The position numbers and the translations under genes were made by a program. A stretch of 64,000 nucleotides of DNA. Origin: Spiribacter sp. 2438 (lineage in GTDB: Bacteria > Pseudomonadota > Gammaproteobacteria > Nitrococcales > Nitrococcaceae). The number at the start of each line of letters is the position of its first letter. The stretch's first letter is position 1. Where the stretch lies: NCBI RefSeq assembly GCF_009676705.1, contig NZ_CP046046.1, forward strand, positions 310,001 to 374,000, read 5' to 3'. The notes under the pieces are model-generated. The model was not told the origin of the DNA. It was given only the letters and a program-made list of their open reading frames with translations, and searched no databases. Below are positions 1-64,000 of this stretch, piece by piece.

Positions 1-792
1 AAGGGCTGGCGGGAGATGATCCATCGCTACGCGGCGGGCATCGTCGGGCTGCTGATCGCCGGCATGGGGTATTACGCCTGGCGTCGGCGCCACATCCCCG
101 GCCAGTCCTGGAAGGTGCCGCTGTTTCTGATCGCCCTGGTGACGGTACAGGCCACTCTGGGGGCCTGGACGGTGACCTGGCAGCTCAAGCCGGCGGTGGT
201 CACTGCTCATTTGCTGGGCGGCCTGGCGACGTTGTCGCTGCTCTGGTGGGTAACCCTACGGACCAATCGGCTCGGCGGTGCTGGCCGGCTGGCCGGCCGC
301 CGAGGGCTGAATGCGCTCCTTGCCGCCGGCCTGGTGGTGGCCATCGGCCAGATCACCCTCGGGGGTTGGGTCAGCACCAACTATGCGGCCCTGGCCTGTA
401 ATGAATTTCCTGCCTGTAGCCTCGGTGAATACTGGCCCGAACGCGCCGATTTCTCCGAGGGCTTCGTGCTCTGGCGCGGGCTTGGCGTGAACTATGAGTT
501 CGGGGTCCTGGATCACCCGGCACGCATGGCGGTGCATCTGGTTCACCGGGCCGGGGCCATTGTCGCCGCCCTGGTGCTGGGTGCCCTGGCCTGGTGGCTG
601 TGGCGGGCCGGGGGCATTGGGCGCGGCATCGGCGTCGCGCTAGGCGTGGTGCTGGTGGCGCAGATCGGCATCGGCATTGGCAACGTGGTCTACAGCTTGC
701 CTCTGTCACTGGCGGTCGCGCACAATGCAGGCGCTGCGTTGCTCATGATGGTGCTTGTCACCGCCATTCATTTGATTCGACCGCTGAGATGA
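1..792 (+). CDS. ctaA: Heme A synthase CtaA (COX15 family), 5' end outside the window
   Basis: Converts heme O to heme A for aa3-type cytochrome oxidase; integral membrane protein. The reading frame is open from base 1 and the family needs about 80 more N-terminal residues, so the ATG at 16 is internal and the gene is cut by the window edge. The visible 263 residues hold about six hydrophobic segments and the family's conserved histidines, seen in [24 protein letters not shown] and AVAHNAGAA, plus a periplasmic loop with two cysteines ([11 protein letters not shown]) near residue 130. Its stop overlaps the start of ctaB, the next step in the same cofactor pathway. Family assignment is secure; only the N-terminus is missing. 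Confidence 0.93.
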
Positions 793-1748
793 CCATGAGC
801 CGGACCCTGGAAGCCACCACCAACTCCGCCGCGGAGGATGCCTCGGGGCTGAGGCACCTGGCCCGGCATTGGCGGGACTACTACGAACTGACCAAGCCGG
901 GCGTGGTGGCGCTGATGGTGTTCACCGCGGTGGTGGGCAACCTGTTGGCCAGTCCTGGAACCATTCCCTGGAACGCTTTGCTGGTGGGTAACCTCGGTAT
1001 CGCGCTGGCGGCCGGTTCCGCCGCCGCCATTAACCATCTGGTGGATCGAGGGGTTGACGGGCGCATGAAGCGCACCGAAGGCCGTCCACTACCCACCGGC
1101 CATCTGCGCACCAGTCATGCGGTGACCTTTGCCGGGGCGCTTGCCGCGGCCGGGCTCGGACTGCTGTATTTCGCGGTCAACCCCCTGACCGCCTGGCTTA
1201 CCTTCGGTTCACTGATCGGTTATGCATTCATTTACACGCTGTTCCTGAAGCGGGCGACGCCCCAGAACATCGTGATTGGCGGTGCTGCCGGTGCCGCACC
1301 ACCGGTGCTTGGCTGGGTGGCGGTCACCGGCAGCATCGACCCCCATGCGCTGCTGCTTTTCCTGATTATTTTCACCTGGACGCCGCCGCATTTCTGGGCA
1401 CTGGCGATCCACCGCCGCGAAGAGTACGCCAAGGTAGAAATTCCGATGCTGCCGGTTACCCACGGCGACCGGCATACGCGTTGGCAGATTCTTTTTTATA
1501 CCGCGTTACTGGTGGGGGTGACGTTGTTGCCGTTTGCCACGGGCATGAGCGGGCTGATCTACCTGGCGGCGGCCCTGGCGCTGGGCGCCCGGTATCTCTG
1601 GTTCGGGATTGCCATGCTGCAGAAGCCCGAAGAGCGTTCACTGCCCATGCGCTCCTTCGGCTTTAGCATTGTGTACCTGATGGCGCTTTTCGCGGCGCTG
1701 TTAACGGACGCCTATCTGCCAATTTTTGCCGGTTTGCTGGTGGGGTAG
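789..1748 (+). CDS. ctaB: Heme O synthase (protoheme IX farnesyltransferase)
   Basis: UbiA-superfamily membrane prenyltransferase that adds the farnesyl group to heme B, giving heme O for CtaA or for an o-type oxidase. I choose the ATG at 789, which overlaps the ctaA stop as ATGA; the frame is open further upstream but only inside ctaA. That gives 319 residues, normal for CyoE/CtaB. The first Asp-rich motif lies near residues 82-103 ([15 protein letters not shown], then RPLP) and the second conserved segment near 195-215 ([19 protein letters not shown]). About nine hydrophobic helices. Translational coupling to ctaA fits a heme A pathway serving a cytochrome c oxidase encoded upstream of the window. 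Confidence 0.96.
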
Positions 1749-1778
1749 CCCCCACCAGCCGGCATCGCCGGTTCGGGT

Positions 1779-2786
1779 TCAGCTGCCGCCGGCGACCTTG
1801 TCCAGCCCCACGTTGTTTTTCTCCAGCACCCGGTCAGCGCGATAGCTGGAGCGGACCAGCGGCCCGGACACCACTTCCAGAAATCCCTTGCCCAAACCGA
1901 TCTCGCGGAAGCGGTTGAACTGCTCGGGGGTGACGTAGCGGTCCACGGGCAGGTGGTTCACCGTCGGGCGCAGGTACTGACCGAACGTGACGATATCCAC
2001 GCCGATGGCGCGCAGGTCGTCCATGGTCTCGATGATTTCATCATCGGTTTCGCCCAGCCCGAGCATCAGACTGGTTTTGGTCAGCACGCCCGGGCGCCGG
2101 GCCTTGGCGTGGGCCAACACGTCCAGGGTCTGCTGATAGCCGGCCCGGGCATCCCGCACCGGGTGAGTCAGTCGCTTGACCGTCTCGACGTTTTGGGCGA
2201 ACACCTCCAGGCCGGTGTCCACCACCGTGTTGATGGCGTCGTGGCTGCCATTGAAGTCCGGCGTCAACGCCTCGACAGCGGTGTTCGGGTTCCGCTGCTG
2301 AATCGCCCGAATGCAGGCGGCGTAGTGACCAGCGCCGCCATCCGGCAGGTCATCCCGGTCCACCGAGGTCAGCACCACGTACTTCAGCCCCATCAGCTCC
2401 ACGGTCTCGGCGGCCCCGGCGGGCTCGTTCTCATCCAGCCAGCCTTTGGGGTTGCCGGTGTCCACCGCGCAGAAGCGGCAGGCCCGGGTGCAGACATCGC
2501 CCATGAGCATGATGGTGGCGGTGCCGGCACTCCAGCACTCGCCCATGTTGGGGCACATGGACTCTTCGCACACCGTCGCCAGCTTGTGGTCGCGGACGGT
2601 CTTGCGGACTTTCTGATAGGTCTCGCCGGTGGGCACCTTGACCCGCAGCCAGTCGGGCTTGTCGCCGCGGCTGAGCGGCGCGGCATCCTTGCGGGTCTTG
2701 ACGCCATTCTTGATGGCCCGGACACCGTTGGACTTGCTGACTTTCTGGCCGCTGAGGACCACGGGAATTCCCTTCAGTTCGCTCAT
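1779..2786 (-). CDS. lipA: Lipoyl synthase LipA (radical SAM)
   Basis: Inserts two sulfurs into protein-bound octanoate to make lipoyl groups on 2-oxoacid dehydrogenases and GcvH. 335 residues. The auxiliary cluster cysteines are C73, C78 and C84 ([12 protein letters not shown]), the radical-SAM cysteines C99, C103 and C106 (CTRACRFC), and the RSSYRAD motif near 312-318 supplies the auxiliary-cluster serine. The start is supported by AGGAG seven bases before the ATG. The first ~40 residues are a basic extension before the catalytic part. The usual partner lipB is not beside it; instead a small unknown gene lies 22 bases upstream on the same strand. It converges on ctaB. Confidence 0.97.
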
Positions 2787-2808
2787 CGATGGCTCCTGAT
2801 TGCCGTTG

Positions 2809-3000
2809 TCAGTCCTTGCCGTAGGGGTTGTTCATGACTGAAAACCAGTTGGCATGGCTTTGATCAGCTTTTCGCTTGTAGCCTTCCACTTCCTCGCGGG
2901 ACACCTGCTCACGCAGCTCGCCGTCACTCACGGGGCGTGGATCGTATTCACTGCCCGCCTGTTCGGCATCCTCGGCGGGCTTCTCGCGCTTGTCCGTCAT
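2809..3000 (-). CDS. Small charged protein of unknown function upstream of lipA
   Basis: A 63-residue reading frame, not recognised. I start it at the ATG at 3000 ([11 protein letters not shown]); an in-frame ATG at 3030 exists but lies in the likely promoter. The protein is hydrophilic, rich in Glu, Asp and Lys, with no signal peptide or membrane segment, a probable helix over residues 25-50 ([18 protein letters not shown]) and a C-terminal NPYGKD tail. It is 22 bases upstream of lipA on the same strand, so the two are probably co-transcribed, and divergent from the tusA-like gene. Frame, operon position and composition make it a likely real gene; a link to lipoate metabolism would be inference from position only. 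Confidence 0.6.
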
Positions 3001-3066
3001 GGCAGCGTCTCCCTGCAAGATTTTGTACACTGAGTCGATTATACGCGCCTCATCGGGACCTTCTCC

Positions 3067-3318
3067 ATGGACGCCCAGTCACAGCCCCATTACGACACGG
3101 ATCTGGACGTGCGAGGGCTCAACTGCCCATTGCCCATTCTCCGGACCAAGCAGCACCTGCGGGACATGCACCCCGGTGAGTGCCTGCGGGTGCAGGCCAC
3201 CGATCCGCATTCGGTGATTGACTTCACCGGCTTTTGCGACCGCAGCGAACACACCCTCATCCATCACGTGGAGGCAGACGGCGTGTTCACTTTCTGGCTT
3301 CGAAAAGGCCCGGGGTAA
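3067..3318 (+). CDS. tusA: TusA-like sulfur carrier (SirA family)
   Basis: An 83-residue cytoplasmic sulfurtransferase/sulfur carrier. The family signature CPxP is present with the persulfide-forming Cys20 in GLNCPLPILRTK; LDVRG before it and the C-terminal FWLRKG strand also fit. In E. coli TusA passes sulfur to the TusBCD relay for tRNA 2-thiouridine and to molybdopterin; several paralogues exist in sulfur-oxidising bacteria, so the exact role is open. It sits beside lipA, another sulfur-using gene, but diverges from it. The 3' end overlaps sohB by 32 bases tail to tail. Assignment to the family is firm, the symbol less so. Confidence 0.85.
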   Translation: MDAQSQPHYDTDLDVRGLNCPLPILRTKQHLRDMHPGECLRVQATDPHSVIDFTGFCDRSEHTLIHHVEADGVFTFWLRKGPG

Positions 3319-4294
3319 AACCCAACCTCGCCAGCACCGACTCGAACACGATGGCGAACCGCCGCCGGAAAGACGTGCTGGGGTGATAGGTGAGGGCGAT
3401 GAGTTCCATGCGCTCCCGCCGCTCCAGTAGCAGATCGTCGCTGGTGCCCAGGTCATCCACCAGATCCAGCTCCAGGGCCCGTTCCCCCAGCCAGTGCTCG
3501 CCAGTGGCGACTTTTTCCACGTCCAGCCGGGGGCGGTAGCGTGCGATGTGGTTGCGGAACAGGTCGTGGACTTCCTGCAGGGACTGGCGGAAATGCGCCC
3601 GGCCTTCGTCGGTGTTCTCGCCGAAGACGGTCAGGTCGCGCTTGTGCTCACCGGCGGTGTGCAGTTCAAACTCGATGTCATTGCGCTTCAGCCAGCCATG
3701 AAAGTTGGGTAGCTGGCCCACAACGCCGATGGATCCGATGATGGAGAAGGGGGCGGCCACGATCCGGTCGGCCACACAGGCCATCAGATAGCCGCCACTG
3801 GCGGCCACCCGATCCACGGCAACGGTCAGACGGATGCCCTGTTCCCTCAGCCGGGCCAGCTGGCTCGCGGCCAGGCCGTACCCCGGCACCGCGCCGCCCG
3901 GACTTTCCAGTTTCAGTAGCACTTCGTCATCCCGCTTGGCGCTGGCGAGAATGGCGCTGATTTCCTCGCGCAAAGCCTCGGTGGCACTGGCGCGGATATC
4001 GCCGTCAAAGGTCAGCACGAACAAGCGTGGCAGCCGGCCTTCGCCGCTTTGCCGGTTCTTTCGCCGCCGCTCCCGGAGCCGCTGCCAGAATCCCTTGGTG
4101 CCCTGTTGCGTGCCAAACTCAATGCGCCGGGCCATGGCCTTGTAGCGGGGGTTCAGGTGCTCGACTTCGAGCCGCTCGCGGTGACGGCCCCGGCCCCGGC
4201 CAGCAGCACCGACCATGGCAAAGATCACCATCAGGGCCACCAGCAGTGTCACCACGCGGGCGAGAAAAAAGGCGTACTCTTGCACCAGTTCCAT
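3287..4294 (-). CDS. sohB: SohB-type inner-membrane serine protease (peptidase S49)
   Basis: 335 residues, the length of SohB. One N-terminal membrane helix (about residues 8-30) is followed by a basic, helical linker and the S49 domain. The catalytic serine is Ser166 in RVAASGGYLMAC and the general-base lysine is Lys218 in TAGEHKRDLTVFGE, the Ser-Lys dyad of the SppA/SohB family. SohB is known as a periplasmic-facing protease and multicopy suppressor of DegP loss in E. coli; substrates are poorly defined. The C-terminus overlaps the convergent tusA gene by 32 bases. The start ATG is preceded at some distance by GGGAG. Confidence 0.93.
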   Translation of the reverse strand: MELVQEYAFFLARVVTLLVALMVIFAMVGAAGRGRGRHRERLEVEHLNPRYKAMARRIEFGTQQGTKGFWQRLRERRRKNRQSGEGRLPRLFVLTFDGDIRASATEALREEISAILASAKRDDEVLLKLESPGGAVPGYGLAASQLARLREQGIRLTVAVDRVAASGGYLMACVADRIVAAPFSIIGSIGVVGQLPNFHGWLKRNDIEFELHTAGEHKRDLTVFGENTDEGRAHFRQSLQEVHDLFRNHIARYRPRLDVEKVATGEHWLGERALELDLVDDLGTSDDLLLERRERMELIALTYHPSTSFRRRFAIVFESVLARLGFTPGLFEARK

Positions 4295-4382
4295 TGAGTT
4301 CTCCCGGTTGATTGGGGCCAGTCCAGCAGGCAGATTCTACGCGACACGGAGATGGTGGTAAGCCGGATGGCCCGGAATCCTC

Positions 4383-4694
4383 ATGAGTAACCCCGGCGAG
4401 CGCCCGCTCGACTATCGGGGCCAGGCGGTGGTGACGCTCCGCCAGATCGATCGTCACAATGGCGCCGCCAAAGGCACCGCGTTCCGTGCCTTCAAGCACG
4501 CGGACATTCCCCTTGTAGAGGGCCGGGATTTCTTCGTGGTTCCGCTGGATCGTCCCTCTGATCCAGCGACCGAGTCGTTGCTGCTGCGAGCCCGACAGAC
4601 AAACGCGGTCTACTCAAGCAGCCGGGCGCTGATCCTGCTGACGCGGCATGCCTATGCGCGGCTCGCTGCCGCTGCTAATCTTTCGCCATTATGA
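4383..4694 (+). CDS. Small helix-turn-helix-like protein, unknown function
   Basis: 103 residues, soluble. After a short N-terminus it has a segment that reads like a recognition-type helical pair (VTLRQIDRHNGAAKGTAFRAFK, split here as residues ~16-26 and ~27-37), then EGRDFFVVPLD and, near the end, ALILLTRHAYARL. This layout resembles small DNA-binding or antirepressor-like proteins (Rha/ORF6N style) seen in phages and scattered in bacterial genomes, but I cannot place it in a named family. The stop overlaps the ctaG start as ATGA, so it is translationally coupled to the oxidase-assembly genes. It could be a regulator of that operon or an unrelated insertion; this is inference. Confidence 0.65.
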   Translation: MSNPGERPLDYRGQAVVTLRQIDRHNGAAKGTAFRAFKHADIPLVEGRDFFVVPLDRPSDPATESLLLRARQTNAVYSSSRALILLTRHAYARLAAAANLSPL

Positions 4695-5542
4695 TTACCC
4701 TGCTTGAATGGCTGCGGCCCTGGGAGCCTTCGCTGCCGGTGTTCCTGGCGTGCGTGCTCGCGGCGGGCCTGTATGTCGTTGGCATGATGCGCGGCGCCAA
4801 ACCGGGGTTCTGGCCGGCGCTGTCGTATTTTCTGGGCATTGGCCTGATTTATGTGGTCACGCAGACCCATTACGACTATTACTCCCAGTATCTATTTGCC
4901 GCCCATCGGCTCCAGCATCTCATTCTGCATCACCTTGGTCCCTTCCTGATTGCCCTTGCCATGCCCACCGCGGTGCTGGCCGCGGCGCTGCCGGCAAGCT
5001 GGCGAACGCTGCCCCAAGGGGTCATGGCGCCGTTTTTCGGGGTTCTGGGATCGATTTACCGGGTGCTGCAGCAGCCGTTCATCGCCGGCTTCCTGTTTGT
5101 CGGGCTGGTGTACTTCTGGCTGACGCCGGATATCCATTTCGACGCCATGCTCAGCCTGGATCTGTACTGGTTCATGAACTGGACCATGGCGGTGGACGGG
5201 CTGCTGTTCTGGTGGCTGATCTTCGAGCGGGGCGGCAAGGGGATCACGCCCCGTCTGTCCCCCGGCCGGCGCATTATGGTGCTGGCAGCGATCATGCCGC
5301 CACAGATCGTACTGGGGGCCTACATCACGTTCAGTGGCCAGAATCTGTTCGAGATTTACGACGTCTGCGGCCGGGCCTTCCCCATCGACCCCATGCTGGA
5401 TCAGCAGATTGGCGGGCTGATTACCTGGATACCGGCGGCCATGATGAGTGTCATCGCGGCGGTGATTGTCCTCGCCTTCCGGCTTGATCAGGAGGAGCGG
5501 GCCGAGGACAGCCGCACCGAAACGACCCTGGAGAGAGCCTGA
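4691..5542 (+). CDS. ctaG: Cytochrome c oxidase assembly factor, caa3-type CtaG
   Basis: 283 residues with seven predicted membrane helices, matching the CtaG_caa3 family (Pfam family of Bacillus CtaG), which is unrelated to the Cox11 protein also called CtaG. It is needed for copper-centre assembly of caa3-type oxidases. Visible family features are the HRLQHLILHHLGPFLIAL segment near residues 75-92, histidine-rich in the way expected for copper handling, the central WTMAVDGLLFWWLIF helix and the AYITFSGQNLFEIYD loop. The start overlaps the upstream stop (ATGA); the stop overlaps the Sco gene by one base (TGATG). With ctaA, ctaB and Sco it forms an oxidase maturation set. Confidence 0.9.
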   Translation: MITLLEWLRPWEPSLPVFLACVLAAGLYVVGMMRGAKPGFWPALSYFLGIGLIYVVTQTHYDYYSQYLFAAHRLQHLILHHLGPFLIALAMPTAVLAAALPASWRTLPQGVMAPFFGVLGSIYRVLQQPFIAGFLFVGLVYFWLTPDIHFDAMLSLDLYWFMNWTMAVDGLLFWWLIFERGGKGITPRLSPGRRIMVLAAIMPPQIVLGAYITFSGQNLFEIYDVCGRAFPIDPMLDQQIGGLITWIPAAMMSVIAAVIVLAFRLDQEERAEDSRTETTLERA

Positions 5543-6126
5543 TGACTGTTCTGATGCGTCTTCTGCCGGTGCTGGTGCTGAGTCTGCTGCTGGTGGGCTG
5601 CGGGGGGCGTGGCTACGAAACCAAGGGCATCGAGGGCCTGTTGCCGGACCTGCAGTTCCGCCTGCTGAGTGAGACCGGCCAGGAAATTACCGAAGCGGAC
5701 ATGGCCGGTGCCCCCACGGTGGTGTTCTTCGGCTTTACCAACTGCCCCGACGTCTGCCCCACCGCCATGGCCCGCATCGCCGCCGCCACCGAAGCCGCCG
5801 GTGAGGGGTTGGAGTCGGACCTGCGGGTGTTGTTCGTGTCCGTGGATCCCGGCCGGGATACCCCGGCGCGGCTGGCCCATTACACCGGATTCTTCAGTGA
5901 ACGGGTCACCGGTGCCACCGCCGACTACGACACGCTGCGGGCCATGACCCGTCGGTACCGGGCGACTTTCGGCTACGACCAGCCGAATGAATTCGGTGAT
6001 TACAACGTCTCCCACTCCAGCGCCATGTACGTCTTCGACGCCGAGGGGCGGGCTCGCGCCCTGTTCCGCCCCAGTGACAGCGTCTCGGCCATGACAGCGG
6101 ATCTGCGCCGCATCGCCCAGGGTTGA
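5542..6126 (+). CDS. SCO1/SenC/PrrC copper chaperone lipoprotein
   Basis: 194 residues. The N-terminus is a lipoprotein signal with lipobox LVGC (Cys20), so the protein is anchored in the membrane facing the periplasm. The thioredoxin-fold copper site is complete: Cys68 and Cys72 in FTNCPDVCPTAM and His158 in NVSHSSAMYVFD. Sco proteins deliver copper to or reduce the CuA site of cytochrome oxidase subunit II. The gene begins at the ctaG stop, so the two are co-translated and probably act on the same enzyme. Its stop lies in a perfect inverted repeat shared with the ilvD end. Confidence 0.94.
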   Translation: MTVLMRLLPVLVLSLLLVGCGGRGYETKGIEGLLPDLQFRLLSETGQEITEADMAGAPTVVFFGFTNCPDVCPTAMARIAAATEAAGEGLESDLRVLFVSVDPGRDTPARLAHYTGFFSERVTGATADYDTLRAMTRRYRATFGYDQPNEFGDYNVSHSSAMYVFDAEGRARALFRPSDSVSAMTADLRRIAQG

Positions 6127-6151
6127 GTCGGCACCTGGCAGGCACCGACTC
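6125..6151. terminator. Inverted repeat between convergent sco and ilvD
   Basis: GAGTCGG (6125-6131) and CCGACTC (6145-6151) form a perfect 7-bp stem around a 13-base loop, starting inside the Sco stop codon and ending before the ilvD stop. The position between two convergent genes suits a bidirectional transcription stop, but there is no U-run on either side, so an intrinsic terminator is not proven. Confidence 0.4.
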
Positions 6152-6160
6152 CAGGACCCG

Positions 6161-7849
6161 TCAGTCGAACAGATCCTTGTCGGTGACGGCGCCGTGGGAA
6201 GCGGAGCTCACCAGCTTGGCGAACTTGCCCAGCACCCCACGCCGATAATTGGGCGGGCGGGGCTGCCACTGCCGGCGTCGCTCTGCCAGGGTGTCATCAC
6301 TGACCTTGACCTCCAGCAGGTTCTGATCGGCGTCGATGACCACCGTATCGCCTTCTTCCACCAGGGCGATGTTGCCCCCCACGGCGGCTTCCGGGGCCAC
6401 ATGGCCCACCACCATGCCGTAGGTCCCGCCAGAGAAGCGGCCGTCAGTGATCAACCCCACGGCATCGCCCAGGCCCCGACCGATGATGGCCGAGGTGGGT
6501 GCGAGCATTTCGCGCATGCCCGGGCCGCCCTTGGGTCCCTCGTAGCGGATGATGAGCACGTCGCCCGCCTGAATCTGGTCGTCCAGGATCGCCTCCATGG
6601 CGAGTTCCTCGGAATCGAACACCCGGGCCGGTCCTTCGATGCGGCGATGCTTGATGCCGCTGACCTTGGCCACCCCACCTTCCTCGGCCAGGTTGCCCCG
6701 GAGGATGGCCAGGTGGCCCTCCGGGTACATGGGGTTGTCGAAATCCCGAATGATGTCCTGGTCTGCTGATGGCTGCGCGGGCACATCCGCCAGCAGCGCC
6801 TCAATGGTCTGACCGGTGATGGTCATGCAGTCACCGTGCAGCAGGCCTTTCTCCAGCAGCATCTTCATGACCTGCGGAGTGCCGCCCACTTCGTGGAATT
6901 CACTGGTGACATAACGGCCCGAGGGCTTGAGGTCACAGAGCACCGGGACACGGCCCCGGATCCGCTCGATGTCGTCGATGGAAAAATCCAGTTCGCAGGC
7001 GTTGGCGATGGCCAGGATGTGTAGCACCGCATTGGTCGAGCCCCCCAGGGCCATGACCACGCTGACGGCGTTCTCAAGGGCCTGGCGGGTCATGATGTCC
7101 CGGGGCAGGCGCTGGTGACGGATGGCCTCCACCAGCACTTCGGCGGACCGCGCCGCCACGGTATGAGCCTCATCATCGATGGCGGACACGGTGCTGGAGC
7201 CCATCAGGCTCATCCCCATGGCCTCGAAGGCGCTGGACATGGTGTTGGCGGTGTACATGCCACCACAGGAGCCGGCTCCCGGGCAGGCGTTCTTCTCGAC
7301 GCCTTTCAGGTCTTCCTCGGAGAGCTTGCCGGCGGCCGCCTGGCCCACCGCCTCGAAGGCGCTGACGATGGTGAGGTCCTGTCCCTTGTAGCGACCGGGC
7401 TTGATGGTCCCGCCGTAGACAAAGATCGCCGGAATGTTGAGGCGGGCGATGCCGATCATCGCGCCGGGCATGTTCTTGTCACAGCCGCCGGTGGCGAGTA
7501 CGCCGTCCAGGCTCTGGCCGTTGCAGACGGTTTCGATGGAATCGGCGATCACCTCCCGGGACACCAGCGAGTACTTCATACCCTCGGTGCCCATGGAGAT
7601 GCCATCGGAGATAGTGATGGTGCCAAAACTCACCGGCATGGCCCCGGCAGCGCGAAGCGCCTCACTGGCCCGCTCCGCCTGGGCGCCGATGCCCAGGTTG
7701 CAGGGGGTGATGGTGCTATGGGCATTGCCGACGCCGACAATGGGCTTGTCGAAATCCTCGTCGCCAAAACCGGCGGCGCGCAGCATGGCGCGGTTGGGTG
7801 TTCGGGCCAGCCCCTCGGTGGTGGCGCGGCTTCGGCGATTGTCAGCCAT
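6161..7849 (-). CDS. ilvD: Dihydroxy-acid dehydratase IlvD
   Basis: Iron-sulfur dehydratase, third step of valine and isoleucine synthesis (and toward pantothenate and leucine). 562 residues, in the shorter size class of the family. Cluster ligands are visible at Cys50 (ITPCNLG), Cys123 (GGCDKNMPG) and Cys195 ([14 protein letters not shown]); the C-terminal [14 protein letters not shown] motif is present. The ATG has GAGGA seven bases upstream. It stands alone rather than with ilvBN/ilvC, transcribed divergently from zapE across a 129-base gap. Cofactor type (2Fe-2S or 4Fe-4S) cannot be told from sequence reading. Confidence 0.97.
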
Positions 7850-7978
7850 GAATGAGTCCTCGGGAAGTGGTTATAGATAGCCTGTCGAAAATACGAGATC
7901 GCCGCCCGTCTGGCAATGGATCCCGGCGGTCATGGCATACTCTGCTTCCCATGCTCTGAACCTCGTGGATGGACTGTC

Positions 7979-9082
7979 GTGACCACACCCAGTGCGCGCT
8001 ACCAGGCCGACCTGGACAGCGGTGACTTTCTCGCCGACCCGGCGCAGCAGGCGGCGATCGAGTCCCTGGATGCCCTTCACCAACGACTGGTCGATCCACC
8101 GCCGACACCCCGCCCGAGTGGCCTGCGCGGCTGGTGGGCGCGCCGTGGGGGTCCGCCCGCGGCGGAGCCGGGCCTGTACCTCTGGGGGGGCGTGGGTCGC
8201 GGCAAGACCTATCTGATGGACACGTTCTACGAGTGTCTGCCCGCCCCGATCAGCAAGCGGCGGGTTCACTTCCATCGGTTCATGAAGTCCGCCCACGAGC
8301 GGCTGCGGGCGTTGCGACAACAGCAGGATCCGTTGCGACAGATTGCCTCGGAATGGGCGGCGGACGCCCGGGTGCTGTGTTTTGACGAGTTCTTCGTCAG
8401 TGACATCACCGACGCCATGATCCTCTCCGGGCTGCTGCACGGGCTGGTGGAGGAGGGGGTCACCCTGGTGGCCACCTCCAATGTGCCGCCGGCGCGGCTT
8501 TACCACGACGGGCTGCAGCGCGAGCGTTTTCTGCCGGCCATTCAGCTACTGGAGGACCACACCCGGGTGCTCAATGTGGATGGAGGCACGGACTACCGCC
8601 TTCGGCGGTTGAGCCGCGCGCCGATTTACCACGTGCCGGCGGATGAGCGGGCCGAAGTGGCCATGGCCACGGCCTTCGAAGAGCTCTCACCGGATCGCGA
8701 CCATGATGGCTCCGAGCTCGAGATCAACCATCGAGTGATTCCCACCCGGGCGGTGGGTGACGGCGTCCTGTGGACGGACTTCAGTGCGCTCTGTGAGGGA
8801 CCCCGGAGCCAGGACGATTACATTGAAATTGCCCGGCAGTTCCATACGGTGCTGATCTCCCGGATACCGGTGTTGGATCGGGAGCGTGAGGACGCCGCTC
8901 GGCGGTTTATCGCGCTGGTGGACGAATTCTACGATCGAAGCGTCAAGCTGGTCATTTCAGCCACCGCCGACATTGAATGGCTGTACCGGGGCTACCGCCT
9001 TCGTTTTGAGTTTCGTCGCACCGCCTCGCGGTTGCGGGCCATGCAGACCCATGACTATCTGGCAACCGCCCACCGGCCGTGA
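7979..9082 (+). CDS. zapE: Cell-division ATPase ZapE (AFG1-like)
   Basis: 367 residues if started at the GTG at 7979 (VTTPSARYQADL), which fits the family start; the frame is open to an ATG at 7916 but that would add an unconserved 21-residue tail. Walker A is GGVGRGKTYLMD near residues 70-81, Walker B is VLCFDEFFVSD near 130-140, and the C-terminal EWLYRG...FEFRRTASRL block is typical. ZapE/AFG1 ATPases associate with the FtsZ ring in E. coli and with membrane protein quality control in mitochondria. No strong Shine-Dalgarno precedes the GTG. It is followed at once by a group of DnaA-box-like sequences. Confidence 0.93.
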   Translation: MTTPSARYQADLDSGDFLADPAQQAAIESLDALHQRLVDPPPTPRPSGLRGWWARRGGPPAAEPGLYLWGGVGRGKTYLMDTFYECLPAPISKRRVHFHRFMKSAHERLRALRQQQDPLRQIASEWAADARVLCFDEFFVSDITDAMILSGLLHGLVEEGVTLVATSNVPPARLYHDGLQRERFLPAIQLLEDHTRVLNVDGGTDYRLRRLSRAPIYHVPADERAEVAMATAFEELSPDRDHDGSELEINHRVIPTRAVGDGVLWTDFSALCEGPRSQDDYIEIARQFHTVLISRIPVLDREREDAARRFIALVDEFYDRSVKLVISATADIEWLYRGYRLRFEFRRTASRLRAMQTHDYLATAHRP

Positions 9083-9325
9083 GGTTATCCACGAATCCTG
9101 TGGATAAGGTTGTGGATGAATACAGGCAAAACCGCTGCAAGTGGCATGGTGACAAGGCGGGCTTTAAATCGGCGAAACCTTGACCAGTTTAATTAAGCCA
9201 ACAAAAACAGAGACTTACGGGTTATCCAGATCAATCAATAAGTTACAGAACCTATTGAAAAACGAACTCTGCTGCGGTGTGCATAACCTCGATTGTCAAT
9301 CCCTTCTTTCGGGCTTGCGGAGGGG
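9083..9325. other. AT-rich gap with clustered DnaA-box-like sites (origin-like)
   Basis: The 243 bases between zapE and the deacetylase gene carry five 9-mers close to the DnaA box TTATCCACA: 9085-9093 (TTATCCACG), 9099-9107 (exact, minus strand), 9111-9119 (minus strand, TCATCCACA), 9222-9230 (TTATCCAGA) and 9278-9286 (minus strand, TTATGCACA, which fits TTATNCACA). The first two form a perfect 8-bp inverted repeat. Between the two groups the sequence is strongly AT-rich: bases 9181-9270 are about 34% G+C against roughly 66% around it, and one GATC lies at 9229. This is the makeup of a bacterial origin or other DnaA-binding locus. Against it, dnaA, dnaN or mnmG are not in sight and genes on both sides mostly run toward it. 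Confidence 0.55.
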
Positions 9326-10249
9326 CTAGCGCATCAGCCCCGCCACATGCCGGGCCACGCCCCGGGACAGAGCGCCCAGGTCATAGCCGCCCTCGAGCAT
9401 GGAGCAGATCTGACCCCCGCAGCAGTAATTGGCCACCGCCACCAGCTCGTCGGTGATCCAGCCGAAATCATCCTCGGTGAGCGCCAGGCCCGCCAGGGGG
9501 TCCTCCACGGCCGCATCAAAGCCCGCCGACAGAATCAGAAGATCCGGATCGAAATCGATCAGGGCCGCGATGGCCTGACCATGGAATTGCTGGCGATAGT
9601 CCGCCGAACCGGTGCCTTTGATCAGGGGCAGATTGAGGATGTTGCCCGGATGGTTTTCCGCGCGGGTGCCGGTGCCGGGAAAAAGCGGATGCTGATGCAG
9701 CGACAGGTAAAAAAGGCCGGGTTGATGGGTGAACATGGTCTGGGTGCCGTTGCCGTGATGGACGTCGAAATCCACCACCGCTACCCGCGGAATGCCGTGC
9801 ACCACCTGGGCGTGACGCGCGGCCACCGCTGCATTGTTGAACAGGCAGAATCCCATGGACTCATCGGGCTCGGCGTGATGGCCCGGCGGGCGTACCGCGC
9901 AGAAAACCCGGCGGGCCTCGCCGGCCTGAATGGCATCCACGGCCTGAAGGCCCGCTCCCGCCGCCCGCAGTGCCGCCTGCACCGATCCCGGTGAGATGAC
10001 CGTGTCGGGGTTGAGATACTCGCGGCCGGTGGTGGGCACCGCCGCCATCACCGCATCCACGTAGGACGCGGTGTGTACCCGCTCCAGGGCTTCCCGGGGC
10101 GCGGGCTCGGCGTCCCGGCGCTCCAGGGCGTCGAAGGCCGGATCCTCCAGCGCCTTCAGAATCGCTTCCAGGCGCTCAATGCGCTCTGGATGACTGCTCC
10201 CCGTGTCATGTTCCAGACAGTCACGATGGGAGATCAGCCAGGTGGACAC
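9326..10249 (-). CDS. Histone deacetylase-like (AcuC/HDAC superfamily) amidohydrolase
   Basis: 307 residues of the class II-like bacterial HDAC family, zinc hydrolases that remove acetyl groups from lysine or polyamine-type amides. Active-site residues are visible: His124-His125 in RPPGHHAEP, Asp162 and His164 in VDFDVHHGNGT, and Asp245 in LSAGFDAAVEDP. N-terminal HPERIERL is also typical. The gene starts four bases after the DUF4426 gene stop and so ends the metX-metW operon. In vivo substrate unknown; acetyl-protein or acetylpolyamine deacetylation are both possible. A second, unrelated deacetylase (sirtuin) is at 57925. Confidence 0.9.
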   Translation of the reverse strand: MSTWLISHRDCLEHDTGSSHPERIERLEAILKALEDPAFDALERRDAEPAPREALERVHTASYVDAVMAAVPTTGREYLNPDTVISPGSVQAALRAAGAGLQAVDAIQAGEARRVFCAVRPPGHHAEPDESMGFCLFNNAAVAARHAQVVHGIPRVAVVDFDVHHGNGTQTMFTHQPGLFYLSLHQHPLFPGTGTRAENHPGNILNLPLIKGTGSADYRQQFHGQAIAALIDFDPDLLILSAGFDAAVEDPLAGLALTEDDFGWITDELVAVANYCCGGQICSMLEGGYDLGALSRGVARHVAGLMR

Positions 10250-10253
10250 GGCG

Positions 10254-10697
10254 CTAGTCCGGATTCTGGAGGGCCTGACGGAACGTCAGTTCGAAAGGCC
10301 CTTCCCGACCGTGGGGGTTGGCGGAAACCGCGAAATTGCGGGACTGCCCCGACTCGAAGTCGAAGGTTCCGATATAGGACACCCAGCCGTTTTCGCGGAC
10401 CTGTCGCATGGGAATGTCCGTGGGATCATCGTCATTACTCGCCCACACACTGGCCTGCACCGCCCCGGTCACCGGCTCGCCGTTTTCCAGGATGGTCACC
10501 AGCAGCAGGGCTTTGCTGCGGCTTCGCACAATTCCCCGGGCCTGGGCCACCTGATCGGTCAGCAGCCCGGTGGGAATGGCGCTGTAGTGGACTTCATGGT
10601 CGCCGTAGGGCTCCATCTGTTGGGCGGCGGCCCCCACGGCCACGCCGCAGAGCAGAGCCGCGGTGGCGATCGACAACAACGCTTTCAGAGCCTTCAT
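10254..10697 (-). CDS. DUF4426 secreted protein
   Basis: 147 residues from the ATG at 10697, which overlaps the metW stop (ATGA). A Sec signal peptide covers roughly residues 1-25 ([20 protein letters not shown]..., cut after AQA-type residues). The mature part is a small beta-rich domain with HEVHYSAIPTGLLTDQVA and a GWVSYIGTFDFESGQSRNF segment; this matches DUF4426 proteins that follow metW in Pseudomonas-like genomes. The function is unknown. Conserved linkage with metX/metW suggests only shared expression. Confidence 0.82.
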   Translation of the reverse strand: MKALKALLSIATAALLCGVAVGAAAQQMEPYGDHEVHYSAIPTGLLTDQVAQARGIVRSRSKALLLVTILENGEPVTGAVQASVWASNDDDPTDIPMRQVRENGWVSYIGTFDFESGQSRNFAVSANPHGREGPFELTFRQALQNPD

Positions 10698-11311
10698 TCC
10701 GACCTCCCTGATGCCCGGCAGATGCGGTAGAGCGCCACCTCTCCGAACAGGTTCGGCAGCAGCCCCCCGATCCACGGCTGTTTCATTTCATGAGATAACA
10801 CGCGCCGCTCCAGTATGTGAATACCCAGGTCTTCACACAACGCCTCGAAATCGCGGATCGTGCAGAAGTGAATGTTCGGGGTCTCGTACCAGCCATAGGA
10901 CAGCGCCTTGCTCATGGGCATGCGTCCCCGTACCGCGATGTGCCAGCGCAGCCGGTAGTAGGCAAAGTTGGGGAAAGTCACGATCCCGGTGCGACCCACC
11001 CGCAGCATGTCCTTGAGGAGCTGGTCCGGGCGCTGCACCGCCTGAAGCGTCTGGGTCAAAATCACCTGGTCAAAGGCCCCGTCATCGAAGTCGGCGAGCC
11101 CCTCGTCGAGATCGCTTTCGATGACGTTGATGCCGTTGGCAATGCTGCGGGTAATGCCCTCGGGGTCGATCTCGAGGCCGTAACCGGTGGCCCGCCTCTG
11201 CTCGAAGAGATGCCTCAGCAGGCGTCCGTCGCCGCAGCCCAGGTCCAGTACCCGCTGGCCTTCGCCCACCCAGTCGGCGACGATCTGAAGATCCTGCCGC
11301 AGCGGACTCAT
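10694..11311 (-). CDS. metW: Methionine biosynthesis protein MetW
   Basis: 205 residues, class I methyltransferase fold with the SAM-binding motif [12 protein letters not shown] at residues 21-32. MetW works with MetX in many proteobacteria, where homoserine acylation needs both; its exact reaction is uncertain. Start overlaps the metX stop (ATGA) and stop overlaps the DUF4426 gene, so expression is coupled on both sides. [17 protein letters not shown] and the [16 protein letters not shown] block are typical of the family. Confidence 0.95.
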
Positions 11312-12468
11312 GCCCCCACCTCCGTTGCCACCCGGTCCATGTAGGTGCGGAACACCTCCAGATAGCGGGGCACCGGCATCAGGAAGGCATCGTGACCATG
11401 ATTGGCGCGGATTTCCGCGTAACTCACCCGCCGATTACTGTCCAGCAGGGCGCGGACGATCTCCCGGGACGCCGAGGAGGGAAATCGCCAGTCACTGGTA
11501 AAGGAGGCCACGAAGAACGGCGCCCGGGTGGTGGCCAGGGTGCGGGTCAGATCGCCGCCGTGGCGGGCGGCGGGGTCGAAGTAATCCAGCGCCTTGGTCA
11601 TGAGCAGATAGGTGTTGGCATCAAATCGGTCCACAAAGGACTGACCCTGGTGGCGAAGATAGCTTTCCACCTCGAATTCCACATCGTAATGAAAGCCGTA
11701 GGCGCTGGGCTCGCCACGGCGGTCGCGGCCGAATTTCTCGCCCATGGCCGCCTCGGACAGATAAGTGATGTGCCCGAGCATGCGGGCCAGCATCAGGCCG
11801 GTCTCGGGGCGCTCGCCGTTGGCGGCGTAGCGGCCCTCGTGAAATTGCGGGTCGGAGCGGATGGCCTGGCGGGCCACCTCGTTGAAGGCAATGTTCTGCG
11901 CCGACAGCCGGGGTGCGGCGGCGATCACCACGGCGTGACCGATCCGGTCGGGCTCATCAATGGCCCATTGCAGTGCCTGCATGCCCCCCAGGCTGCCGCC
12001 GGCCACCGCGGCCCAGCGCTGAATCCCCAGGTGATCCGCCAGCCGTGCCTGGGTGCGGACCCAGTCGCCCACCGTGACCATGGGGAAGTCGGCGCCGTAG
12101 GGATGGCCGGTTTCCGGGTTGACGCTTACCGGCCCGGTGGAGCCATGACAGCCACCGATGTTGTTGCTGCAGACCACGAAGAAGCGGTCGGTATCCAGCG
12201 GTTTGCCCGGGCCGATGCAGCTCTCCCACCAGCCGGGCTTGCGCGCCTCGGGATGGTCGTAGCCCGCGGCATGGTGACTGCCGGACAGCGCATGGCAGAC
12301 CAGCACCGCGTTGCTGGCGTCGGCGTTAAGGCGGCCATAAGTCTGATAGGCCAGCTCATAGCCGGGCAGTTCACGGCCGCATTCCAGCCGCAACCGCTCG
12401 TCGAAGCGGGCCTGATGGGTTTCCACCAGGCCCACGGAATCGTTCGGGAAGGATCGGGCCATGGTCAC
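11308..12468 (-). CDS. metX: Homoserine O-acyltransferase MetX
   Basis: 386-residue alpha/beta-hydrolase-fold enzyme for the first committed step of methionine synthesis. The nucleophile is Ser159 in [13 protein letters not shown]; the acid and histidine of the triad are in SFTSDWRFP and [11 protein letters not shown] near the C-terminus. MetX proteins of gammaproteobacteria that pair with MetW are often succinyl- rather than acetyltransferases; I cannot decide the acyl donor by reading. Start overlaps yggT stop by four bases, stop overlaps metW. No SAM riboswitch lies before it, as the gene has no leader of its own. Confidence 0.95.
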
Positions 12469-13043
12469 ATCATCAGCCCCGGTGCGATCCGGTCCAGCGG
12501 CGGCATGATCAGCATTTTGAGCACCTGGATGGCAATAATCGCCGCCAGTGGCGACAGATCGATGCCGCTGATCGGCGGCAGAATGGCCCGAAATGGCCGC
12601 ACCACCGGTTCGGTCAGCGCCAGCAGGATGGTCATGGCCGGGTTGTAGGCATCCGGGTTGATCCAGGTGAGTACCGCCCGGACCACGATGGCCACGAGAT
12701 AAAGGTTCAACAGCAGGTTGATCAGCTCCGCCGGCGTGCGCAGCAGCAGGTAGTCGAAGCGGGGAGTGACGCCGGCGATCAGCATCAGCAGCGCCAGCGC
12801 CGCCGCCTGCAGCAGAATCATCAGCACCAATGCCGGCAGATCGATGCCACTCCAGCTGGGAATGACGCGCCGCAGCGGCGCCAGCGTTGGCTGGGTGATG
12901 CGCACCAGGAACTGCGCCAGCGGGTTATAGAAGTCCGCCTGGACCCACTGCAGCAGGAACCGCAGCATCACCGCCATGATGTAGAGACTGAACAGCGTGT
13001 CCACCAGGAATGCCAGCGGGCTGCCGAGGTAGCCTGGACCCAT
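12465..13043 (-). CDS. yggT: YggT-family membrane protein
   Basis: 192 residues from the ATG at 13043, one base after the proC stop; the frame upstream lies inside proC. Two copies of the YggT unit are visible, each with two membrane helices separated by a short loop: first half with [24 protein letters not shown], split across residues 26-49, second half with [27 protein letters not shown] near 120-146. The NP and PxL-P motifs repeat. YggT proteins have been tied to osmotic tolerance and, in other lineages, to division or photosystem assembly; function here is not known. Position between proC and metX is conserved in gammaproteobacteria. Confidence 0.9.
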
Positions 13044-13044
13044 G

Positions 13045-13875
13045 CTAGTGCGCCCCCAGGTCGTCGCCGATCTCGCCGGCCCGTGCCGCCGCGGCGGCCA
13101 GCGCCTTCTGATAGAGGCCGGCCAGGTCACCCGCCTGCAACGCCTCAATGGCGGCGGCGGTGGTGCCCCCCGGCGAGCTGACCCGCCGGCGCAGGGTGGC
13201 CGGGTCCTCGCTGCTCTCCAGGGCCATGCGGGCAGCCCCCAGCGCGGTCTCCAGCGTCAGCAGGCGGGCGGTTTCGGTGGAAAGCCCCTGGGCTTCGGCG
13301 GCCGCCTGCATGGCCTCCATGGTGTAGAAAAAGTACGCCGGACCGCTGCCGGACAGGGCAGTGACCGCGTCCATCTGCGCCTCGTCGGGCAGCCACACCA
13401 CCATGCCCACAGCCCTGAGCAATGTCTCAGCCAGATTGCGCTGGGCTTCGTTGACCGCCGGGGTGGCATACAGGGCCGTAGCACCGGTCTTTACCAGAGC
13501 GGGCGTGTTGGGCATCGCGCGGACCACCGGCACATCCTCGCCCCCCAGCCAGCGGCCGATGTCGGCACTGCGGACCCCCGCGGCCACTGAAATCACCACG
13601 CTCTGCTGCTCGCGGAGTTGATTGGCCAGCGGCCGCACGGCGGTGGCGAGGGTCTGTGGCTTGACCGCCAGCATGACCGCATCGGCGCCGCGGGCGGCGG
13701 TGGCGTTGTCCTCGAAAGCCTGAACGCCGAACTCCCGGACCAGCGATTCACGGCGTTCGGCGTCCGGTTCGGCAATGCGCAGGCTGGCGGCGGGCTGGCC
13801 GTCGGCGATCAGGCCGCCGATCAGGCTACGGGCCATGTTGCCGCCGCCGATAAAGGCAATCACTTCTTCACTCAT
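13045..13875 (-). CDS. proC: Pyrroline-5-carboxylate reductase ProC
   Basis: Last step of proline synthesis, reducing P5C with NAD(P)H. 276 residues: Rossmann domain with GGGNMARSLIGG at residues 10-21, and the C-terminal dimerisation domain with TALSGSGPAYFF near 160-172 and the LRRRVSSPGGTTAAAI signature near 225-240. Start overlaps the yggS stop (ATGA). Proline synthesis genes are relevant in halophiles because proline can be an osmolyte, but nothing here shows special regulation. Confidence 0.96.
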   Translation of the reverse strand: MSEEVIAFIGGGNMARSLIGGLIADGQPAASLRIAEPDAERRESLVREFGVQAFEDNATAARGADAVMLAVKPQTLATAVRPLANQLREQQSVVISVAAGVRSADIGRWLGGEDVPVVRAMPNTPALVKTGATALYATPAVNEAQRNLAETLLRAVGMVVWLPDEAQMDAVTALSGSGPAYFFYTMEAMQAAAEAQGLSTETARLLTLETALGAARMALESSEDPATLRRRVSSPGGTTAAAIEALQAGDLAGLYQKALAAAAARAGEIGDDLGAH

Positions 13876-14582
13876 GGCGTCTTCTCCGGTCGGGGCCCGA
13901 AGACCGCGGTGCCGAGGCGCACCAGTGTGGCCCCCTCGGCGATGGCGGCCTCGAGATCGTTGGACATGCCCATGGACAGGGTATCCAGGGCCAACCCGTC
14001 ATCAATGAGGGCTTCCTGCAATTGCCGCAGCTGGCTGAAAGCGGCGCGCTGCGCCTCAAAGCCGGTCACCGCCTCCGGCAGCGTCATCAGCCCCCGCAGG
14101 CGAAGCCGCGGCAGCTCGGCCACGGCATGGGCGAGTTCCGGCAGTGCCTGCGGCGAGACGCCGGCCTTGCTGGCTTCGCCGCTGACATTCACCTGGATGC
14201 AGCACTGCAGCGCACCCAGTGTCTCGGGCCGCTGCTCCGAGAGCCGGCGCGCAATCTTGAGGCGATCCACGGCATGGACCCAGTCGAAGCCCTCGGCCGC
14301 CGGGCGGGTTTTGTTGGACTGCAGGGCACCAATGAAATGCCACTCGATGTCGGTCGCCGTCATGGCCTGGCACTTGTCGACCCCCTCCTGGAGGTAGTTT
14401 TCGCCGAAGGCCCGCTGCCCGGCCTCATAGGCGGTCTGCATGGCATCCAGCGGCTGGCGCTTGCTCACGGCCAGCAGCTCCACGCTGCCGGGCTGCCGCC
14501 CATGGGTCTGTTCGGCCTCGCGAATGCGATCCCTGACCGCGGCAAGTCGAGCGGCGACGTCTGGCATGGCGTTCTGGTTCAT
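13872..14582 (-). CDS. yggS: YggS-family pyridoxal-phosphate homeostasis protein (PLPBP)
   Basis: About 236 residues. I take the ATG at 14582 (MNQNAMPD); another in-frame ATG at 14594 would add four residues, and neither has a good Shine-Dalgarno. The PLP lysine is in ELLAVSKRQP near residue 40, and FGENYLQEG, WHFIGALQSNK and LSMGMSNDLEAAI are the family's signatures. YggS binds PLP without catalysing a known reaction and balances PLP and amino-acid pools. It heads the yggS-proC-yggT-metX-metW-DUF4426-HDAC run. In Pseudomonas the neighbour on the other side is pilT, which is absent here. Confidence 0.94.
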   Translation of the reverse strand: MNQNAMPDVAARLAAVRDRIREAEQTHGRQPGSVELLAVSKRQPLDAMQTAYEAGQRAFGENYLQEGVDKCQAMTATDIEWHFIGALQSNKTRPAAEGFDWVHAVDRLKIARRLSEQRPETLGALQCCIQVNVSGEASKAGVSPQALPELAHAVAELPRLRLRGLMTLPEAVTGFEAQRAAFSQLRQLQEALIDDGLALDTLSMGMSNDLEAAIAEGATLVRLGTAVFGPRPEKTP

Positions 14583-14640
14583 GGCGGGGATCATACGGCG
14601 ACGGGACAGAATCCGTCGACTGATCCGCCCCTGGATCGGG

Positions 14641-15333
14641 TCAATGGGTCGCCGTCGGCAGTTCCACCACCTGCACGTCGCGCAGTCCGGCGGTCAGTGC
14701 GTCACGGCGCTGCTGCAGTTCGCCCCAGGGGCCGAAGGCGATGAGCCGCAGCTGGCGACGATCGGCATCGGTCATTTCACTCAAATACCGTCCCACCAGG
14801 TCAAAGATCGGCCCTTCATAAACCCCCGGGCGTTCTTCGGCCGACGCAATCCGTGCGGCCACGCCTTGCTCCTCCAGGCCGGCAACGCCCGCGATACCAG
14901 TATCCGCCAGCCCCGGTACCAGAAACCGCGAGGGGGCCAGGCGGGCGGGCACCCCGTGGCGCCCGCCAAGCAACAGCAGCTGGACCTGATCCGCTTGGCG
15001 CTCCGCCAGGGCGAGGGCGGGCCCGATGCCCAGGTCTTCGCCCACCAGCAGCAGGCGATCCCCCGGGGCGGCGCTGACAGGCTCGCCGTGCAGCACGGAC
15101 ACCCCCACCCGGGTACCCGGGCCGAGATCACCCGGCAGGCAGGCGGCGGGCAGGACCCCGGCGAGCCAGCCCTCCCCCGCATCCGCGTCCCGGACCGGCA
15201 GACAGCGTCGCTGACCGGTTTTTTCCATCCACAGCCACTGTCCCGGCCGTGGCGCGGGGTCCGCCCACGGCAGGCGGATCAGCCACCAGTCATCGGTGAC
15301 CGGGGTGGCGTCAATCAGCCGGGTTGGCGTCAT
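14641..15333 (-). CDS. PyrK-like ferredoxin-reductase-fold flavoprotein without Fe-S cysteines
   Basis: 230 residues, last gene of the pyr operon. The N-terminal beta-barrel ends at an FAD-like PGQWLWM segment (about residues 30-40), and the second half has the nucleotide-binding GEDLGIGPALALA motif (about 112-124), which aligns with the GGGIGxxPLL motif of PyrK, the electron-transfer subunit of dihydroorotate dehydrogenase B. PyrK's C-terminal cysteine set for a 2Fe-2S cluster is not there: only isolated cysteines occur, at the N-terminal half. The gene overlaps the pseudo-dihydroorotase by 23 bases. Role unknown; a pyrimidine-linked electron-transfer or sensing function is inference from fold and position. 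Confidence 0.7.
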   Translation of the reverse strand: MTPTRLIDATPVTDDWWLIRLPWADPAPRPGQWLWMEKTGQRRCLPVRDADAGEGWLAGVLPAACLPGDLGPGTRVGVSVLHGEPVSAAPGDRLLLVGEDLGIGPALALAERQADQVQLLLLGGRHGVPARLAPSRFLVPGLADTGIAGVAGLEEQGVAARIASAEERPGVYEGPIFDLVGRYLSEMTDADRRQLRLIAFGPWGELQQRRDALTAGLRDVQVVELPTATH

Positions 15334-16597
15334 AAACGCGCCGTCCCTCCACCAGGGTGTGCATCACCTGGCTGTCGAACTCCCAGCCCAGGAAGGGCGA
15401 GTTCTGACCGCGGCTTTTCAGGGTGTCCGCGCGACAGAACCAGGGCGCGCGCTCGGCCACCACCGCAATGTCCGCCACGGCGCCCACCGCCAGGCGGCCG
15501 GACTCCAGTCCCAGCAGTCTCGCCGGCTCGACGGTGACCGCCGCCAGCGCGCGGCGCAGGGGCAGGACGTTCTCGTCCACCAGTCGCATGATCAGCGCCA
15601 GCAGCGTATCGAGCCCGGCCGCCCCCGGCTCGGTGCTGGCAAACGGGCCGTTCTTGGCATCCCGGTCATGGGGTTGATGATCAGAGCAGATGATCGGAAT
15701 CTCGCCACTGGCCACCGCCTGGCGCAGCGCTTCCCGGTCTACGATGTCCCGCAGCGGGGGGGTCACATGAAAACGGGAATCGTAGCCGACCACATCCTGA
15801 TCCGTGAGAAACAGCTGGTGAATGGCCACGTCGGCGCTCAGGGTCGGCTGCTCCCGCCGCGCCGAAGCCAGCAGTCGGATCCCGGCGGCGCTGGAGAGCC
15901 GCCCGAAATGCACGCGGGCCCGGGTGGCCCCGGCGACTCCCAACTGGCGGCCGAGGCCGGCCGTCTCCGCGGCGGCGGGGATGCCGGCCAGCCCCAGGCG
16001 GGTGGCGGTGGGCCCCTCGTGCATGCAGCCCCCGGCAAGGTCCGGATCCACCGGTGTCAGCAGCGCCGGCAGATCGTAGGTGCTGGCGTATTCCAGCGCC
16101 CGGCGCAGCACCAGGCCATCCCGCACCGGCCGGCCGCCATCGCTCACCGCCGGACAACCCGCCGCGGCGAGGGCGGCCATGCCGGGCAGCTGGGCGCCGT
16201 CCAGCCCCTGGGTGAGGGCACCCAGGGGGACCACCCGGGCCTGAGCGGCCCGTTCCGCCCGCTGGGTCACCAGCTCGGCCACCGAAGGCGTATCCAGCAC
16301 CGGTGCGGTATCCGGCGGCATGACCAGGGTGGTGATACCGCCAGCGGCGGCGGCCCGGGCCTCGCTGGCAATGTCCGCCTTGCGGGTACCGCCGGGTTCG
16401 CGCAGTCGCGCCGCCAGATCCACCAGGCCCGGGACCACCCAGTGGCCGGTGGCGTCAATGGTCTGCTCCGGAGTGAAATCGCTGACCCGGCCACCCAGGT
16501 GGACGATGCGGCCGTCGGCGATGGCAAGATCTCCCACCTCATCGAGGCCGCTGAGCGGGTCAATCAATCGCCCCCCCTGAATGACGATGCGGGTCAT
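15311..16597 (-). CDS. pyrC': Dihydroorotase-like protein PyrC' (probably inactive ATCase partner)
   Basis: 428 residues of the amidohydrolase superfamily, overlapping pyrB by four bases. Active dihydroorotases carry DxHxH in the first strand; here the segment reads [13 protein letters not shown], so the two metal histidines are replaced by Ala62 and Arg64. SDHQPHD further on is retained. This is the pattern of the non-catalytic PyrC' (PyrX) subunit that assembles with PyrB in Pseudomonas-type ATCase. A true dihydroorotase must then be encoded elsewhere. The fold assignment is sure; the lack of activity is inferred from the missing ligands and the known precedent. Confidence 0.92.
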
Positions 16598-17562
16598 GAG
16601 GCCTCCCGTGTGTGATCCGGCGCCACACCCAGAACCATGGTCATCACCGCCATGCGCACGGCGATGCCGTTGGTCACCTGCTGCAAGATGACCGAACGCG
16701 GTCCGTCCGCCAGGGCCGAGTCAATCTCGACGCCACGATTGATCGGGCCCGGGTGCATCACGATGGCCTCGGGATGGGCCGGAGCCAGACGCGCTTCGCT
16801 GAGACCGTAGTGCCGGAAATACTCCGCCTCGCCGGGGAGCAGTGCGCCCTGCATGCGCTCCCGTTGCAGCCGCAGAGCAATGACTACGTCCACATCCCGC
16901 AGGCCGGCGCCGAGATCGTTGTAAACCTGTACCCCCAGCGACTCCACGTCCGCCGGCAGCAGGGTGTTGGGCGCGATCACTCGAACTTCGCCGGCGCCGA
17001 GGCCGTTCAACGCATGAATCTGCGAACGGGCGACCCGGGAGTGCCGAATGTCACCGACGATGGCGATGCGCAGGGGCTCGAAGTCCCCCTTGTGCTGGCG
17101 GATGGTAAAGGCATCCAGCATGGCCTGGGTGGGATGGGCGTGCCAGCCGTCGCCGGCGTTGATCACCGCCACCCCCGGGTTGACGTGATGCGCAAAATAC
17201 TCCGCTGCGCCGCTCTCGGCGTGACGGATCACGAACATGTCCGCCTGCATGGCCTGCAGGTTGTGGAGCATGTCCCGCAGGCTTTCGCCCTTGGTGGTGG
17301 TGGTCTCGGCGTTGACGTTGAGCACGTCGGCGGACAGTCGCTTGGCGGCCAGCTCGAAGGTGGTCCGGGTGCGGGTGCTGGATTCGAAAAAGAGATTGAT
17401 GACGGTCCGTCCCCGCAGCAGCGGCACGGTCTTCACCGACTTGCCGATGACCCCGGAGAAGGACTCGGCGGTGTCGAGAATGCGGTGCAGCAGGACCGGA
17501 TCCAGTGCCTCGGTGGTCAGAAAGTGCCGCAGGGTGCCGTCGCTGTTCAGTTGCACGCTCAT
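16594..17562 (-). CDS. pyrB: Aspartate carbamoyltransferase catalytic subunit PyrB
   Basis: First committed step of pyrimidine synthesis: carbamoyl phosphate plus aspartate. 322 residues. The carbamoyl-phosphate loop [13 protein letters not shown] is at residues 58-70, the ...[14 protein letters not shown] segment near 135-148, and [13 protein letters not shown] near 275-287. No pyrI regulatory chain follows; pyrC' does, as in Pseudomonas dodecameric ATCase. Start overlaps the pyrR stop by four bases. Confidence 0.97.
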
Positions 17563-18071
17563 GGCGCGAAGGCCTCCATCACCAGATGCAGGGGGTCCGG
17601 CCCGCGCAGTTTGACCCGTTGCCCCGGGGGCAGCTCGATGGACTGGGCCGCAATGTCCGCAGCGATGGGCAGCTGGCGGCCGGGTCGCTCCAGGAGCACG
17701 GCCAGCCGGACGGCGGCGGGGCGCCCGTAGTCAAACACTTCGTTGAGGGCGGCGCGGATGGTGCGGCCGGTATAAAGGATGTCGTCCACCAGGATGATGA
17801 CCCGATCGTCGATGTCCAGAGGCATCCGGGTGGGACGCACCGCACTCTGCAGGCCGCCGCGGCCCAGATCGTCACGATAGAAGGCAATGTCCAGGCTGCC
17901 CGGCTCACCCGGCAGCCCCAGCCGCCGATGCAGCAGGTCGGCGAGCCAGGCGCCCCCCTGGTGGATGCCCACCAGCAGACACCGATCCCGGCCTTCCCGG
18001 TCAATCATTGTCTCCACGCGGCCCGTGAGGGTGTCCAGCAGGGGGTCAACAGCCGGCAAATTCATGGTCAC
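17559..18071 (-). CDS. pyrR: PyrR, pyr operon regulator / uracil phosphoribosyltransferase
   Basis: 170 residues with the PRPP-binding motif [14 protein letters not shown] at residues 91-104. PyrR in Gram-positives binds pyr mRNA and attenuates transcription; in proteobacteria such as Pseudomonas it sits first in pyrRBC' and its regulatory mode is less clear. Overlaps ruvX (upstream) and pyrB (downstream) by four bases each. I see no leader hairpin ahead of pyrR itself because there is no gap, so any attenuation would have to act upstream of gshB or within genes. Confidence 0.95.
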
Positions 18072-18481
18072 GTCAGGCGCTCGCTCAGCCAGGTTTCCAG
18101 GATGATACGCGCTGACTCCGCATCCAGCACCTCCGTCCCGGCACCCCGCTCCCGCAGGGCGGATTCAGCGGCACGGCTGGAGAGGTGCTCGTCAATCCGG
18201 TGAACGCTCAAACCCGTCCGCCGGGCCAGGTTGCCGGCAAAGCCCTCGGCCAGGCGGGTGCTGTGGGACGGGCGGCCGTCGGCATGGCGCGGAATGCCGA
18301 CCACCAGGGCCGCCGGACGCCATTCGTCAATCAGCGAGGCCAGGCGGCTCCAGTCGGGCTCGCCACGTCGACAGGGCAGCACTTCCAGTGCCCGGGCGGT
18401 GCCGGTGACCGTCTGCCCCACCGCGACACCCAGGCGCTTTTCACCGGCATCGAACCCCAGGCAGGTGCCGGCAATGGTCAT
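18068..18481 (-). CDS. ruvX: Putative pre-16S rRNA nuclease YqgF/RuvX
   Basis: 137 residues, RNase H-like fold. The first acidic motif is LGFDAGEKRLGVAVG at residues 8-22, the second is in VVGIPRHADG (near 60-70) and the last in VHRIDEHLSSRAAE (near 95-108). Known as YqgF in E. coli, essential and required for 16S rRNA 5' end maturation; the Holliday-junction name is historical. Overlaps gshB and pyrR by four bases each. The algH gene that often lies between gshB and ruvX is absent. Confidence 0.93.
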   Translation of the reverse strand: MTIAGTCLGFDAGEKRLGVAVGQTVTGTARALEVLPCRRGEPDWSRLASLIDEWRPAALVVGIPRHADGRPSHSTRLAEGFAGNLARRTGLSVHRIDEHLSSRAAESALRERGAGTEVLDAESARIILETWLSERLT

Positions 18482-19434
18482 CGCTGCCCCAGCAGCCGGT
18501 GTTCGATCACCGTAAACAGATCCCCCGCGATGTTGGTGTCCTGCTGGGCATCAATCTCGCGCACGCAGGTGGGGCTGGTGACGTTGATTTCGGTCAGATA
18601 GCCACCGATCACGTCCAGACCGGCAAACAGGATGCCCTGCTCGGCGAGCAGAGGCCGCACCTGCTCCACGATCCATCGCTCCCGGTCGGTGATGGGCCGG
18701 GCCACTCCCCGCCCGCCGGCGGCCAGGTTGCCGCGACTCTCGCCCGCCGCCGGGAGGCGGGCCAGGGCAAAGTCCACCGGTCGGCCATCAATTACCAGAA
18801 TGCGGCGATCGCCGTCGCTAATTTCGGGCAGATAGCGCTGCGCCATCACGTAACGCGTCCCGCGGCCGGACAGCTGTTCGATGATCACGCTGGTGTTGGG
18901 GTCACCGGCGTGGACCACGAAAATGGCCTCACCCCCCATGCCGTGCAGGGGTTTGAGCACGGCGCGGCCCTGGGCCTGAATGAAGGCCTTGAGTGGCTCG
19001 GCTTTCATTTCCACCACGGTGGGGGCGCAGCACTCCGGGAAATTGGCGATGGCCAGCTTTTCCTGGACGTTGCGCAGGCCGGCGGGTCGATTCACCACCT
19101 GCACACCCGCCCGCTCGGCCACGTCCAGAATCTGGGTGGCATAGACATAGGCGCTGTCCACCGGGGGATCCTTGCGCATCAGGATGGCGTCCAGGTTCTG
19201 CAGCGGCTCCTCGTCACGCTCCCCCAGACTGAACCAGTCGTGGTTGTCATCCCGGACTTCCAGCAGCGCGCCGTCGCCGTAAGCCACGCCATCCCGCAGC
19301 GACAGGTCCTCCAGGGTCAGATAGCGAATCTCCCAGCCCCGCCGCTGGGCTTCCAGCAACATGGCGAGGGTGGTGTCCTTGTACGGGGTGATGCCCTGGA
19401 TGGGGTCCATGACGACCCCCAGGCGATAGGCCAT
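18478..19434 (-). CDS. gshB: Glutathione synthetase GshB
   Basis: ATP-grasp ligase joining gamma-glutamylcysteine and glycine. 318 residues, close to the 316 of E. coli. N-terminal GVVMDPIQGITPYKDTTL is diagnostic, the ATP loop RAVLKPLHGMGGEAIF lies near 136-151, and LPEISDGDRRILVIDG and the C-terminal EINVTSPTCVREI complete the site. First gene of the operon continuing into ruvX and the pyr genes. Confidence 0.97.
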   Translation of the reverse strand: MAYRLGVVMDPIQGITPYKDTTLAMLLEAQRRGWEIRYLTLEDLSLRDGVAYGDGALLEVRDDNHDWFSLGERDEEPLQNLDAILMRKDPPVDSAYVYATQILDVAERAGVQVVNRPAGLRNVQEKLAIANFPECCAPTVVEMKAEPLKAFIQAQGRAVLKPLHGMGGEAIFVVHAGDPNTSVIIEQLSGRGTRYVMAQRYLPEISDGDRRILVIDGRPVDFALARLPAAGESRGNLAAGGRGVARPITDRERWIVEQVRPLLAEQGILFAGLDVIGGYLTEINVTSPTCVREIDAQQDTNIAGDLFTVIEHRLLGQR

Positions 19435-19503
19435 GATGGCTCCTCTGTTCGGCTGTTGGCGGTGGCGACAGTGTAGCGAAAGCGGATCGGAAGGGTGATG
19501 GGG

Positions 19504-20262
19504 CTATCCGAGATCGCCGATCACCGTCTGAATCACTGCCAGCGCCGCCACCGGTGCGGTGTCGCTGCGCAGAATGCGCGGCCCCAGGCGGAGGCGTTGC
19601 CAGCCCATGGCCGAGACGGTCTCGATCTCCCCGGGGGCGAGCCCGCCTTCGGGACCAATCAGGGTGGCCAGCTCAGCGCCGGGCACCAGATCCCGGGCCG
19701 ACCGGTCGCCCTCGGTGTCAAAAATCACGCCGTGCTGGCCCGCCACCTTCTGCAAAGCCTGGTCCAGGGAGCAGGGCGGGTCGACTGGAGGAATCCGGTT
19801 CCGGCCGCATTGCTCGCAGGCCGCCACCGCCACCGCCTGCCAGTGGCGCTGCTTGCGGGCCCAGCGCTCGGCGTCCAGTCGCACCATGCAGCGCTCGGTC
19901 ACCACCGGCACCACCCGGGCCACGCCAAGCTCGGTGGCCTTCTGCACCGCGTAGTCCATGCGCTCGCCCTTGCTGATGCCCTGCAGGATGGTCACCGCCA
20001 CCGGTGCTTCCGCCTCCCGGGGAATGAAATCCTCGATCAGGACCCGGGCGTGGCGCTTGCTCAGGGTCTCGAGTCGGGCGGTGTACTCGCCACCGCGGCC
20101 GTCAAAAAGCACAAGCCCGTCGCCGCTTCGCAGCCGACGGGCTTGCAGATGTCGGACCACCGCGTCGGTGAGGTCCATGACCTCACCGACGGGCGGGATG
20201 CCTGTCACATGCAGGCGAGTGGCCGGATCAGTAGCGATAGTGCTCGGGCTTGAAGGGACCAT
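19504..20262 (-). CDS. rsmE: 16S rRNA m3U1498 methyltransferase RsmE
   Basis: SPOUT-class methyltransferase. About 252 residues from the ATG at 20262; this start overlaps the ahcY 3' end by 35 bases and is not certain, as the usual RsmE N-terminus (xRLHV) begins at about residue 15 and no closer start codon is evident. The trefoil-knot signatures [14 protein letters not shown] near 200-213 and [18 protein letters not shown] near the C-terminus are clear. It follows ahcY, so it may be read from the same transcript. Confidence 0.92.
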
Positions 20263-21640
20263 CCACCGACACACCGATGTAGTTGGCCTGGTCCTCCCGC
20301 AGCCGGGTCAGGTGAGCACCGATTTTCTCCAGATGGAGACGCGCCACTTCCTCGTCCAGGTGCTTGGGCAGTACATAGACCTCGTTGCCGTAGCTGCCAT
20401 CGTTGTTGAACAGCGCCATCTGGGCCAGCACCTGATTGGTGAAACTGGCGGACATCACGAAGCTGGGATGGCCCGTGGCACAACCCAGGTTCACCAGTCG
20501 GCCTTCCGCCAGCAGGATGATCTTCTTGCCGTCCGGGAAGGTGATGTGATCCACCTGGGCCTTGATGTTCTCCCAGTCATACTGGCGCAGGCTGGCGACA
20601 TCGATTTCGTTGTCGAAGTGGCCGATGTTGCAGACGATGGCCTCGTTCTTCATGGCCGCCATGTGATCGTGGTTGATCACATTGAAGTTGCCGGTGGCGC
20701 TGCAGAAGATGTCGGCCTTGTCGGCGGCTTCTTCCATGGTGACCACCCGGTAGCCTTCCATGGCCGCCTGCAGGGCGCAGATGGGGTCGACCTCGGTGAT
20801 CCAGACACTGGCTCCCAGGGCCTTGAGGCTCTGGGCACAGCCCTTGCCGACATCGCCATAGCCCACCACCACTGCGATCTTGCCGGCGATCATCACGTCG
20901 GTGGCGCGCTTGAGTCCGTCCACCAGCGACTCGCGACAGCCATAGAGGTTGTCGAACTTGGACTTGGTCACCGAATCGTTGACGTTAATGGCCGGGAAAG
21001 GCAACTCACCCGCCTGCTGCATCTCATAGAGACGCATGACGCCGGTGGTGGTTTCCTCGGTCACGCCCTGAATGGCCGCCTGGGTGCGGGCATAGAAACC
21101 CGGGTTCTCTTTCAGGCGACGGCGAATGGCCGCGAACAGCGCCCGCTCCTCGTCGCTGCCCGGGTTGTCCAACACCGATGGGTCCTGCTCGGCTTTGGCG
21201 CCGAGGGTGACCGCCATGGTGGCGTCGCCACCGTCGTCGAGAATCATGTTCGGCGTGCTGTTGGGCCACTCGAGGATGCGATGGGTGAACTCCCAGTACT
21301 CCTCCAGCGACTCGCCCTTGTAGGCAAACACCGGCGTGCCGTTCTCGGCGATGGCCGCCGCGGCGTGGTCCTGGGTGGAGTAGATGTTGCAGCTGGCCCA
21401 GCGGCACTCGGCACCCAGGGCTTCCAGGGTCTCGATGAGCACCGCCGTCTGAATGGTCATGTGCAGCGAGCCGGCGACCCGTGCACCCTTCAGCGGCTTC
21501 TCACCGGCGTACTTTTCACGCAGTGCCATCAGGCCCGGCATTTCGGTTTCGGCGATTTCAATTTCCCGCCGGCCCCAGGGGGCCAGGCTGGCGTCAGCGA
21601 TAATGGATCCGGAAAGCTTCGTGTCAACGACAGCGTTCAT
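20228..21640 (-). CDS. ahcY: Adenosylhomocysteinase AhcY (SAH hydrolase)
   Basis: Splits S-adenosylhomocysteine into adenosine and homocysteine, clearing the product inhibitor of methyltransferases. 470 residues from the ATG at 21640, which has GGAG at a proper distance. Substrate-domain signatures [13 protein letters not shown], the catalytic [11 protein letters not shown] and the NAD-binding [14 protein letters not shown] motif are intact; the C-terminal KPEHYRY tail reaches the neighbouring active site. An SAH riboswitch occupies the leader. metK lies directly upstream, so synthesis and recycling of the methyl donor are side by side. Confidence 0.98.
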
Positions 21641-21660
21641 GGTTTTACTCCATGGGTTGC

Positions 21661-21736
21661 GGTCGAGCGCCGTTGTCATTGTTGCCCGCCTGTCGAGCCT
21701 CCCCCGTGCCTTCACGGGGTGCAGCGCTCCTCGACA
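21661..21736 (-). ncRNA. S-adenosylhomocysteine (SAH) riboswitch in the ahcY leader
   Basis: Read on the minus strand, the leader has the conserved SAH-riboswitch core. Helix P1 is TGTCGAG (21736-21730) with CTCGACA (21697-21691), 7 of 7 pairs. The strictly conserved GAGCGCTGC follows at 21729-21721. P2 is CCCCGTG (21719-21713) with CACGGGG (21708-21702) around an AAGG loop. The pseudoknot pairs GAGCGC (21729-21724) with GCGCTC (21670-21665) at the 3' end, in the familiar AACGGCGCTC context. The aptamer ends about 20 bases before the ahcY start. SAH binding is expected to raise ahcY expression, as in other proteobacteria. Confidence 0.93.
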
Positions 21737-21765
21737 AACGGACAGATTTTTCTGTAGTGGAGCCG

Positions 21766-22926
21766 TTAGATCCCGGCCGCCTCGCGCAGGGCGTCGGCCC
21801 GATCGGTGCGCTCCCAGGTAAAGGTCGGCTCTTCCCGGCCGAAATGCCCGAAACTGGCCGTCGGCTGATAAATGGGTCGCACCAGGTCCAGCATCTGCAG
21901 AATGCCATAGGGCCGTAGATCGAAATGCGCCCGGACGAGTTCCACCAGCCGCGACTCGGAAATGCGCCCCGTCCCGAAGGTATCCACGAACACCGAGGTG
22001 GGCTCGGCAACGCCAATGGCGTAGGCCAGCTGAATTTCACACTTGTCCGCCAGGCCTGCGGCGACGATGTTCTTGGCGACATAGCGGCAGGCGTAGGCCG
22101 CCGACCGGTCCACCTTGGAAGGGTCCTTGCCGGAGAACGCCCCGCCCCCATGGCGAGCCATGCCGCCGTAGGTGTCGACGATGATCTTGCGCCCGGTGAG
22201 CCCGCAGTCGCCCACCGGGCCGCCGATCACGAACTTGCCCGTGGGGTTGATGAAGAAGCGGGTCCGCTCACCGATCCATTCGGCAGGAATCACCGGGCGG
22301 ATCACCTCTTCCATGATCGCTTCTTTAATGTCCGCCTGGGAAACGGTGTCGTCGTGCTGGCAGGACAGCACAATGGTGTCCACGGCCACCGGTTCGCCAT
22401 CTTCGTAGACGAATCCCACCTGGGACTTGGCGTCCGGCCGGAGCCAGGGCAGCACGCCCCGGCGGCGGATCTGGCTGTGACGCTTGACCAGCCGATGGGC
22501 GTAGGTGATCGGTGCCGGCATTAGCACGTCGGTCTCGCGACAGGCATAGCCGAACATCATGCCCTGGTCACCGGCGCCCTGTTCTTCGGGGTGGTCGCGG
22601 TCGACACCCTGGTTGATGTCGGGGCTCTGCTTGCCGATGGCGTTCAGGACCGCACAGGTGGCCCCGTCAAAGCCCACCTCGGCGCTGTTGTAACCGATGT
22701 CCAGAATCGTCTGGCGGGTCAGCTCCTCGAGATCGATCCAGGCGGTGGTGGTGATTTCGCCGGCGATGATGACCATGCCGGTCTTGACCATGGTCTCGCA
22801 GGCCACCCGGGCGTTGGGATCATCGGCGATGATGGCGTCCAGAAGGGCGTCCGATATCTGGTCTGCCACCTTGTCGGGATGACCCTCGGAAACCGACTCC
22901 GAGGTGAAGATGTGCTGGTTGGCCAT
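21766..22926 (-). CDS. metK: S-adenosylmethionine synthetase MetK
   Basis: Makes SAM from methionine and ATP. 386 residues from the ATG at 22926 ([19 protein letters not shown]); the in-frame ATG at 22956 would add ten unconserved residues. Signatures [26 protein letters not shown] and the C-terminal [19 protein letters not shown] are all present. It is upstream of ahcY with a 125-base gap that holds the SAH riboswitch. Divergent from tkt. Confidence 0.98.
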
Positions 22927-23057
22927 CGGGTCGCTGGCACTCCCTGTCGCGAACATGATTGGGGCGAGCAGTGTAACGCTGGTTGCCTGCGCACGGGAAG
23001 TTCTGGAGAATTGCGGCGCTTGTAAACCCTTCTTTTTGCGCCGGAGAACCGTTACCC

Positions 23058-25058
23058 ATGGCCAACCGCAGACACCTCGCCAACGCCGTCCGGGCCCTTT
23101 CCATGGACGCCGTTCAGCGCGCCAATTCCGGTCATCCCGGCGCCCCCATGGGCATGGCGGACATCGCCGAAGTGCTCTGGAACGACTTCCTGCAGCACAA
23201 TCCCGCCAACCCGCAGTGGCCCAACCGCGACCGGTTCGTGCTCTCCAATGGCCACGGGTCGATGCTGATTTACTCGCTGCTGCACCTCAGCGGTTATGAC
23301 CTGCCGCTGACGGCGCTGCAGGATTTCCGGCAGCTGCACTCCGGCACCCCGGGACACCCGGAAGTCGGCGACACCCCCGGGGTGGAAACCACCACCGGGC
23401 CACTGGGGCAGGGCATCGCCAACGCCGTGGGCATGGCTCTCGCCGAGCGCATTCTGGCGGGACAGTTCAACCGCCCGGGCCACGAGCTGGTGGATCACTA
23501 CACCTATTGTTTTCTTGGCGATGGCTGCCTGATGGAAGGCATCTCTCACGAGGTCTGCTCCCTGGCCGGGACTTTGGGGCTCGGCAAGCTGATTGCCGTC
23601 TACGATGACAACGGCATTTCCATTGACGGAAAAGTCAGCGGCTGGTTCACCGATGACACGCCGGGCCGCTTCCGTGCCTATGGCTGGCACGTGGTTGAGG
23701 CCGTTGACGGCCACGACGCGGAGGCGGTCCGTGAGGCCATCGAAGCCGCCCGCCAGGTCACCGACCGGCCATCGCTGATCTGCGCGCGCACCACGATCGG
23801 TTTCGGCGCACCCAACGTCTGTGGCACCCATGGGGTGCATGGCGCGCCGCTGGGGGATGACGAAATCCGGGCCACCCGGGAATTCCTGGGCTGGGAACAT
23901 GGCCCCTTCGAGATTCCGGATGCGGTTTACGAGGGCTGGGACGCCCGGGCTCGTGGCGCGGCCAGTGAAACCGCATGGCGGGATCGCCTGGAGCGCTATC
24001 GGGCGGCGCACCCGGAGCTGGCGGCGGATTTCGAGCGGCGCATGGCCGGCGATCTGCCGGATTCCTTCGCCGAACACGCCCGGGCATTCATCGCCAGGGC
24101 CCAGGCGGAAGGCGGTGATGATGCCAGCCGCAAGCACTCCCAGGCGGTGCTGAACGGCTTCGGGCCGCGTCTGCCGGAACTGGTGGGGGGATCCGCCGAC
24201 CTCACCGGCTCCAACAACACCTGGTGGGATGACTGCACCACGGTCACCGCCGATGACGCCGACGGCAATTACCTGTTCTACGGCGTTCGCGAGTTCGGCA
24301 TGACCGCCATCATGAACGGCATGGCGCTCCATGGCGGGGTCGTCCCCTACGCCGGTACCTTCCTGGTGTTCTCGGATTACGCCCGCAACGCCGTGCGTAT
24401 GGCGGCCCTGATGGGGGTGCGCAGCGTTCTGGTGTACACCCATGATTCCATCGGCCTGGGCGAGGATGGCCCCACTCACCAGCCCGTTGAGCATCTGCCA
24501 AGCCTGCGGTTGATTCCTAACCTGGAGGTCTGGCGGCCCTGTGACCTCACCGAAACCGCGGTGGCCTGGCAGTCGGCGCTGGAGCGGCAGGCGGGCCCCA
24601 CGGCGCTGGCCCTCTCCCGCCAGAAACTGCCCCACCAGCCGCGCACCGACGATCAGGTGGAGGCCATTGGCCGGGGTGGTTACGTGCTCCGCGAGCCCGG
24701 CGCCACTCCGGCCGCCGTGATCATGGCCACCGGCTCCGAGGTGGGGCTGGCGGTGCAGGCCGCCGAGCGGCTGGAGCAGCAGGGTCACCCGGTACGGGTG
24801 GTGTCCATGCCGTGCATTGAGCGCTTTCTCGCCCAGGATTCCGGCTACCGCGACCAGGTACTGCCGCCATCGCTGACGGCCCGCGTGGCCGTTGAGGCGG
24901 CGGCGCCGGACAGCTGGTACCGGCTGGTGGGCGATCGGGGCGACGTGGTCGGGCTGAACGGCTTTGGTGCCTCGGCGCCGGGGTCAGTGGTCTACGAACA
25001 CATGGGACTGACCGCCGATGCGGTGGTGTCAGCCCTGGAATCTCGACTGGCCGGGTAG
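23058..25058 (+). CDS. tkt: Transketolase Tkt
   Basis: Thiamine-diphosphate enzyme exchanging two-carbon units in the pentose phosphate pathway (and the Calvin cycle where present). 666 residues from the ATG at 23058, 11 bases after [23 protein letters not shown] is at residues ~23-41, the TPP-binding [12 protein letters not shown] near 155-166, and [12 protein letters not shown] near 470-481. Heads a plus-strand carbon run tkt-gap-pgk-pyk. The family often continues with fba in related genomes; here purC comes next on the other strand. Confidence 0.97.
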
Positions 25059-25105
25059 CTTCCCGCGCCGATTTTCGGAAAACAAAAGACAGGAGTCAGA
25101 TAAAC

Positions 25106-26116
25106 ATGGCGATCAAGGTTGGAATCAATGGCTATGGCCGCATCGGCCGCAACGTCCTGCGCGCGCTCTACGAGGCGGGACGCAGCGACGAAATTCGTGT
25201 GGTGGCCATTAACGACCTCGGCGATGCCGAGACCAATGCTCATCTCACCCGCGTTGACACCGCCCACGGCCGCTTCCCCGGCACCGTGGAAGTCCGCGAT
25301 GGCAACCTCGTGGTCAATGGCGACGAGATCAAGGTGCTGGCGGAGCGGGATCCCGCCGCGCTGCCCTGGGGTGAGCTGGGCGTCGACGTGGTGATGGAGT
25401 GCACCGGGCTGTTCGCCAGCAAGGACAAGTCCGCGGCGCACCTCAAGGCCGGCGCCAAAAAGGTGCTGATCTCGGCACCGGCGGGCAGCGACGTCGACGC
25501 CTCGGTGGTCTTCGGCGTCAACCACGATGTCCTCAAGGCCGAGCACACCGTGGTGTCCAACGCCTCCTGTACCACCAACTGCCTGGCCCCTCTGGTCAAG
25601 CCGCTGAACGATGCCATTGGCCTGGAACAGGGTCTCATGACCACCATTCATGCCTACACCAACGATCAGGTGCTCACCGACGTCTTCCACAAGGACCTGC
25701 GCCGGGCGCGCAGCGCCACCATGTCGCAGATTCCCACCAAGACCGGCGCCGCCGCCATGGTGGGTCTGGTGCTGCCGGAGCTGAATGGCCGTCTGGATGG
25801 CTATGCCATGCGGGTCCCCACCATCAATGTCTCCAGCGTTGACCTGTCGTTCATCGCCTCCCGGGACACTTCGGTGGAAGAAATCAACGATGTGCTGCGC
25901 AAGGCGTCGGAGAGCGAGCTCAAGGGCGTGCTGGCCTACAGCGACGGGCCGTACGTCTCCGTGGACTTCAACCACGACGCCCATTCCTCCACCTATGACG
26001 CCACCCTGACCAAGGTCAGTGGCCGGCTGGTGAAGGTCTGTGCCTGGTATGACAACGAGTGGGGCTTCTCCAACCGGATGCTGGATACCACCGTGGCCAT
26101 GATGCAGGCCAAGTAA
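25106..26116 (+). CDS. gap: Glyceraldehyde-3-phosphate dehydrogenase
   Basis: 336 residues. Catalytic Cys155 is in [10 protein letters not shown] and the assisting His is in TIHAYTNDQ near 182; the NAD-binding [10 protein letters not shown] starts at residue 7. Asn36-Asp37 (AINDL) after the second strand favours NAD over NADP, as in glycolytic GapA. The ATG follows AGGAG by 9 bases. The stop TAA overlaps the pgk start by one base (TAATGG), so the two are translated together. Confidence 0.97.
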
Positions 26117-27300
26117 TGGCGGTCCGGACACTGGATGACGTCAGTCTGGCGGACCAGCGGGTGCTGGTTCGCGAGGATCTGAATGTCCCGCTCAAGGATG
26201 GACGGGTGCGCGACGACGCCCGGTTGCGGGCGGCCCTGCCCACGCTGCAGCGTCTGCTGGATGGCGGAGCCCGGGTGATGGTGATGAGCCACCTGGGCCG
26301 GCCCAGCGCCGGTGCCTTTGACCCGCAGGCCTCCATGCAGCCGGTGGCGGAGCGCCTCGGCGAGCTGCTCGGCCGTGAAGTGCCGGTGGTGCGTGACTGG
26401 CTGGATGGCCAGGTGGCACCGCAAAGCGGCGAGCTGGTGCTGTGCGAAAACGTCCGCTTTAACGTCGGCGAGACCGATAACGATGAGGCGCTGTCCCGCC
26501 GAATGGCGGCGCTCTGCGACCTGTTCGTGATGGACGCCTTCGGCACCGCCCACCGCGCCCAGGCCTCCACCCACGGGGTGGCCCGGTTCGCGCCGGACGC
26601 GGTGGCCGGTCCCCTGCTGGCCGCCGAGCTGGAGGCCCTGGGCAAGGCGTTGGAAGCCCCGGCCCGGCCCCTGGTGGCCATCATCGGAGGCTCCAAGGTC
26701 TCCACCAAACTCACGGTGCTGGAGCAGCTCTCGGATCGGGTGGATCAGCTGATCGTTGGCGGCGGCATCGCCAACACCTTCATTGCGGCCGCCGGCTACC
26801 CGGTGGGTCGATCCCTGATGGAGGCGGATCTGGTGGACACCGCCCGTCAACTGATGGACAAGGCCCGGGCCGCCGGTGGCGAGATCCCGGTGCCCGAGGA
26901 CGTGGTGGTGGCTGATGAGGTCAGCGAGTCCGCCACCCCGCGGGTCAAGGCCGTGGATCAGGTCAGCGATAACGAAATGATCCTTGATGTGGGGCCGAAA
27001 ACCGCGGCGGCTTATGCCGAGCGGCTGCGCTCCGCCGGCACGGTGGTCTGGAACGGCCCCGTGGGGGTCTTCGAGATTGATGCCTTTGCCGACGGCACCC
27101 GGGCCCTGGCCCATGCCATTGCCGAGAGCCCGGCCTTTTCCATCGCCGGGGGCGGCGACACCCTGGCGGCGGTGGCCAAGTACGACGTCGCCGGGCAGAT
27201 TTCCTACATTTCCACCGGCGGCGGCGCTTTCCTCGAGTTCCTTGAAGGACGGGAACTGCCGGCCGTCGCGGTACTGAATCGCGGTACGGAGGCGTCATGA
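26116..27300 (+). CDS. pgk: Phosphoglycerate kinase
   Basis: 394 residues from the ATG at 26116. Signature [14 protein letters not shown] at ~16-29, MSHLGRPS near 56-63, hinge region [11 protein letters not shown] near 195 and the C-terminal GGGDTLAAV near 352. Reversible ATP-forming step of glycolysis. Overlaps gap by one base and pyk by four. Confidence 0.97.
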
Positions 27301-28742
27301 GTCGTCAAACCAAAATTGTCGCCACCCTGGGGCCGGCCACCACCTCGCCGGAGGCCATGCGGGCCATCGTCGAAGCCGGCGTTGATCTGGTTCGCATGAA
27401 CCTCTCCCATGGCGACCACGATGAGCATCGGCAGCGGGCCGAGGCGCTGCGCCAGGCGGCCCGGGAGGCCGGTCGCGTGGTGGGCATCCTGTGTGATCTG
27501 CAGGGCCCCAAAATTCGCATCGAGCGCTTTGCCAGCGGCCCGGTGGAGCTCGAGGAAGGCCAGCCGTTCTTTCTGGACCCGGGTCTTGAGGGTGATGCTG
27601 GCACGGCGGAGGGCGTGGGCGTGGCCTACACCGGGCTGCCGGAGGACGTCCAGGCCGGCGATCTCCTGTTGCTGGCGGACGGACTGGTGCAGCTCAGGGT
27701 GGAGCGCATCGAGGGCACCCGCATTCACACCACCGTGGTGACGGCGGGGGTACTTAGCGATCGCAAGGGCATCAACCGTCTCGGGGGTGGTCTGTCAGTG
27801 CGTGCCCTCACCGACAAGGATCGCCGTGATATCAAACTGGCCGCCGAGCTCGAAGCCGATTACCTGGCGGTGTCATTTCCCCGGGACGGGGCCGATCTGG
27901 ACGAAGCCCGGGATCTGCTGCACGCCGCCGGCGGCCATGGCGGCGTGGTCGCCAAGATCGAGCGTCATGAGGCGGTCAACGCCCTCGCCGAGATCATGGA
28001 TGCCGCCGATGCGGTGATGATTGCCCGCGGCGATCTGGCGGTGGAAATCGGCGATGCCCAGCTCCCCGGGGTGCAGAAGCGGATCATGCGCATGGCCCGG
28101 GAGCGGGACTGCGTGGTCATTACCGCCACCCAGATGATGCAGTCCATGGTGGACAACCCCATGCCCACTCGGGCGGAGGTGCTGGACGTGGCCAACGCGG
28201 TGCTGGATGGCACCGACGCGGTGATGCTCTCCGAAGAAACCGCGGTGGGGCATTATCCGGCGGAAACCATCGAGGCCATGGCGCGGGTCTGCGTCGGCGC
28301 CGAGAGCTATGCGGACGAATCCCGGCCCGCCAACCACGCACTTCGGGACCCGCATTTCAGCCGGGTGGACGAGGCCATCGCCAAGACCGCCATCGCCACC
28401 GCCAACAGCCTGGGCGTGGCTGCCATTGCCGCGATGACCGAGTCCGGCGCCACCACCATGTGGATGTCCCGGATCGGCACCGACATTCCCATTTATGCCC
28501 TGTCGGAGCAGCCCCGCACCCGTACCCGGGTGACCCTGTATCGCGGCGTTCACCCCATCAGCTTTGACCCCACCCAGCGGGAACACGAGGCCGTGAACCG
28601 TGAGGCGGTGGAGGAGCTGAAACGCCGGGGCGCGGTGCAGGACGAGGATTTCGTGCTGATCACCAAGGGAGATCTGGCCGGCGTGCGTGGCGGCACCAAC
28701 GCCATGAAGGTGGTGAAGGTCAGCGAGATCCTCGGGGACTGA
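27297..28742 (+). CDS. pyk: Pyruvate kinase
   Basis: 481 residues, the size of bacterial Pyk[13 protein letters not shown] at ~32-43 and the metal-binding and catalytic stretch [12 protein letters not shown] near 242-253 followed by [11 protein letters not shown] are intact; the C-terminal allosteric-type domain is present but the ligand cannot be read off. Start overlaps pgk (ATGA). Final gene of the carbon run; 9 bases separate its stop from the convergent purC. Confidence 0.96.
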
Positions 28743-28751
28743 CCCCGGGGG

Positions 28752-29642
28752 TCACGTCCCGCAGAGCCGCGTCTCCGCCTCCCGATAACGGGCCGCAGTC
28801 TGCTCGATGATGGCATCGGGCAGCCGCGGTGCCGGCGGGGTTTTGTCCCAGTCCAGGGACTGCAGATAGTCCCGAATGAACTGCTTGTCGTAACTGGGTG
28901 GGGAGATGCCGGTTCGGTACTGATCGGCGGGCCAGAAGCGACTGGAATCCGGGGTCAGGGCCTCGTCAATCCAGACCAGGCGCCCGGCGCCGTCCAGCCC
29001 GAACTCGAACTTGGTGTCAGCAATGAGAATGCCCCGCTGCCGGGCATAGTCGCGGGCTTCGGTGTAGAGCCGCAGGGTGGTGCGGCGCAGCTCGTCGGCC
29101 AGATCCCGGCCCAGCGCTTCAACCACGGCGGCAAAGTCGACGTTTTCATCGTGTCCCCCCACCTCGGCTTTGGTGGACGGGGTGAACAGGGGCTCGGGCA
29201 GGGCCTCGGCCTGCTGCAGGCCCTGTGGCAGGGTCAGGCCGCAGAGCGCGCCCGTGGCCTGGTAATCCTTCCAGCCCGATCCGATGAGGTAGCCCCGGGC
29301 GATCGCCTCGAAGGGCAGGGGAGTCAGCCGCCGCACCACCACGCTGCGGCCGGCCAGAGGCGCCCGCTCGGCCGGGTCGCTGATCACCGCCTCCAGGGGC
29401 ACATCCAGCCCCTGATGGGGTACGTGGTGTCCCAGCCGCCGGAACCAGAAGTCGGACACCCGGGTGAGCACCGCGCCCTTGCCCGGGATCGGATCATCCA
29501 GGACCACGTCGAAGGCGGACAGCCGGTCGGTGGCCACCACCAGCAGGGTCTCGTCATCCACGGCATAGACATCCCGCACCTTGCCCCGATGCAGCAGAGG
29601 CAGGCTGGCGATTTCACTTTGGTAGAGGCTGTCGGGCAACAC
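28752..29642 (-). CDS. purC: SAICAR synthetase PurC
   Basis: Joins CAIR and aspartate in purine synthesis. 296 residues, the longer eukaryote-like size class rather than the ~237 of E. coli. [20 protein letters not shown] at residues ~19-38 (ATP loop), [18 protein letters not shown] after it, and DTKFEFGLD near 205-213 are typical. A single gene with no other pur gene nearby. Confidence 0.95.
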
Positions 29643-29696
29643 CGTGGGCTCCTGGGTTGTGGCGATGGCGTCGGCGGATGATAGCAGGCGCCCCGG

Positions 29697-31190
29697 TCAG
29701 GACTCCGCCGGTTTCTTGATCTGCTCAAAGGCGGCCAGCGCCGCCTGGCGGCTGGCCTTGAGGTCGACGATGGGATGGGGGTAATGCTGACCCAGCGTCA
29801 CGCCGTGGTCGGCCAGCACCGACTCCGGTGCCTCCCAGGGGGCATGGCGATGTTTCGGCGGCAGGGCGGCCAGCGTCGGCACCCAGCGGGCAATGTAGTC
29901 GCCCCGGGGGTCGAAGCGCTCGCTCTGGCGCACCGGGTTGAAAATCCGGAAATAGGGGGCGGCGTCGGCGCCACTGCCCGCCACCCATTGCCAGCCCAGG
30001 CTGTTGCTGGCCAGATCGGCATCCACCAGCGTGTCCCAGAACCACGCTTCGCCGGCCTGCCAGGGCAATCGCAGGTTCTTGACCAGAAACGAGCCCACCA
30101 CCATGCGCACCCGGTTGTGCATCCAGCCGGTGGCATACAGCTCGCGCATGCCGGCATCCACCAGGGGAATGCCGGTTTCACCCCGCTGCCAGGCGGTGAG
30201 CAGCGCCCCGTCGGGATCCTCCTGCCAGGGAAAATCCGCGAACCGGGGGTTCAGGGGTTGCTCCGGGAAATCCGGATGGTGGTAGAGCACATGATGGGCA
30301 AATTCCCGCCAGCCGATTTCGGCCAGAAACCGGTCGGCGCCTTCCCGGCTGTCGGCATCACTGTCCCCGGCGAGCCGGTGTTGTACCGCCTGCCAGACCT
30401 GGCGTGGCCCGATTTCCCCGAAGTGGAGGTGAGGAGACAGCCGGGAGGTGCCGGCCACCGCCGGCTGGTCCCGCCGGGTGGCGTAGTGGGCCAGACCGTC
30501 GTTGTTCAGGAAGGTCTCCAGCTGCTCGCCGGCACCCGCCTCGCCGGGGATCCATCGATCCCGCAGGCTGGCCGCCCAGTCCACGCCGGGCAGCAGTTGC
30601 AGGGCCTGCAGCGGTTCATGGCCGGCCTCGTCGAGGCCGCTGGCGCCGGGCAGTGCCCGAATGCCTGCGGAGGCGGCGGGCAGGGTCGGCGCCGGTTCCG
30701 GCTCGGGCGGCTCCCCCTGGCGGCGGCAGGCCCGCCAGAAGGGCGTGAACGCCTTGTAATCGCTGCCCGTGCCGGTCTGCACGGTCCAGGGCTCGTTCAG
30801 CAGTGAGGCGTTGTGACTGTGGGCGGCCACGCCCTGGTCGCGGAGCGCCTGCTTGATGGCCATGTCCCGGCGAATGAACGCCGGATCGTAAAGCCGGTTC
30901 CAGTGGACGGCGTCGGCACCGGTGGCTTCCACCAGCGCCTGTAGCACTAACAGGCTGTCACCCGCGCGGATCACCAGGGGCAGGCCCCGGGCGGCCAGGG
31001 CGGCGGTCAGCGCCTCGAGGCTGTGATGCAGCCACCAGTTGGACGCCCCACCGGGTGCCCATCCCTCGGCTTCCGCCGGCGCGTGGATGTACACCGGGAT
31101 CACGGCCCGACCGTCCCGGGCCGCGGCCGCCAGGGCCGGATTGTCGGTGAGGCGCAGGTCCCGTCGGAACCAGCAGATCGCCGCGGACAT
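29697..31190 (-). CDS. phrB: Deoxyribodipyrimidine photolyase (CPD photolyase)
   Basis: Light-driven repair of cyclobutane pyrimidine dimers. 497 residues from the ATG at 31190, chosen because the AGGA site lies 8 bases upstream; an ATG two codons earlier is too close to it. N-terminal antenna-domain motif ICWFRRDLRLTDNPAL, then the FAD domain with TSRLSPHLHFGEIGPRQVW, WREFAHHVLYHHP and the WQWVAGSGADAAPYFRIFNP block that lines the lesion pocket. Antenna chromophore is not decided by eye. It diverges from the SDR gene and belongs with the CFA/DUF1365 cluster, an association common in light-stress regulons. Confidence 0.95.
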   Translation of the reverse strand: MSAAICWFRRDLRLTDNPALAAAARDGRAVIPVYIHAPAEAEGWAPGGASNWWLHHSLEALTAALAARGLPLVIRAGDSLLVLQALVEATGADAVHWNRLYDPAFIRRDMAIKQALRDQGVAAHSHNASLLNEPWTVQTGTGSDYKAFTPFWRACRRQGEPPEPEPAPTLPAASAGIRALPGASGLDEAGHEPLQALQLLPGVDWAASLRDRWIPGEAGAGEQLETFLNNDGLAHYATRRDQPAVAGTSRLSPHLHFGEIGPRQVWQAVQHRLAGDSDADSREGADRFLAEIGWREFAHHVLYHHPDFPEQPLNPRFADFPWQEDPDGALLTAWQRGETGIPLVDAGMRELYATGWMHNRVRMVVGSFLVKNLRLPWQAGEAWFWDTLVDADLASNSLGWQWVAGSGADAAPYFRIFNPVRQSERFDPRGDYIARWVPTLAALPPKHRHAPWEAPESVLADHGVTLGQHYPHPIVDLKASRQAALAAFEQIKKPAES

Positions 31191-31286
31191 GGTCATGTTC
31201 CTCTGCAATGGGGCGTGAATGGCGAAGGGGCCGGAATACCCCGTAAGATTGTACGTCCCTGACAGCAGCGCCGCACGAGGCAGCCC
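31191..31286. promoter_or_regulatory. Divergent promoter region, photolyase / SDR
   Basis: 96 bases between divergent starts. The photolyase ribosome site (AGGA) is at its left end. On the minus strand TACAAT occurs at 31253-31248, inside the same GATTGTAC 8-mer seen before the oxidoreductase operon, about 58 bases from the photolyase start. No good -35 is seen. The shared element suggests common control of the two halves of the cluster. Confidence 0.4.
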
Positions 31287-32063
31287 ATGACCGAGACCGA
31301 TCCGCAGCACGGACGCATTGCCATGATCACGGGCGCCAGCGCCGGCATTGGCCGTGCCCTGGCGGTTCGGCTGGCGGAGGATGGCTGGTCGGTGGCGCTC
31401 TGCTCCCGCCGTGAGGAAGCCCTGAGGGAAGTGGCGGCGGAGCATCCGGCGCTTGCCGACCGGCTGCACGCCTATCCGGTGGACGTGACCGACGCGGCGG
31501 AGAGTGCCGCGGTGTTTCGGGCGGTGGAAGAAGAGCTTGGCGAGGTGGACACCCTGGTCCTTAACGCCGGTGATTACGACCCCATGCCGCTGGACGATTT
31601 CGACCCGGAGCTGTTCCGTCGTCTGATCGAGGTTAACTTTCTGGGGGCGGTCAATGGTCTGCACGCCGCCCTGCCGCTGATGCGGGAACGCCGCCGGGGC
31701 CAGATACTGCTCAATGCCAGCCTGTCCGCCTACCGCGGCCTGCCCCAGGCGGCGCCCTACGGCGCCAGCAAGGCCGCGGTGCTCAACATGGCCGAGGCGC
31801 TGCGGCCGGCGCTGGCGGGCAGCGGCGTCAGTCTGCGGGTGATCAACCCTGGCTTCGTGAAGACCCGACTTACCGAGAAAAACCGCTTCCGCATGCCGCA
31901 GCTCATCACACCGGAGCAGGCGGCGGCGTATATCCACAGGGAAATTGACGCCGCCGGATTCGAGATTTTCTTCCCCAAACGCTTTGGTTGGACGCTCAAG
32001 CTGCTGCGCCTGCTCCCCTATCGGTGGTTTTTCTCCCTGACCCGGCGCATGGTCCAGCCGTGA
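31287..32063 (+). CDS. Short-chain dehydrogenase/reductase in the photolyase cluster
   Basis: 258 residues. NAD(P)-binding TGASAGIG at 15-22, NAG at 92-95, catalytic Ser near 145-147 and Tyr158-x3-Lys162 (PYGASK) are all present, so it is an active classical SDR. The C-terminal ~25 residues (FGWTLKLLRLLPYRWFFSL) are hydrophobic and could touch the membrane. SDRs of this type occur next to photolyase, DUF1365 and CFA-like genes in many proteobacteria. Substrate unknown; a lipid or isoprenoid is a guess from context. Its stop overlaps the NTF2-like gene as GTGA. Confidence 0.88.
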   Translation: MTETDPQHGRIAMITGASAGIGRALAVRLAEDGWSVALCSRREEALREVAAEHPALADRLHAYPVDVTDAAESAAVFRAVEEELGEVDTLVLNAGDYDPMPLDDFDPELFRRLIEVNFLGAVNGLHAALPLMRERRRGQILLNASLSAYRGLPQAAPYGASKAAVLNMAEALRPALAGSGVSLRVINPGFVKTRLTEKNRFRMPQLITPEQAAAYIHREIDAAGFEIFFPKRFGWTLKLLRLLPYRWFFSLTRRMVQP

Positions 32064-32500
32064 GCACGCTGCAGCGCTACGCAGACTTTTTTGCTGCCAT
32101 GCAGCCGGCGGATCTGGACCGCCTGGCGGAGGTGTTTACCGAGGATGCGCGGTTCTGCGATCCCTTTAACGATGTCCGGGGCATCGATGGCATTCGGGCG
32201 GTGTTCGAGCACATGTACGCCAGCTGTGCCATGGCTCGGTTCGAGGTCGAGGAAGTGATTGCCAGTGGTTCCGTGGGCTATCTGCGCTGGCGCTTTCATT
32301 TTCGACTGCCACGCGACCGTGAGGACCGCCGGCCGGTGGCGGGGGTGTCCCGGGTGGTGCTCACCGACGACGGACGGGTGAGCGAGCACATCGACTACTG
32401 GGATGCCGCCGGTGAGCTTTACAGTCAGTTTCCGGTCATCGGGGGGCTGATGCGCTGGCTGCGCCGGCGCTTGTCGGTGTCGAGCCCTCGACGTCACTGA
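32060..32500 (+). CDS. NTF2-like (SnoaL/limonene-epoxide-hydrolase fold) protein
   Basis: 146 residues from a GTG at 32060 that overlaps the SDR stop. It has the cone-shaped-fold pattern: an N-terminal helix YADFFAAMQPADLDRLAEVF, split near residues 6-25, FTEDARFCDPFNDVRGIDGI with the pocket Asp, and a C-terminal DGRVSEHIDYWDAAGELY strand. Such proteins are small enzymes or ligand binders. It is co-translated with the SDR and commonly found in the photolyase-CFA cluster. The 3' end overlaps the convergent MFS gene by 65 bases. Function unknown. Confidence 0.82.
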   Translation: MSTLQRYADFFAAMQPADLDRLAEVFTEDARFCDPFNDVRGIDGIRAVFEHMYASCAMARFEVEEVIASGSVGYLRWRFHFRLPRDREDRRPVAGVSRVVLTDDGRVSEHIDYWDAAGELYSQFPVIGGLMRWLRRRLSVSSPRRH

Positions 32501-33782
32501 CCCGCGCCCGGGTGGCGGCCTGGGCTCGCCGGTCGTGGGGGAAGTTCCACATCAAGGCGGTGGCCGCCAGCTTGAAGGCGATGGGCACGGCGCCGTAGAA
32601 CAACGCCAGCGCCAGAATCCCCTCCCGGTCCTCCACCCGGGTGGCATCAAACCCCACCGCTTCCAGTATCGGAAAAGCGATCCCCACGGCCAGGGCCAGC
32701 GAGAGCTTGGTGGCCATGTTCCAGATCCCGAAATACAGCCCGGTGCGGCGCCCGCCGCCCCCGGCGGTGTCCAGATCCACCAGATCCGCCTGGATGGCGG
32801 CAGGCAGTGCCATGTCCACCGCCACGCCGACGCCGGATAGCAGGCAGATGACCAGAAACAGCCAGGTGTCGCCGGGGCCCAGGAACGGCACCGCCAGGAA
32901 CACCAGCGAGGTCCAGAGCATGGAAATGGCCCAGGTGCGGTGCTTGCCAATGCGCCGTGACAGCCACAGCCAGCCAGGCAGGGCGGCGATGCCCACCACG
33001 AAGTACACTAGTAGCAGCGGACCGGTCCAGGCCTCGGCCATCAGCACATGAGTCACAAACAGCACGAACAGCGACGCCGGCAGGCCATTGGCCACGCCGT
33101 TCATGACATAGGCCAGCAACAGCCGCATGAAGGGGCGGTTACGGCGCAGCAGCGCCCAGCCGACGCGCCAGCCCACCGGCTGCGGGGCCACGCGTTGCTC
33201 CGGCACCCGCCACAGGGTAACCGCCATCACCACCGGCAGCACCAGCACCAGCAGCCACGCCAGTCCCGCCAGAGTGTCCGCATCCGCCTCGCCGCCGCCC
33301 ACCAGGGTGGGCCAGGCAATGGCCAGCAGTGTACCGGCCAGCATGAACCCCTCCCGGCTGGCGGTCAGGCTGGCGCGGCGGTCATAGTCGCCGGTGATCT
33401 CCGCGCCCCAGGCGGTGTAGGGCAGTGAGATCAGGGTCCAGCCCAGATAGGCGGCCAGTCCCCAGGTGAGCAGATAGACCAGGGTGACGTCGTCCGGCGG
33501 TCGGAACAGGGCCCAGGCGCTGACCAGCAAAAGCGGGGTGCCCGCCGCCATCAGCGGGCGTCGCCGGCCCCAGCGGGTGTCCAACCGGTCCCCGAGGCTG
33601 CCGATCAGCGGGTCGGTGACCACATCCCAAAGCCGTGCCACCAGCAGCGCCGTGCCCACCGCCGCCAGCCCCAGGGTCTCGCCGTAAAAGCCGGGCAGAA
33701 AGATGTACATGGGCACGCCCATCACCGCCAGGGGCAGGGCAGGCAGCCCGTAGAGGAGCGTCCGCCCCCGGGAGGGGTTCAC
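32436..33782 (-). CDS. MFS transporter of the GPH (sugar:cation symporter-like) type
   Basis: 448 residues from the GTG at 33782, which overlaps the CFA-like gene stop (GTGA). Twelve hydrophobic segments. The loop after helix 2 reads RLWDVVTDPLIGSLGDRLDTRWGRRRPL across residues ~43-70, which is the GPH/MelB signature. In light-stress clusters of other proteobacteria a GPH transporter also accompanies CFA and DUF1365 genes; no sugar role has been shown there, so a lipid-related substrate is possible. The C-terminus overlaps the NTF2-like gene on the other strand by 65 bases. Confidence 0.88.
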   Translation of the reverse strand: MNPSRGRTLLYGLPALPLAVMGVPMYIFLPGFYGETLGLAAVGTALLVARLWDVVTDPLIGSLGDRLDTRWGRRRPLMAAGTPLLLVSAWALFRPPDDVTLVYLLTWGLAAYLGWTLISLPYTAWGAEITGDYDRRASLTASREGFMLAGTLLAIAWPTLVGGGEADADTLAGLAWLLVLVLPVVMAVTLWRVPEQRVAPQPVGWRVGWALLRRNRPFMRLLLAYVMNGVANGLPASLFVLFVTHVLMAEAWTGPLLLVYFVVGIAALPGWLWLSRRIGKHRTWAISMLWTSLVFLAVPFLGPGDTWLFLVICLLSGVGVAVDMALPAAIQADLVDLDTAGGGGRRTGLYFGIWNMATKLSLALAVGIAFPILEAVGFDATRVEDREGILALALFYGAVPIAFKLAATALMWNFPHDRRAQAATRARVSDVEGSTPTSAGAASASAPR

Positions 33783-34993
33783 GGACGCCGCAACAGCAAC
33801 CGCCGGACGTCGATGGCGCCGGTGCTGAAGCCGGCATAGCAGTAGGCCAGGTAGTACCGCCACATATTGATGAAGCGCTGATCAAAACCCAGCCGTTGGA
33901 TTTCCGGGAGCGCCCGCTGGAAGTTGGCATCCCAGGCCAGCAGGGTTTGGGCATAGTGTTGTCCGAGCCCGGTGGACTCGAGGACTTCCAGGTCGGCCCG
34001 GGTGGCATGCTCCTCGAGATGCCGCTCGGTAGGCAGCATCCCACCTGGGAAGATGTAGCGCTGGATGAAGTCTGGCCGGCGGCGATACTCCTCGAACCGG
34101 TGGTCCTCGATGGTGATGCCGTGCAGGCCGATGCGGCCGCCTGGGCGGACCCGGGCGTAGAGCATGTCAAAGTAGTTCGACCAGTACTGCTCACCCACCG
34201 CCTCGAGCATTTCGATGGACACCGCGTGATCAAAACGCCCGCCGGCCACCCGGTAGTCCTCGAGCCGCAGATCCACCAGGTCGGACAGGCCGGCGTCCGC
34301 CACCGAGCGCCGGGCCCAGGACAATTGTTCGGTGGACAGGGTCAGACCGGTCACCCGAATCCCCCGGCGGGCGGCTTCGATGGCAAAGCCTCCCCAGCCG
34401 CAGCCGATTTCCAGCACGTGCTCGCCGGGCTGCACCCCCATGGTGTCCAGAAGCTGGCGGTATTTGTTCCGCTGGGCGTCCGCCAGGGACTGCTCCGGGT
34501 GCTCGAACACCGCCGCCGAGTAGGTCATGGTCTCGTCCAGCCAGTGCCGGTAGAACTCGTTGCCCAGGTCGTAGTGGGCGGCAATGTTCCGGCGGCTGCC
34601 ACGGCGGGTGTTGCGACGCCCCCGGTGCCGCAGGGCCAGACGCAGCCGGTACATCCAGTTGGGTTCCATGCGGTGGTAATAGGCGTCCTCGTTGAGCTGC
34701 ATGAGCTCGAGGAAACCCGGCAGATCCGGCGTGGACCACTCGCCGGCCATGTAGCTTTCGGCAAATCCGTTGGCGCCACGGGTCAGGGTGCGGCCCACCA
34801 TTCGCCAGGGGCGATGGAAACGCAGCACCGCGGTGGGACCCTGCTCGGGGCCCTGAATCAGGAACGGCTCACCACTCTGCAGCTGACCCTCCAGGCGGCC
34901 CCGCCGGAGCTGGCGGAACCAGCTCAGCAGGATGCGCTCACCCGGGGGCAGCGGCGAGGGGATTTCAACCAGGGTCTGTTGGGGACTGTTCAT
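33779..34993 (-). CDS. Cyclopropane-fatty-acyl-phospholipid synthase-like methyltransferase
   Basis: 404 residues from the ATG at 34993 (overlaps the DUF1365 stop). N-terminal lipid-binding domain, then the SAM motif VLEIGCGWGGFAIEAA at 193-208 and the family block YIFPGGMLPTERHL near 300-313. CFA enzymes methylate the double bond of membrane unsaturated acyl chains. Members in light-stress operons form a subgroup, and a Rhodobacter relative (UfaM) makes methylated precursors of furan fatty acids rather than cyclopropanes. Product here is open. Overlaps neighbours on both sides, so the four minus-strand genes form one unit. Confidence 0.92.
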   Translation of the reverse strand: MNSPQQTLVEIPSPLPPGERILLSWFRQLRRGRLEGQLQSGEPFLIQGPEQGPTAVLRFHRPWRMVGRTLTRGANGFAESYMAGEWSTPDLPGFLELMQLNEDAYYHRMEPNWMYRLRLALRHRGRRNTRRGSRRNIAAHYDLGNEFYRHWLDETMTYSAAVFEHPEQSLADAQRNKYRQLLDTMGVQPGEHVLEIGCGWGGFAIEAARRGIRVTGLTLSTEQLSWARRSVADAGLSDLVDLRLEDYRVAGGRFDHAVSIEMLEAVGEQYWSNYFDMLYARVRPGGRIGLHGITIEDHRFEEYRRRPDFIQRYIFPGGMLPTERHLEEHATRADLEVLESTGLGQHYAQTLLAWDANFQRALPEIQRLGFDQRFINMWRYYLAYCYAGFSTGAIDVRRLLLRRP

Positions 34994-35775
34994 TCGGTGA
35001 TTTCTCTTGCCGGTGGCTTCGGCTTGCGGTGAAAGCGCCCGCCCCGAAGCCAGATCTTCAAGGCCTGCCAATGGATCGCCGCGATGACCTTCATAGTCAT
35101 TAAGGGTACCGCCACCGCCGCCCGGAGCAACCCCGAGTCGCCAGCGGGGACCCGCTCGCCGGTTTGTACGGCAATCAGCGCCGGCTCCTCCGGCTGCTCT
35201 TCATTGTGCCAATTCACGGTCACGCCATAACGGGCGGCCGGCGCCTGAACCCGGAACTGGTAGTGGCCTTCCCGGGGCAGGAACGGGGAGACGTGGAAAC
35301 ACTTCTCGGCGCTGTCCCGCAGATTCTCCGGCAGAGGCGCACCGCCGTTGTGAAGCAGATAGCCATGCCACTCGCCAAAGGTGTTGCGCACCTCGCAGAG
35401 CACCGCCCGCAGGGAGCCATCGTCGTGCCGGCAGAACCACACCGACAGCGGGTTGAACACATAGCCCAGCACTCGCGGATAGCAGAGCAGCTGCACGCGG
35501 CCGCCGGCCAGGTCGATGCCCGCCTCCTGCAACTGCCTGTCAATCCAGGGCCGCAGCGCCGAGCCGTCCTTGGGCCCGTGGTCGCGGTCGTGGAAGGCCA
35601 GCAGGTTGAAGCGGTTATGGGAGAACAGCCAGTGTCGCCGATGCGCCTCGTCCAGCCGGTCCAGGTCCACCAGCAGGCTGAATACCCGGTAGGCGAACTG
35701 ATAGCGCGGCGCCACCCGACGCTCGTGAAACAGCCGGCCGCGATACAGGCGCAGGCCCGACTCCGCCGCGGTCAT
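34990..35775 (-). CDS. DUF1365 family protein
   Basis: 261 residues from the ATG at 35775, overlapping the oxidoreductase stop. LYRGRLFHERRVAPRYQFAY near the start, the central YPRVLGYVFNPLSVWFC block and KCFHVSPFLPREGHYQF are DUF1365 hallmarks. A C-terminal segment near 220-240 (LMTMKVIAAIHWQALKIWL) may be membrane-associated. The family has no fixed biochemical role but is almost always found between a flavin amine-oxidase-like gene and a CFA-like gene, as here, which points to unsaturated or cyclic lipid formation. Confidence 0.92.
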   Translation of the reverse strand: MTAAESGLRLYRGRLFHERRVAPRYQFAYRVFSLLVDLDRLDEAHRRHWLFSHNRFNLLAFHDRDHGPKDGSALRPWIDRQLQEAGIDLAGGRVQLLCYPRVLGYVFNPLSVWFCRHDDGSLRAVLCEVRNTFGEWHGYLLHNGGAPLPENLRDSAEKCFHVSPFLPREGHYQFRVQAPAARYGVTVNWHNEEQPEEPALIAVQTGERVPAGDSGLLRAAVAVPLMTMKVIAAIHWQALKIWLRGGRFHRKPKPPAREITE

Positions 35776-37112
35776 GACGGCAGGCCGGCCCCCAGTGGCG
35801 CCGGCGTGACGGCGGGCGGATCCACCGGCGCGGTGGATCGTGGGCGAGCCCAGGGCGCTGACACCCCCAGGCCTTCGGCCACCCGCACCGCGCTGGCAAA
35901 GGCGTCTTCGTGAAAGCCATAGCCGTGGTAGCTGCCGCAGAACCACAGCCGGTCCCGGCCCTGAATGGCGGGCAGTTCGATCTGGGCGGTCATGGCCCCC
36001 TGGTCGAACACCGGGTGGGCATAGGACAGCTGCCGGACCACGTGCTCCGGTGCAGGCTCTCGCAGCGGGTTGAGGCTGACAAAGATGTCCGTGTCGGTGT
36101 CCAGGGACTGCAACCGGTTCATCCAGTAGGTCACCGACACCGGGTCGGAGCCATCGGCGCTGCGGGCGGTGAGGTGATTCCAGGACGACCATACGGAACG
36201 GCGCCGGGGCATGAGTGCCGGGTCGGTGTGCAGCCAGGCGTCGTTGTCCTGATAGCCGAAGGCGCCAAGAATGCGCTGTTCGTCGGGGCGGGGGCTATCC
36301 AGCATCGCCAGGGCCTGATCGGCGTGGGCCGCCATCACCACGTCATCAAACGTGCCCAGCTCGCCGTGATCGCCGGCGAGCCGGACCCCCTGGCCCGTTC
36401 GGGTGACGGCGCGGACCGGGCAGCCCGAGACCACCCGGTGAATCGACTCCCGCAGGCGATTGACGTATTCCCGACTGCCACCCGCCACGGTTCGCCACTG
36501 GGGGCGGTCGTTGAGCTGGATCAGACCGTGGTTATGGAAAAACCGCAGGAACGACCGGGCCGGGAAGCGCAGCATGAGGTCCTGGGGGCAGGACCAGATG
36601 GCCGCACTCATGGGCAGCAGGTAATAGCGGCGAAAGGCTTCGCCCATGCGCAGCTCATCCAGCAGCTCACCCAGGGTCTGGCGGTGACCCTCGCCATCGG
36701 CGAGCCGCTGATTGGCGGCCCGGTTGAACCGCAGGATGTCCCGGACCATGCCCCAGAAGCGCGGCCGCACCAGATTGCGCCGCTGGGCAAACAGGGTGCC
36801 CAGCCCGCTGCCGGCGTACTCCAGATCGATATCGGTGGCCGCGAAGGCAAATGACATGTCGGAGTCGCGGGTGGGCACGTCCAGAGTCTGGAACAGCGCC
36901 TTGAGCTGCGGGTAGTTGGGCTCGTTGTAGACGATGAACCCGGTATCCACCGGGATATTGCCCTGCGCCGTCGGGCACTCGACGGTGTTGCTGTGGCCAC
37001 CCAGACGGGGCTCAGCCTCGAACAGGGTCACCGAGTGGCGGCGGGAGAGAAGCCAGGCCGCGCCCAGGCCAGCGACACCGCTGCCCACCACGGCAATGTT
37101 TCGGGATTCCAT
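35772..37112 (-). CDS. FAD-dependent amine-oxidase-like oxidoreductase of the CFA/DUF1365 cluster
   Basis: 446 residues from the ATG at 37112. Dinucleotide motif IAVVGSGVAGLGAAWLL at 6-22 and LFEAEPRLGGHSNTV after it; C-terminal FAD contact LWFCGSYHGYGFHEDAFAS near 405-423. The family resembles amine oxidases and phytoene-desaturase-type enzymes. In Rhodobacter a gene of this kind next to the CFA-like gene is implicated in desaturation for furan fatty acids; I use this as an analogy only. First gene of the four-gene minus-strand unit, divergent from the TetR gene. Confidence 0.9.
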   Translation of the reverse strand: MESRNIAVVGSGVAGLGAAWLLSRRHSVTLFEAEPRLGGHSNTVECPTAQGNIPVDTGFIVYNEPNYPQLKALFQTLDVPTRDSDMSFAFAATDIDLEYAGSGLGTLFAQRRNLVRPRFWGMVRDILRFNRAANQRLADGEGHRQTLGELLDELRMGEAFRRYYLLPMSAAIWSCPQDLMLRFPARSFLRFFHNHGLIQLNDRPQWRTVAGGSREYVNRLRESIHRVVSGCPVRAVTRTGQGVRLAGDHGELGTFDDVVMAAHADQALAMLDSPRPDEQRILGAFGYQDNDAWLHTDPALMPRRRSVWSSWNHLTARSADGSDPVSVTYWMNRLQSLDTDTDIFVSLNPLREPAPEHVVRQLSYAHPVFDQGAMTAQIELPAIQGRDRLWFCGSYHGYGFHEDAFASAVRVAEGLGVSAPWARPRSTAPVDPPAVTPAPLGAGLPS

Positions 37113-37189
37113 GCATGCACCTGCGTGAGAGATCAACGCCTGATTGTACAGGGTTGGTTGCCTGACGGGGGCGGGTTAGGCTCCGACCC
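37113..37189. promoter_or_regulatory. Divergent promoter region, oxidoreductase operon / TetR gene
   Basis: 77 bases between divergent starts. On the minus strand TACAAT at 37149-37144 is a near-consensus -10 element followed by C, without a recognisable -35 at 16-19 bases. The same 8-mer (GATTGTAC on the plus strand, 37142-37149) recurs before the photolyase gene at 31247-31254. The TetR protein made rightwards is the natural candidate to bind here. Confidence 0.45.
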
Positions 37190-37783
37190 ATGGCCATTCA
37201 GCACCGTCGCCCCCGGGGCGAAACCCGTCGAACCATCCTGCGGGTGGCGGCCCGTCGGTTTCAGCAGGCGGGCTACCACGGGTTCACCTTTGCCCAGATT
37301 GCCGAGGAACTGGAGATCCGCAGCAGCGCGGTGCACTACCACTTCCCCGGCAAACCGGACCTGGTCGTGGCGATTTTCCAGCGCTACCGGGAGCACTTTG
37401 CCTGGTGGTGCGAGCAGCAGGCCAGTGACCGGCTGGCGCCGCTGGACCGGTTGCAGCGCTTCCTGGATCTTGAAGCGCGTAACCTGGATGGCGAGCGGGT
37501 GGAGCCCCTGGGTCTTGCCGGTGTGGAGTATGCCAGCCTGCCGGCGTCGGCCTGCAGCGAGGCCGAAGCCCTGCGCGATGACGTGGCGGACTGGCTTACC
37601 GGCGTGCTGGCCGCCGGGCTCGACACCGGCGATTTTCAGTTCGGGGCGGCGCCCCGGGATCAGGCCCGGCTGGTGATGGCGGGGGTTCAGGGGGCGCTGC
37701 AACTGGCCCGGCTGAGGGACGCCCGGGACTTTACCGCGGTTCGCCGGGCACTGCTGGCGAGTGTCGGTGCCCGGGGCGTCTGA
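37190..37783 (+). CDS. TetR-family regulator of the photolyase/CFA cluster
   Basis: 197 residues. N-terminal TetR helix-turn-helix over residues ~10-57: [19 protein letters not shown], then [21 protein letters not shown]. The C-terminal ligand domain ([20 protein letters not shown] and onward) is typical of family members but gives no ligand. Divergent from the oxidoreductase operon across 77 bases, so probably an autoregulated repressor of it. Many equivalent clusters are instead run by LitR/CarH-type or sigma-E/ChrR light regulators, neither of which is in the window. Confidence 0.9.
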
Positions 37784-37809
37784 ACGCCGCATCTGCTACC
37801 ATTCCGCGC

Positions 37810-38490
37810 ATGCGTGAACTGGTTATCGCTCCGTCCATTCTGGCCGCCGATTTCGCCCGTCTGGGCGAAGAAGTGGACCAGGTCCTTGCCGCCGGCGCGG
37901 ACTGGGTGCATTTCGACGTCATGGACAATCACTACGTGCCGAATCTCAGTTTCGGCCCGCTGGTGTGTCAGGCCCTGCGCCGGCATGGCGTTCAGGCCCC
38001 CATTGACGTCCATTTGATGGTGCGGCCGGTGGACCGGATCATTCCGGATTTCGCCCAGGCCGGCGCCAGCCTGATCAGTTTCCACCCCGAGGCCAGCGAC
38101 CACGTCGACCGCAGTCTGCAACTCATCCGCGAGCAGGGCTGCCGCACCGGCCTGGTGTTCAACCCGGCGACGCCGCTGGATTGCCTGCGCTATGTCATGG
38201 ACAAGGTCGACCTGGTGTTGCTGATGTCGGTGAACCCGGGCTTCGGCGGTCAGCAGTTCCTGCCGGGCACCCTCGACAAGCTGCGGGAGGCCCGGGCCCT
38301 GATCGATGCCAGCGGGCACGCCATCCGGCTGCAGGTGGATGGCGGTGTGGGCCCGCGCAACGTCGCCGAGATCGTTGCCGCCGGCGCGGACACCGTGGTG
38401 GCGGGATCCGCCATTTTCGGCCAGCCCGACTACGCCTCGGTGATCGCCGACATGCGGCGTCGCGCCGCGTCCGGCCCGGGGGTGTCGTGA
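37810..38490 (+). CDS. rpe: Ribulose-phosphate 3-epimerase Rpe
   Basis: 226-residue TIM-barrel enzyme of the pentose phosphate pathway. [16 protein letters not shown] at 6-21, the metal-site [14 protein letters not shown] near 35-48, [10 protein letters not shown] near 140-149 and VDGGVGP near 177 are intact. Starts 26 bases after the TetR stop and overlaps gph as GTGA. The rpe-gph-trpE arrangement is common in gammaproteobacteria. Confidence 0.97.
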
Positions 38491-39176
38491 CCGAAACCCC
38501 GCGGCCGGCGGCCCTTCTGTTCGATCTGGACGGCACGCTGGTGGACAGTGCGCCGGACCTGACCACCGCCGTCAATCGCATGCTGGCGGACCAGGGCGGC
38601 ACCCCGGTGCAGGAGGCCCAGGTCCGGCAATGGATTGGCAACGGGGCCCGGCGCCTGGTGGCCCGGGCACTGACCGGGGACCGGCAGGTGGACGCGGATC
38701 CGCCGGGCATCGGGAGGGCCTTCGAGCATTTTCTCGGTCATTACCGCGACTGTCTGCACGATCAGACCCGGCTGTACCCGGGGGTGATCGAGGCCCTGGG
38801 CCGGCTGCAGGCCATGGGTCTGCCGCTGGGTATCGTCACCAACAAGCCCGGCGCGTTCACCCAACCGCTCCTACAGGCCATGGGTCTGGCGGATTTCATG
38901 GCGGTGAGCGTCAGCGGTGACACCCTGCCGGTGAAAAAGCCGGACCCGGCGCCGCTCCGCCACGCTGCCGAGCGCCTGGGCGTTGCCGCCAACCACTGCT
39001 GGTTCGTGGGTGACTCCCGGGCGGACGCCGATGCGGCCGCGGCGGCGGGTATGCCGATGATCCGGGTGCCCTGGGGCTATCCCGGGGATGCCGAGGCCTT
39101 CGCGGCCCATCCGGATCTGCCGGTCATGACCTTCCAGGAGCTGGCCGACCAGCTGGAACGGGAGCCAGTGGAATGA
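38487..39176 (+). CDS. gph: Phosphoglycolate phosphatase Gph (HAD family)
   Basis: 229 residues from the GTG at 38487 that overlaps the rpe stop; the frame upstream lies within rpe. HAD motif [13 protein letters not shown] at ~11-22 with both catalytic aspartates, motif II GIVTNKP near 115, motif III Lys in [10 protein letters not shown] near 151 and motif [17 protein letters not shown] near 173. Clears 2-phosphoglycolate from DNA repair or oxygenase activity. Stop overlaps trpE (ATGA). Confidence 0.93.
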
Positions 39177-40633
39177 GTCAGGCACGGCGCATTCCCTTGG
39201 TCCGGGAACTGCTGGCGGACCTGGACACGCCCCTGTCCACCTACCTCAAGCTGGCCGGTGGGCCGGGCAGCTATCTGTTCGAGTCGGTGCAGGGCGGTGA
39301 GAAGTGGGGCCGCTACTCCATTATCGGCCTGCCCTGCCGGCGCCAGCACCGTATTCATGGTCATCGGGTGGACACCTGGGACAACGGCCACAAGGTCGCC
39401 TCGGAAACCGTCGACGATCCACTGGCCTGGGTCGAGGCCCGGCACCGCTCGGTGGTCTCCGAGCCCCAGGACGACTTTCCGGTGCTGCCCCGTTTCCTCG
39501 GTGGCCTGGTGGGTTACTTCGGCTACGACACCATTCGCTATATCGAGCCGCGGCTGGCGGACTGCCCCAACGACGACCCGCTGGGGGTGCCGGACATCCT
39601 GCTCATGGAGAGCGAGGAAGTGCTGGTGTTCGACAACCTGGCCGGCCGGCTCTATCTGGTGGTCAACATCGATCCCGGGCAGGATGGCGCCCGCGCGGCA
39701 GGCGAGGCCCGGCTTGACGCCCTGGCCCGGCAGCTACGGGACGAGGCGCTGCGGTATGCCCGCCCGGCCACGCCCCGGGCGGTGGGCGAAGACGATTTCG
39801 ACTCGTCCATCGCTCGCGACGATTATCGGCTCATGGTGGAGCGGATCCGCCGCTACATCGTCGATGGTGACTGCATGCAGGTGGTGCCGTCCCGGCGCAT
39901 GAGCGCCGATTACGACGGCCGGCCGCTGGACCTCTATCGCGCCCTGCGCTGCACCAATCCGTCGCCTTATCTGTTCTTCCTCGATTTTGGCGACTTTCAG
40001 GTGGTGGGCTCCTCGCCGGAGATTCTGGCCCGGCTCGAGGAAGGCGAAGCCACCGTCCGCCCCATCGCCGGCACCCGGCGGCGGGGCGCCAGCCCCCGGG
40101 AGGACCAGGCGCTGGAGGCGGAACTGCTGGCGGATCCCAAGGAGCGCGCCGAACATCTGATGCTGATCGACCTGGGGCGCAACGACATCGGCCGGGTCTG
40201 CGAGACCGGCAGCGTGCGGGTTACCGACCAGATGACCATCGAGCGCTACAGCCATGTCATGCACATCGTCTCCAACGTCACCGGCCAACTGAAGCCCGGC
40301 CTGGGGCCGATGGATCTATTGCGGGCCACCCATCCCGCCGGCACCCTGAGTGGTGCCCCCAAAATCCGGGCCATGGAAATCATCGACGAAGTCGAGCCCG
40401 TCAAGCGGGGGGTCTATGGCGGCGCGGTGGGGTATCTGTCGTGGACCGGTAACATGGACACCGCCATTGCCATTCGCACCGCCGTGATCAAGGACGGCCG
40501 GGTGCATGTCCAGGCCGGCGGCGGGGTGGTTCATGATTCCGACGCCGATGCGGAATGGGAAGAAACCGTCAACAAGGGCCGGGCGCTGTTCCGCGCCGTG
40601 GCCATGGCCGAGGCCGGCCTCGATCAGGACTAG
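39173..40633 (+). CDS. trpE: Anthranilate synthase component I TrpE
   Basis: 486 residues. Chorismate-using domain with [14 protein letters not shown] near 235-248, [16 protein letters not shown] near 296-311 and the highly conserved [19 protein letters not shown] near 382-400. The feedback site region near residue 40 reads [15 protein letters not shown], so tryptophan inhibition is likely. No leader peptide or attenuator is possible before it because it overlaps gph. Partner of TrpG. Confidence 0.97.
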
Positions 40634-40665
40634 ACAGGGCCCGACCGGCCCGGGAGGCAGACACA

Positions 40666-41259
40666 ATGCTGCTCATGATCGACAACTACGATTCCTTCAC
40701 TTACAACCTGGTCCAGTACCTGGGGGAGTTGGGGGCCGAGGTGGCGGTTCACCGCAACGACGCCATCGGCCTTGACGATATCGAGCGCATGGCGCCGGAG
40801 CGCATCGTGCTCTCCCCCGGGCCCTGCACCCCCAATGAAGCGGGCATTTCCCTGGCGGTGGTGGAGCGCTTTGCCGGACGGATTCCGCTGCTCGGGGTCT
40901 GCCTGGGCCATCAGGCCATCGGCCAGGCCTTCGGTGGCGACGTGGTCCACGCCAAGTCCGTCATGCATGGCAAGACGTCCTGGGTCCATCACCACGATGG
41001 GGGGGTGTTCGCGGGCCTGCCGCAGCCCATGGAAGCCACCCGTTACCACTCCCTGGTGCTGGACCCGGGGACGCTGCCGGCATGCCTGGAGACCACCGCC
41101 TGGACCACGCTGGAGGATGGCGGCCTCGAGGAGATTATGGGTGTCCGCCACCGTGAGCTGGATGTGGAGGGCGTGCAGTTCCATCCCGAGTCGATTCTGA
41201 CCCGAGACGGCCACGACCTGTTGGCCAACTTTCTGTCGCGGCCGGCGGCCGCGGCCTGA
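40666..41259 (+). CDS. trpG: Anthranilate synthase component II TrpG (glutamine amidotransferase)
   Basis: 197 residues from the ATG at 40666, preceded by GGGAGG at 9 bases; the frame is open upstream only through trpE. Class I amidotransferase triad: Cys79 in [16 protein letters not shown], and His and Glu in VQFHPESIL near 170. Supplies ammonia to TrpE. In such bacteria TrpG may also serve folate synthesis as PabA. Gaps: 32 bases to trpE and 20 to trpD. Confidence 0.96.
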
Positions 41260-41279
41260 CCATCCCAGGGAGACAGCCA

Positions 41280-42307
41280 GTGGAGATGCAGGGGGCGATA
41301 CGAGCGGTCATGAACCGCGAAGATCTGGGCGACGCCGACATGACCCGGGTCATGCGTCGGATCATGACCGGCGAGGCGACGCCGGCCCAGGTGGGCGGGT
41401 TCCTGGTGGGGCTGGCCATGAAAGGCGAAACGGTGACGGAAATTGCCGCTGCTGCCCGGGTGATGCGGGAGCTGGCCACCCGGGTGGAGGTGGATACCCC
41501 CCATCTTGTGGACACCTGCGGCACCGGGGGCGATGCCCGGGGCACCTTCAACGTCTCCACGGCGGCCGCCTTTGTGGTCGCCGCCGCCGGGGGCGGGTAG
41601 CCAAGCACGGCAACCGTTCGGTCTCCAGCGCCTCCGGCAGCGCCGACCTGCTGGAAAAGGCCGGCGCCCGGCTTGATCTGAGCCCCGAAGCGGTGGCTCA
41701 GTGCATTCACGAAGTCGGCGTGGGGTTCATTTTTGCGCCCCAGCACCATCAGGCCATGCGTCATGCCATCGGTCCACGACGCGAGATGGGCGTGCGAACC
41801 GTGTTCAACCTGCTGGGCCCGCTGACCAACCCGGCCGGCGCGCCCAATCAGTTGCTGGGCGTGTACGCCGACGAGTGGGTGCGGCCGCTGGCCGACGTCC
41901 TGCAAAGCCTCGGTAGCCGCCGGGTCATGGTGGTGCACTCCGAGGACGGGCTGGACGAGATCAGCATCGAAGCCCCCACCCGGGTGGCCGAGCTCAGCGA
42001 CCATGGCATTCGCGAGTATCGCATCCGGCCCGAGGACTTCGGCCTGCAGAGTGCGTCGCTGGAAGGCCTGCGGGTGGATTCTGCCGAGCAGAGCCTGGAA
42101 GTCATTCGGGCCATTTTTGACGGCATGCCCGGTCCGGCCAGCGATCTGCTGGCGCTCAATGCCGGCGCCGCCATTCATCTCGCCGGTCTTGAGGACGCCC
42201 TCGGCAACGCCGTCGCCCGGGCCCGGGATCTGCTGAAAAGCGGCGCGGCCCGGGAGCGCATGGATCACTACATCGAGACCACCCGGCGGCTGGCGGAGGC
42301 GGTATGA
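41280..42307 (+). pseudogene. trpD: Anthranilate phosphoribosyltransferase TrpD, interrupted by a one-base frameshift
   Basis: The gene starts at GTG 41280 (GGGAG seven bases upstream; an ATG follows two codons on). The first frame encodes normal TrpD to residue ~106, including [17 protein letters not shown], then stops at TAG 41598-41600 just after a G-rich run (41589-41597). The correct continuation, [15 protein letters not shown] and onward to the end at 42307, resumes in the -1 frame from 41597. One missing G in the run restores one open frame of about 342 codons. Downstream motifs are intact, so the lesion is recent or a read error. If real, the cell would need tryptophan or a frameshift event. 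The stop overlaps trpC. Confidence 0.88.
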
Positions 42308-43110
42308 GCGTGCCAGTGGACACCCCCGACATTCTGCGACGGATTCTCGATCGCAAGGCAGAGACCGTCGCCCAGCGCAGCGAACAACTGGGAACCGCGG
42401 CCTTTGTCGAGCGGGTGCGGTCCGCGCCGGCGCCCCGGGGTTTTCGACAGGCCCTGGAAGCGCGCATCGCCGCGGGGCACTCGGCGGTCATCGCCGAGGT
42501 CAAGAAGGCCTCGCCCAGCAAGGGCGTACTGCGCGAGGCGTTCGACCCGGAGGCCATCGGCCGAAGCTATGCAGCGGGGGGCGCCGCCTGCCTGTCGGTG
42601 CTCACCGAGGAGGATTTTTTCCTGGGTGCCGATGAGCACCTGCAGATGGCCCGGGCCGCCTCGGGGCTGCCGGTGATCCGCAAGGACTTCATTTTCGACC
42701 CTTTCCAGATTCATGAGGCCCGGGCACTGGGGGCGGACTGCGTGCTACTGATCGTGGCGGCGCTGAGCGACGCCCAGCTCGCTGAGCTGCACGCCCTGGC
42801 CGTAAAGCTCGGCATGGATGTGCTGGTGGAGGTCCACGACGCCGCCGAAATGGACCGGGCACTGGCGCTTGAGGCGCCGCTCATCGGCATCAACAACCGC
42901 GATCTGCGAACCTTTGAAACCGACATCGACACCACCACCCGGCTGGCCGCCCGGGTTCCGGACGGGGTGCGACTGGTCTCGGAAAGCGGCATTCACACCG
43001 CCGAGGAGGTGGCCTATCTCCGCGAGCACGGTGTCCATGCCTTTCTGGTGGGCGAGGCCTTCATGCGGGCCGAAGAGCCCGGCCAGCAGCTGGCCGAACT
43101 CTTCGGCTGA
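42304..43110 (+). CDS. trpC: Indole-3-glycerol-phosphate synthase TrpC
   Basis: 268 residues, TIM barrel. [13 protein letters not shown] near 62-74 with the catalytic lysine, [17 protein letters not shown] near 122-138, [15 protein letters not shown] near 197-211 and LVSESGIHT near 224. Monofunctional, with trpF elsewhere. Overlaps trpD (ATGA) and ends 12 bases before the convergent crp stop. Confidence 0.97.
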
Positions 43111-43122
43111 ACCCGGCCGCGG

Positions 43123-43761
43123 TCAGGCGTCGGCGCGTAACACGATCCGACGGCCGTGGGTGGAGATGCGGCGGCTGGCTTCGAGATCCCGCAGCACCCG
43201 CCCGACCATTTCCCGGGAACAGCCCACCAGCCGTCCCAGTTCGATGCGGGTGGTTTTCAGCAGCATGCCGTCCGGGTGGGTCATGGCATCCGGCTGCTCG
43301 GCCAACTCCTGCAGCACCGTCTCCACCCGCTGACGAACGTCCTCGAAGGCCAGGTCCCGATAACGGCGACTGGTCTGGCGCAACCGCCGGGTAATCTGGG
43401 TGACCACCGGCATCAGCACGGCGGGGTCGTCCCGGGTCAGCTGCTCAAAGCGTGAATACTGGATCTCGGCCAGCTCGCAGGGTGTCCGGGTCCGGATCCA
43501 GGCGCTGCGGATCCTGTCTTCAGCGAACAGCCCCATTTCGCCGATGAAATCCCCGGGGTTGAGATAATCCATCACCAGCTCCCGCCCGTCCTCGTCATCC
43601 TGAATGACGCTGACTGATCCCCGAATGACCAGGTACAGCCGGTCACCGGGGCTGTCCCGGTGGATCAGGGTCGAGCCCGCGGCGTAGCGACAACGCCGGG
43701 CGTGATCAAGTAGCCGCACGATGGCGGGCTGGCGAAAAAACCAAACCGTCTCCGGTGACAT
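43123..43761 (-). CDS. crp: cAMP receptor protein Crp/Vfr
   Basis: 212 residues from the ATG at 43761, with a strong GGGAGG seven bases upstream; longer in-frame starts are in the promoter region. Closely resembles E. coli CRP: cAMP pocket with Glu75 (GDFIGEMGLF), Arg85-Ser86 (RSAWIRT) and Thr130-Ser131, dimer helix, then QPDAMTHPDGM and the HTH TRIELGRLVGCSREMVGRVL at 171-190. So it is a cAMP-binding global activator rather than an Fnr-type sensor (no N-terminal cysteines). Divergent from an OsmC/YhfA gene, as crp and yhfA are in E. coli. Confidence 0.95.
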   Translation of the reverse strand: MSPETVWFFRQPAIVRLLDHARRCRYAAGSTLIHRDSPGDRLYLVIRGSVSVIQDDEDGRELVMDYLNPGDFIGEMGLFAEDRIRSAWIRTRTPCELAEIQYSRFEQLTRDDPAVLMPVVTQITRRLRQTSRRYRDLAFEDVRQRVETVLQELAEQPDAMTHPDGMLLKTTRIELGRLVGCSREMVGRVLRDLEASRRISTHGRRIVLRADA

Positions 43762-43777
43762 TTTGACCTCCCTGTGT

Positions 43778-43805
43778 ACAGTAGACGGGTTATTGCCCGA
43801 GCCAA
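43778..43805 (-). promoter_or_regulatory. Candidate crp promoter
   Basis: On the minus strand TTGGCT (43805-43800) and TACTGT (43783-43778) are spaced by 16 bases, 17 bases upstream of the crp start codon. Both hexamers are partial matches to the sigma-70 consensus. The leader would be short but contains the Shine-Dalgarno. Confidence 0.35.
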
Positions 43806-43850
43806 TCACGGGCCCGGAAAAACTTAGACCGAGTTCACTCAAATGCGCAC

Positions 43851-43864
43851 CCCCCATATGGGGG
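43851..43864. repeat. Perfect 14-bp palindrome between crp and osmC
   Basis: CCCCCATATGGGGG is a perfect palindrome centred 30 bases before the osmC-like start and about 97 bases upstream of crp. It may be an operator for a dimeric regulator of either gene. It is not the CRP consensus (TGTGA-N6-TCACA), so simple autoregulation by CRP is not shown by it. Confidence 0.5.
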
Positions 43865-43886
43865 AGCACAAACACGGGAGTCGCCC

Positions 43887-44303
43887 ATGAAAGCCCATGT
43901 TCGCTGGCTTGACGCCATGGCCTTTGAGGTGGAGAGCGGCAGTGGTCACCGACAGACGGTGGACGGTCCGCCGGATCTGGGGGGGCGGGAGCGGGGTCCG
44001 CGGCCCATGGAGCTGATGCTGGAGAGCTTGGGCAGTTGCTCGGCGGTGGATGTAGTGCACATCCTTCAGCGCGGCCGGCATCCGGTCAGCGGCTGCGAAG
44101 TCGAGGTCGAAGCCGAGCGCGCCGAGACCCCGCCCAAGGTGTTCACCCGGATCCATCTGCATTTCCGGGTCACCGGCGAGGCGCTCAAGGACAGCGCCGT
44201 CGCCCGGGCCGTGCAGCTGTCGGCGGAAAAATACTGTTCGGCGTCGCTGATGCTGGCGAAGGCCTGCGAGGTGACCCACAGCCACGAGACCCTGACCGAA
44301 TGA
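43887..44303 (+). CDS. yhfA: OsmC/YhfA-family protein
   Basis: 138 residues. The two redox cysteines of the OsmC fold are present, in MLESLGSCSAVDVV near residue 51 and SAEKYCSASLMLA near 116. OsmC/Ohr proteins are thiol peroxidases acting on organic hydroperoxides; the YhfA subgroup's substrate is unknown. Paired head to head with crp as in enterics, which supports the YhfA name. Ends 91 bases before rplM. Confidence 0.9.
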   Translation: MKAHVRWLDAMAFEVESGSGHRQTVDGPPDLGGRERGPRPMELMLESLGSCSAVDVVHILQRGRHPVSGCEVEVEAERAETPPKVFTRIHLHFRVTGEALKDSAVARAVQLSAEKYCSASLMLAKACEVTHSHETLTE

Positions 44304-44320
44304 TTATCCCGCCGGCAGCC

Positions 44321-44349
44321 TTGTCTGGTATCGGCGCTTTGTGTAGGAT
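44321..44349 (+). promoter_or_regulatory. Candidate sigma-70 promoter of rplM-rpsI
   Basis: TTGTCT (44321-44326) and TAGGAT (44344-44349) lie 17 bases apart, each 4 of 6 to consensus, in the 91-base gap before rplM. The predicted leader of about 40 bases contains a small hairpin (GAAGC/GCTTC, about 44366-44379) and GGAG before the ATG. Ribosomal-protein leaders often bind the product protein, but I see no specific L13 site. Confidence 0.5.
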
Positions 44350-44394
44350 GCGCGATCTTAATTCGGAAGCGCCGGCTTCGGAGAACGGTTACCC

Positions 44395-44823
44395 ATGAAG
44401 ACATACAGCGCCAGACAGGCGGACGTGCAACGTGACTGGTACGTGGTGGATGCCTCGGGCAAGACCCTCGGGCGGCTCGCCTCGGAAATCGCATTCAGGC
44501 TGCGTGGCAAGCACAAGCCCCAGTTCACCCCCCACGTCGATACCGGCGATTACATCGTCGTCATCAACGCCGGTCAGGTGGCAGTCACCGGGCGCAAGGC
44601 CGAGCAGAAAACCTATCACCGCTTCACCGGCTACGTGGGCAACATGAAGTCCACGACCTTCGAGAAGCTGATCGTCGAGCATCCGGAGCGGGCCATCGAA
44701 CTGGCCGTGAAGGGCATGCTGCCCAAGAATCGCCTGGGTCGGCAGATGATCAAGAAGCTCAAGGTTTACGCCGGCGGCGACCACAACCACCACGCCCAGC
44801 AGCCCCAGGCGCTGGAAGTCTGA
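44395..44823 (+). CDS. rplM: Ribosomal protein L13 (uL13)
   Basis: 142 residues, exactly the E. coli length. [20 protein letters not shown] at the start, split near 4-23, the [20 protein letters not shown] block near 54-73, and the C-terminal [18 protein letters not shown] segment are diagnostic. 23S rRNA-binding, early 50S assembly protein. First gene of an rplM-rpsI-tRNA unit. Confidence 0.99.
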
Positions 44824-44841
44824 TCCGGAGCGCAGTAACCG

Positions 44842-45234
44842 ATGGCAGTGGAACAGTATTACGGCACCGGCCGGCGCAAGACCTCGGCGGCCCGAGTGCA
44901 CATGCGGCCCGGCAACGGCAACATCGTCGTCAACGGCAAGCCCCTCGATGAGTATTTCGGCCGCGAGACCGCCCGCATGGTGGTCCGCCAGCCCCTGGAG
45001 CTCACCGACACCGTCGGTAAGGTGGACATTCGGGTGAGCGTTGAAGGCGGCGGCTCCAGTGGCCAGGCCGGCGCGATTCGGCACGGCATTACCCGGGCCC
45101 TGATCAATTACGATGAAGACCTGAAGCCCAGCCTGCGCAAGGCCGGATATGTGACCCGCGATGCCCGCATGGTGGAGCGCAAGAAGATCGGTCTGCACAA
45201 GGCGCGTCGGGCGACCCAGTTCTCGAAGCGCTAA
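44842..45234 (+). CDS. rpsI: Ribosomal protein S9 (uS9)
   Basis: 130 residues, E. coli length. [19 protein letters not shown] at 6-24, [15 protein letters not shown] near 75 and the basic C-terminal tail ending FSKR that reaches the ribosomal P site. 18 bases after rplM, with GGAG in the gap. A tRNA-Gln gene begins 9 bases after its stop. Confidence 0.99.
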
Positions 45235-45243
45235 CGGGTTTAT

Positions 45244-45317
45244 TGGGGGATCGTCTAGCGGTAGGACTGCGGACTCTGACTCCGTCAACCCAGGTTCGAA
45301 TCCTGGTCCCCCAGCCA
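45244..45317 (+). tRNA. glnT: tRNA-Gln (anticodon CTG)
   Basis: A full cloverleaf with encoded CCA (45315-45317). Acceptor TGGGGGA pairs with TCCCCCA, the anticodon stem GCGGA/TCCGT holds the loop CTCTGAC with anticodon CTG, and the T arm has GGTTCGAATCC. Reads CAG codons. It starts 9 bases after rpsI, so it is probably cut out of the ribosomal-protein transcript. Confidence 0.96.
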
Positions 45318-45324
45318 TCAACCG

Positions 45325-45348
45325 AACCCCGCTCCGGCGGGGTTTTTT
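45325..45348 (+). terminator. Intrinsic terminator after rpsI/tRNA-Gln
   Basis: CCCCGC-TCCG-GCGGGG (45327-45342) forms a 6-bp all-GC stem with a tetraloop, followed at once by six T (45343-45348). This is a standard Rho-independent terminator on the plus strand and closes the rplM-rpsI-tRNA unit. The moaD-like gene starts 16 bases beyond it. Confidence 0.9.
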
Positions 45349-45363
45349 ATGGATGGATGTGCC

Positions 45364-45609
45364 ATGAGTCAGCCAGTTGAACTCTTCGGTGTGCTTCGCG
45401 AAGTGACCGGCGCCAGCCAGGTCAGCGTCAATGTCACACCCCCGGCGACGGTTGCCCGGATTCTCGAGGCGCTGTTGGCGGACTACCCCGCCCTGGAACT
45501 CCACCTGCCCCGGGTGGCCTGCGCGGTGGGCGAGGATGTCCGCTCCCGAGCCGATACACTGGCCGCCGGGGAAACACTGGTCCTGCTGCCACCGGTCAGC
45601 GGCGGCTGA
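45364..45609 (+). CDS. moaD: MoaD/ThiS-like ubiquitin-fold sulfur carrier
   Basis: 81 residues from the ATG at 45364; an in-frame ATG at 45349 is right against the terminator T-run. The beta-grasp pattern (VELFGVLREVTG at the start, ALLADYPAL mid-way) and the C-terminal double glycine (LLPPVSGG), where the thiocarboxylate forms, mark it as MoaD-like. MoaD gives sulfur to molybdopterin synthase with MoaE. moaE and other moa genes are not here, so the role in molybdenum cofactor synthesis is likely but not proven. Confidence 0.82.
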   Translation: MSQPVELFGVLREVTGASQVSVNVTPPATVARILEALLADYPALELHLPRVACAVGEDVRSRADTLAAGETLVLLPPVSGG

Positions 45610-45660
45610 AGTCTTTGGCGCCGGTTGCAGGCGCCCTTTCCCTGAAACCGGTATGCTTGA

Positions 45661-48600
45661 GTGTTGACTGTGGTTGGCACCGGAGCACACCTGTTGAGCG
45701 AACCGCTTGAGCAATGGATTGAGGCGCACGGCGAGGGCGCGCTCTGGTCGGCGTTCTCCCGGGAAGCGCTGCAGGACGGAGAGCGCCTTCTCAAGGACCA
45801 GGCCGTGCTGGACTGCAGCCCGGGCGGGCAGGGGTTTTTCGCTCGGGTGCAGGCGGACCGCCGCCACGTTTACTCGGTGGACTGTCGCATCCATCCGTTG
45901 CCATCCCCCCGGCCGATGACGACCCACTGTGGTTGTCCCGAGGGTGGCGCCTGCTGTCATGCGGTGGCGGCCCTGCTGTTCTATCTGGGCCGACGGACCA
46001 CCGAGGGGGCCAGCAGCACCAACCCGGCGGTGCATCAGTGGCTCAGTGAACTGCAATCCGCCCGGGACGCGGCTCCATCATCCCGGCGCGAGGTGGTGGT
46101 TTACCTCCTGGAAGACGACGGCAGCGGGGGCCTGCTGGTCACGCCCCGCCGGGGACGGATCAAGCGCAGCGGCGGATACGGCCGGCTCAACCCTTTTCAG
46201 GGGCTGCGTCGGGCGCCGGCCGAGCTGCTGACCGCCGACGATCGTCGGCTGCTGCGGTTGCTCCCCGAAGCCGGATCAGCCATCGCGCCGGAGGACCTGC
46301 TGTTTCTGCTGGAGGCCATGGCGCGCACCGGACGCGCCCACTGGCAGACCCCCGACACGCCGCCACTGACCGCGGACGGGCCCGCCGCCGGCGGATTCCG
46401 CTGGCAGGTCCGAAACGACGGCAGCCAGCAGTTGCGGCCGGCGGCGGATGATGGGCACAAGCTGAGCTTTGCCGGTCAGCCACCGGTCTGGCTGGAGCCA
46501 TCCAGTGGCCGCTTCGGCCCCCTGGACACCGGCCTGGCGACGCCCATGGTGGAGCGGGCCCTGGCCGCGCCGGTGATTGAGGCCGGTGATGTCGAAGCCA
46601 CCGCCCGGGCGCTGAGCCAGCAGAAGCTGCCGCTGCCCTGTCCCAAGGCGCCCCGTCGCCGTCGCTTTGACGACATCCGCCCGGTGCCGCGGTTGCGTCT
46701 GACCCGGCTCGCCGACCCGGGCCGGAGCAGCCGGGTGGATGCCGGCGAGCCCATCGCCGAATTCAGTTTCGACTATGCCGGCCACACCGTCAGCGCCGGT
46801 GATCCGAAAAAGAGCCTGGCGGTCTACCACGGCGGCGCCATCTGCGAATACCGCCGGCATCCGCGGGAGGAGAGCCGTGCCCGGGAACGCCTCGAGGCCG
46901 CCGGCCTGGTTCCCGCCGGCTGCATGGCCGATGACCGCTTCGCGCCCGCCCACACCGGCGACTGGCGGCGTTTTATCGCCAGCGCCGTGCCCGCCCTGCA
47001 GGACGAGGGCTGGCACGTCCACACCGAGTCCTGCTTTCCCTGGCGGCTGGCCGACGCCGATCTCTGGGAGGCCGACGTCCGGCGGGAGTCCCAGCGACCC
47101 GGCTGGTTCAGTCTGGACGTCTCCGTCGAGGTGGACGGTGAGCGGCACGCCCTGCTGCCGCTGCTGCTGGCGCTGATTCGGGATAACCCCGAGGCCATGT
47201 CGCCCCGGCATCTCGACGCCATCGATCCGGCGGCCAGCCTGCTGATCGACCTGGGGGACGGCCGCCTGGTGCCGGTGCCGGCCAGCCGCCTGGTGCCCCT
47301 GCTGCGGGGACTCACCGAGCTGTATGACCCGGCGCTGCGGCTGGATCACGGCCGCCTGCCCATGCCGCTGGGCCGTGCCGGTGTTCTGGAACAACTGGAG
47401 GCCGATCAGCCCGCCGCCCTGCACTGGCAGGGGGATAGCGAGCTGCGTCGTTTGGGGCGGGATATTGCCGCCATCGACAGCGCCGGTGATGCGCCCACCC
47501 CCACCGGACTGCGGGGCGAGTTGCGGCCCTATCAGCGCCAGGGTCTGGCCTGGCTGCAGCACCTCGGTCGCCTGGGCCTGGGCGGCGTGCTGGCCGACGA
47601 CATGGGTCTCGGCAAGACCCTGCAGGTGCTGGCCCATCTGCTGCTGGACAAAGAGGCCGGCCGCTGTCGGGGCCCCAGTCTGGTGGTGGTGCCCACCAGT
47701 CTGATGTTCAACTGGGCCCGGGAGGCGGCCCGGTTCGCCCCGGGCCTGCGAGTGCTGCGGTGGCACGGCCCGGACCGCCACCAGCAGAATCCGCGCTTCG
47801 ATGACCATGACCTGGTGCTCACCACCTACAGCCTGCTGGTTCGGGACGTGGAACGGCTCCACAACCAGGCCTGGCATCTGCTGGTGCTGGACGAGGCCCA
47901 GGCCGTGAAGAACCCCCGCGCCCAGGCCGCCCGGGCGGTGCGCACCCTGGAGGCCCATCAACGGCTCAGCCTCACCGGTACGCCCCTGGAGAACCACCTG
48001 GGCGAGCTCTGGTCCCAGTTCGACTTTGTCGCCCCGGGCCTGCTCGGCAATGCCTCGGTGTTCAAACGCCTGTACCGCCGTCCCATTGAGCAGGACGGCG
48101 ATGAGGGACGACTCGCCACCCTGCGGGAGCGGGTCGCGCCGTTCCTGTTGCGGCGGACCAAGCAGGCCATCGCCGCCGATCTGCCCCCCAAAACCGAGAT
48201 GTCGCTATACGCCGAGCTGGCGGGCGGGCAGCGGACCCTCTACGAACAGCTGCGTCTGGGTCAGCATGCCCGGGTGCGCCAGGCCCTGGCGGAGCAGACC
48301 GGCTCCCGGGCCCGGATGCTGGTGCTCGAAGCCCTGCTCAAGCTGCGCGAGGCCTGCTGTGATCCGCGGCTGGTGGACAACGCCCCGGCGGATGCCCATG
48401 AGTCCGCCAAGCTGGACCTGCTCATGGAGCTGGTGGATGACCTGATGCAGGCCGGTCGCCGGGTGCTGGTGTTCTCCCAGTTCACCCGCATGCTGCGGCT
48501 CATCGAAACGGCCCTGGCGGAACGCGGCCATTGCTGGGCCAAGCTCACCGGCGAAACCCGGGATCGCGAAGCCCAGGTGAACCGATTCCAGAACGGCGAG

Positions 48601-48939
48601 GTGCCCCTGTTTCTGGTCAGCCTCAAGGCTGGCGGCACCGGCCTCAATCTCACCGCCGCGGATACCGTGATTCATTACGACCCCTGGTGGAACCCGGCGG
48701 TGACCCGGCAGGCCACCGATCGGGCCCATCGCATCGGTCAGGATCAGCCGGTGTTCGTCTATCACCTGCTGACCCGGGACACCGTTGAGGATCGGATCAT
48801 GGCCCTGCAGCGGGACAAGGCCGAGTTGGGGGAGCGGCTGCTGGGGGATGGGGCCGCCCCCGCCGTGACCCCGCTGGATCCGGACGCCGTCAGCCGGCTG
48901 TTCGCGCCGCTGGATGACGCCAGTGGCGACGGCGCCTGA
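45661..48939 (+). CDS. SWIM zinc-finger SNF2-family helicase
   Basis: About 1092 residues if started at GTG 45661; a TTG at 45694 is an alternative. N-terminal SWIM finger C90-x-C92 ... C-H100 (HCGCPEGGACCHAV). A middle region of ~500 residues is poorly conserved to my eye. The SNF2 ATPase follows: Walker A ADDMGLGKTLQV near 644-655, DEAQ box VLDEAQAVKN near 742, TGTPLENHLGELWSQFDF, and the C-terminal lobe with SLKAGGTGLNLT and DRAHRIGQ near 1018. Predicted double-stranded DNA translocase, cousin of RapA-type and of helicases in repair or defence. No methyltransferase or nuclease neighbour, so a defence role is not supported. Confidence 0.9.
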   Translation: MLTVVGTGAHLLSEPLEQWIEAHGEGALWSAFSREALQDGERLLKDQAVLDCSPGGQGFFARVQADRRHVYSVDCRIHPLPSPRPMTTHCGCPEGGACCHAVAALLFYLGRRTTEGASSTNPAVHQWLSELQSARDAAPSSRREVVVYLLEDDGSGGLLVTPRRGRIKRSGGYGRLNPFQGLRRAPAELLTADDRRLLRLLPEAGSAIAPEDLLFLLEAMARTGRAHWQTPDTPPLTADGPAAGGFRWQVRNDGSQQLRPAADDGHKLSFAGQPPVWLEPSSGRFGPLDTGLATPMVERALAAPVIEAGDVEATARALSQQKLPLPCPKAPRRRRFDDIRPVPRLRLTRLADPGRSSRVDAGEPIAEFSFDYAGHTVSAGDPKKSLAVYHGGAICEYRRHPREESRARERLEAAGLVPAGCMADDRFAPAHTGDWRRFIASAVPALQDEGWHVHTESCFPWRLADADLWEADVRRESQRPGWFSLDVSVEVDGERHALLPLLLALIRDNPEAMSPRHLDAIDPAASLLIDLGDGRLVPVPASRLVPLLRGLTELYDPALRLDHGRLPMPLGRAGVLEQLEADQPAALHWQGDSELRRLGRDIAAIDSAGDAPTPTGLRGELRPYQRQGLAWLQHLGRLGLGGVLADDMGLGKTLQVLAHLLLDKEAGRCRGPSLVVVPTSLMFNWAREAARFAPGLRVLRWHGPDRHQQNPRFDDHDLVLTTYSLLVRDVERLHNQAWHLLVLDEAQAVKNPRAQAARAVRTLEAHQRLSLTGTPLENHLGELWSQFDFVAPGLLGNASVFKRLYRRPIEQDGDEGRLATLRERVAPFLLRRTKQAIAADLPPKTEMSLYAELAGGQRTLYEQLRLGQHARVRQALAEQTGSRARMLVLEALLKLREACCDPRLVDNAPADAHESAKLDLLMELVDDLMQAGRRVLVFSQFTRMLRLIETALAERGHCWAKLTGETRDREAQVNRFQNGEVPLFLVSLKAGGTGLNLTAADTVIHYDPWWNPAVTRQATDRAHRIGQDQPVFVYHLLTRDTVEDRIMALQRDKAELGERLLGDGAAPAVTPLDPDAVSRLFAPLDDASGDGA

Positions 48940-48981
48940 TCCGCCCGGTCCTTGCCCGAGTCCACGGCCGCCGACGTCCGG

Positions 48982-49887
48982 TCAGCGCCGGGACCGTTTC
49001 AGCCCGCCGTTGATCCAGCGGGTCAGGCGTCCATCAATAATGGCCAGCCCCGCAAACAACACCCCCATGCCGGTGAAAGCGGTGGGTCCCAGGCGCTCCC
49101 CCAGGAACACCGTCCCCAGGGTGATGGCCGACACCGGCGCGATGAAGGTCACCAGCGACATGTTGGTGGCGCCGGCGGAGGCCAGAATCCGAAAGTAGAG
49201 CAGGTAGGCGAACGCCGTGCACAGCAGCGACAGCGCCAGCAGGGCCGACCACCCCGACAGGCCCGGCGACAGCGTCCAGGGCTGCTCGGCAATGGCCGCC
49301 ACCGGGACCAGCCAGACCGTGGCCGCCGTCAGCATGTAGGCGGCATTCACCAGCGGCGGCGTGTCGCCAAAACGCCGGCCGTAGTGCACCGCAAAGCCAT
49401 AGCAAATGGTGGCCCCCAGCACCGACAGCTGTCCCAGGCTGTAAGGGTCGAGCTGCCGCAGCAGATCCGGCCCCATCAGGATCGCCACCCCGGCAAACCC
49501 CAGCAGCACCCCCAGCGCCCGGCCCGGGGTCAGCCCCTCGTCGCTGCGGATCATAAGACCCACCAGCACCGCCCAGATGGGGGTCATGGCGTTAATGATC
49601 GACGCCAGGCCGCTGGGGATCTGGGTCTGTCCCCAGACAATGAATGAAAAGGGCAGGGCATTGCTGATGGCACCCAGCACCAGGTAGCGGCGGGCAATGG
49701 CCGCCGAGAAAGGCAGGCTCGCCCCCCGGGCCCAGGCAATCAGCAGCAGGGCCGCCGCCGCCAGGCTGACCCGCCCCAGCACCACGGTAAACGGCGGCAG
49801 GCTCTGCAGGGCCACTTCGAAAAAAAAGAACGAACCGCCCCAGACAGTGGACAGCGCGATCAGCAAAAACCAGTCCCGGGCGCTCAT
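48982..49887 (-). CDS. EamA/DMT-family transporter
   Basis: 301 residues with ten hydrophobic helices in two five-helix EamA repeats: first repeat from [20 protein letters not shown], split near 6-25, second from [16 protein letters not shown] near 150. SLICT-type loop [14 protein letters not shown] and [16 protein letters not shown] near 240-275 are family marks. Metabolite or amino-acid exporters typically; substrate cannot be predicted. Convergent with the SNF2 gene and divergent from the DUF2288 gene. Confidence 0.9.
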
Positions 49888-49976
49888 GGCGGCGAAGACT
49901 AACCCGTAGGCATCGATTCGTCGATTGGCGGCCCGCCCCCATCGGCAGCGGCCCGGGACGCTGGTATCTTTTCGGC

Positions 49977-50273
49977 ATGAGCGATGAGATTCCCCTGGAA
50001 ACCCGACTCAACACCGAAACCGGCCGCATCCGCTGGCATGAACTCGAGCGGCATTTTGCCCGCGGCGTGGTGGTGCGGGTGACGCCGGATCTGGACCTGG
50101 TGGCGGTGGCGGCGGCCTTCGTCCGGGATGATGAGGCCACGGTCATGGACTGGATGAATGCCCGGCGGGTGTGGCGGGCCGGCACCGAGGATGCCCGGGA
50201 CTGGCACCGGCGGGACCCCGAACTCTGGGCGGTGGTCGCGGCCCCCTGGGTGCTGGTGCAGGAGCCCGCCTGA
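49977..50273 (+). CDS. DUF2288 family protein
   Basis: 98 residues, soluble and acidic. ETGRIRWHELERHFARGVVV at ~15-34, LVAVAAAFVRDDEATVMDWM near 41-60 and the C-terminal LWAVVAAPWVLVQE segment match DUF2288, a small family of proteobacteria and cyanobacteria with no known function. It converges on msrA. Confidence 0.85.
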   Translation: MSDEIPLETRLNTETGRIRWHELERHFARGVVVRVTPDLDLVAVAAAFVRDDEATVMDWMNARRVWRAGTEDARDWHRRDPELWAVVAAPWVLVQEPA

Positions 50274-50295
50274 ACCGCGCCCCCCGGAGCGGCGA

Positions 50296-50829
50296 TCAGG
50301 CGTCGCGCATCAGGGTCGAGAAGCGCTCGCCGGCCTTTTTCAGCTTGGGCTCAATGACCATCTGGCAGTAGGGCATGGGTGCGTTCTCGAGATAATAGTC
50401 CTGATGGTGGGCCTCGGCGGGATAGAACCGCTCCAGGGGCGCCACCTCGGTGACGATGGGGTTCGGAAAGGCGCTCTCCCGGGTCAGCCGCTGGATCACC
50501 GCGTTGGCGGTGTCCCGCTGGTCTTCGTTCTCCCAGAGAATGATGGAGCGATACTGCGGGCCCACGTCGGCGCCTTGGCGGTTGGGCGTGGTGGGATCGT
50601 GGATGGTGAAGAACACCGCCAGCAGAGTCTCGTAATCCATCACCGCCGGGTCGTACTCGATCTGCACCACCTCGGCGTGGCCGGTCCGGCCGCTGCAGAC
50701 GCTGCGGTAATCGGGGTCGGGGGTATGGCCCCCGGCGTAGCCGGAGGTCACCGAGTGCACGCCGGCCAGGCGCTGGAAAACCGCCTCCAGGCACCAGAAA
50801 CAACCGCCGCCCAGGGTCGCTGTGGTCAT
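50296..50829 (-). CDS. msrA: Peptide methionine-S-sulfoxide reductase MsrA
   Basis: 177 residues from the ATG at 50829, overlapping the Nudix stop (ATGA). Catalytic Cys10 in GGGCFWCLE, GYAGG and HAEVVQIEYDP, then the HHQDYYLE near 145. Repairs methionine S-sulfoxide with thioredoxin. Few cysteines remain near the C-terminus (YCQMVIEPKL), so the recycling cysteine is not obvious. Co-translated with the Nudix gene. Confidence 0.95.
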   Translation of the reverse strand: MTTATLGGGCFWCLEAVFQRLAGVHSVTSGYAGGHTPDPDYRSVCSGRTGHAEVVQIEYDPAVMDYETLLAVFFTIHDPTTPNRQGADVGPQYRSIILWENEDQRDTANAVIQRLTRESAFPNPIVTEVAPLERFYPAEAHHQDYYLENAPMPYCQMVIEPKLKKAGERFSTLMRDA

Positions 50830-51371
50830 AGAAGTTCTCCTTCCGGATTGGCAAACGCCTTGCCCATGCCTTCCAGGTGGGCCCGGTGATCGTGCTGTAG
50901 CGCCCACTGCACCGTGGGAAAGGCCAGCTCGTCCCAGGGCAGCTCGTCGTAATGAAACAGCGCCACCTCCTGGGATTCCGGGCCCGCCGAGACCGCGGGG
51001 TCGGTGAGCAGCGCCCGATAAATGAGCTGCACCTGATGGATGCGCGCAATGCTGTAGATCGCCAGCAGCCCATTGAGTTTCAGCCGCGCCCGGGCTTCCT
51101 CCCAGGACTCCCGCAGGGCACCTTCCTCGGCGGTCTCGTTCAGCTCCATGTACCCGGCGGGGATGGTCCAGTAGCCTATGCGAGGCGGGATGGCCCGCCG
51201 GCACAGCAGGATGCGCTCATCCTCCGCCCGGGCCACCGTGCCCACCACGATGCGCGGGTTTTCGTACTCGACAAATCCGCAGTCCGGACAGGTCAGTCGC
51301 TCCCGGTCGTCTCCCTGGGGCACCTTGTAGACGCGGGGGCCGGCGTTATCGGCCTGCTCGGGCTGGTTCAT
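50826..51371 (-). CDS. Nudix hydrolase with N-terminal zinc-ribbon motif
   Basis: 181 residues from the ATG at 51371, preceded by GGGAG. N-terminal CPDCGFVEYENPR near 27-39, then IPAGYMELNETAEEGALRES and WEEARARLKL, the Nudix box (G-x5-E-x7-RE-x2-EE) near 74-96. The final glycine of the box is replaced (EEARA instead of EExG). Members with this domain order hydrolyse NADH- or ADP-ribose-like substrates or have decapping-type activity; substrate here not known. Overlaps msrA. Confidence 0.88.
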   Translation of the reverse strand: MNQPEQADNAGPRVYKVPQGDDRERLTCPDCGFVEYENPRIVVGTVARAEDERILLCRRAIPPRIGYWTIPAGYMELNETAEEGALRESWEEARARLKLNGLLAIYSIARIHQVQLIYRALLTDPAVSAGPESQEVALFHYDELPWDELAFPTVQWALQHDHRAHLEGMGKAFANPEGELL

Positions 51372-51463
51372 GGCGGGAATCTCCCGTAAGAATGTGTGTC
51401 TTGAGGATAACAGAGCCGGGCCGCCCATCCGCTTGCTCATCCCCCAACCATCGAGGATCCGCC

Positions 51464-52138
51464 ATGGCCGATATCGTTTTTGACGCCCTGACCCGCTGGT
51501 ACGGCGACACACCCCAGCGCCGGGTGCTCGACGATGTCTCCGGGCAGATCCGCGGCGGCGAGTTCGTGGTGGTGGTGGGCCGCAGCGGCTCCGGCAAATC
51601 CACCCTGCTCAACCTGCTGGGGGGGCTGGACCTGCCCAGCCGCGGCACCGTGCGCATCGGCGACGTGGACATGGCCACCCTCAATGACCGGCGGATCACC
51701 GAACTACGCCGGGCGCGCATGGGGTTCATTTTTCAGTCGTATAACTTGATCCCGACCCTGAGTGTGGCCGACAACCTGCGGCTGCCCCTGAGCCTGAACG
51801 GCCTGCCCGAGGACAACCGGGTGGCGGAGTGGCTGGATCGGGTGGGTCTCGACGGCCGGCAGGAAGCCTGGCCGGATCAGCTCTCCGGTGGTGAGCAGCA
51901 GCGGGTGGCCATTGCCCGGGCACTGATCCATGGCCCGGAATTCATTTTTGCCGACGAGCCCACCGGCAACCTGGATCTGGACAACGCCGAGCGGGTCATT
52001 GCCCTATTGGACGGGCTCTGTCGCGAGTCTGGTCGCACCCTGATCATGGCCACCCATGCCCGGGAGGTGGTGGGCCTGGCGGATCAGCTGCTGACCATTC
52101 GCGACGGCCGTCTGGTGGACGCCGGAGCCGCGGCGTGA
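51464..52138 (+). CDS. ABC transporter ATP-binding protein (LolD/MacB/AttE type)
   Basis: 224 residues from the ATG at 51464. Walker [19 protein letters not shown] near 38-55, Q-loop [12 protein letters not shown], signature [15 protein letters not shown] near 140-154, Walker [13 protein letters not shown] near 161-172 and the H-loop MATHAREV. This is the type that drives FtsX-fold permeases moving lipoproteins or peptides out of the inner membrane. Overlaps its permease as GTGA. Matches the first gene of AttEFGH-like operons. Confidence 0.93.
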
Positions 52139-54630
52139 GCCCATTGCTGGGTCGCATCGGGCGCAGCGATCTGCGCCGCCACCCCCTGCAAACCGGTCTG
52201 GCGGTGCTGGGGGTGGCCATCGCCGTGGCGGTGGTGGTGGCCGTGGACATGGCCAACCACTCCGCCCGCGAGGCGCTGCGGGTGTCCTTCGAGTCCGTCA
52301 CCGGCGTCGCCACCCACCAGGTGGTGGGTGGCCCCGACGGGCTCGATGAATCGGTCTACACCCGCATTCGTACCGAGATCGGGTTTGAGCGGGCTGCACC
52401 GGTGGTGCAGGGCGGCGTCACCGTGGCGGACGGCCCCACCCGGTCGCTGACCCTGCTGGGCCTGGACGCCTTCGCCGAGGGCCCGTTCCAGCGGCCGCTG
52501 GGCGGTGAGGGCGGACTGGGGGATGCCTTTAACGACCTCCTGCTTGGCGAGCGCAGCGTGGCGCTGGGGTCGGCGGAGGCCGAGCGGCTCGGGGTGAGCG
52601 CTGGCGATGAGCTGGCGCTGCGGATCGACGGCACCGAGGTTCGGGTGGACGTGATCACGGTGCTCGAGACCGAGGGCGAGGCCGCCCGGGGGCTGTTGCT
52701 GGCGGACATCTCCACGGCCCAGTCGCTGCTGGGCCGGGGCGGCGAGCTGGACCGCATCGATCTGATTGCCGATGAGCGCCAAGCGGATGCCATTGCCCGG
52801 GCCATCGGTGACGGCGGTCGGGTGGTGCCCGCCGCAGCCAGCGCCAATGCCGTTTTCCAGATCACCCGCGCCTTTCAGATCAATCTCACGGCACTCTCAC
52901 TGCTGGCCGTGGTGGTGGGGGCCTTTCTGGTGTTCAACACCCTGTCGTTTCTGGCGGTGCGGCGGCGCTCCACCATCGGGGTGCTGCGGTCCATGGGGGT
53001 GCAGCGTCACGAAATCATCCGGCTGATGCTCATGGATGCGGTGCTGATCGGCGCGCTCGGCACGGCCATCGGCCTGGCGCTGGGGTTCGCGCTGGCCCAT
53101 GGTCTGGTGGGGCTGGTGCTGCAGACCATTACCGACGTTTATTTTGCGCAGGCCGCCGGCACCCTGAACCCGTCGCCACTGTCCCTGCTCGCCGGGGTGC
53201 TGGTGGGGTTGGGCGGGGCCCTGGTCGCGGCGGCGGCGCCGGCCCGCGAGGCCGCCGCCATTCCGCCCCGGGCAGCCCTGTCCCGGGCCGACCTGGAGCA
53301 GCGGGCCCGCCGGCTGTCCGGATTCACGGCGCTGGCAGGGGGCGGTGCCCTGCTACTGGGCGCCGCCCTGATCGGGTTCACCCAGGGGCTGGTTCCCGGT
53401 TTTGCCGGCCTGTTCGCCATCATCCTCGGCGCCGCCTTTCTGGCGCCGCTGTTCACCACCCTGGCCGGCACGGCGCTCCGGCCGCTGGTGCGCGGTCGTC
53501 CCATCGGCGGACTGGTGGTGGAGGGCGCGGTCACCTCGCTGAGCCGCACCGGCGTGGCGGTGGCCGCCCTGAGTGTGGCCGTGGCCGCGGTGATTGGTGT
53601 CTCGGTGATGATCGAGAGCTTCCGCGAAAGCGTCATTGACTGGCTGGAGGGGTCGCTGGACGCCGATTATTACGTCACCGCCCAGGCGGCGCTGGATGAT
53701 GCGGTGGCGGACCGGCTGGCGGCACCGGCCGACGTGGCCTGGGTGTCGCGCTCCCGGTTCCAGGAGCTGCTCACCGCCGAGGGCCCACTGGATGTCTGGG
53801 CGCTGGAATTGCCGGCGGACCAGCAGCCGGCCATTGACGTGCGCCAGGGCGACCCCGCCGACGCCCTGCAGGCCCTGGCCGAGGAGCGGGCCGTGCTGCT
53901 CAGCGAACCCCTGGCGGCGCGGCTGGCCCTGGGACCGGGAGATCGGGTCGAACTGCCGCTCCCGGACGGGACCGCCGACCTGGAGGTGGCCGGTGTGTAT
54001 CGCGACTATGGATCACCCATGGGCACGCTGCTGATGCGCCGCAGCCTTTATCAGGCCCTCTACGATGACGATCGTCTCTCCGGGATCGGCGTCCACGTGG
54101 ACCCGGCGGCCAGCCCCTCGGCGAGCCTGCAACGGGATCTGGAGGCCGCCGTGGCCGATGTGCCGGGGGCCCAGGTGATCGACAACGCGGCCATTTTCGA
54201 TGAGTCCCTGCGGATTTTCGATCGCACCTTCGCCATTACCGAAGTGCTCCGCTGGCTGGCCGCTCTGGTGGCCTTCGTCGGCGTGGTCAGTGCGCTCATG
54301 GCGCTGCACCTTGACCGGCGGCGGGAGTTCGCCGTGCTGCGGGCCATGGGCCTGGGGCGGGGCGGCATGGGCGCCGTGGTCGGCGGGCAGAGCGGTCTGC
54401 TCGGACTGGCCGCCGGGCTCTGGGCGATCCCGCTGGGCCTGACCCTGGCGGGTCTGTTGGTGTTCGTGATCAACCGTCGGGCGTTCGGCTGGACCATGGG
54501 CTTCGAGCTGCAGGGAATGCCCCTGCTGGAAGGAGTGGCCCTGGCGGTGCTGGCGGCGCTGCTGGCGGCGGTGTATCCGGCCTGGCGGGCGGGCCGGGAG
54601 CCCATCGCCCGTGGCCTGAAGGGGGAATGA
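52135..54630 (+). CDS. FtsX-domain ABC permease (AttF/G type, fused)
   Basis: 831 residues from GTG 52135. N-terminal membrane helix (~residues 18-36), a large extracytoplasmic domain, a first FtsX domain with helices near 260-390 (ALSLLAVVVGAFLVFNTLSFLAV and MGVQRHEIIRLMLMDAVLIG), a second membrane pair near 410-500, another extracytoplasmic domain, and a C-terminal FtsX domain near 700-825 (RWLAALVAFVGVVSALMALHLDRRREFAVLRAMG). Thus ten helices, two half-permeases in one chain. Works with the ATPase and the lipocalin-like protein that overlap it. Cargo unknown, probably a lipid or lipoprotein. Confidence 0.9.
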   Translation: MSPLLGRIGRSDLRRHPLQTGLAVLGVAIAVAVVVAVDMANHSAREALRVSFESVTGVATHQVVGGPDGLDESVYTRIRTEIGFERAAPVVQGGVTVADGPTRSLTLLGLDAFAEGPFQRPLGGEGGLGDAFNDLLLGERSVALGSAEAERLGVSAGDELALRIDGTEVRVDVITVLETEGEAARGLLLADISTAQSLLGRGGELDRIDLIADERQADAIARAIGDGGRVVPAAASANAVFQITRAFQINLTALSLLAVVVGAFLVFNTLSFLAVRRRSTIGVLRSMGVQRHEIIRLMLMDAVLIGALGTAIGLALGFALAHGLVGLVLQTITDVYFAQAAGTLNPSPLSLLAGVLVGLGGALVAAAAPAREAAAIPPRAALSRADLEQRARRLSGFTALAGGGALLLGAALIGFTQGLVPGFAGLFAIILGAAFLAPLFTTLAGTALRPLVRGRPIGGLVVEGAVTSLSRTGVAVAALSVAVAAVIGVSVMIESFRESVIDWLEGSLDADYYVTAQAALDDAVADRLAAPADVAWVSRSRFQELLTAEGPLDVWALELPADQQPAIDVRQGDPADALQALAEERAVLLSEPLAARLALGPGDRVELPLPDGTADLEVAGVYRDYGSPMGTLLMRRSLYQALYDDDRLSGIGVHVDPAASPSASLQRDLEAAVADVPGAQVIDNAAIFDESLRIFDRTFAITEVLRWLAALVAFVGVVSALMALHLDRRREFAVLRAMGLGRGGMGAVVGGQSGLLGLAAGLWAIPLGLTLAGLLVFVINRRAFGWTMGFELQGMPLLEGVALAVLAALLAAVYPAWRAGREPIARGLKGE

Positions 54631-55778
54631 TGCGACGTTTCGAACCCACGTTAATGGCCCTGGGCGGACTGCTGCTGGCGGCGGTGGTGATCGGCTGGCT
54701 GCGCTTTGGCGGCCTGGGTGACCCGCCGGTGGCCAGCCCCGAGAACCTGGCCGAGTCCATGGGCCCCAGCGCCGATGACGATGAGTACGCCCGGGTCACC
54801 GGCCCGGTGCCCCTGGTCTTCCCCGAGGACCACGGCGCCCATCCGGACTATCGCACCGAGTGGTGGTACTTCGTGGGCAATGTCACCGCCGAGGATGGCC
54901 GGGATTACGGGTTTCAGCTCACCCTGTTCCGCTCGGCCCTGGCCCCGGAGGATCCGGACAAGGCCTCCGACTGGACCACGCGCCAGGCCTGGATGGGCCA
55001 TTTCGCCGTCACCGACATCGAGGCCGGTGAGCACCGCGCCCGGGAGCGCTATCAGCGCGGGGCCCTGGGGCTTGCCGGCGCTACCGTCCGCCCGGTGCGC
55101 ATCTGGCTGGATGACTGGGAGGCCCTCAGCGAAGACCCGGAGCACCTGTTCCCGCTGCGGCTGCGGGCCAGTGAGCCGGACCAGGGCATCGCCATCGACC
55201 TGCGCCTGGACGATCTCAAGGGGCATGTGCTGCATGGCGATCAGGGCTACAGCCGCAAGGGCGCCGAGCCGGGCAACGCCTCACGCTATTACGCGTTCAC
55301 CCGCCTCACCGCCGACGGTGAGCTCCGCTTTGATGACCGCAACGCCGAGGTGAGTGGTTCTGCCTGGCTGGACCGGGAATGGAGCACCAGCGCACTGGAC
55401 GCCGGCCAGCAGGGCTGGGACTGGTTTGCCCTGCAGCTCGACGATGGCCGCGACCTGGTGGTCTATCGCATCCGTCGCGACGACGGCAGCGTCGACCCCC
55501 ACTCCAAGGGCCTGCTGGTGGATCCGGACGGCAACAGCGAGGTGCTGGGCGTGGATGATTTCAACCTGACGCCCCAGCGGCACTGGCAAAGCCCACAGAC
55601 CGGTTCCCGCTACCCGGTGGAATGGTCGGTGCAGGTGCCAGACGCCGATCTGGATCTCACCGTCACCGCCCGGGTGGACGCCCAGGAAATGCCCACCACG
55701 GTGCGCTACTGGGAAGGATCCGTCAGTGTGCGTGGCAGCGACACCGGGGTGGGCTATCTGGAGATGACCGGCTACTGA
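54627..55778 (+). CDS. AttH-like (CrtC-related) lipocalin-fold protein
   Basis: 383 residues. One N-terminal membrane helix (~9-26) and an extracytoplasmic part with the two lipocalin-like beta-barrels of the AttH/carotenoid-hydratase-like family: YRTEWWYFVGNVTAEDGRDYGFQ, split near 78-100, and SGSAWLDREWSTSALDAGQQGWDWFALQL near 245-273. The name carotenoid 1,2-hydratase is often given but no carotenoid genes are present, and the family pairs with FtsX-type ABC genes, so a lipophilic-ligand carrier is more likely. Overlaps the permease stop (ATGA). Confidence 0.9.
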   Translation: MMRRFEPTLMALGGLLLAAVVIGWLRFGGLGDPPVASPENLAESMGPSADDDEYARVTGPVPLVFPEDHGAHPDYRTEWWYFVGNVTAEDGRDYGFQLTLFRSALAPEDPDKASDWTTRQAWMGHFAVTDIEAGEHRARERYQRGALGLAGATVRPVRIWLDDWEALSEDPEHLFPLRLRASEPDQGIAIDLRLDDLKGHVLHGDQGYSRKGAEPGNASRYYAFTRLTADGELRFDDRNAEVSGSAWLDREWSTSALDAGQQGWDWFALQLDDGRDLVVYRIRRDDGSVDPHSKGLLVDPDGNSEVLGVDDFNLTPQRHWQSPQTGSRYPVEWSVQVPDADLDLTVTARVDAQEMPTTVRYWEGSVSVRGSDTGVGYLEMTGY

Positions 55779-55792
55779 TTGGCGGACCGCGC

Positions 55793-56467
55793 CTAGTTGT
55801 CGGTCGCTTCCGTCTCCGCCTCCCAGGTGTCCTCTACATCCACCCGGCCTTCTTCCAGGGCGGCGATCATGGCGTCCACGCCCTCGCCACCGGCGGCATC
55901 CCGAACCGCATCCCGAAACACCAGCAACAGGCTGACGCCGCTGGTTTCGATGTCGAACACCCGCCAAGTGTCCTCGCGGTAGTGCAGCTGTATGCGCAGC
56001 GCCAGGTCATCGGCCGCGGCGCCCCGCAGCCGGGCGGCAATGACCGCGCGCCGGTCATCCTGGGAGACCGTGCGCAGCACCACTTCCCCCTCACGGGCAA
56101 ACTCCACCGTGTCCTCCAGGTAGCCCTGAAGGGCCTGGATGTAGAGATTGGCCACGCGGCGCTCCAGCGCGGCCCCGAAGCGGCTCAGCTGCTCCTCACT
56201 GGCCTGCCGGGCCTCCCGACCCATGGCAAAGCGGGTCATCAGCTCGAAGTCCATCCAGGGACGCACATGCTCCTCAAAAAATGCCCGGGCGGCATCGTCA
56301 TCATCCTGCAGGGCTTCGCGCTGCTCGATCAGCGCCTCCAGTGCCTGGGTGACCACCCGGTCCACCACCGCCTCGGCGGCCTCGGTTTCATCGGCGGCGG
56401 CGATGGGCGGCGCCATCGGCAGGGCCACCAGCAGGGTGGCGAGGGCAAGGGTTGCGAGTCGCAGCAT
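55793..56467 (-). CDS. mlaC: MlaC/Ttg2D-family phospholipid-binding protein
   Basis: 224 residues from the ATG at 56467, with GGGAG seven bases upstream. Sec signal peptide ~1-24 (LATLALATLLVALPMAPPIAA). The mature part is helical with FFEEHVRPWMDFELMTRFAMG near 62-82, the MlaC hallmark (xWxDFxxMxxxxLG) and a central WRVFDIETSGVSLLLVFRDAV near 178-198. Periplasmic shuttle between MlaFEDB and the outer membrane. None of mlaFEDB is in the window, so it is an orphan or second copy. Convergent with the AttH-like gene, 14 bases apart. Confidence 0.9.
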   Translation of the reverse strand: MLRLATLALATLLVALPMAPPIAAADETEAAEAVVDRVVTQALEALIEQREALQDDDDAARAFFEEHVRPWMDFELMTRFAMGREARQASEEQLSRFGAALERRVANLYIQALQGYLEDTVEFAREGEVVLRTVSQDDRRAVIAARLRGAAADDLALRIQLHYREDTWRVFDIETSGVSLLLVFRDAVRDAAGGEGVDAMIAALEEGRVDVEDTWEAETEATDN

Positions 56468-56505
56468 GGGTTGCTCCCGTTGAAACGTGACCGATCTTTG
56501 ACCGT

Positions 56506-57693
56506 TCAGCTGGTAAGAATACGCCCGTTGGCGCTCCGAATCTGCCACCAGATCAGCGCCACGCAGGCACTGGCCGCCAGGGCCGCCAGCGCCATCACCA
56601 GGGCCATGGCCAGCAGCGGATCGAAGTCCATCAGCCCCACGATGATGGCGCTGATGGCGCCCAGGCCGAACTGGGCGACGCCGAACAGCGCCGAGGCGGA
56701 TCCGGCCCGGTCCGGATGCCGGTCCAGCACGCCGGCCACGGTGTTGGCGGCGATGACGCCCACGGTGCCCAGGGCGATGAACAGCGCCGGGGTGATGATC
56801 CACTGATCATCGATGCCCGCCAGCGCCATGCCCAGCAGCACCAGGCTGGCGCTGACCATGATGACCACCCCGGCGGTGAGCATGCGCCGATGGCCGAACC
56901 GCATCACCAGCTGGCCGTTCAGCAGGTTGCCAATCAGCAGCCCCACCACATTGAGGGCAAAGAAGTAACCGAAGTGGGCCTCGCTGACCCCGAACACCTG
57001 GGTGTAGACAAACGGGCTGCCCGCCACATAGGCGAACAGGGCCGCAAACGCCATGCCGCCGGCGCCCAGATAGGCCAGCACCCGCGGGTCGCGGACCACC
57101 GGACCATAACTGGCGAAAAGCTGTCTCAGGGGGGCCTGCCCCCGGCGCGCCGGCCCGTGGGTTTCCGGCACCGCCAGGATCATCATGGCCAGGCAGGACA
57201 ACCCGAACCCGGCCAGGGCCCAGAAGTTTGCCCGCCAGCCGAGGGCCACGGTCAGCCAGCCGCCGATCATCGGCGCGATCAGCGGCGCCAGGGTCATCAC
57301 CAGAATGACGTAGGACATCACCTGGGCCGCCCGTCGTCCGGCGTGGATGTCCCGCACCATGGCCCGGGCGATCACCGGGCCGGCAGCGGCGCCCAGCCCC
57401 TGCAGCAGACGGCCGGCCAGGAGCACATCCAGCCGCACTGCCAGCGCGCAGATGAGGGTGGCGGTCAGATAGACCAGCGTCCCGGCGATCAGTGGACGCA
57501 ACCGCCCGTATCGATCCGCCAGCGGGCCGTACAGCAGCTGGCCGGTGGCCAGCCCCACAAAAAACAGGGTCAGACTCTGCTGCAGCACCCCGGGGCTGGT
57601 GCCGAAGTCGCGGGCCATGGCCGGCAGGCCGGGCAGGTAGAGATCGATGGAGAGTGGCGCAAAAGCCGTGATGGCCCCCAGCATGATGATCAT
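56506..57693 (-). CDS. Bcr/CflA-family drug efflux MFS transporter
   Basis: 395 residues from the ATG at 57693, with GGAAGGGA upstream; a TTG at 57735 is possible. Twelve helices. Early motif AFAPLSIDLYLPGLPAMARDF and motif A YGPLADRYGRLRPLIAG near 61-77 are those of Bcr (bicyclomycin, sulfonamide efflux). LGAAAGPVIARAMVRD in helix 4-5 is also typical. Faces mlaC in the same direction, 38 bases apart. Confidence 0.93.
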   Translation of the reverse strand: MIIMLGAITAFAPLSIDLYLPGLPAMARDFGTSPGVLQQSLTLFFVGLATGQLLYGPLADRYGRLRPLIAGTLVYLTATLICALAVRLDVLLAGRLLQGLGAAAGPVIARAMVRDIHAGRRAAQVMSYVILVMTLAPLIAPMIGGWLTVALGWRANFWALAGFGLSCLAMMILAVPETHGPARRGQAPLRQLFASYGPVVRDPRVLAYLGAGGMAFAALFAYVAGSPFVYTQVFGVSEAHFGYFFALNVVGLLIGNLLNGQLVMRFGHRRMLTAGVVIMVSASLVLLGMALAGIDDQWIITPALFIALGTVGVIAANTVAGVLDRHPDRAGSASALFGVAQFGLGAISAIIVGLMDFDPLLAMALVMALAALAASACVALIWWQIRSANGRILTS

Positions 57694-57800
57694 GAGGGTC
57701 CCTTCCGGGCGGACTCGGCGCGCAGCGTTAAACAAAGTTTCTCCCAGCGGTGATGGCTGAATGCGGGGCACTGATAACCCGCCATGGTAACCCGGATTGG

Positions 57801-57829
57801 CCCGGGCAAATGGCTTGACCCGCTGCCCG
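57801..57829. repeat. Inverted repeat upstream of the sirtuin gene
   Basis: CCGGGCA (57801-57807) and TGCCCGG (57823-57829) are perfect inverted arms around a 15-base spacer, in the 231-base gap between the Bcr and sirtuin genes. Possible operator; chance in GC-rich DNA cannot be excluded. The rest of the gap shows nothing I can name. Confidence 0.3.
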
Positions 57830-57924
57830 GTTTGTGGGGGGATGAGGGGTTCCATCCATCATCTGGTCACGGGAGTCCAACTGCCTTGGCAACGCCCCGC
57901 CCTTTGCCCGAACCCGCACCGGCC

Positions 57925-58746
57925 ATGACCGCCAACGCCCTGGCAGCGGCGCTGCGCCCGCTGGCGCCGGTGGCGGTGATTACCGGCGCCGGCGTGTCCA
58001 CCCGCTCCGGGATTCCCGACTACCGGGATCACCAGGGGGCCTGGAAGCGCTCGCCGCCCATGCAGATCGCCGAGTTCACCGGCAGCCTGCGGGGCCGGCG
58101 GCGCTACTGGGCCCGCAGCCTGGTGGGCTGGCGTACCGTGGCGGAGGCCCGGCCCAATCGCGCCCACCGGGCGCTGGCGCAGCTGGAAGCCTCCGGTCTG
58201 GTGGGGCCGGTGATCACCCAGAATGTGGATGGTCTCCATCAGGCCGCCGGCAGTCGCCAGGTGCTGGATCTGCATGGCCGTCTGGATCGGGTGGAGTGCC
58301 TGGACTGCAGCCGCGTCATCCCGCGACAGGCCCATCAGGCCCAGCTGGAGGCCGCCAATCCCGGCTGGGCGGAGGCCGCCACCCGGGTGGCCACGGCCCC
58401 CGATGGTGACGCGGACCTCGCCGATGTGGACTACGGGGATTTCGTGGTGCCCACCTGCCAGGCCTGCGGCGGGCTGCTCAAGCCGGCGGTGGTGTTCTTC
58501 GGCGAGACCGTGCCCCGACCCCGGGTGGACGATGCCTTTGCGCGACTGGCCGGTGCCGGGGGCCTGCTGGTGGTGGGGTCGTCACTCATGGTGTGGTCGG
58601 GCTACCGATTCGTGCGGGCCGCCGCGGCGGCCGGTCAGCCGGTGTATGTGCTGGGCCTGGGGGTGACCCGTGGCGACGCAGAGGCCAGCGGCCGGCTCAG
58701 TGCGGACTGCAGCGAGGGGCTGGAGGCCCTGCTTGACGCCCTATGA
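57925..58746 (+). CDS. Sir2-family NAD-dependent protein deacylase (sirtuin)
   Basis: 273 residues from the ATG at 57925; a TTG further up would add a Pro-rich tail. NAD site [17 protein letters not shown] at ~19-35, [12 protein letters not shown] near 98-109, catalytic His117 in LDLHGRLD, and a zinc-binding CLDC (~125-128) and CQAC (~177-181). The insert between the two cysteine pairs is longer than in CobB. PPRP-type C-terminus with GSSLMVWSG. Ends overlapping the TTL-like gene by six bases tail to tail. Target proteins unknown. Confidence 0.92.
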
Positions 58747-60225
58747 GTCGGGCGGCGCCTGAATCAGCAGCCCGTCCCGTGCCCAGTCGGCCAGGGTCTC
58801 CCAAACCGCAGCGGTCACCGCCGCTGGGTCCTCGGCGCCGGGCAGGCGTGCCGCAATGGCCGCCGGCGGCCGTCCCTCCACCGCATGCAGCCAGATCAGC
58901 GCGGCGGTGGGGTTGGGGGCCAGCCAGCGCTCACGGGTTTCGTCATAAAGGTGCAGGCCCTGCTCGTCGATCTGCTCCCGCACCCGCCAGGGCCGCAGGG
59001 GCGGCGGTGGCGGCGCGCTGCCCTGCAGGGCCTCCACCACCCGGGCGTCCGAGGGCCGGGGATAGGGCAGAAACTGCCACTGATCCGCCGGATCCGGGCC
59101 CGGGTAGAGACGCTCGAACCCCCCGGCGTCAGCGGCTTCCCGTTGCAGCGTCGCCACTTCGTCCGCTTCGGGATCGGCGTTCAGGCCCACCAGATTGACC
59201 AGGTCTTCGACCATGGCGCGTTTAATAGCCGCCTCGCGACGGCCCCCGTCCGCCGGCGCGGCGAACACCCCCAGGGACGGGTTGAGGTTGCACTCCAGCA
59301 GCCAGGGTTGCAGCTCGGTGTCCACCAGACAGTCCAGCCCCAGCAACTCATAGCAGCCCCCGGGGTCGGCGCCCCGGGCCAGGGTATCCCGGCGCATGGT
59401 CTCGCGGCCGGCCAGCATCGTGATGGTGATCAACTCCCGCAAGCGGTGGAACAGCGCCTCCGGGTCATGGCCCTCCCGCCGCAGGCGTTGGCGATAGTCC
59501 GCCAGTTCGATGAACACCACCGGATCGTCCACCGCCCGGTTGCCGGCGTTAATGTCCGGGTTGGTCTGATGGACGAAGGGGTCGTGCAGTGACTCCAGGG
59601 TGTAGGGCCGCGACGCCAGCTTGGCGAACCCCTCGCCATAGAGATACACCCGCAGCGGCTCCACGGAGCGGATCAGCACATACAGGCGCAGCACGTACTT
59701 GCGGCCATCGATCAGATGGGGCCGGGCCTGATAGGACTGCACGATCCAGCCGGGCTCGGCCGGGGCGGCTGCCGGCGTGGAGAGCAGCGCAATTCCCCGT
59801 CCCCGGGAACTGTTTTCGGGTTTTTGCAGCCATAACTGACTCGGGTCACCGGCGGCGGCGAAGCGCAGGGCGTCCCGGTCCCGGGGTATCACAAAGGTGC
59901 GGGGGTGAAAGCGGGCCCGGCGGGCCGGGTCACTGTCGCTACCGTGGGCCGCGGCCAGTCGCTGCTCCAACCCGCCGAGGGTGTCGGCGAGGGCGGATTT
60001 GACGGTTACGCAGCCGTTGCCCGGGATATGATTGACCGTGCGCCCGTCCTGCACCCGCTGGAACGCCTCGGCCGTCGGCATACCGACCGTCCACAGGGCG
60101 TCCCAGCCTCCGGGGTCGTCGCCCTGGCTGAGGGGCCGCCACCGCGCCGGGTCCAGGGCGTCCACGAAAAAGTGGTCCTCCTCGCCGGGTTGCGAGCCCG
60201 TGAGGGCGTAGGTCAGTCTGATCAT
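58741..60225 (-). CDS. Tubulin-tyrosine-ligase-like ATP-grasp protein fused to a PqqD-like domain
   Basis: 494 residues from the ATG at 60225. Residues ~45-350 form a TTL-type ATP-grasp ligase: NHIPGNGCVTVKSAL near 65-79, LWLQKPENSSRGRGI at 131-145 with Lys135, IVQSYQARPHLIDGRKYVLR at 161-180 with Lys176, LGLDCLVD at 295-302 and LLECNLNPSL at 309-318 with Glu311 and Asn313. All nucleotide and metal residues appear present. A Pro-rich linker (PPPPPLRPW) leads to residues ~420-490, which read as PqqD: LHLYDETRERWLAPNPTAAL, then IWLHAVEG and a winged-helix end. PqqD-like domains bind leader peptides of RiPPs. Peptide ligase function is inference. TACAAT at 60237-60232 may give a nearly leaderless mRNA. 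Confidence 0.85.
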   Translation of the reverse strand: MIRLTYALTGSQPGEEDHFFVDALDPARWRPLSQGDDPGGWDALWTVGMPTAEAFQRVQDGRTVNHIPGNGCVTVKSALADTLGGLEQRLAAAHGSDSDPARRARFHPRTFVIPRDRDALRFAAAGDPSQLWLQKPENSSRGRGIALLSTPAAAPAEPGWIVQSYQARPHLIDGRKYVLRLYVLIRSVEPLRVYLYGEGFAKLASRPYTLESLHDPFVHQTNPDINAGNRAVDDPVVFIELADYRQRLRREGHDPEALFHRLRELITITMLAGRETMRRDTLARGADPGGCYELLGLDCLVDTELQPWLLECNLNPSLGVFAAPADGGRREAAIKRAMVEDLVNLVGLNADPEADEVATLQREAADAGGFERLYPGPDPADQWQFLPYPRPSDARVVEALQGSAPPPPPLRPWRVREQIDEQGLHLYDETRERWLAPNPTAALIWLHAVEGRPPAAIAARLPGAEDPAAVTAAVWETLADWARDGLLIQAPPDS

Positions 60226-60306
60226 TGCCCTATTGTAAGCCGCCACCGCCGAACTGGCGCCCCAGGCAGCCGCGGCGGATGAGCCTGAACCGGAGTCGAG
60301 GACTGA

Positions 60307-60447
60307 ATGCCGAAGCCGCTACCCAGCAAAATCTGCCCGGTCTGTGAGCGCCCCTTCAACTGGCGGCGCAAGTGGGCCCGGGACTGGGAGAATGTCCGTT
60401 ACTGTTCCGAGCGCTGCCGGCGCAATCGGCGTCAGGCGGAGTCGTGA
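60307..60447 (+). CDS. DUF2256 small zinc-finger-like protein
   Basis: A 46-residue gene. Its four cysteines are C10-x2-C13 and C33-x3-C37 ([13 protein letters not shown] ... YCSERCRRN), the DUF2256 pattern, with many Arg and Trp, so it likely binds zinc and perhaps nucleic acid. The stop overlaps the GTG start of the cryptochrome/photolyase gene (GTGA), and DUF2256 is frequently beside or fused to this photolyase class. Upstream, 81 bases separate it from the divergent TTL gene. Function unknown. Confidence 0.88.
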
Positions 60448-61994
60448 ACCCACAGCTGGTCTGGTTCAAGCGGGATCTGCGGGTGGCGGATCACGCGCCA
60501 CTGGCCCGGGCCGCGGCCGCCGGGCCGGTGTTGTGTGTGTATGTCATCGAGCCCGCCTACTGGCAGCTGCCGGACACCGCGGCCCGTCACTGGGGATTCA
60601 TTCGCGAGAGCCTGCAGAGCCTGGCGGTTGACCTGCAGGCGCTGGGGCTGCGCCTGCGGGTGGTGGAGGGCGAACTGCCGGCGGTGTTCCAGCACCTGCA
60701 TGCCTGGGCGGGCTTCGACACCATTCACGCCCACCAGGAAACCGGCAACCACTGGACCTACCAGCGGGACCGCCGGGTGGCCGCCTGGTGTCGTCAGGCC
60801 GGCGTGCGGTTCGAGGAAACCCCCGCCTTCGGGGTGGTGCGGCCCCTGGCCAATCGGGATCAGTGGGCCGGCCACTGGGAGCGCCGCATGAAAGCCGCGC
60901 CGGTGCCCCGGCCCACGGGGGCACGCGCCGCCGAGCCGGCGACCCCCTGCCCGCTGCCCCAGCGGGACCCGGATCAGCTGCCCGAGCACCTGGGGCATGA
61001 CCGGCGCCCCTGCCCCGGGCGCCAGCCCGGCGGCCGGCCCGAGGGGGAGGCCCTGCTGGCGAGTTTTCTGGCCGAGCGGGGCGAGACCTATCGCCAAGGC
61101 ATGTCGAGCCCCGCCTCCGCCCGCCGGGTGTGCTCACGGCTGTCCGCCCACATTGCCTACGGCACCCTGTCGCTGCGGGAAATCGTTCAGACCCACCGGC
61201 GGCGCTGGGCGGCGGTGCGGGCCGAGGCCCCCCGGTCGCGCTGGGCCCGTTCCCTGAAATCCTTCGAGTCGCGGCTCCACTGGCATTGTCATTTCATGCA
61301 GAAACTCGAGGACGAGCAGGCGCTGGAGTGGCGCAACATGCACCGCGGCTATGACGGCCTGCGGGATGAGGATCAGGTGGACCCGGAGCGACTGGCGGCC
61401 TGGGTGGAGGGTCGCACCGGCATTCCCTTTGTGGACGCCTGCATGCGCCAGCTCCACCACGAGGGCTGGATCAACTTTCGGATGCGCGCCATGCTGGTGG
61501 CGGTGTCCAGCTATCACCTGTGGATGCACTGGCGGGAGCCCGCCCAGCAGCTGGCGCGGCTGTTCACCGACTACGAGCCGGGCATTCATTACTGTCAGTT
61601 CCAGATGCAGTCCGGCACCACCGGCATCAACACCCTGCGCATCTACAACCCGGTGAAGCAGTCCCGGGATCAGGATCCCCGGGGGGACTACATCCGTCGC
61701 TGGGTCCCGGAGCTGGCGGCGCTGCCCGCCGACTGGATCCATGAGCCCTGGCGTCTGACCGGGTCGCTGCAGCGGCGCTACGGGGTCCGGCTGGAGCGGG
61801 ATTATCCGGCGCCGGTGGTGGATCACGAACAGGCCGCCCGGGCTGCCCGGGCCCGGATCAAGGCCCATCGGGCCAGTCGGGATCTGAGTGGGGAGTCGGC
61901 GCGGGTGCGCCAGCGCCACGCCAGTCGCTCACCCAGCCCGACGCGGCCGCGTCGGCGTCGCACCGATCCGCGCCAGGGCAGTCTCGATCTCTAG
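60444..61994 (+). CDS. Cryptochrome/photolyase-family flavoprotein
   Basis: 516 residues from the GTG at 60444 ([17 protein letters not shown]). Antenna domain [21 protein letters not shown] domain with [54 protein letters not shown] and the [20 protein letters not shown] block. It differs from the CPD photolyase at 29697 in the FAD pocket, so it may be a (6-4), single-strand or signalling type; I cannot decide. The C-terminal ~50 residues are Arg/Ser-rich and disordered. Co-translated with DUF2256. Confidence 0.9.
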
Positions 61995-64000
61995 TCGCTG
62001 AGCCGGTCGGTGAGCTCCGCCGGTGTGCGGGCCACCGGACGGCAGGTGTGCCCCTGGCAGACCCAGGCGCCGGTTTCGCCCTCGGGGGCGGCGGCCACCG
62101 CGGTGCCCGCCGACGGCGTGAACACCAGCCGGCCCGGGTGATAGCCCGCTTCGGCCACTTCCCGCCAGGGCCGGTCACCGGCCTCATCGGCGGGGTCCGG
62201 CCGCAACACCACCAGCGCCGGCGGCTCGAGGATCTCCTCCAGGGCATTGAGCAGGGCGCAGTGAGCGCCGGGGGCCTCCTGAATGCTGTTGGCGCCGGCC
62301 ACCACCGCCCGCTCGGCGGCCTGCCGATAACGCGCGTCGCCCAGCCAGTGGCCCAGGCGGTTGAGCGCTAGCGCCGCCACGCCGTTGCCGGCGGGCAGGG
62401 CATCATCGGTAAAACTGCGCGGCCGCTGAATCAGGGCCTCATGATCGGCCGCGGTGAAGAAAAAGCCGCCGTCCTCCGGGTCCTCGAACTGCTCCAGCAG
62501 GACGTCCCCCAGGGCCAGGGCCCACTCCTCGCGACCGTCGGACCAGCGGGCCTGCTGCAACTCGATAAGCGCGGAGAGCATGAAGGCGTGGTCATCCAGA
62601 TAGCCCGACAGGTTCGCCCGCCCGGCACGCCAGCTGGCCAGCAGTCGCCCGTCCCGCCAGCAGTGATCCCGCACAAAGCGCTCGGCGGTCTCGGCGGCAT
62701 CAATAAATTCAGGGATCCCCAGGAAACGCCCCGCCCGGGCCAGCCCGCCGATCATCAGGGCGTTCCAGGCGGTCAGCGCCTTGTCGTCGAGGGCCGGGCG
62801 CTCACGCTGGCTGCGGGCTTCACGCAACTTGGCCTGGGCGCTTTTCCATCGCTCCACCAGGGTGTCACGGGGGGTCTGCAGGCGCTTGGCCAGTTCCGAG
62901 AACGCCATGTGGACCTGGGGCAGCCAGCGGCCCTCGAAGTTGGGCGCCTCATCCAGCCCCAGCCGGTAGATGGCGAGTTCCGCTTCCTCGGGCTCCAGCA
63001 CCTCGCGCATGGCGTCCGGCGTCCACAGATAGAACGCCCCCTCGCCCTCGCTGGTGTCGGCGTCCAGTGAGGTGGCAAAGCCGCCTTCCGGCAGGGTCAT
63101 TTCCCGCAGCACCCATTCACCGGTTTCCCGGGCGATACGCCGGAAGAACCGGTCGCCGGTGGCCCGGTAAGCGTCCGTGGCCACGCCGATCAGCAGGGCA
63201 TTGTCGCTGAGCATTTTCTCAAAGTGAGGGATGCCCCACTCGGCATCCACTGAGTAACGGGCAAAGCCGCCACCAATCTGGTCGTAAATGCCACCCAGGG
63301 CCATGCGCCGCAGGCTGTGGCAGGCCATGTGCAGCGCGCCCCGGTCCACCTCGCCGGCCTGCTGGCCGCGGGCGTAGTGACGCAGCAGCCGCTCGAGACT
63401 GGTGGCCTGGGGGAATTTGGGCGCGCTGCCAAAGCCCCCGTAGGCGGCGTCAAAGCGGCTGGCCAGCTGCAGCCGGGCCGACTCCAGCGCGTCGGCGGTG
63501 GGCAGCGCCGAGCCACCGGCACCGGCCGCCCGGTTGAGCACCCGCTGGAGGCGCTGGTTCTGCTCATCCACTTCGTCCCGCCGCTCCTGCCAGACCTGGA
63601 TGATCTGCTGCATCACCTCATCAAAGCCGGGCATGTCGGCGCGGCTCTGGCGGGGGAAATAGGTGCCGGTGAAAAACGGCAACTGCTCCGGCGTCAGGAA
63701 CACCGTCAGCGGCCAGCCACCGCCGCGGCCCGCCAGCAGCTGATGAGCCATTTGATAAATCCGATCCAGGTCCGGGCGCTCCTCGCGGTCCACCTTGATG
63801 TTGATGAAGTCGCGGTTCATCTGCGCCGCGATGTCGGGATCATCGAAGGATTCATGGGCCATGACGTGACACCAGTGGCAGGCGGAATAGCCCACCGAGA
63901 GCAGGATCGGCCGGTCCAGATCCCGCGCCGCCTGCAGGGCCGTCTCGTCCCAGGGCTGCCAGTGCACCGGGTTGTCCGCGTGCTGGCGCAGATAGGGGCT
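61991..64000 (-). CDS. YyaL/SPATA20-type thioredoxin-domain protein, 5' end outside the window
   Basis: The frame is open from the right edge: the minus strand beyond 63967 reads [17 protein letters not shown], the usual beginning of this family, so the GTG at 63967 is internal and 15-20 residues are missing. The thioredoxin-like domain has CHWC in [20 protein letters not shown], followed by [14 protein letters not shown] and [12 protein letters not shown]. The larger C-terminal part is an alpha/alpha-barrel (six-hairpin glycosidase-like: [26 protein letters not shown]). Biochemical function is not established; N-acylglucosamine-epimerase-like catalysis has been suggested for the fold. Overlaps the cryptochrome gene by four bases at the 3' ends. 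Confidence 0.93.

Follow-up and report, generated by a model that had tools for sequence, protein, structure and literature searches.

Gene organization

The window analysed here is a stretch of 64,000 nucleotides (G000:C1:310001-374000) of a 1.9 Mb genome. It carries a minus-strand gene for a protein in which a TTL-type ATP-grasp domain is fused to a PqqD-like (RRE) domain (Table 1). The reading frame runs from an ATG at 60225 to a stop codon at 58741, and an alternative GTG start at 60246 would give a product of 501 residues. The convergent neighbour of the enzyme gene is a Sir2-type gene (57784-58746) with a six-base overlap at its end, and the divergent neighbour is a photolyase gene (60372-61994). 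Elsewhere in the window, a MacB/FtsX-type permease gene is followed by a CrtC-like lipocalin gene (52135-55778; Pfam CrtC and Lipocalin_9), and a 658-residue DUF255/Thioredox_DsbH protein (Pfam) is encoded on the minus strand at 61991-63967.

Table 1. Features of the TTL-PqqD system; positions refer to the window unless a contig is given.
Feature	Position	Strand	Remarks
TTL-PqqD fusion gene	58741..60225	minus	494 aa from ATG; aligned with 13 homologues
TTL-type ATP-grasp catalytic domain (Pfam PF03133)	59266..60042	minus	E 5.6e-48; TTLL6 best PDB match
Codon of R141	59803..59805	minus	aligned with TTLL6 Gln taken as Q180
PqqD-like (RRE) winged-helix domain	58753..59004	minus	follows Pro-rich linker; fold from AlphaFold2 model
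Candidate precursor	G000:C1:227822-228151	minus	profile search; ~141 kb from enzyme gene, outside window

Catalytic domain

The first-pass annotation, made from the sequence alone, had described a complete TTL-type ATP-grasp domain in the 494-residue protein, and this description holds. Pfam TTL covers residues 69-327 of the 501-residue form (164.1 bits against a curated cut-off of 20.1). The closest solved relative by sequence is TTLL6 (E = 7.7e-35), followed by TTLL7 (5e-28) and TTLL11 (9.2e-19), with TTL itself at 8e-9 or weaker. An AlphaFold2 model based on a 46-row alignment, comprising the window protein and 45 rows chosen from the 80 fetched loci described below, has a mean pLDDT of 92.3 and a pTM of 0.92 for the window protein. 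A fold search of the PDB with this model also placed TTLL6 first (2.9e-30, TM 0.82 by target length), with TTLL11 and TTLL7 next and TTL behind them. The glutamylases TTLL6, TTLL7 and TTLL11 thus outrank TTL both by sequence and by fold. Degenerate ATP-grasp residues among homologues, which had been named beforehand as grounds for abandoning the ligase reading, were not seen: Lys135, Arg180, Asn222, Glu293, Asp298, Glu311 and Asn313, presumably the ATP- and metal-binding residues of the ATP-grasp fold, are invariant in all 46 rows. In TTLL glutamylases the catalytic core is followed by a microtubule-binding domain; the sequence match to TTLL6 ends near residue 345, and the PqqD-like domain comes after this point.

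Arg141 is aligned with a glutamine of TTLL6. The window motif NSSRGRG pairs with SGCQGRG of TTLL6 in 6vzt and with SGARGRG of engineered TTLL6 in 6vzq, 6vzr and 6vzs, the title of 6vzr describing engineered TTLL6 bound to an initiation analogue. Judged from the residue numbering, the aligned glutamine would be Q180, which the available text of PMC12366701 gives as the main determinant of the elongase selectivity of TTLL6. The position is occupied by Arg in 30 rows and Lys in the other 16, so the window enzyme may lean towards initiating or branching rather than elongating a chain.

PqqD-like domain

The absence of a PqqD fold after residue 420 had likewise been put forward as grounds for rejection, and the AlphaFold2 model predicts this fold with high pLDDT at residues 415-489. 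Three strands (415-420, 423-428 and 433-435), three helices (439-448, 454-460 and 467-483) and a last strand (487-489) follow one another in the RRE/PqqD order, and the residue blocks from 411 to 490 have pLDDT values of 94-96, save one at 85. The accessible part of PMC12710340 gives this order for RREs, and an RRE/PqqD domain has a winged-helix fold of three strands and then three helices. A profile search for Pfam TTL and PqqD had been proposed for the fusion protein; the TTL match was obtained, but the PqqD match of the window protein is sub-threshold (14.1 bits against a cut-off of 23.4, E = 0.059). In seven scanned homologues, Pfam PqqD lies above the cut-off in three (33.6, 27.1 and 26.4 bits) and below it in four. 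The sole NCBIfam match of the window protein is to a lasso-peptide PqqD chaperone (E = 0.11), far under the cut-off of that family.

Homologues and the C-terminal domain

A pattern-based scan over genomes with a 14-row alignment confirmed 115 places, of which the best 80 were used; counts for these loci do not constitute a census. The best 80 of 115 come from Halomonas and its relatives, Marinobacter, Ectothiorhodospiraceae, Robiginitomaculum, Parvularculaceae, Rhodobacteraceae and a few others. A plasmid search did not find the enzyme.

In 75 of these 80 homologues (best 80 of 115), an additional 246-330 residues follow the PqqD part. Two proteins (L019 and L095) end at the PqqD part, and three (L026, L088 and L093) have 50-110 residues more, one of them reaching the contig end. 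All six copies found in the window's genus are without the C-terminal domain. In a quick tree, two changes are needed between the short and long forms, with two of the short rows on long branches.

The model of the C-terminal domain has a pLDDT of 93.4 and a weak likeness to PEP carboxykinase (best E = 1.1e-3, none ≤0.001; TM by query about 0.3-0.55), and a Pfam scan of the domain gave no match in three of three copies. HPr kinase shares the PEP carboxykinase fold. In a profile comparison, the domain aligns with the P-loop part of a PqqD protein encoded by another gammaproteobacterium (G235; hhalign probability 96, E = 2.5e-9); this part appears HprK-like by eye, and Pfam names only the PqqD part of that protein. 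A first reading of the C-terminal domain as an HprK-like kinase was dropped. Since the GSGKST loop has no counterpart in the alignment with the G235 protein, the C-terminal domain of the long homologues is treated as a putative degenerate kinase-like domain.

Precursor family

Clustering of the genes neighbouring the enzyme gave one family present in 52 of the best 80 of 115 loci, with a basic and hydrophobic leader followed by a long Glu-rich tract (e.g. EAEGEGEAEG). In many members a c-type cytochrome domain with a CxxCH motif comes after the tract, of the SoxA/TsdA type in the three copies scanned. A motif search produced 60 precursors in 54 of these 80 loci, 42 of which have leader and tract but no CxxCH, an indication that the enzyme targets the tract. 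A profile of the leader only, applied to 21,227 open segments that were each 40 or more residues long, produced 106 matches in 75 of the 80 loci (best 80 of 115), the model having 21 rows of which 16 are from the same 80 loci and match by construction. A Glu tract follows the leader in all 106 matches, and reversed segments gave none. In 74 of the 75 loci a match lies within 1 kb of the enzyme gene. No other family accompanies the enzyme as consistently as the precursors do. The first-pass annotation had proposed testing whether small peptides or a shared target co-occur with homologues, and these candidate precursors do.

The five loci without a leader match are L019, L095, L025, L048 and L051. 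The genomes taken to correspond to the first three (G003, G010 and G053) have a precursor on another contig, and the two Pararhodobacter loci (L048 and L051) have none within the fetched flanks. At L048, a DoxX-like fragment and a sigma-factor-like ORF, both identified by eye, adjoin the enzyme gene.

Three residues before the leader proline, Tyr is present in 65 of 92 precursor ORFs and Val in 15. YxxP and LxxP are known RRE recognition motifs according to the available portions of PMC12710340 and PMC13381572. On reading the sequences, the YxxP-type leader looks as though it doubles as a Sec signal peptide. The arrangement found is that of a RiPP system, with a gene-encoded precursor that has a conserved leader and a variable core and is linked to the enzyme gene; in the window's genome the two genes are 141 kb apart.

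Two further observations concern genes that resemble parts of these precursors. In a Rhodobacteraceae locus (L058:13023-13697, minus strand), a Glu-Gly-Ala tract is joined to a domain with a weak, sub-threshold match to cytochrome P460, which would be a second type of domain attached to such a tract. The precursor family's cytochrome domain also occurs without leader or tract near contig ends at G043:C142:321-710 and G045:C178:30-404 (loci L125 and L124), and no enzyme was detected in these two genomes.

The Glu tract as probable acceptor

Closely spaced Glu residues are constant in the cores, with Ala, Gly, Lys, His, Pro or Thr as the variable residues next to them. Most species have (EAEG)n-like tracts, and the window's genus has (TPEA)n. 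Glu codons are mixed, with at least two each of GAA and GAG, in 85 of 92 tracts, which argues that the tract is maintained at the protein level. The precursor C-termini are not conserved, with many short precursors ending within the tract, and in cytochrome-fused precursors the tract is internal. Because the closely spaced Glu residues are constant, the C-termini vary and the tract is internal in the cytochrome fusions, the Glu side chains are the likely acceptors; glutamate is the likely donor because the closest relatives of the enzyme are glutamylases.

The same enzyme and substrate could instead be joined by a different chemistry, with another donor such as glycine or with glutamate added at the peptide C-terminus, as RimK does on S6. 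Donors in the TTL family are Tyr, Gly or Glu (TTL itself with Tyr, and TTLL10 as a polyglycylase) in the source text available, and the accessible part of PMC12366701 describes TTLL11 and TTLL6 as able to extend the main chain at the C-terminus; the many short precursors that end inside the tract would suit such a reaction. This possibility is judged unlikely given the glutamylase relatives, the internal tracts and the unconserved C-termini, and given that the Gln of the elongases TTLL6 and TTLL11 (PMC12366701, in the portion available) is replaced by Arg or Lys in every row of the alignment.

A graspetide-like reaction, in which the ligase would cross-link Glu side chains to Thr or Lys within the tract, would also pair an ATP-grasp enzyme with an acidic core. 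Thr and Glu stand in register in the (TPEA)n tracts of the window's genus, and Lys is present in some alphaproteobacterial tracts. Nevertheless, 35 of the 42 short precursors contain an unbroken stretch of at least 20 residues made up only of Glu, Ala and Gly, which offers no nucleophile, and both sequence and fold place the ATP-grasp domain with the TTLL enzymes, making this reaction highly improbable. Judged by these stretches, the short precursors do not show the paired acid and nucleophile residues of a graspetide core, although the (TPEA)n tracts do hold Thr, and membership in the lasso peptides or graspetides is not claimed. Glutamylation of Glu side chains in the tract is the chemistry preferred here.

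Candidate precursor in the window's genome

The first-pass annotation had seen no precursor gene beside the enzyme and had suggested that the substrate might be encoded elsewhere, a suggestion that agrees with the candidate precursor located in the same genome (Table 1). Its leader, RRQLIARLSRTVVYTTPLLIAVTGAAS, is followed by (TPEA)n with mixed synonymous codons. The start of this gene and the end of a DoxX gene share one base, and coaD and rsmD (by eye) come next. The enzyme gene directly adjoins the DoxX-precursor-coaD block in two congeners (G004 and G011), so the separation of enzyme and precursor in the window's genome looks secondary. A profile search of the whole genome identified this one precursor place only. 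A scan of the window for a Glu-rich or leader-bearing precursor found none, the Glu threshold being too strict for (TPEA)n, a case covered by the leader pattern together with the whole-genome profile search. A DNA pattern of strict E-[A/G] repeats found nothing in the same genome.

Co-occurrence of enzyme and precursor

The enzyme was found in 17 of 59 relatives. With matches to the low-complexity tail only left out (five genomes), a leader-bearing precursor is present in 17 of 17 enzyme-positive relatives and 2 of 42 negatives; for relatives with a completeness of 90% or more and a contamination of 5% or less, the counts are 12 of 12 and 0 of 30. Of 370 genomes sampled from the class, with a limited number of candidates per genome scored for both enzyme and precursor, four have the full-length enzyme (E < 1e-200), three of them belonging to one genus, and the leader-bearing precursor is present in 4 of 4 positives and 0 of 366 negatives (tail-only matches left out in fourteen genomes). 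Eleven more genomes of this sample have only partial TTL or PqqD matches. The Fisher values (6e-13, 9e-11 and 1e-9) overstate the evidence, as they ignore kinship and some of the positives supplied model rows. The precursor model was built from enzyme-adjacent genes, so co-occurrence is favoured; its rows come from nine of the 17 positive relatives (G000, G004, G011, G017, G023, G029, G031, G047 and G051) and from two of the four class positives (G000 and G288).

The two relatives with a precursor and no detected enzyme gene (G006 and G009) are 84 and 86% complete. Neither has a match to the Sir2 neighbour, which the five near-complete enzyme-negative congeners do have, so an assembly gap is possible.

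The Glu-rich proteins might be only partners or co-regulated neighbours of an enzyme that modifies some other protein. Catalysis on the precursor is a prediction, and other families are also common nearby: of the best 80 of 115 loci, 51 have a DinB-like family and 48 a family that was named sigma-factor-like by eye. Against this, the precursors are more consistent neighbours than either, their leader suits the fused PqqD domain, and enzyme and precursor are kept together even where their genes are not adjacent, as in the window's genome. A neighbour-only relationship is accordingly rated improbable, and the Glu-tract precursors are strongly suggested to be the substrates of the enzyme.

Two separate arrangements were also observed. 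A genome of the class sample (G227) encodes a stand-alone TTL protein of 367 residues (L153:1447-2550, plus strand) and has a PqqD-like match on contig C93, and the ligase and recognition domains may be split between genes there; the class-sample search gave no precursor match in this genome. At L160, the gene for a PqqD protein that ends in a GSGKST P-loop part, HprK-like by eye (571-1764, minus strand), lies near a small gene with the leader RRDFLKKAGKFAVYTPPAVMML (1948-2220, minus strand), and the pair is a possible related leader-guided system without a TTL domain.

Proposed function

The features computed here are the two domains, the closeness to TTLL6, the intact catalytic residues, the precursors near 75 of the best 80 of 115 homologues and the co-occurrence of enzyme and precursor. 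From these we infer leader binding, glutamate as donor, a side-chain linkage and export. The protein would be an RRE-guided TTLL-type ligase that glutamylates the Glu tract of leader-bearing precursors before export, a reading to which a probability of roughly 0.7 is assigned. The PqqD-like domain would bind the YxxP-type leader of a dedicated precursor, and the ATP-grasp domain would use ATP to activate a carboxylate and then join an amino acid to it. The amino acid added would be glutamate, most likely on the side-chain carboxylates of Glu residues in the repeat tract. With the leader also serving as the Sec signal, the modified product, a strongly acidic peptide or cytochrome tail, would then pass to the periplasm and form a polyanionic tail there, either free or attached to a cytochrome. 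That this tail binds metals or other cations is a guess, prompted by the bufferins, DoxX and the cytochrome link.

The first-pass annotation had proposed a ligase that would add an amino acid to a peptide selected through a PqqD-like domain of its own; this proposal agrees with the results obtained here and is supported by them, the reaction being a prediction. The precursor family, the TTLL6-type relationship and the C-terminal domain, present in most of the fetched relatives and absent from the window copy, go beyond it.

To our knowledge, TTLL glutamylation of Glu-rich tails has been studied almost wholly in eukaryotes, and a bacterial TTLL-type enzyme with a repeat substrate would be a small, tractable model of how such ligases choose and extend chains. 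The system would open a new group of modified peptides. The present reading predicts modified precursors in culturable Halomonas and Marinobacter strains, where they are open to mass spectrometry.

Comparison with known systems

RimK belongs to a different ATP-grasp family and has one housekeeping substrate, without an RRE or a leader. In common with the enzyme proposed here, it is bacterial and of the ATP-grasp type, and it attaches several glutamates to its target, ribosomal protein S6 (PMC4431377, as far as available).

The joining of an RRE to a modifying enzyme and the YxxP-type leader are shared with PqqD-type RRE systems for lasso peptides and other RiPPs (PMC12710340 and PMC13381572, available text), but the modifying enzyme is here a TTL-type ligase. 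Neither PF03133 nor the word tubulin appears in the main text, as available, of the large RRE survey PMC12710340. The bufferins, which are MNIO-modified RiPPs, have in common Sec signal peptides, DoxX genes in many clusters and some long precursors, whereas their enzyme is an MNIO and their cores mostly contain Cys; the accessible part of PMC12452194 does not mention Glu tracts.

In the literature covered, largely the main texts of open-access papers, neither TTL-type ligases carrying a PqqD domain nor these precursors were found described. TTLL glutamylation chemistry and RRE guidance are each already known, and their combination was not found described. RRE-guided polyglutamylation of Glu repeats resembling tubulin tails, carried out in the cytoplasm on precursors with Sec signals and displayed in the periplasm, including on c-type cytochromes, is on balance the more probable reading, and such a system, if borne out, would deserve to be named a new class of bacterial ribosomal peptide and protein modification.

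A close parallel is provided by the TTLL glutamylases acting on tubulin tails and, in the case of TTLL5, on RPGR-ORF15, which belong to the same ATP-grasp ligase family and have an acidic Glu-Gly repeat substrate. TTLL5 selects its substrate through a docking domain outside the catalytic core, its CID engaging the RPGR BD (PMC13052805, available text). The present system differs in being bacterial and without tubulin, in a docking step that would be performed by the PqqD-like domain, and in candidate substrates that are leader-bearing, apparently exported peptides and cytochromes. If the proposed reading is true, bacteria would have an equivalent of the glutamylation of tubulin and RPGR that relies on a docking system of its own.
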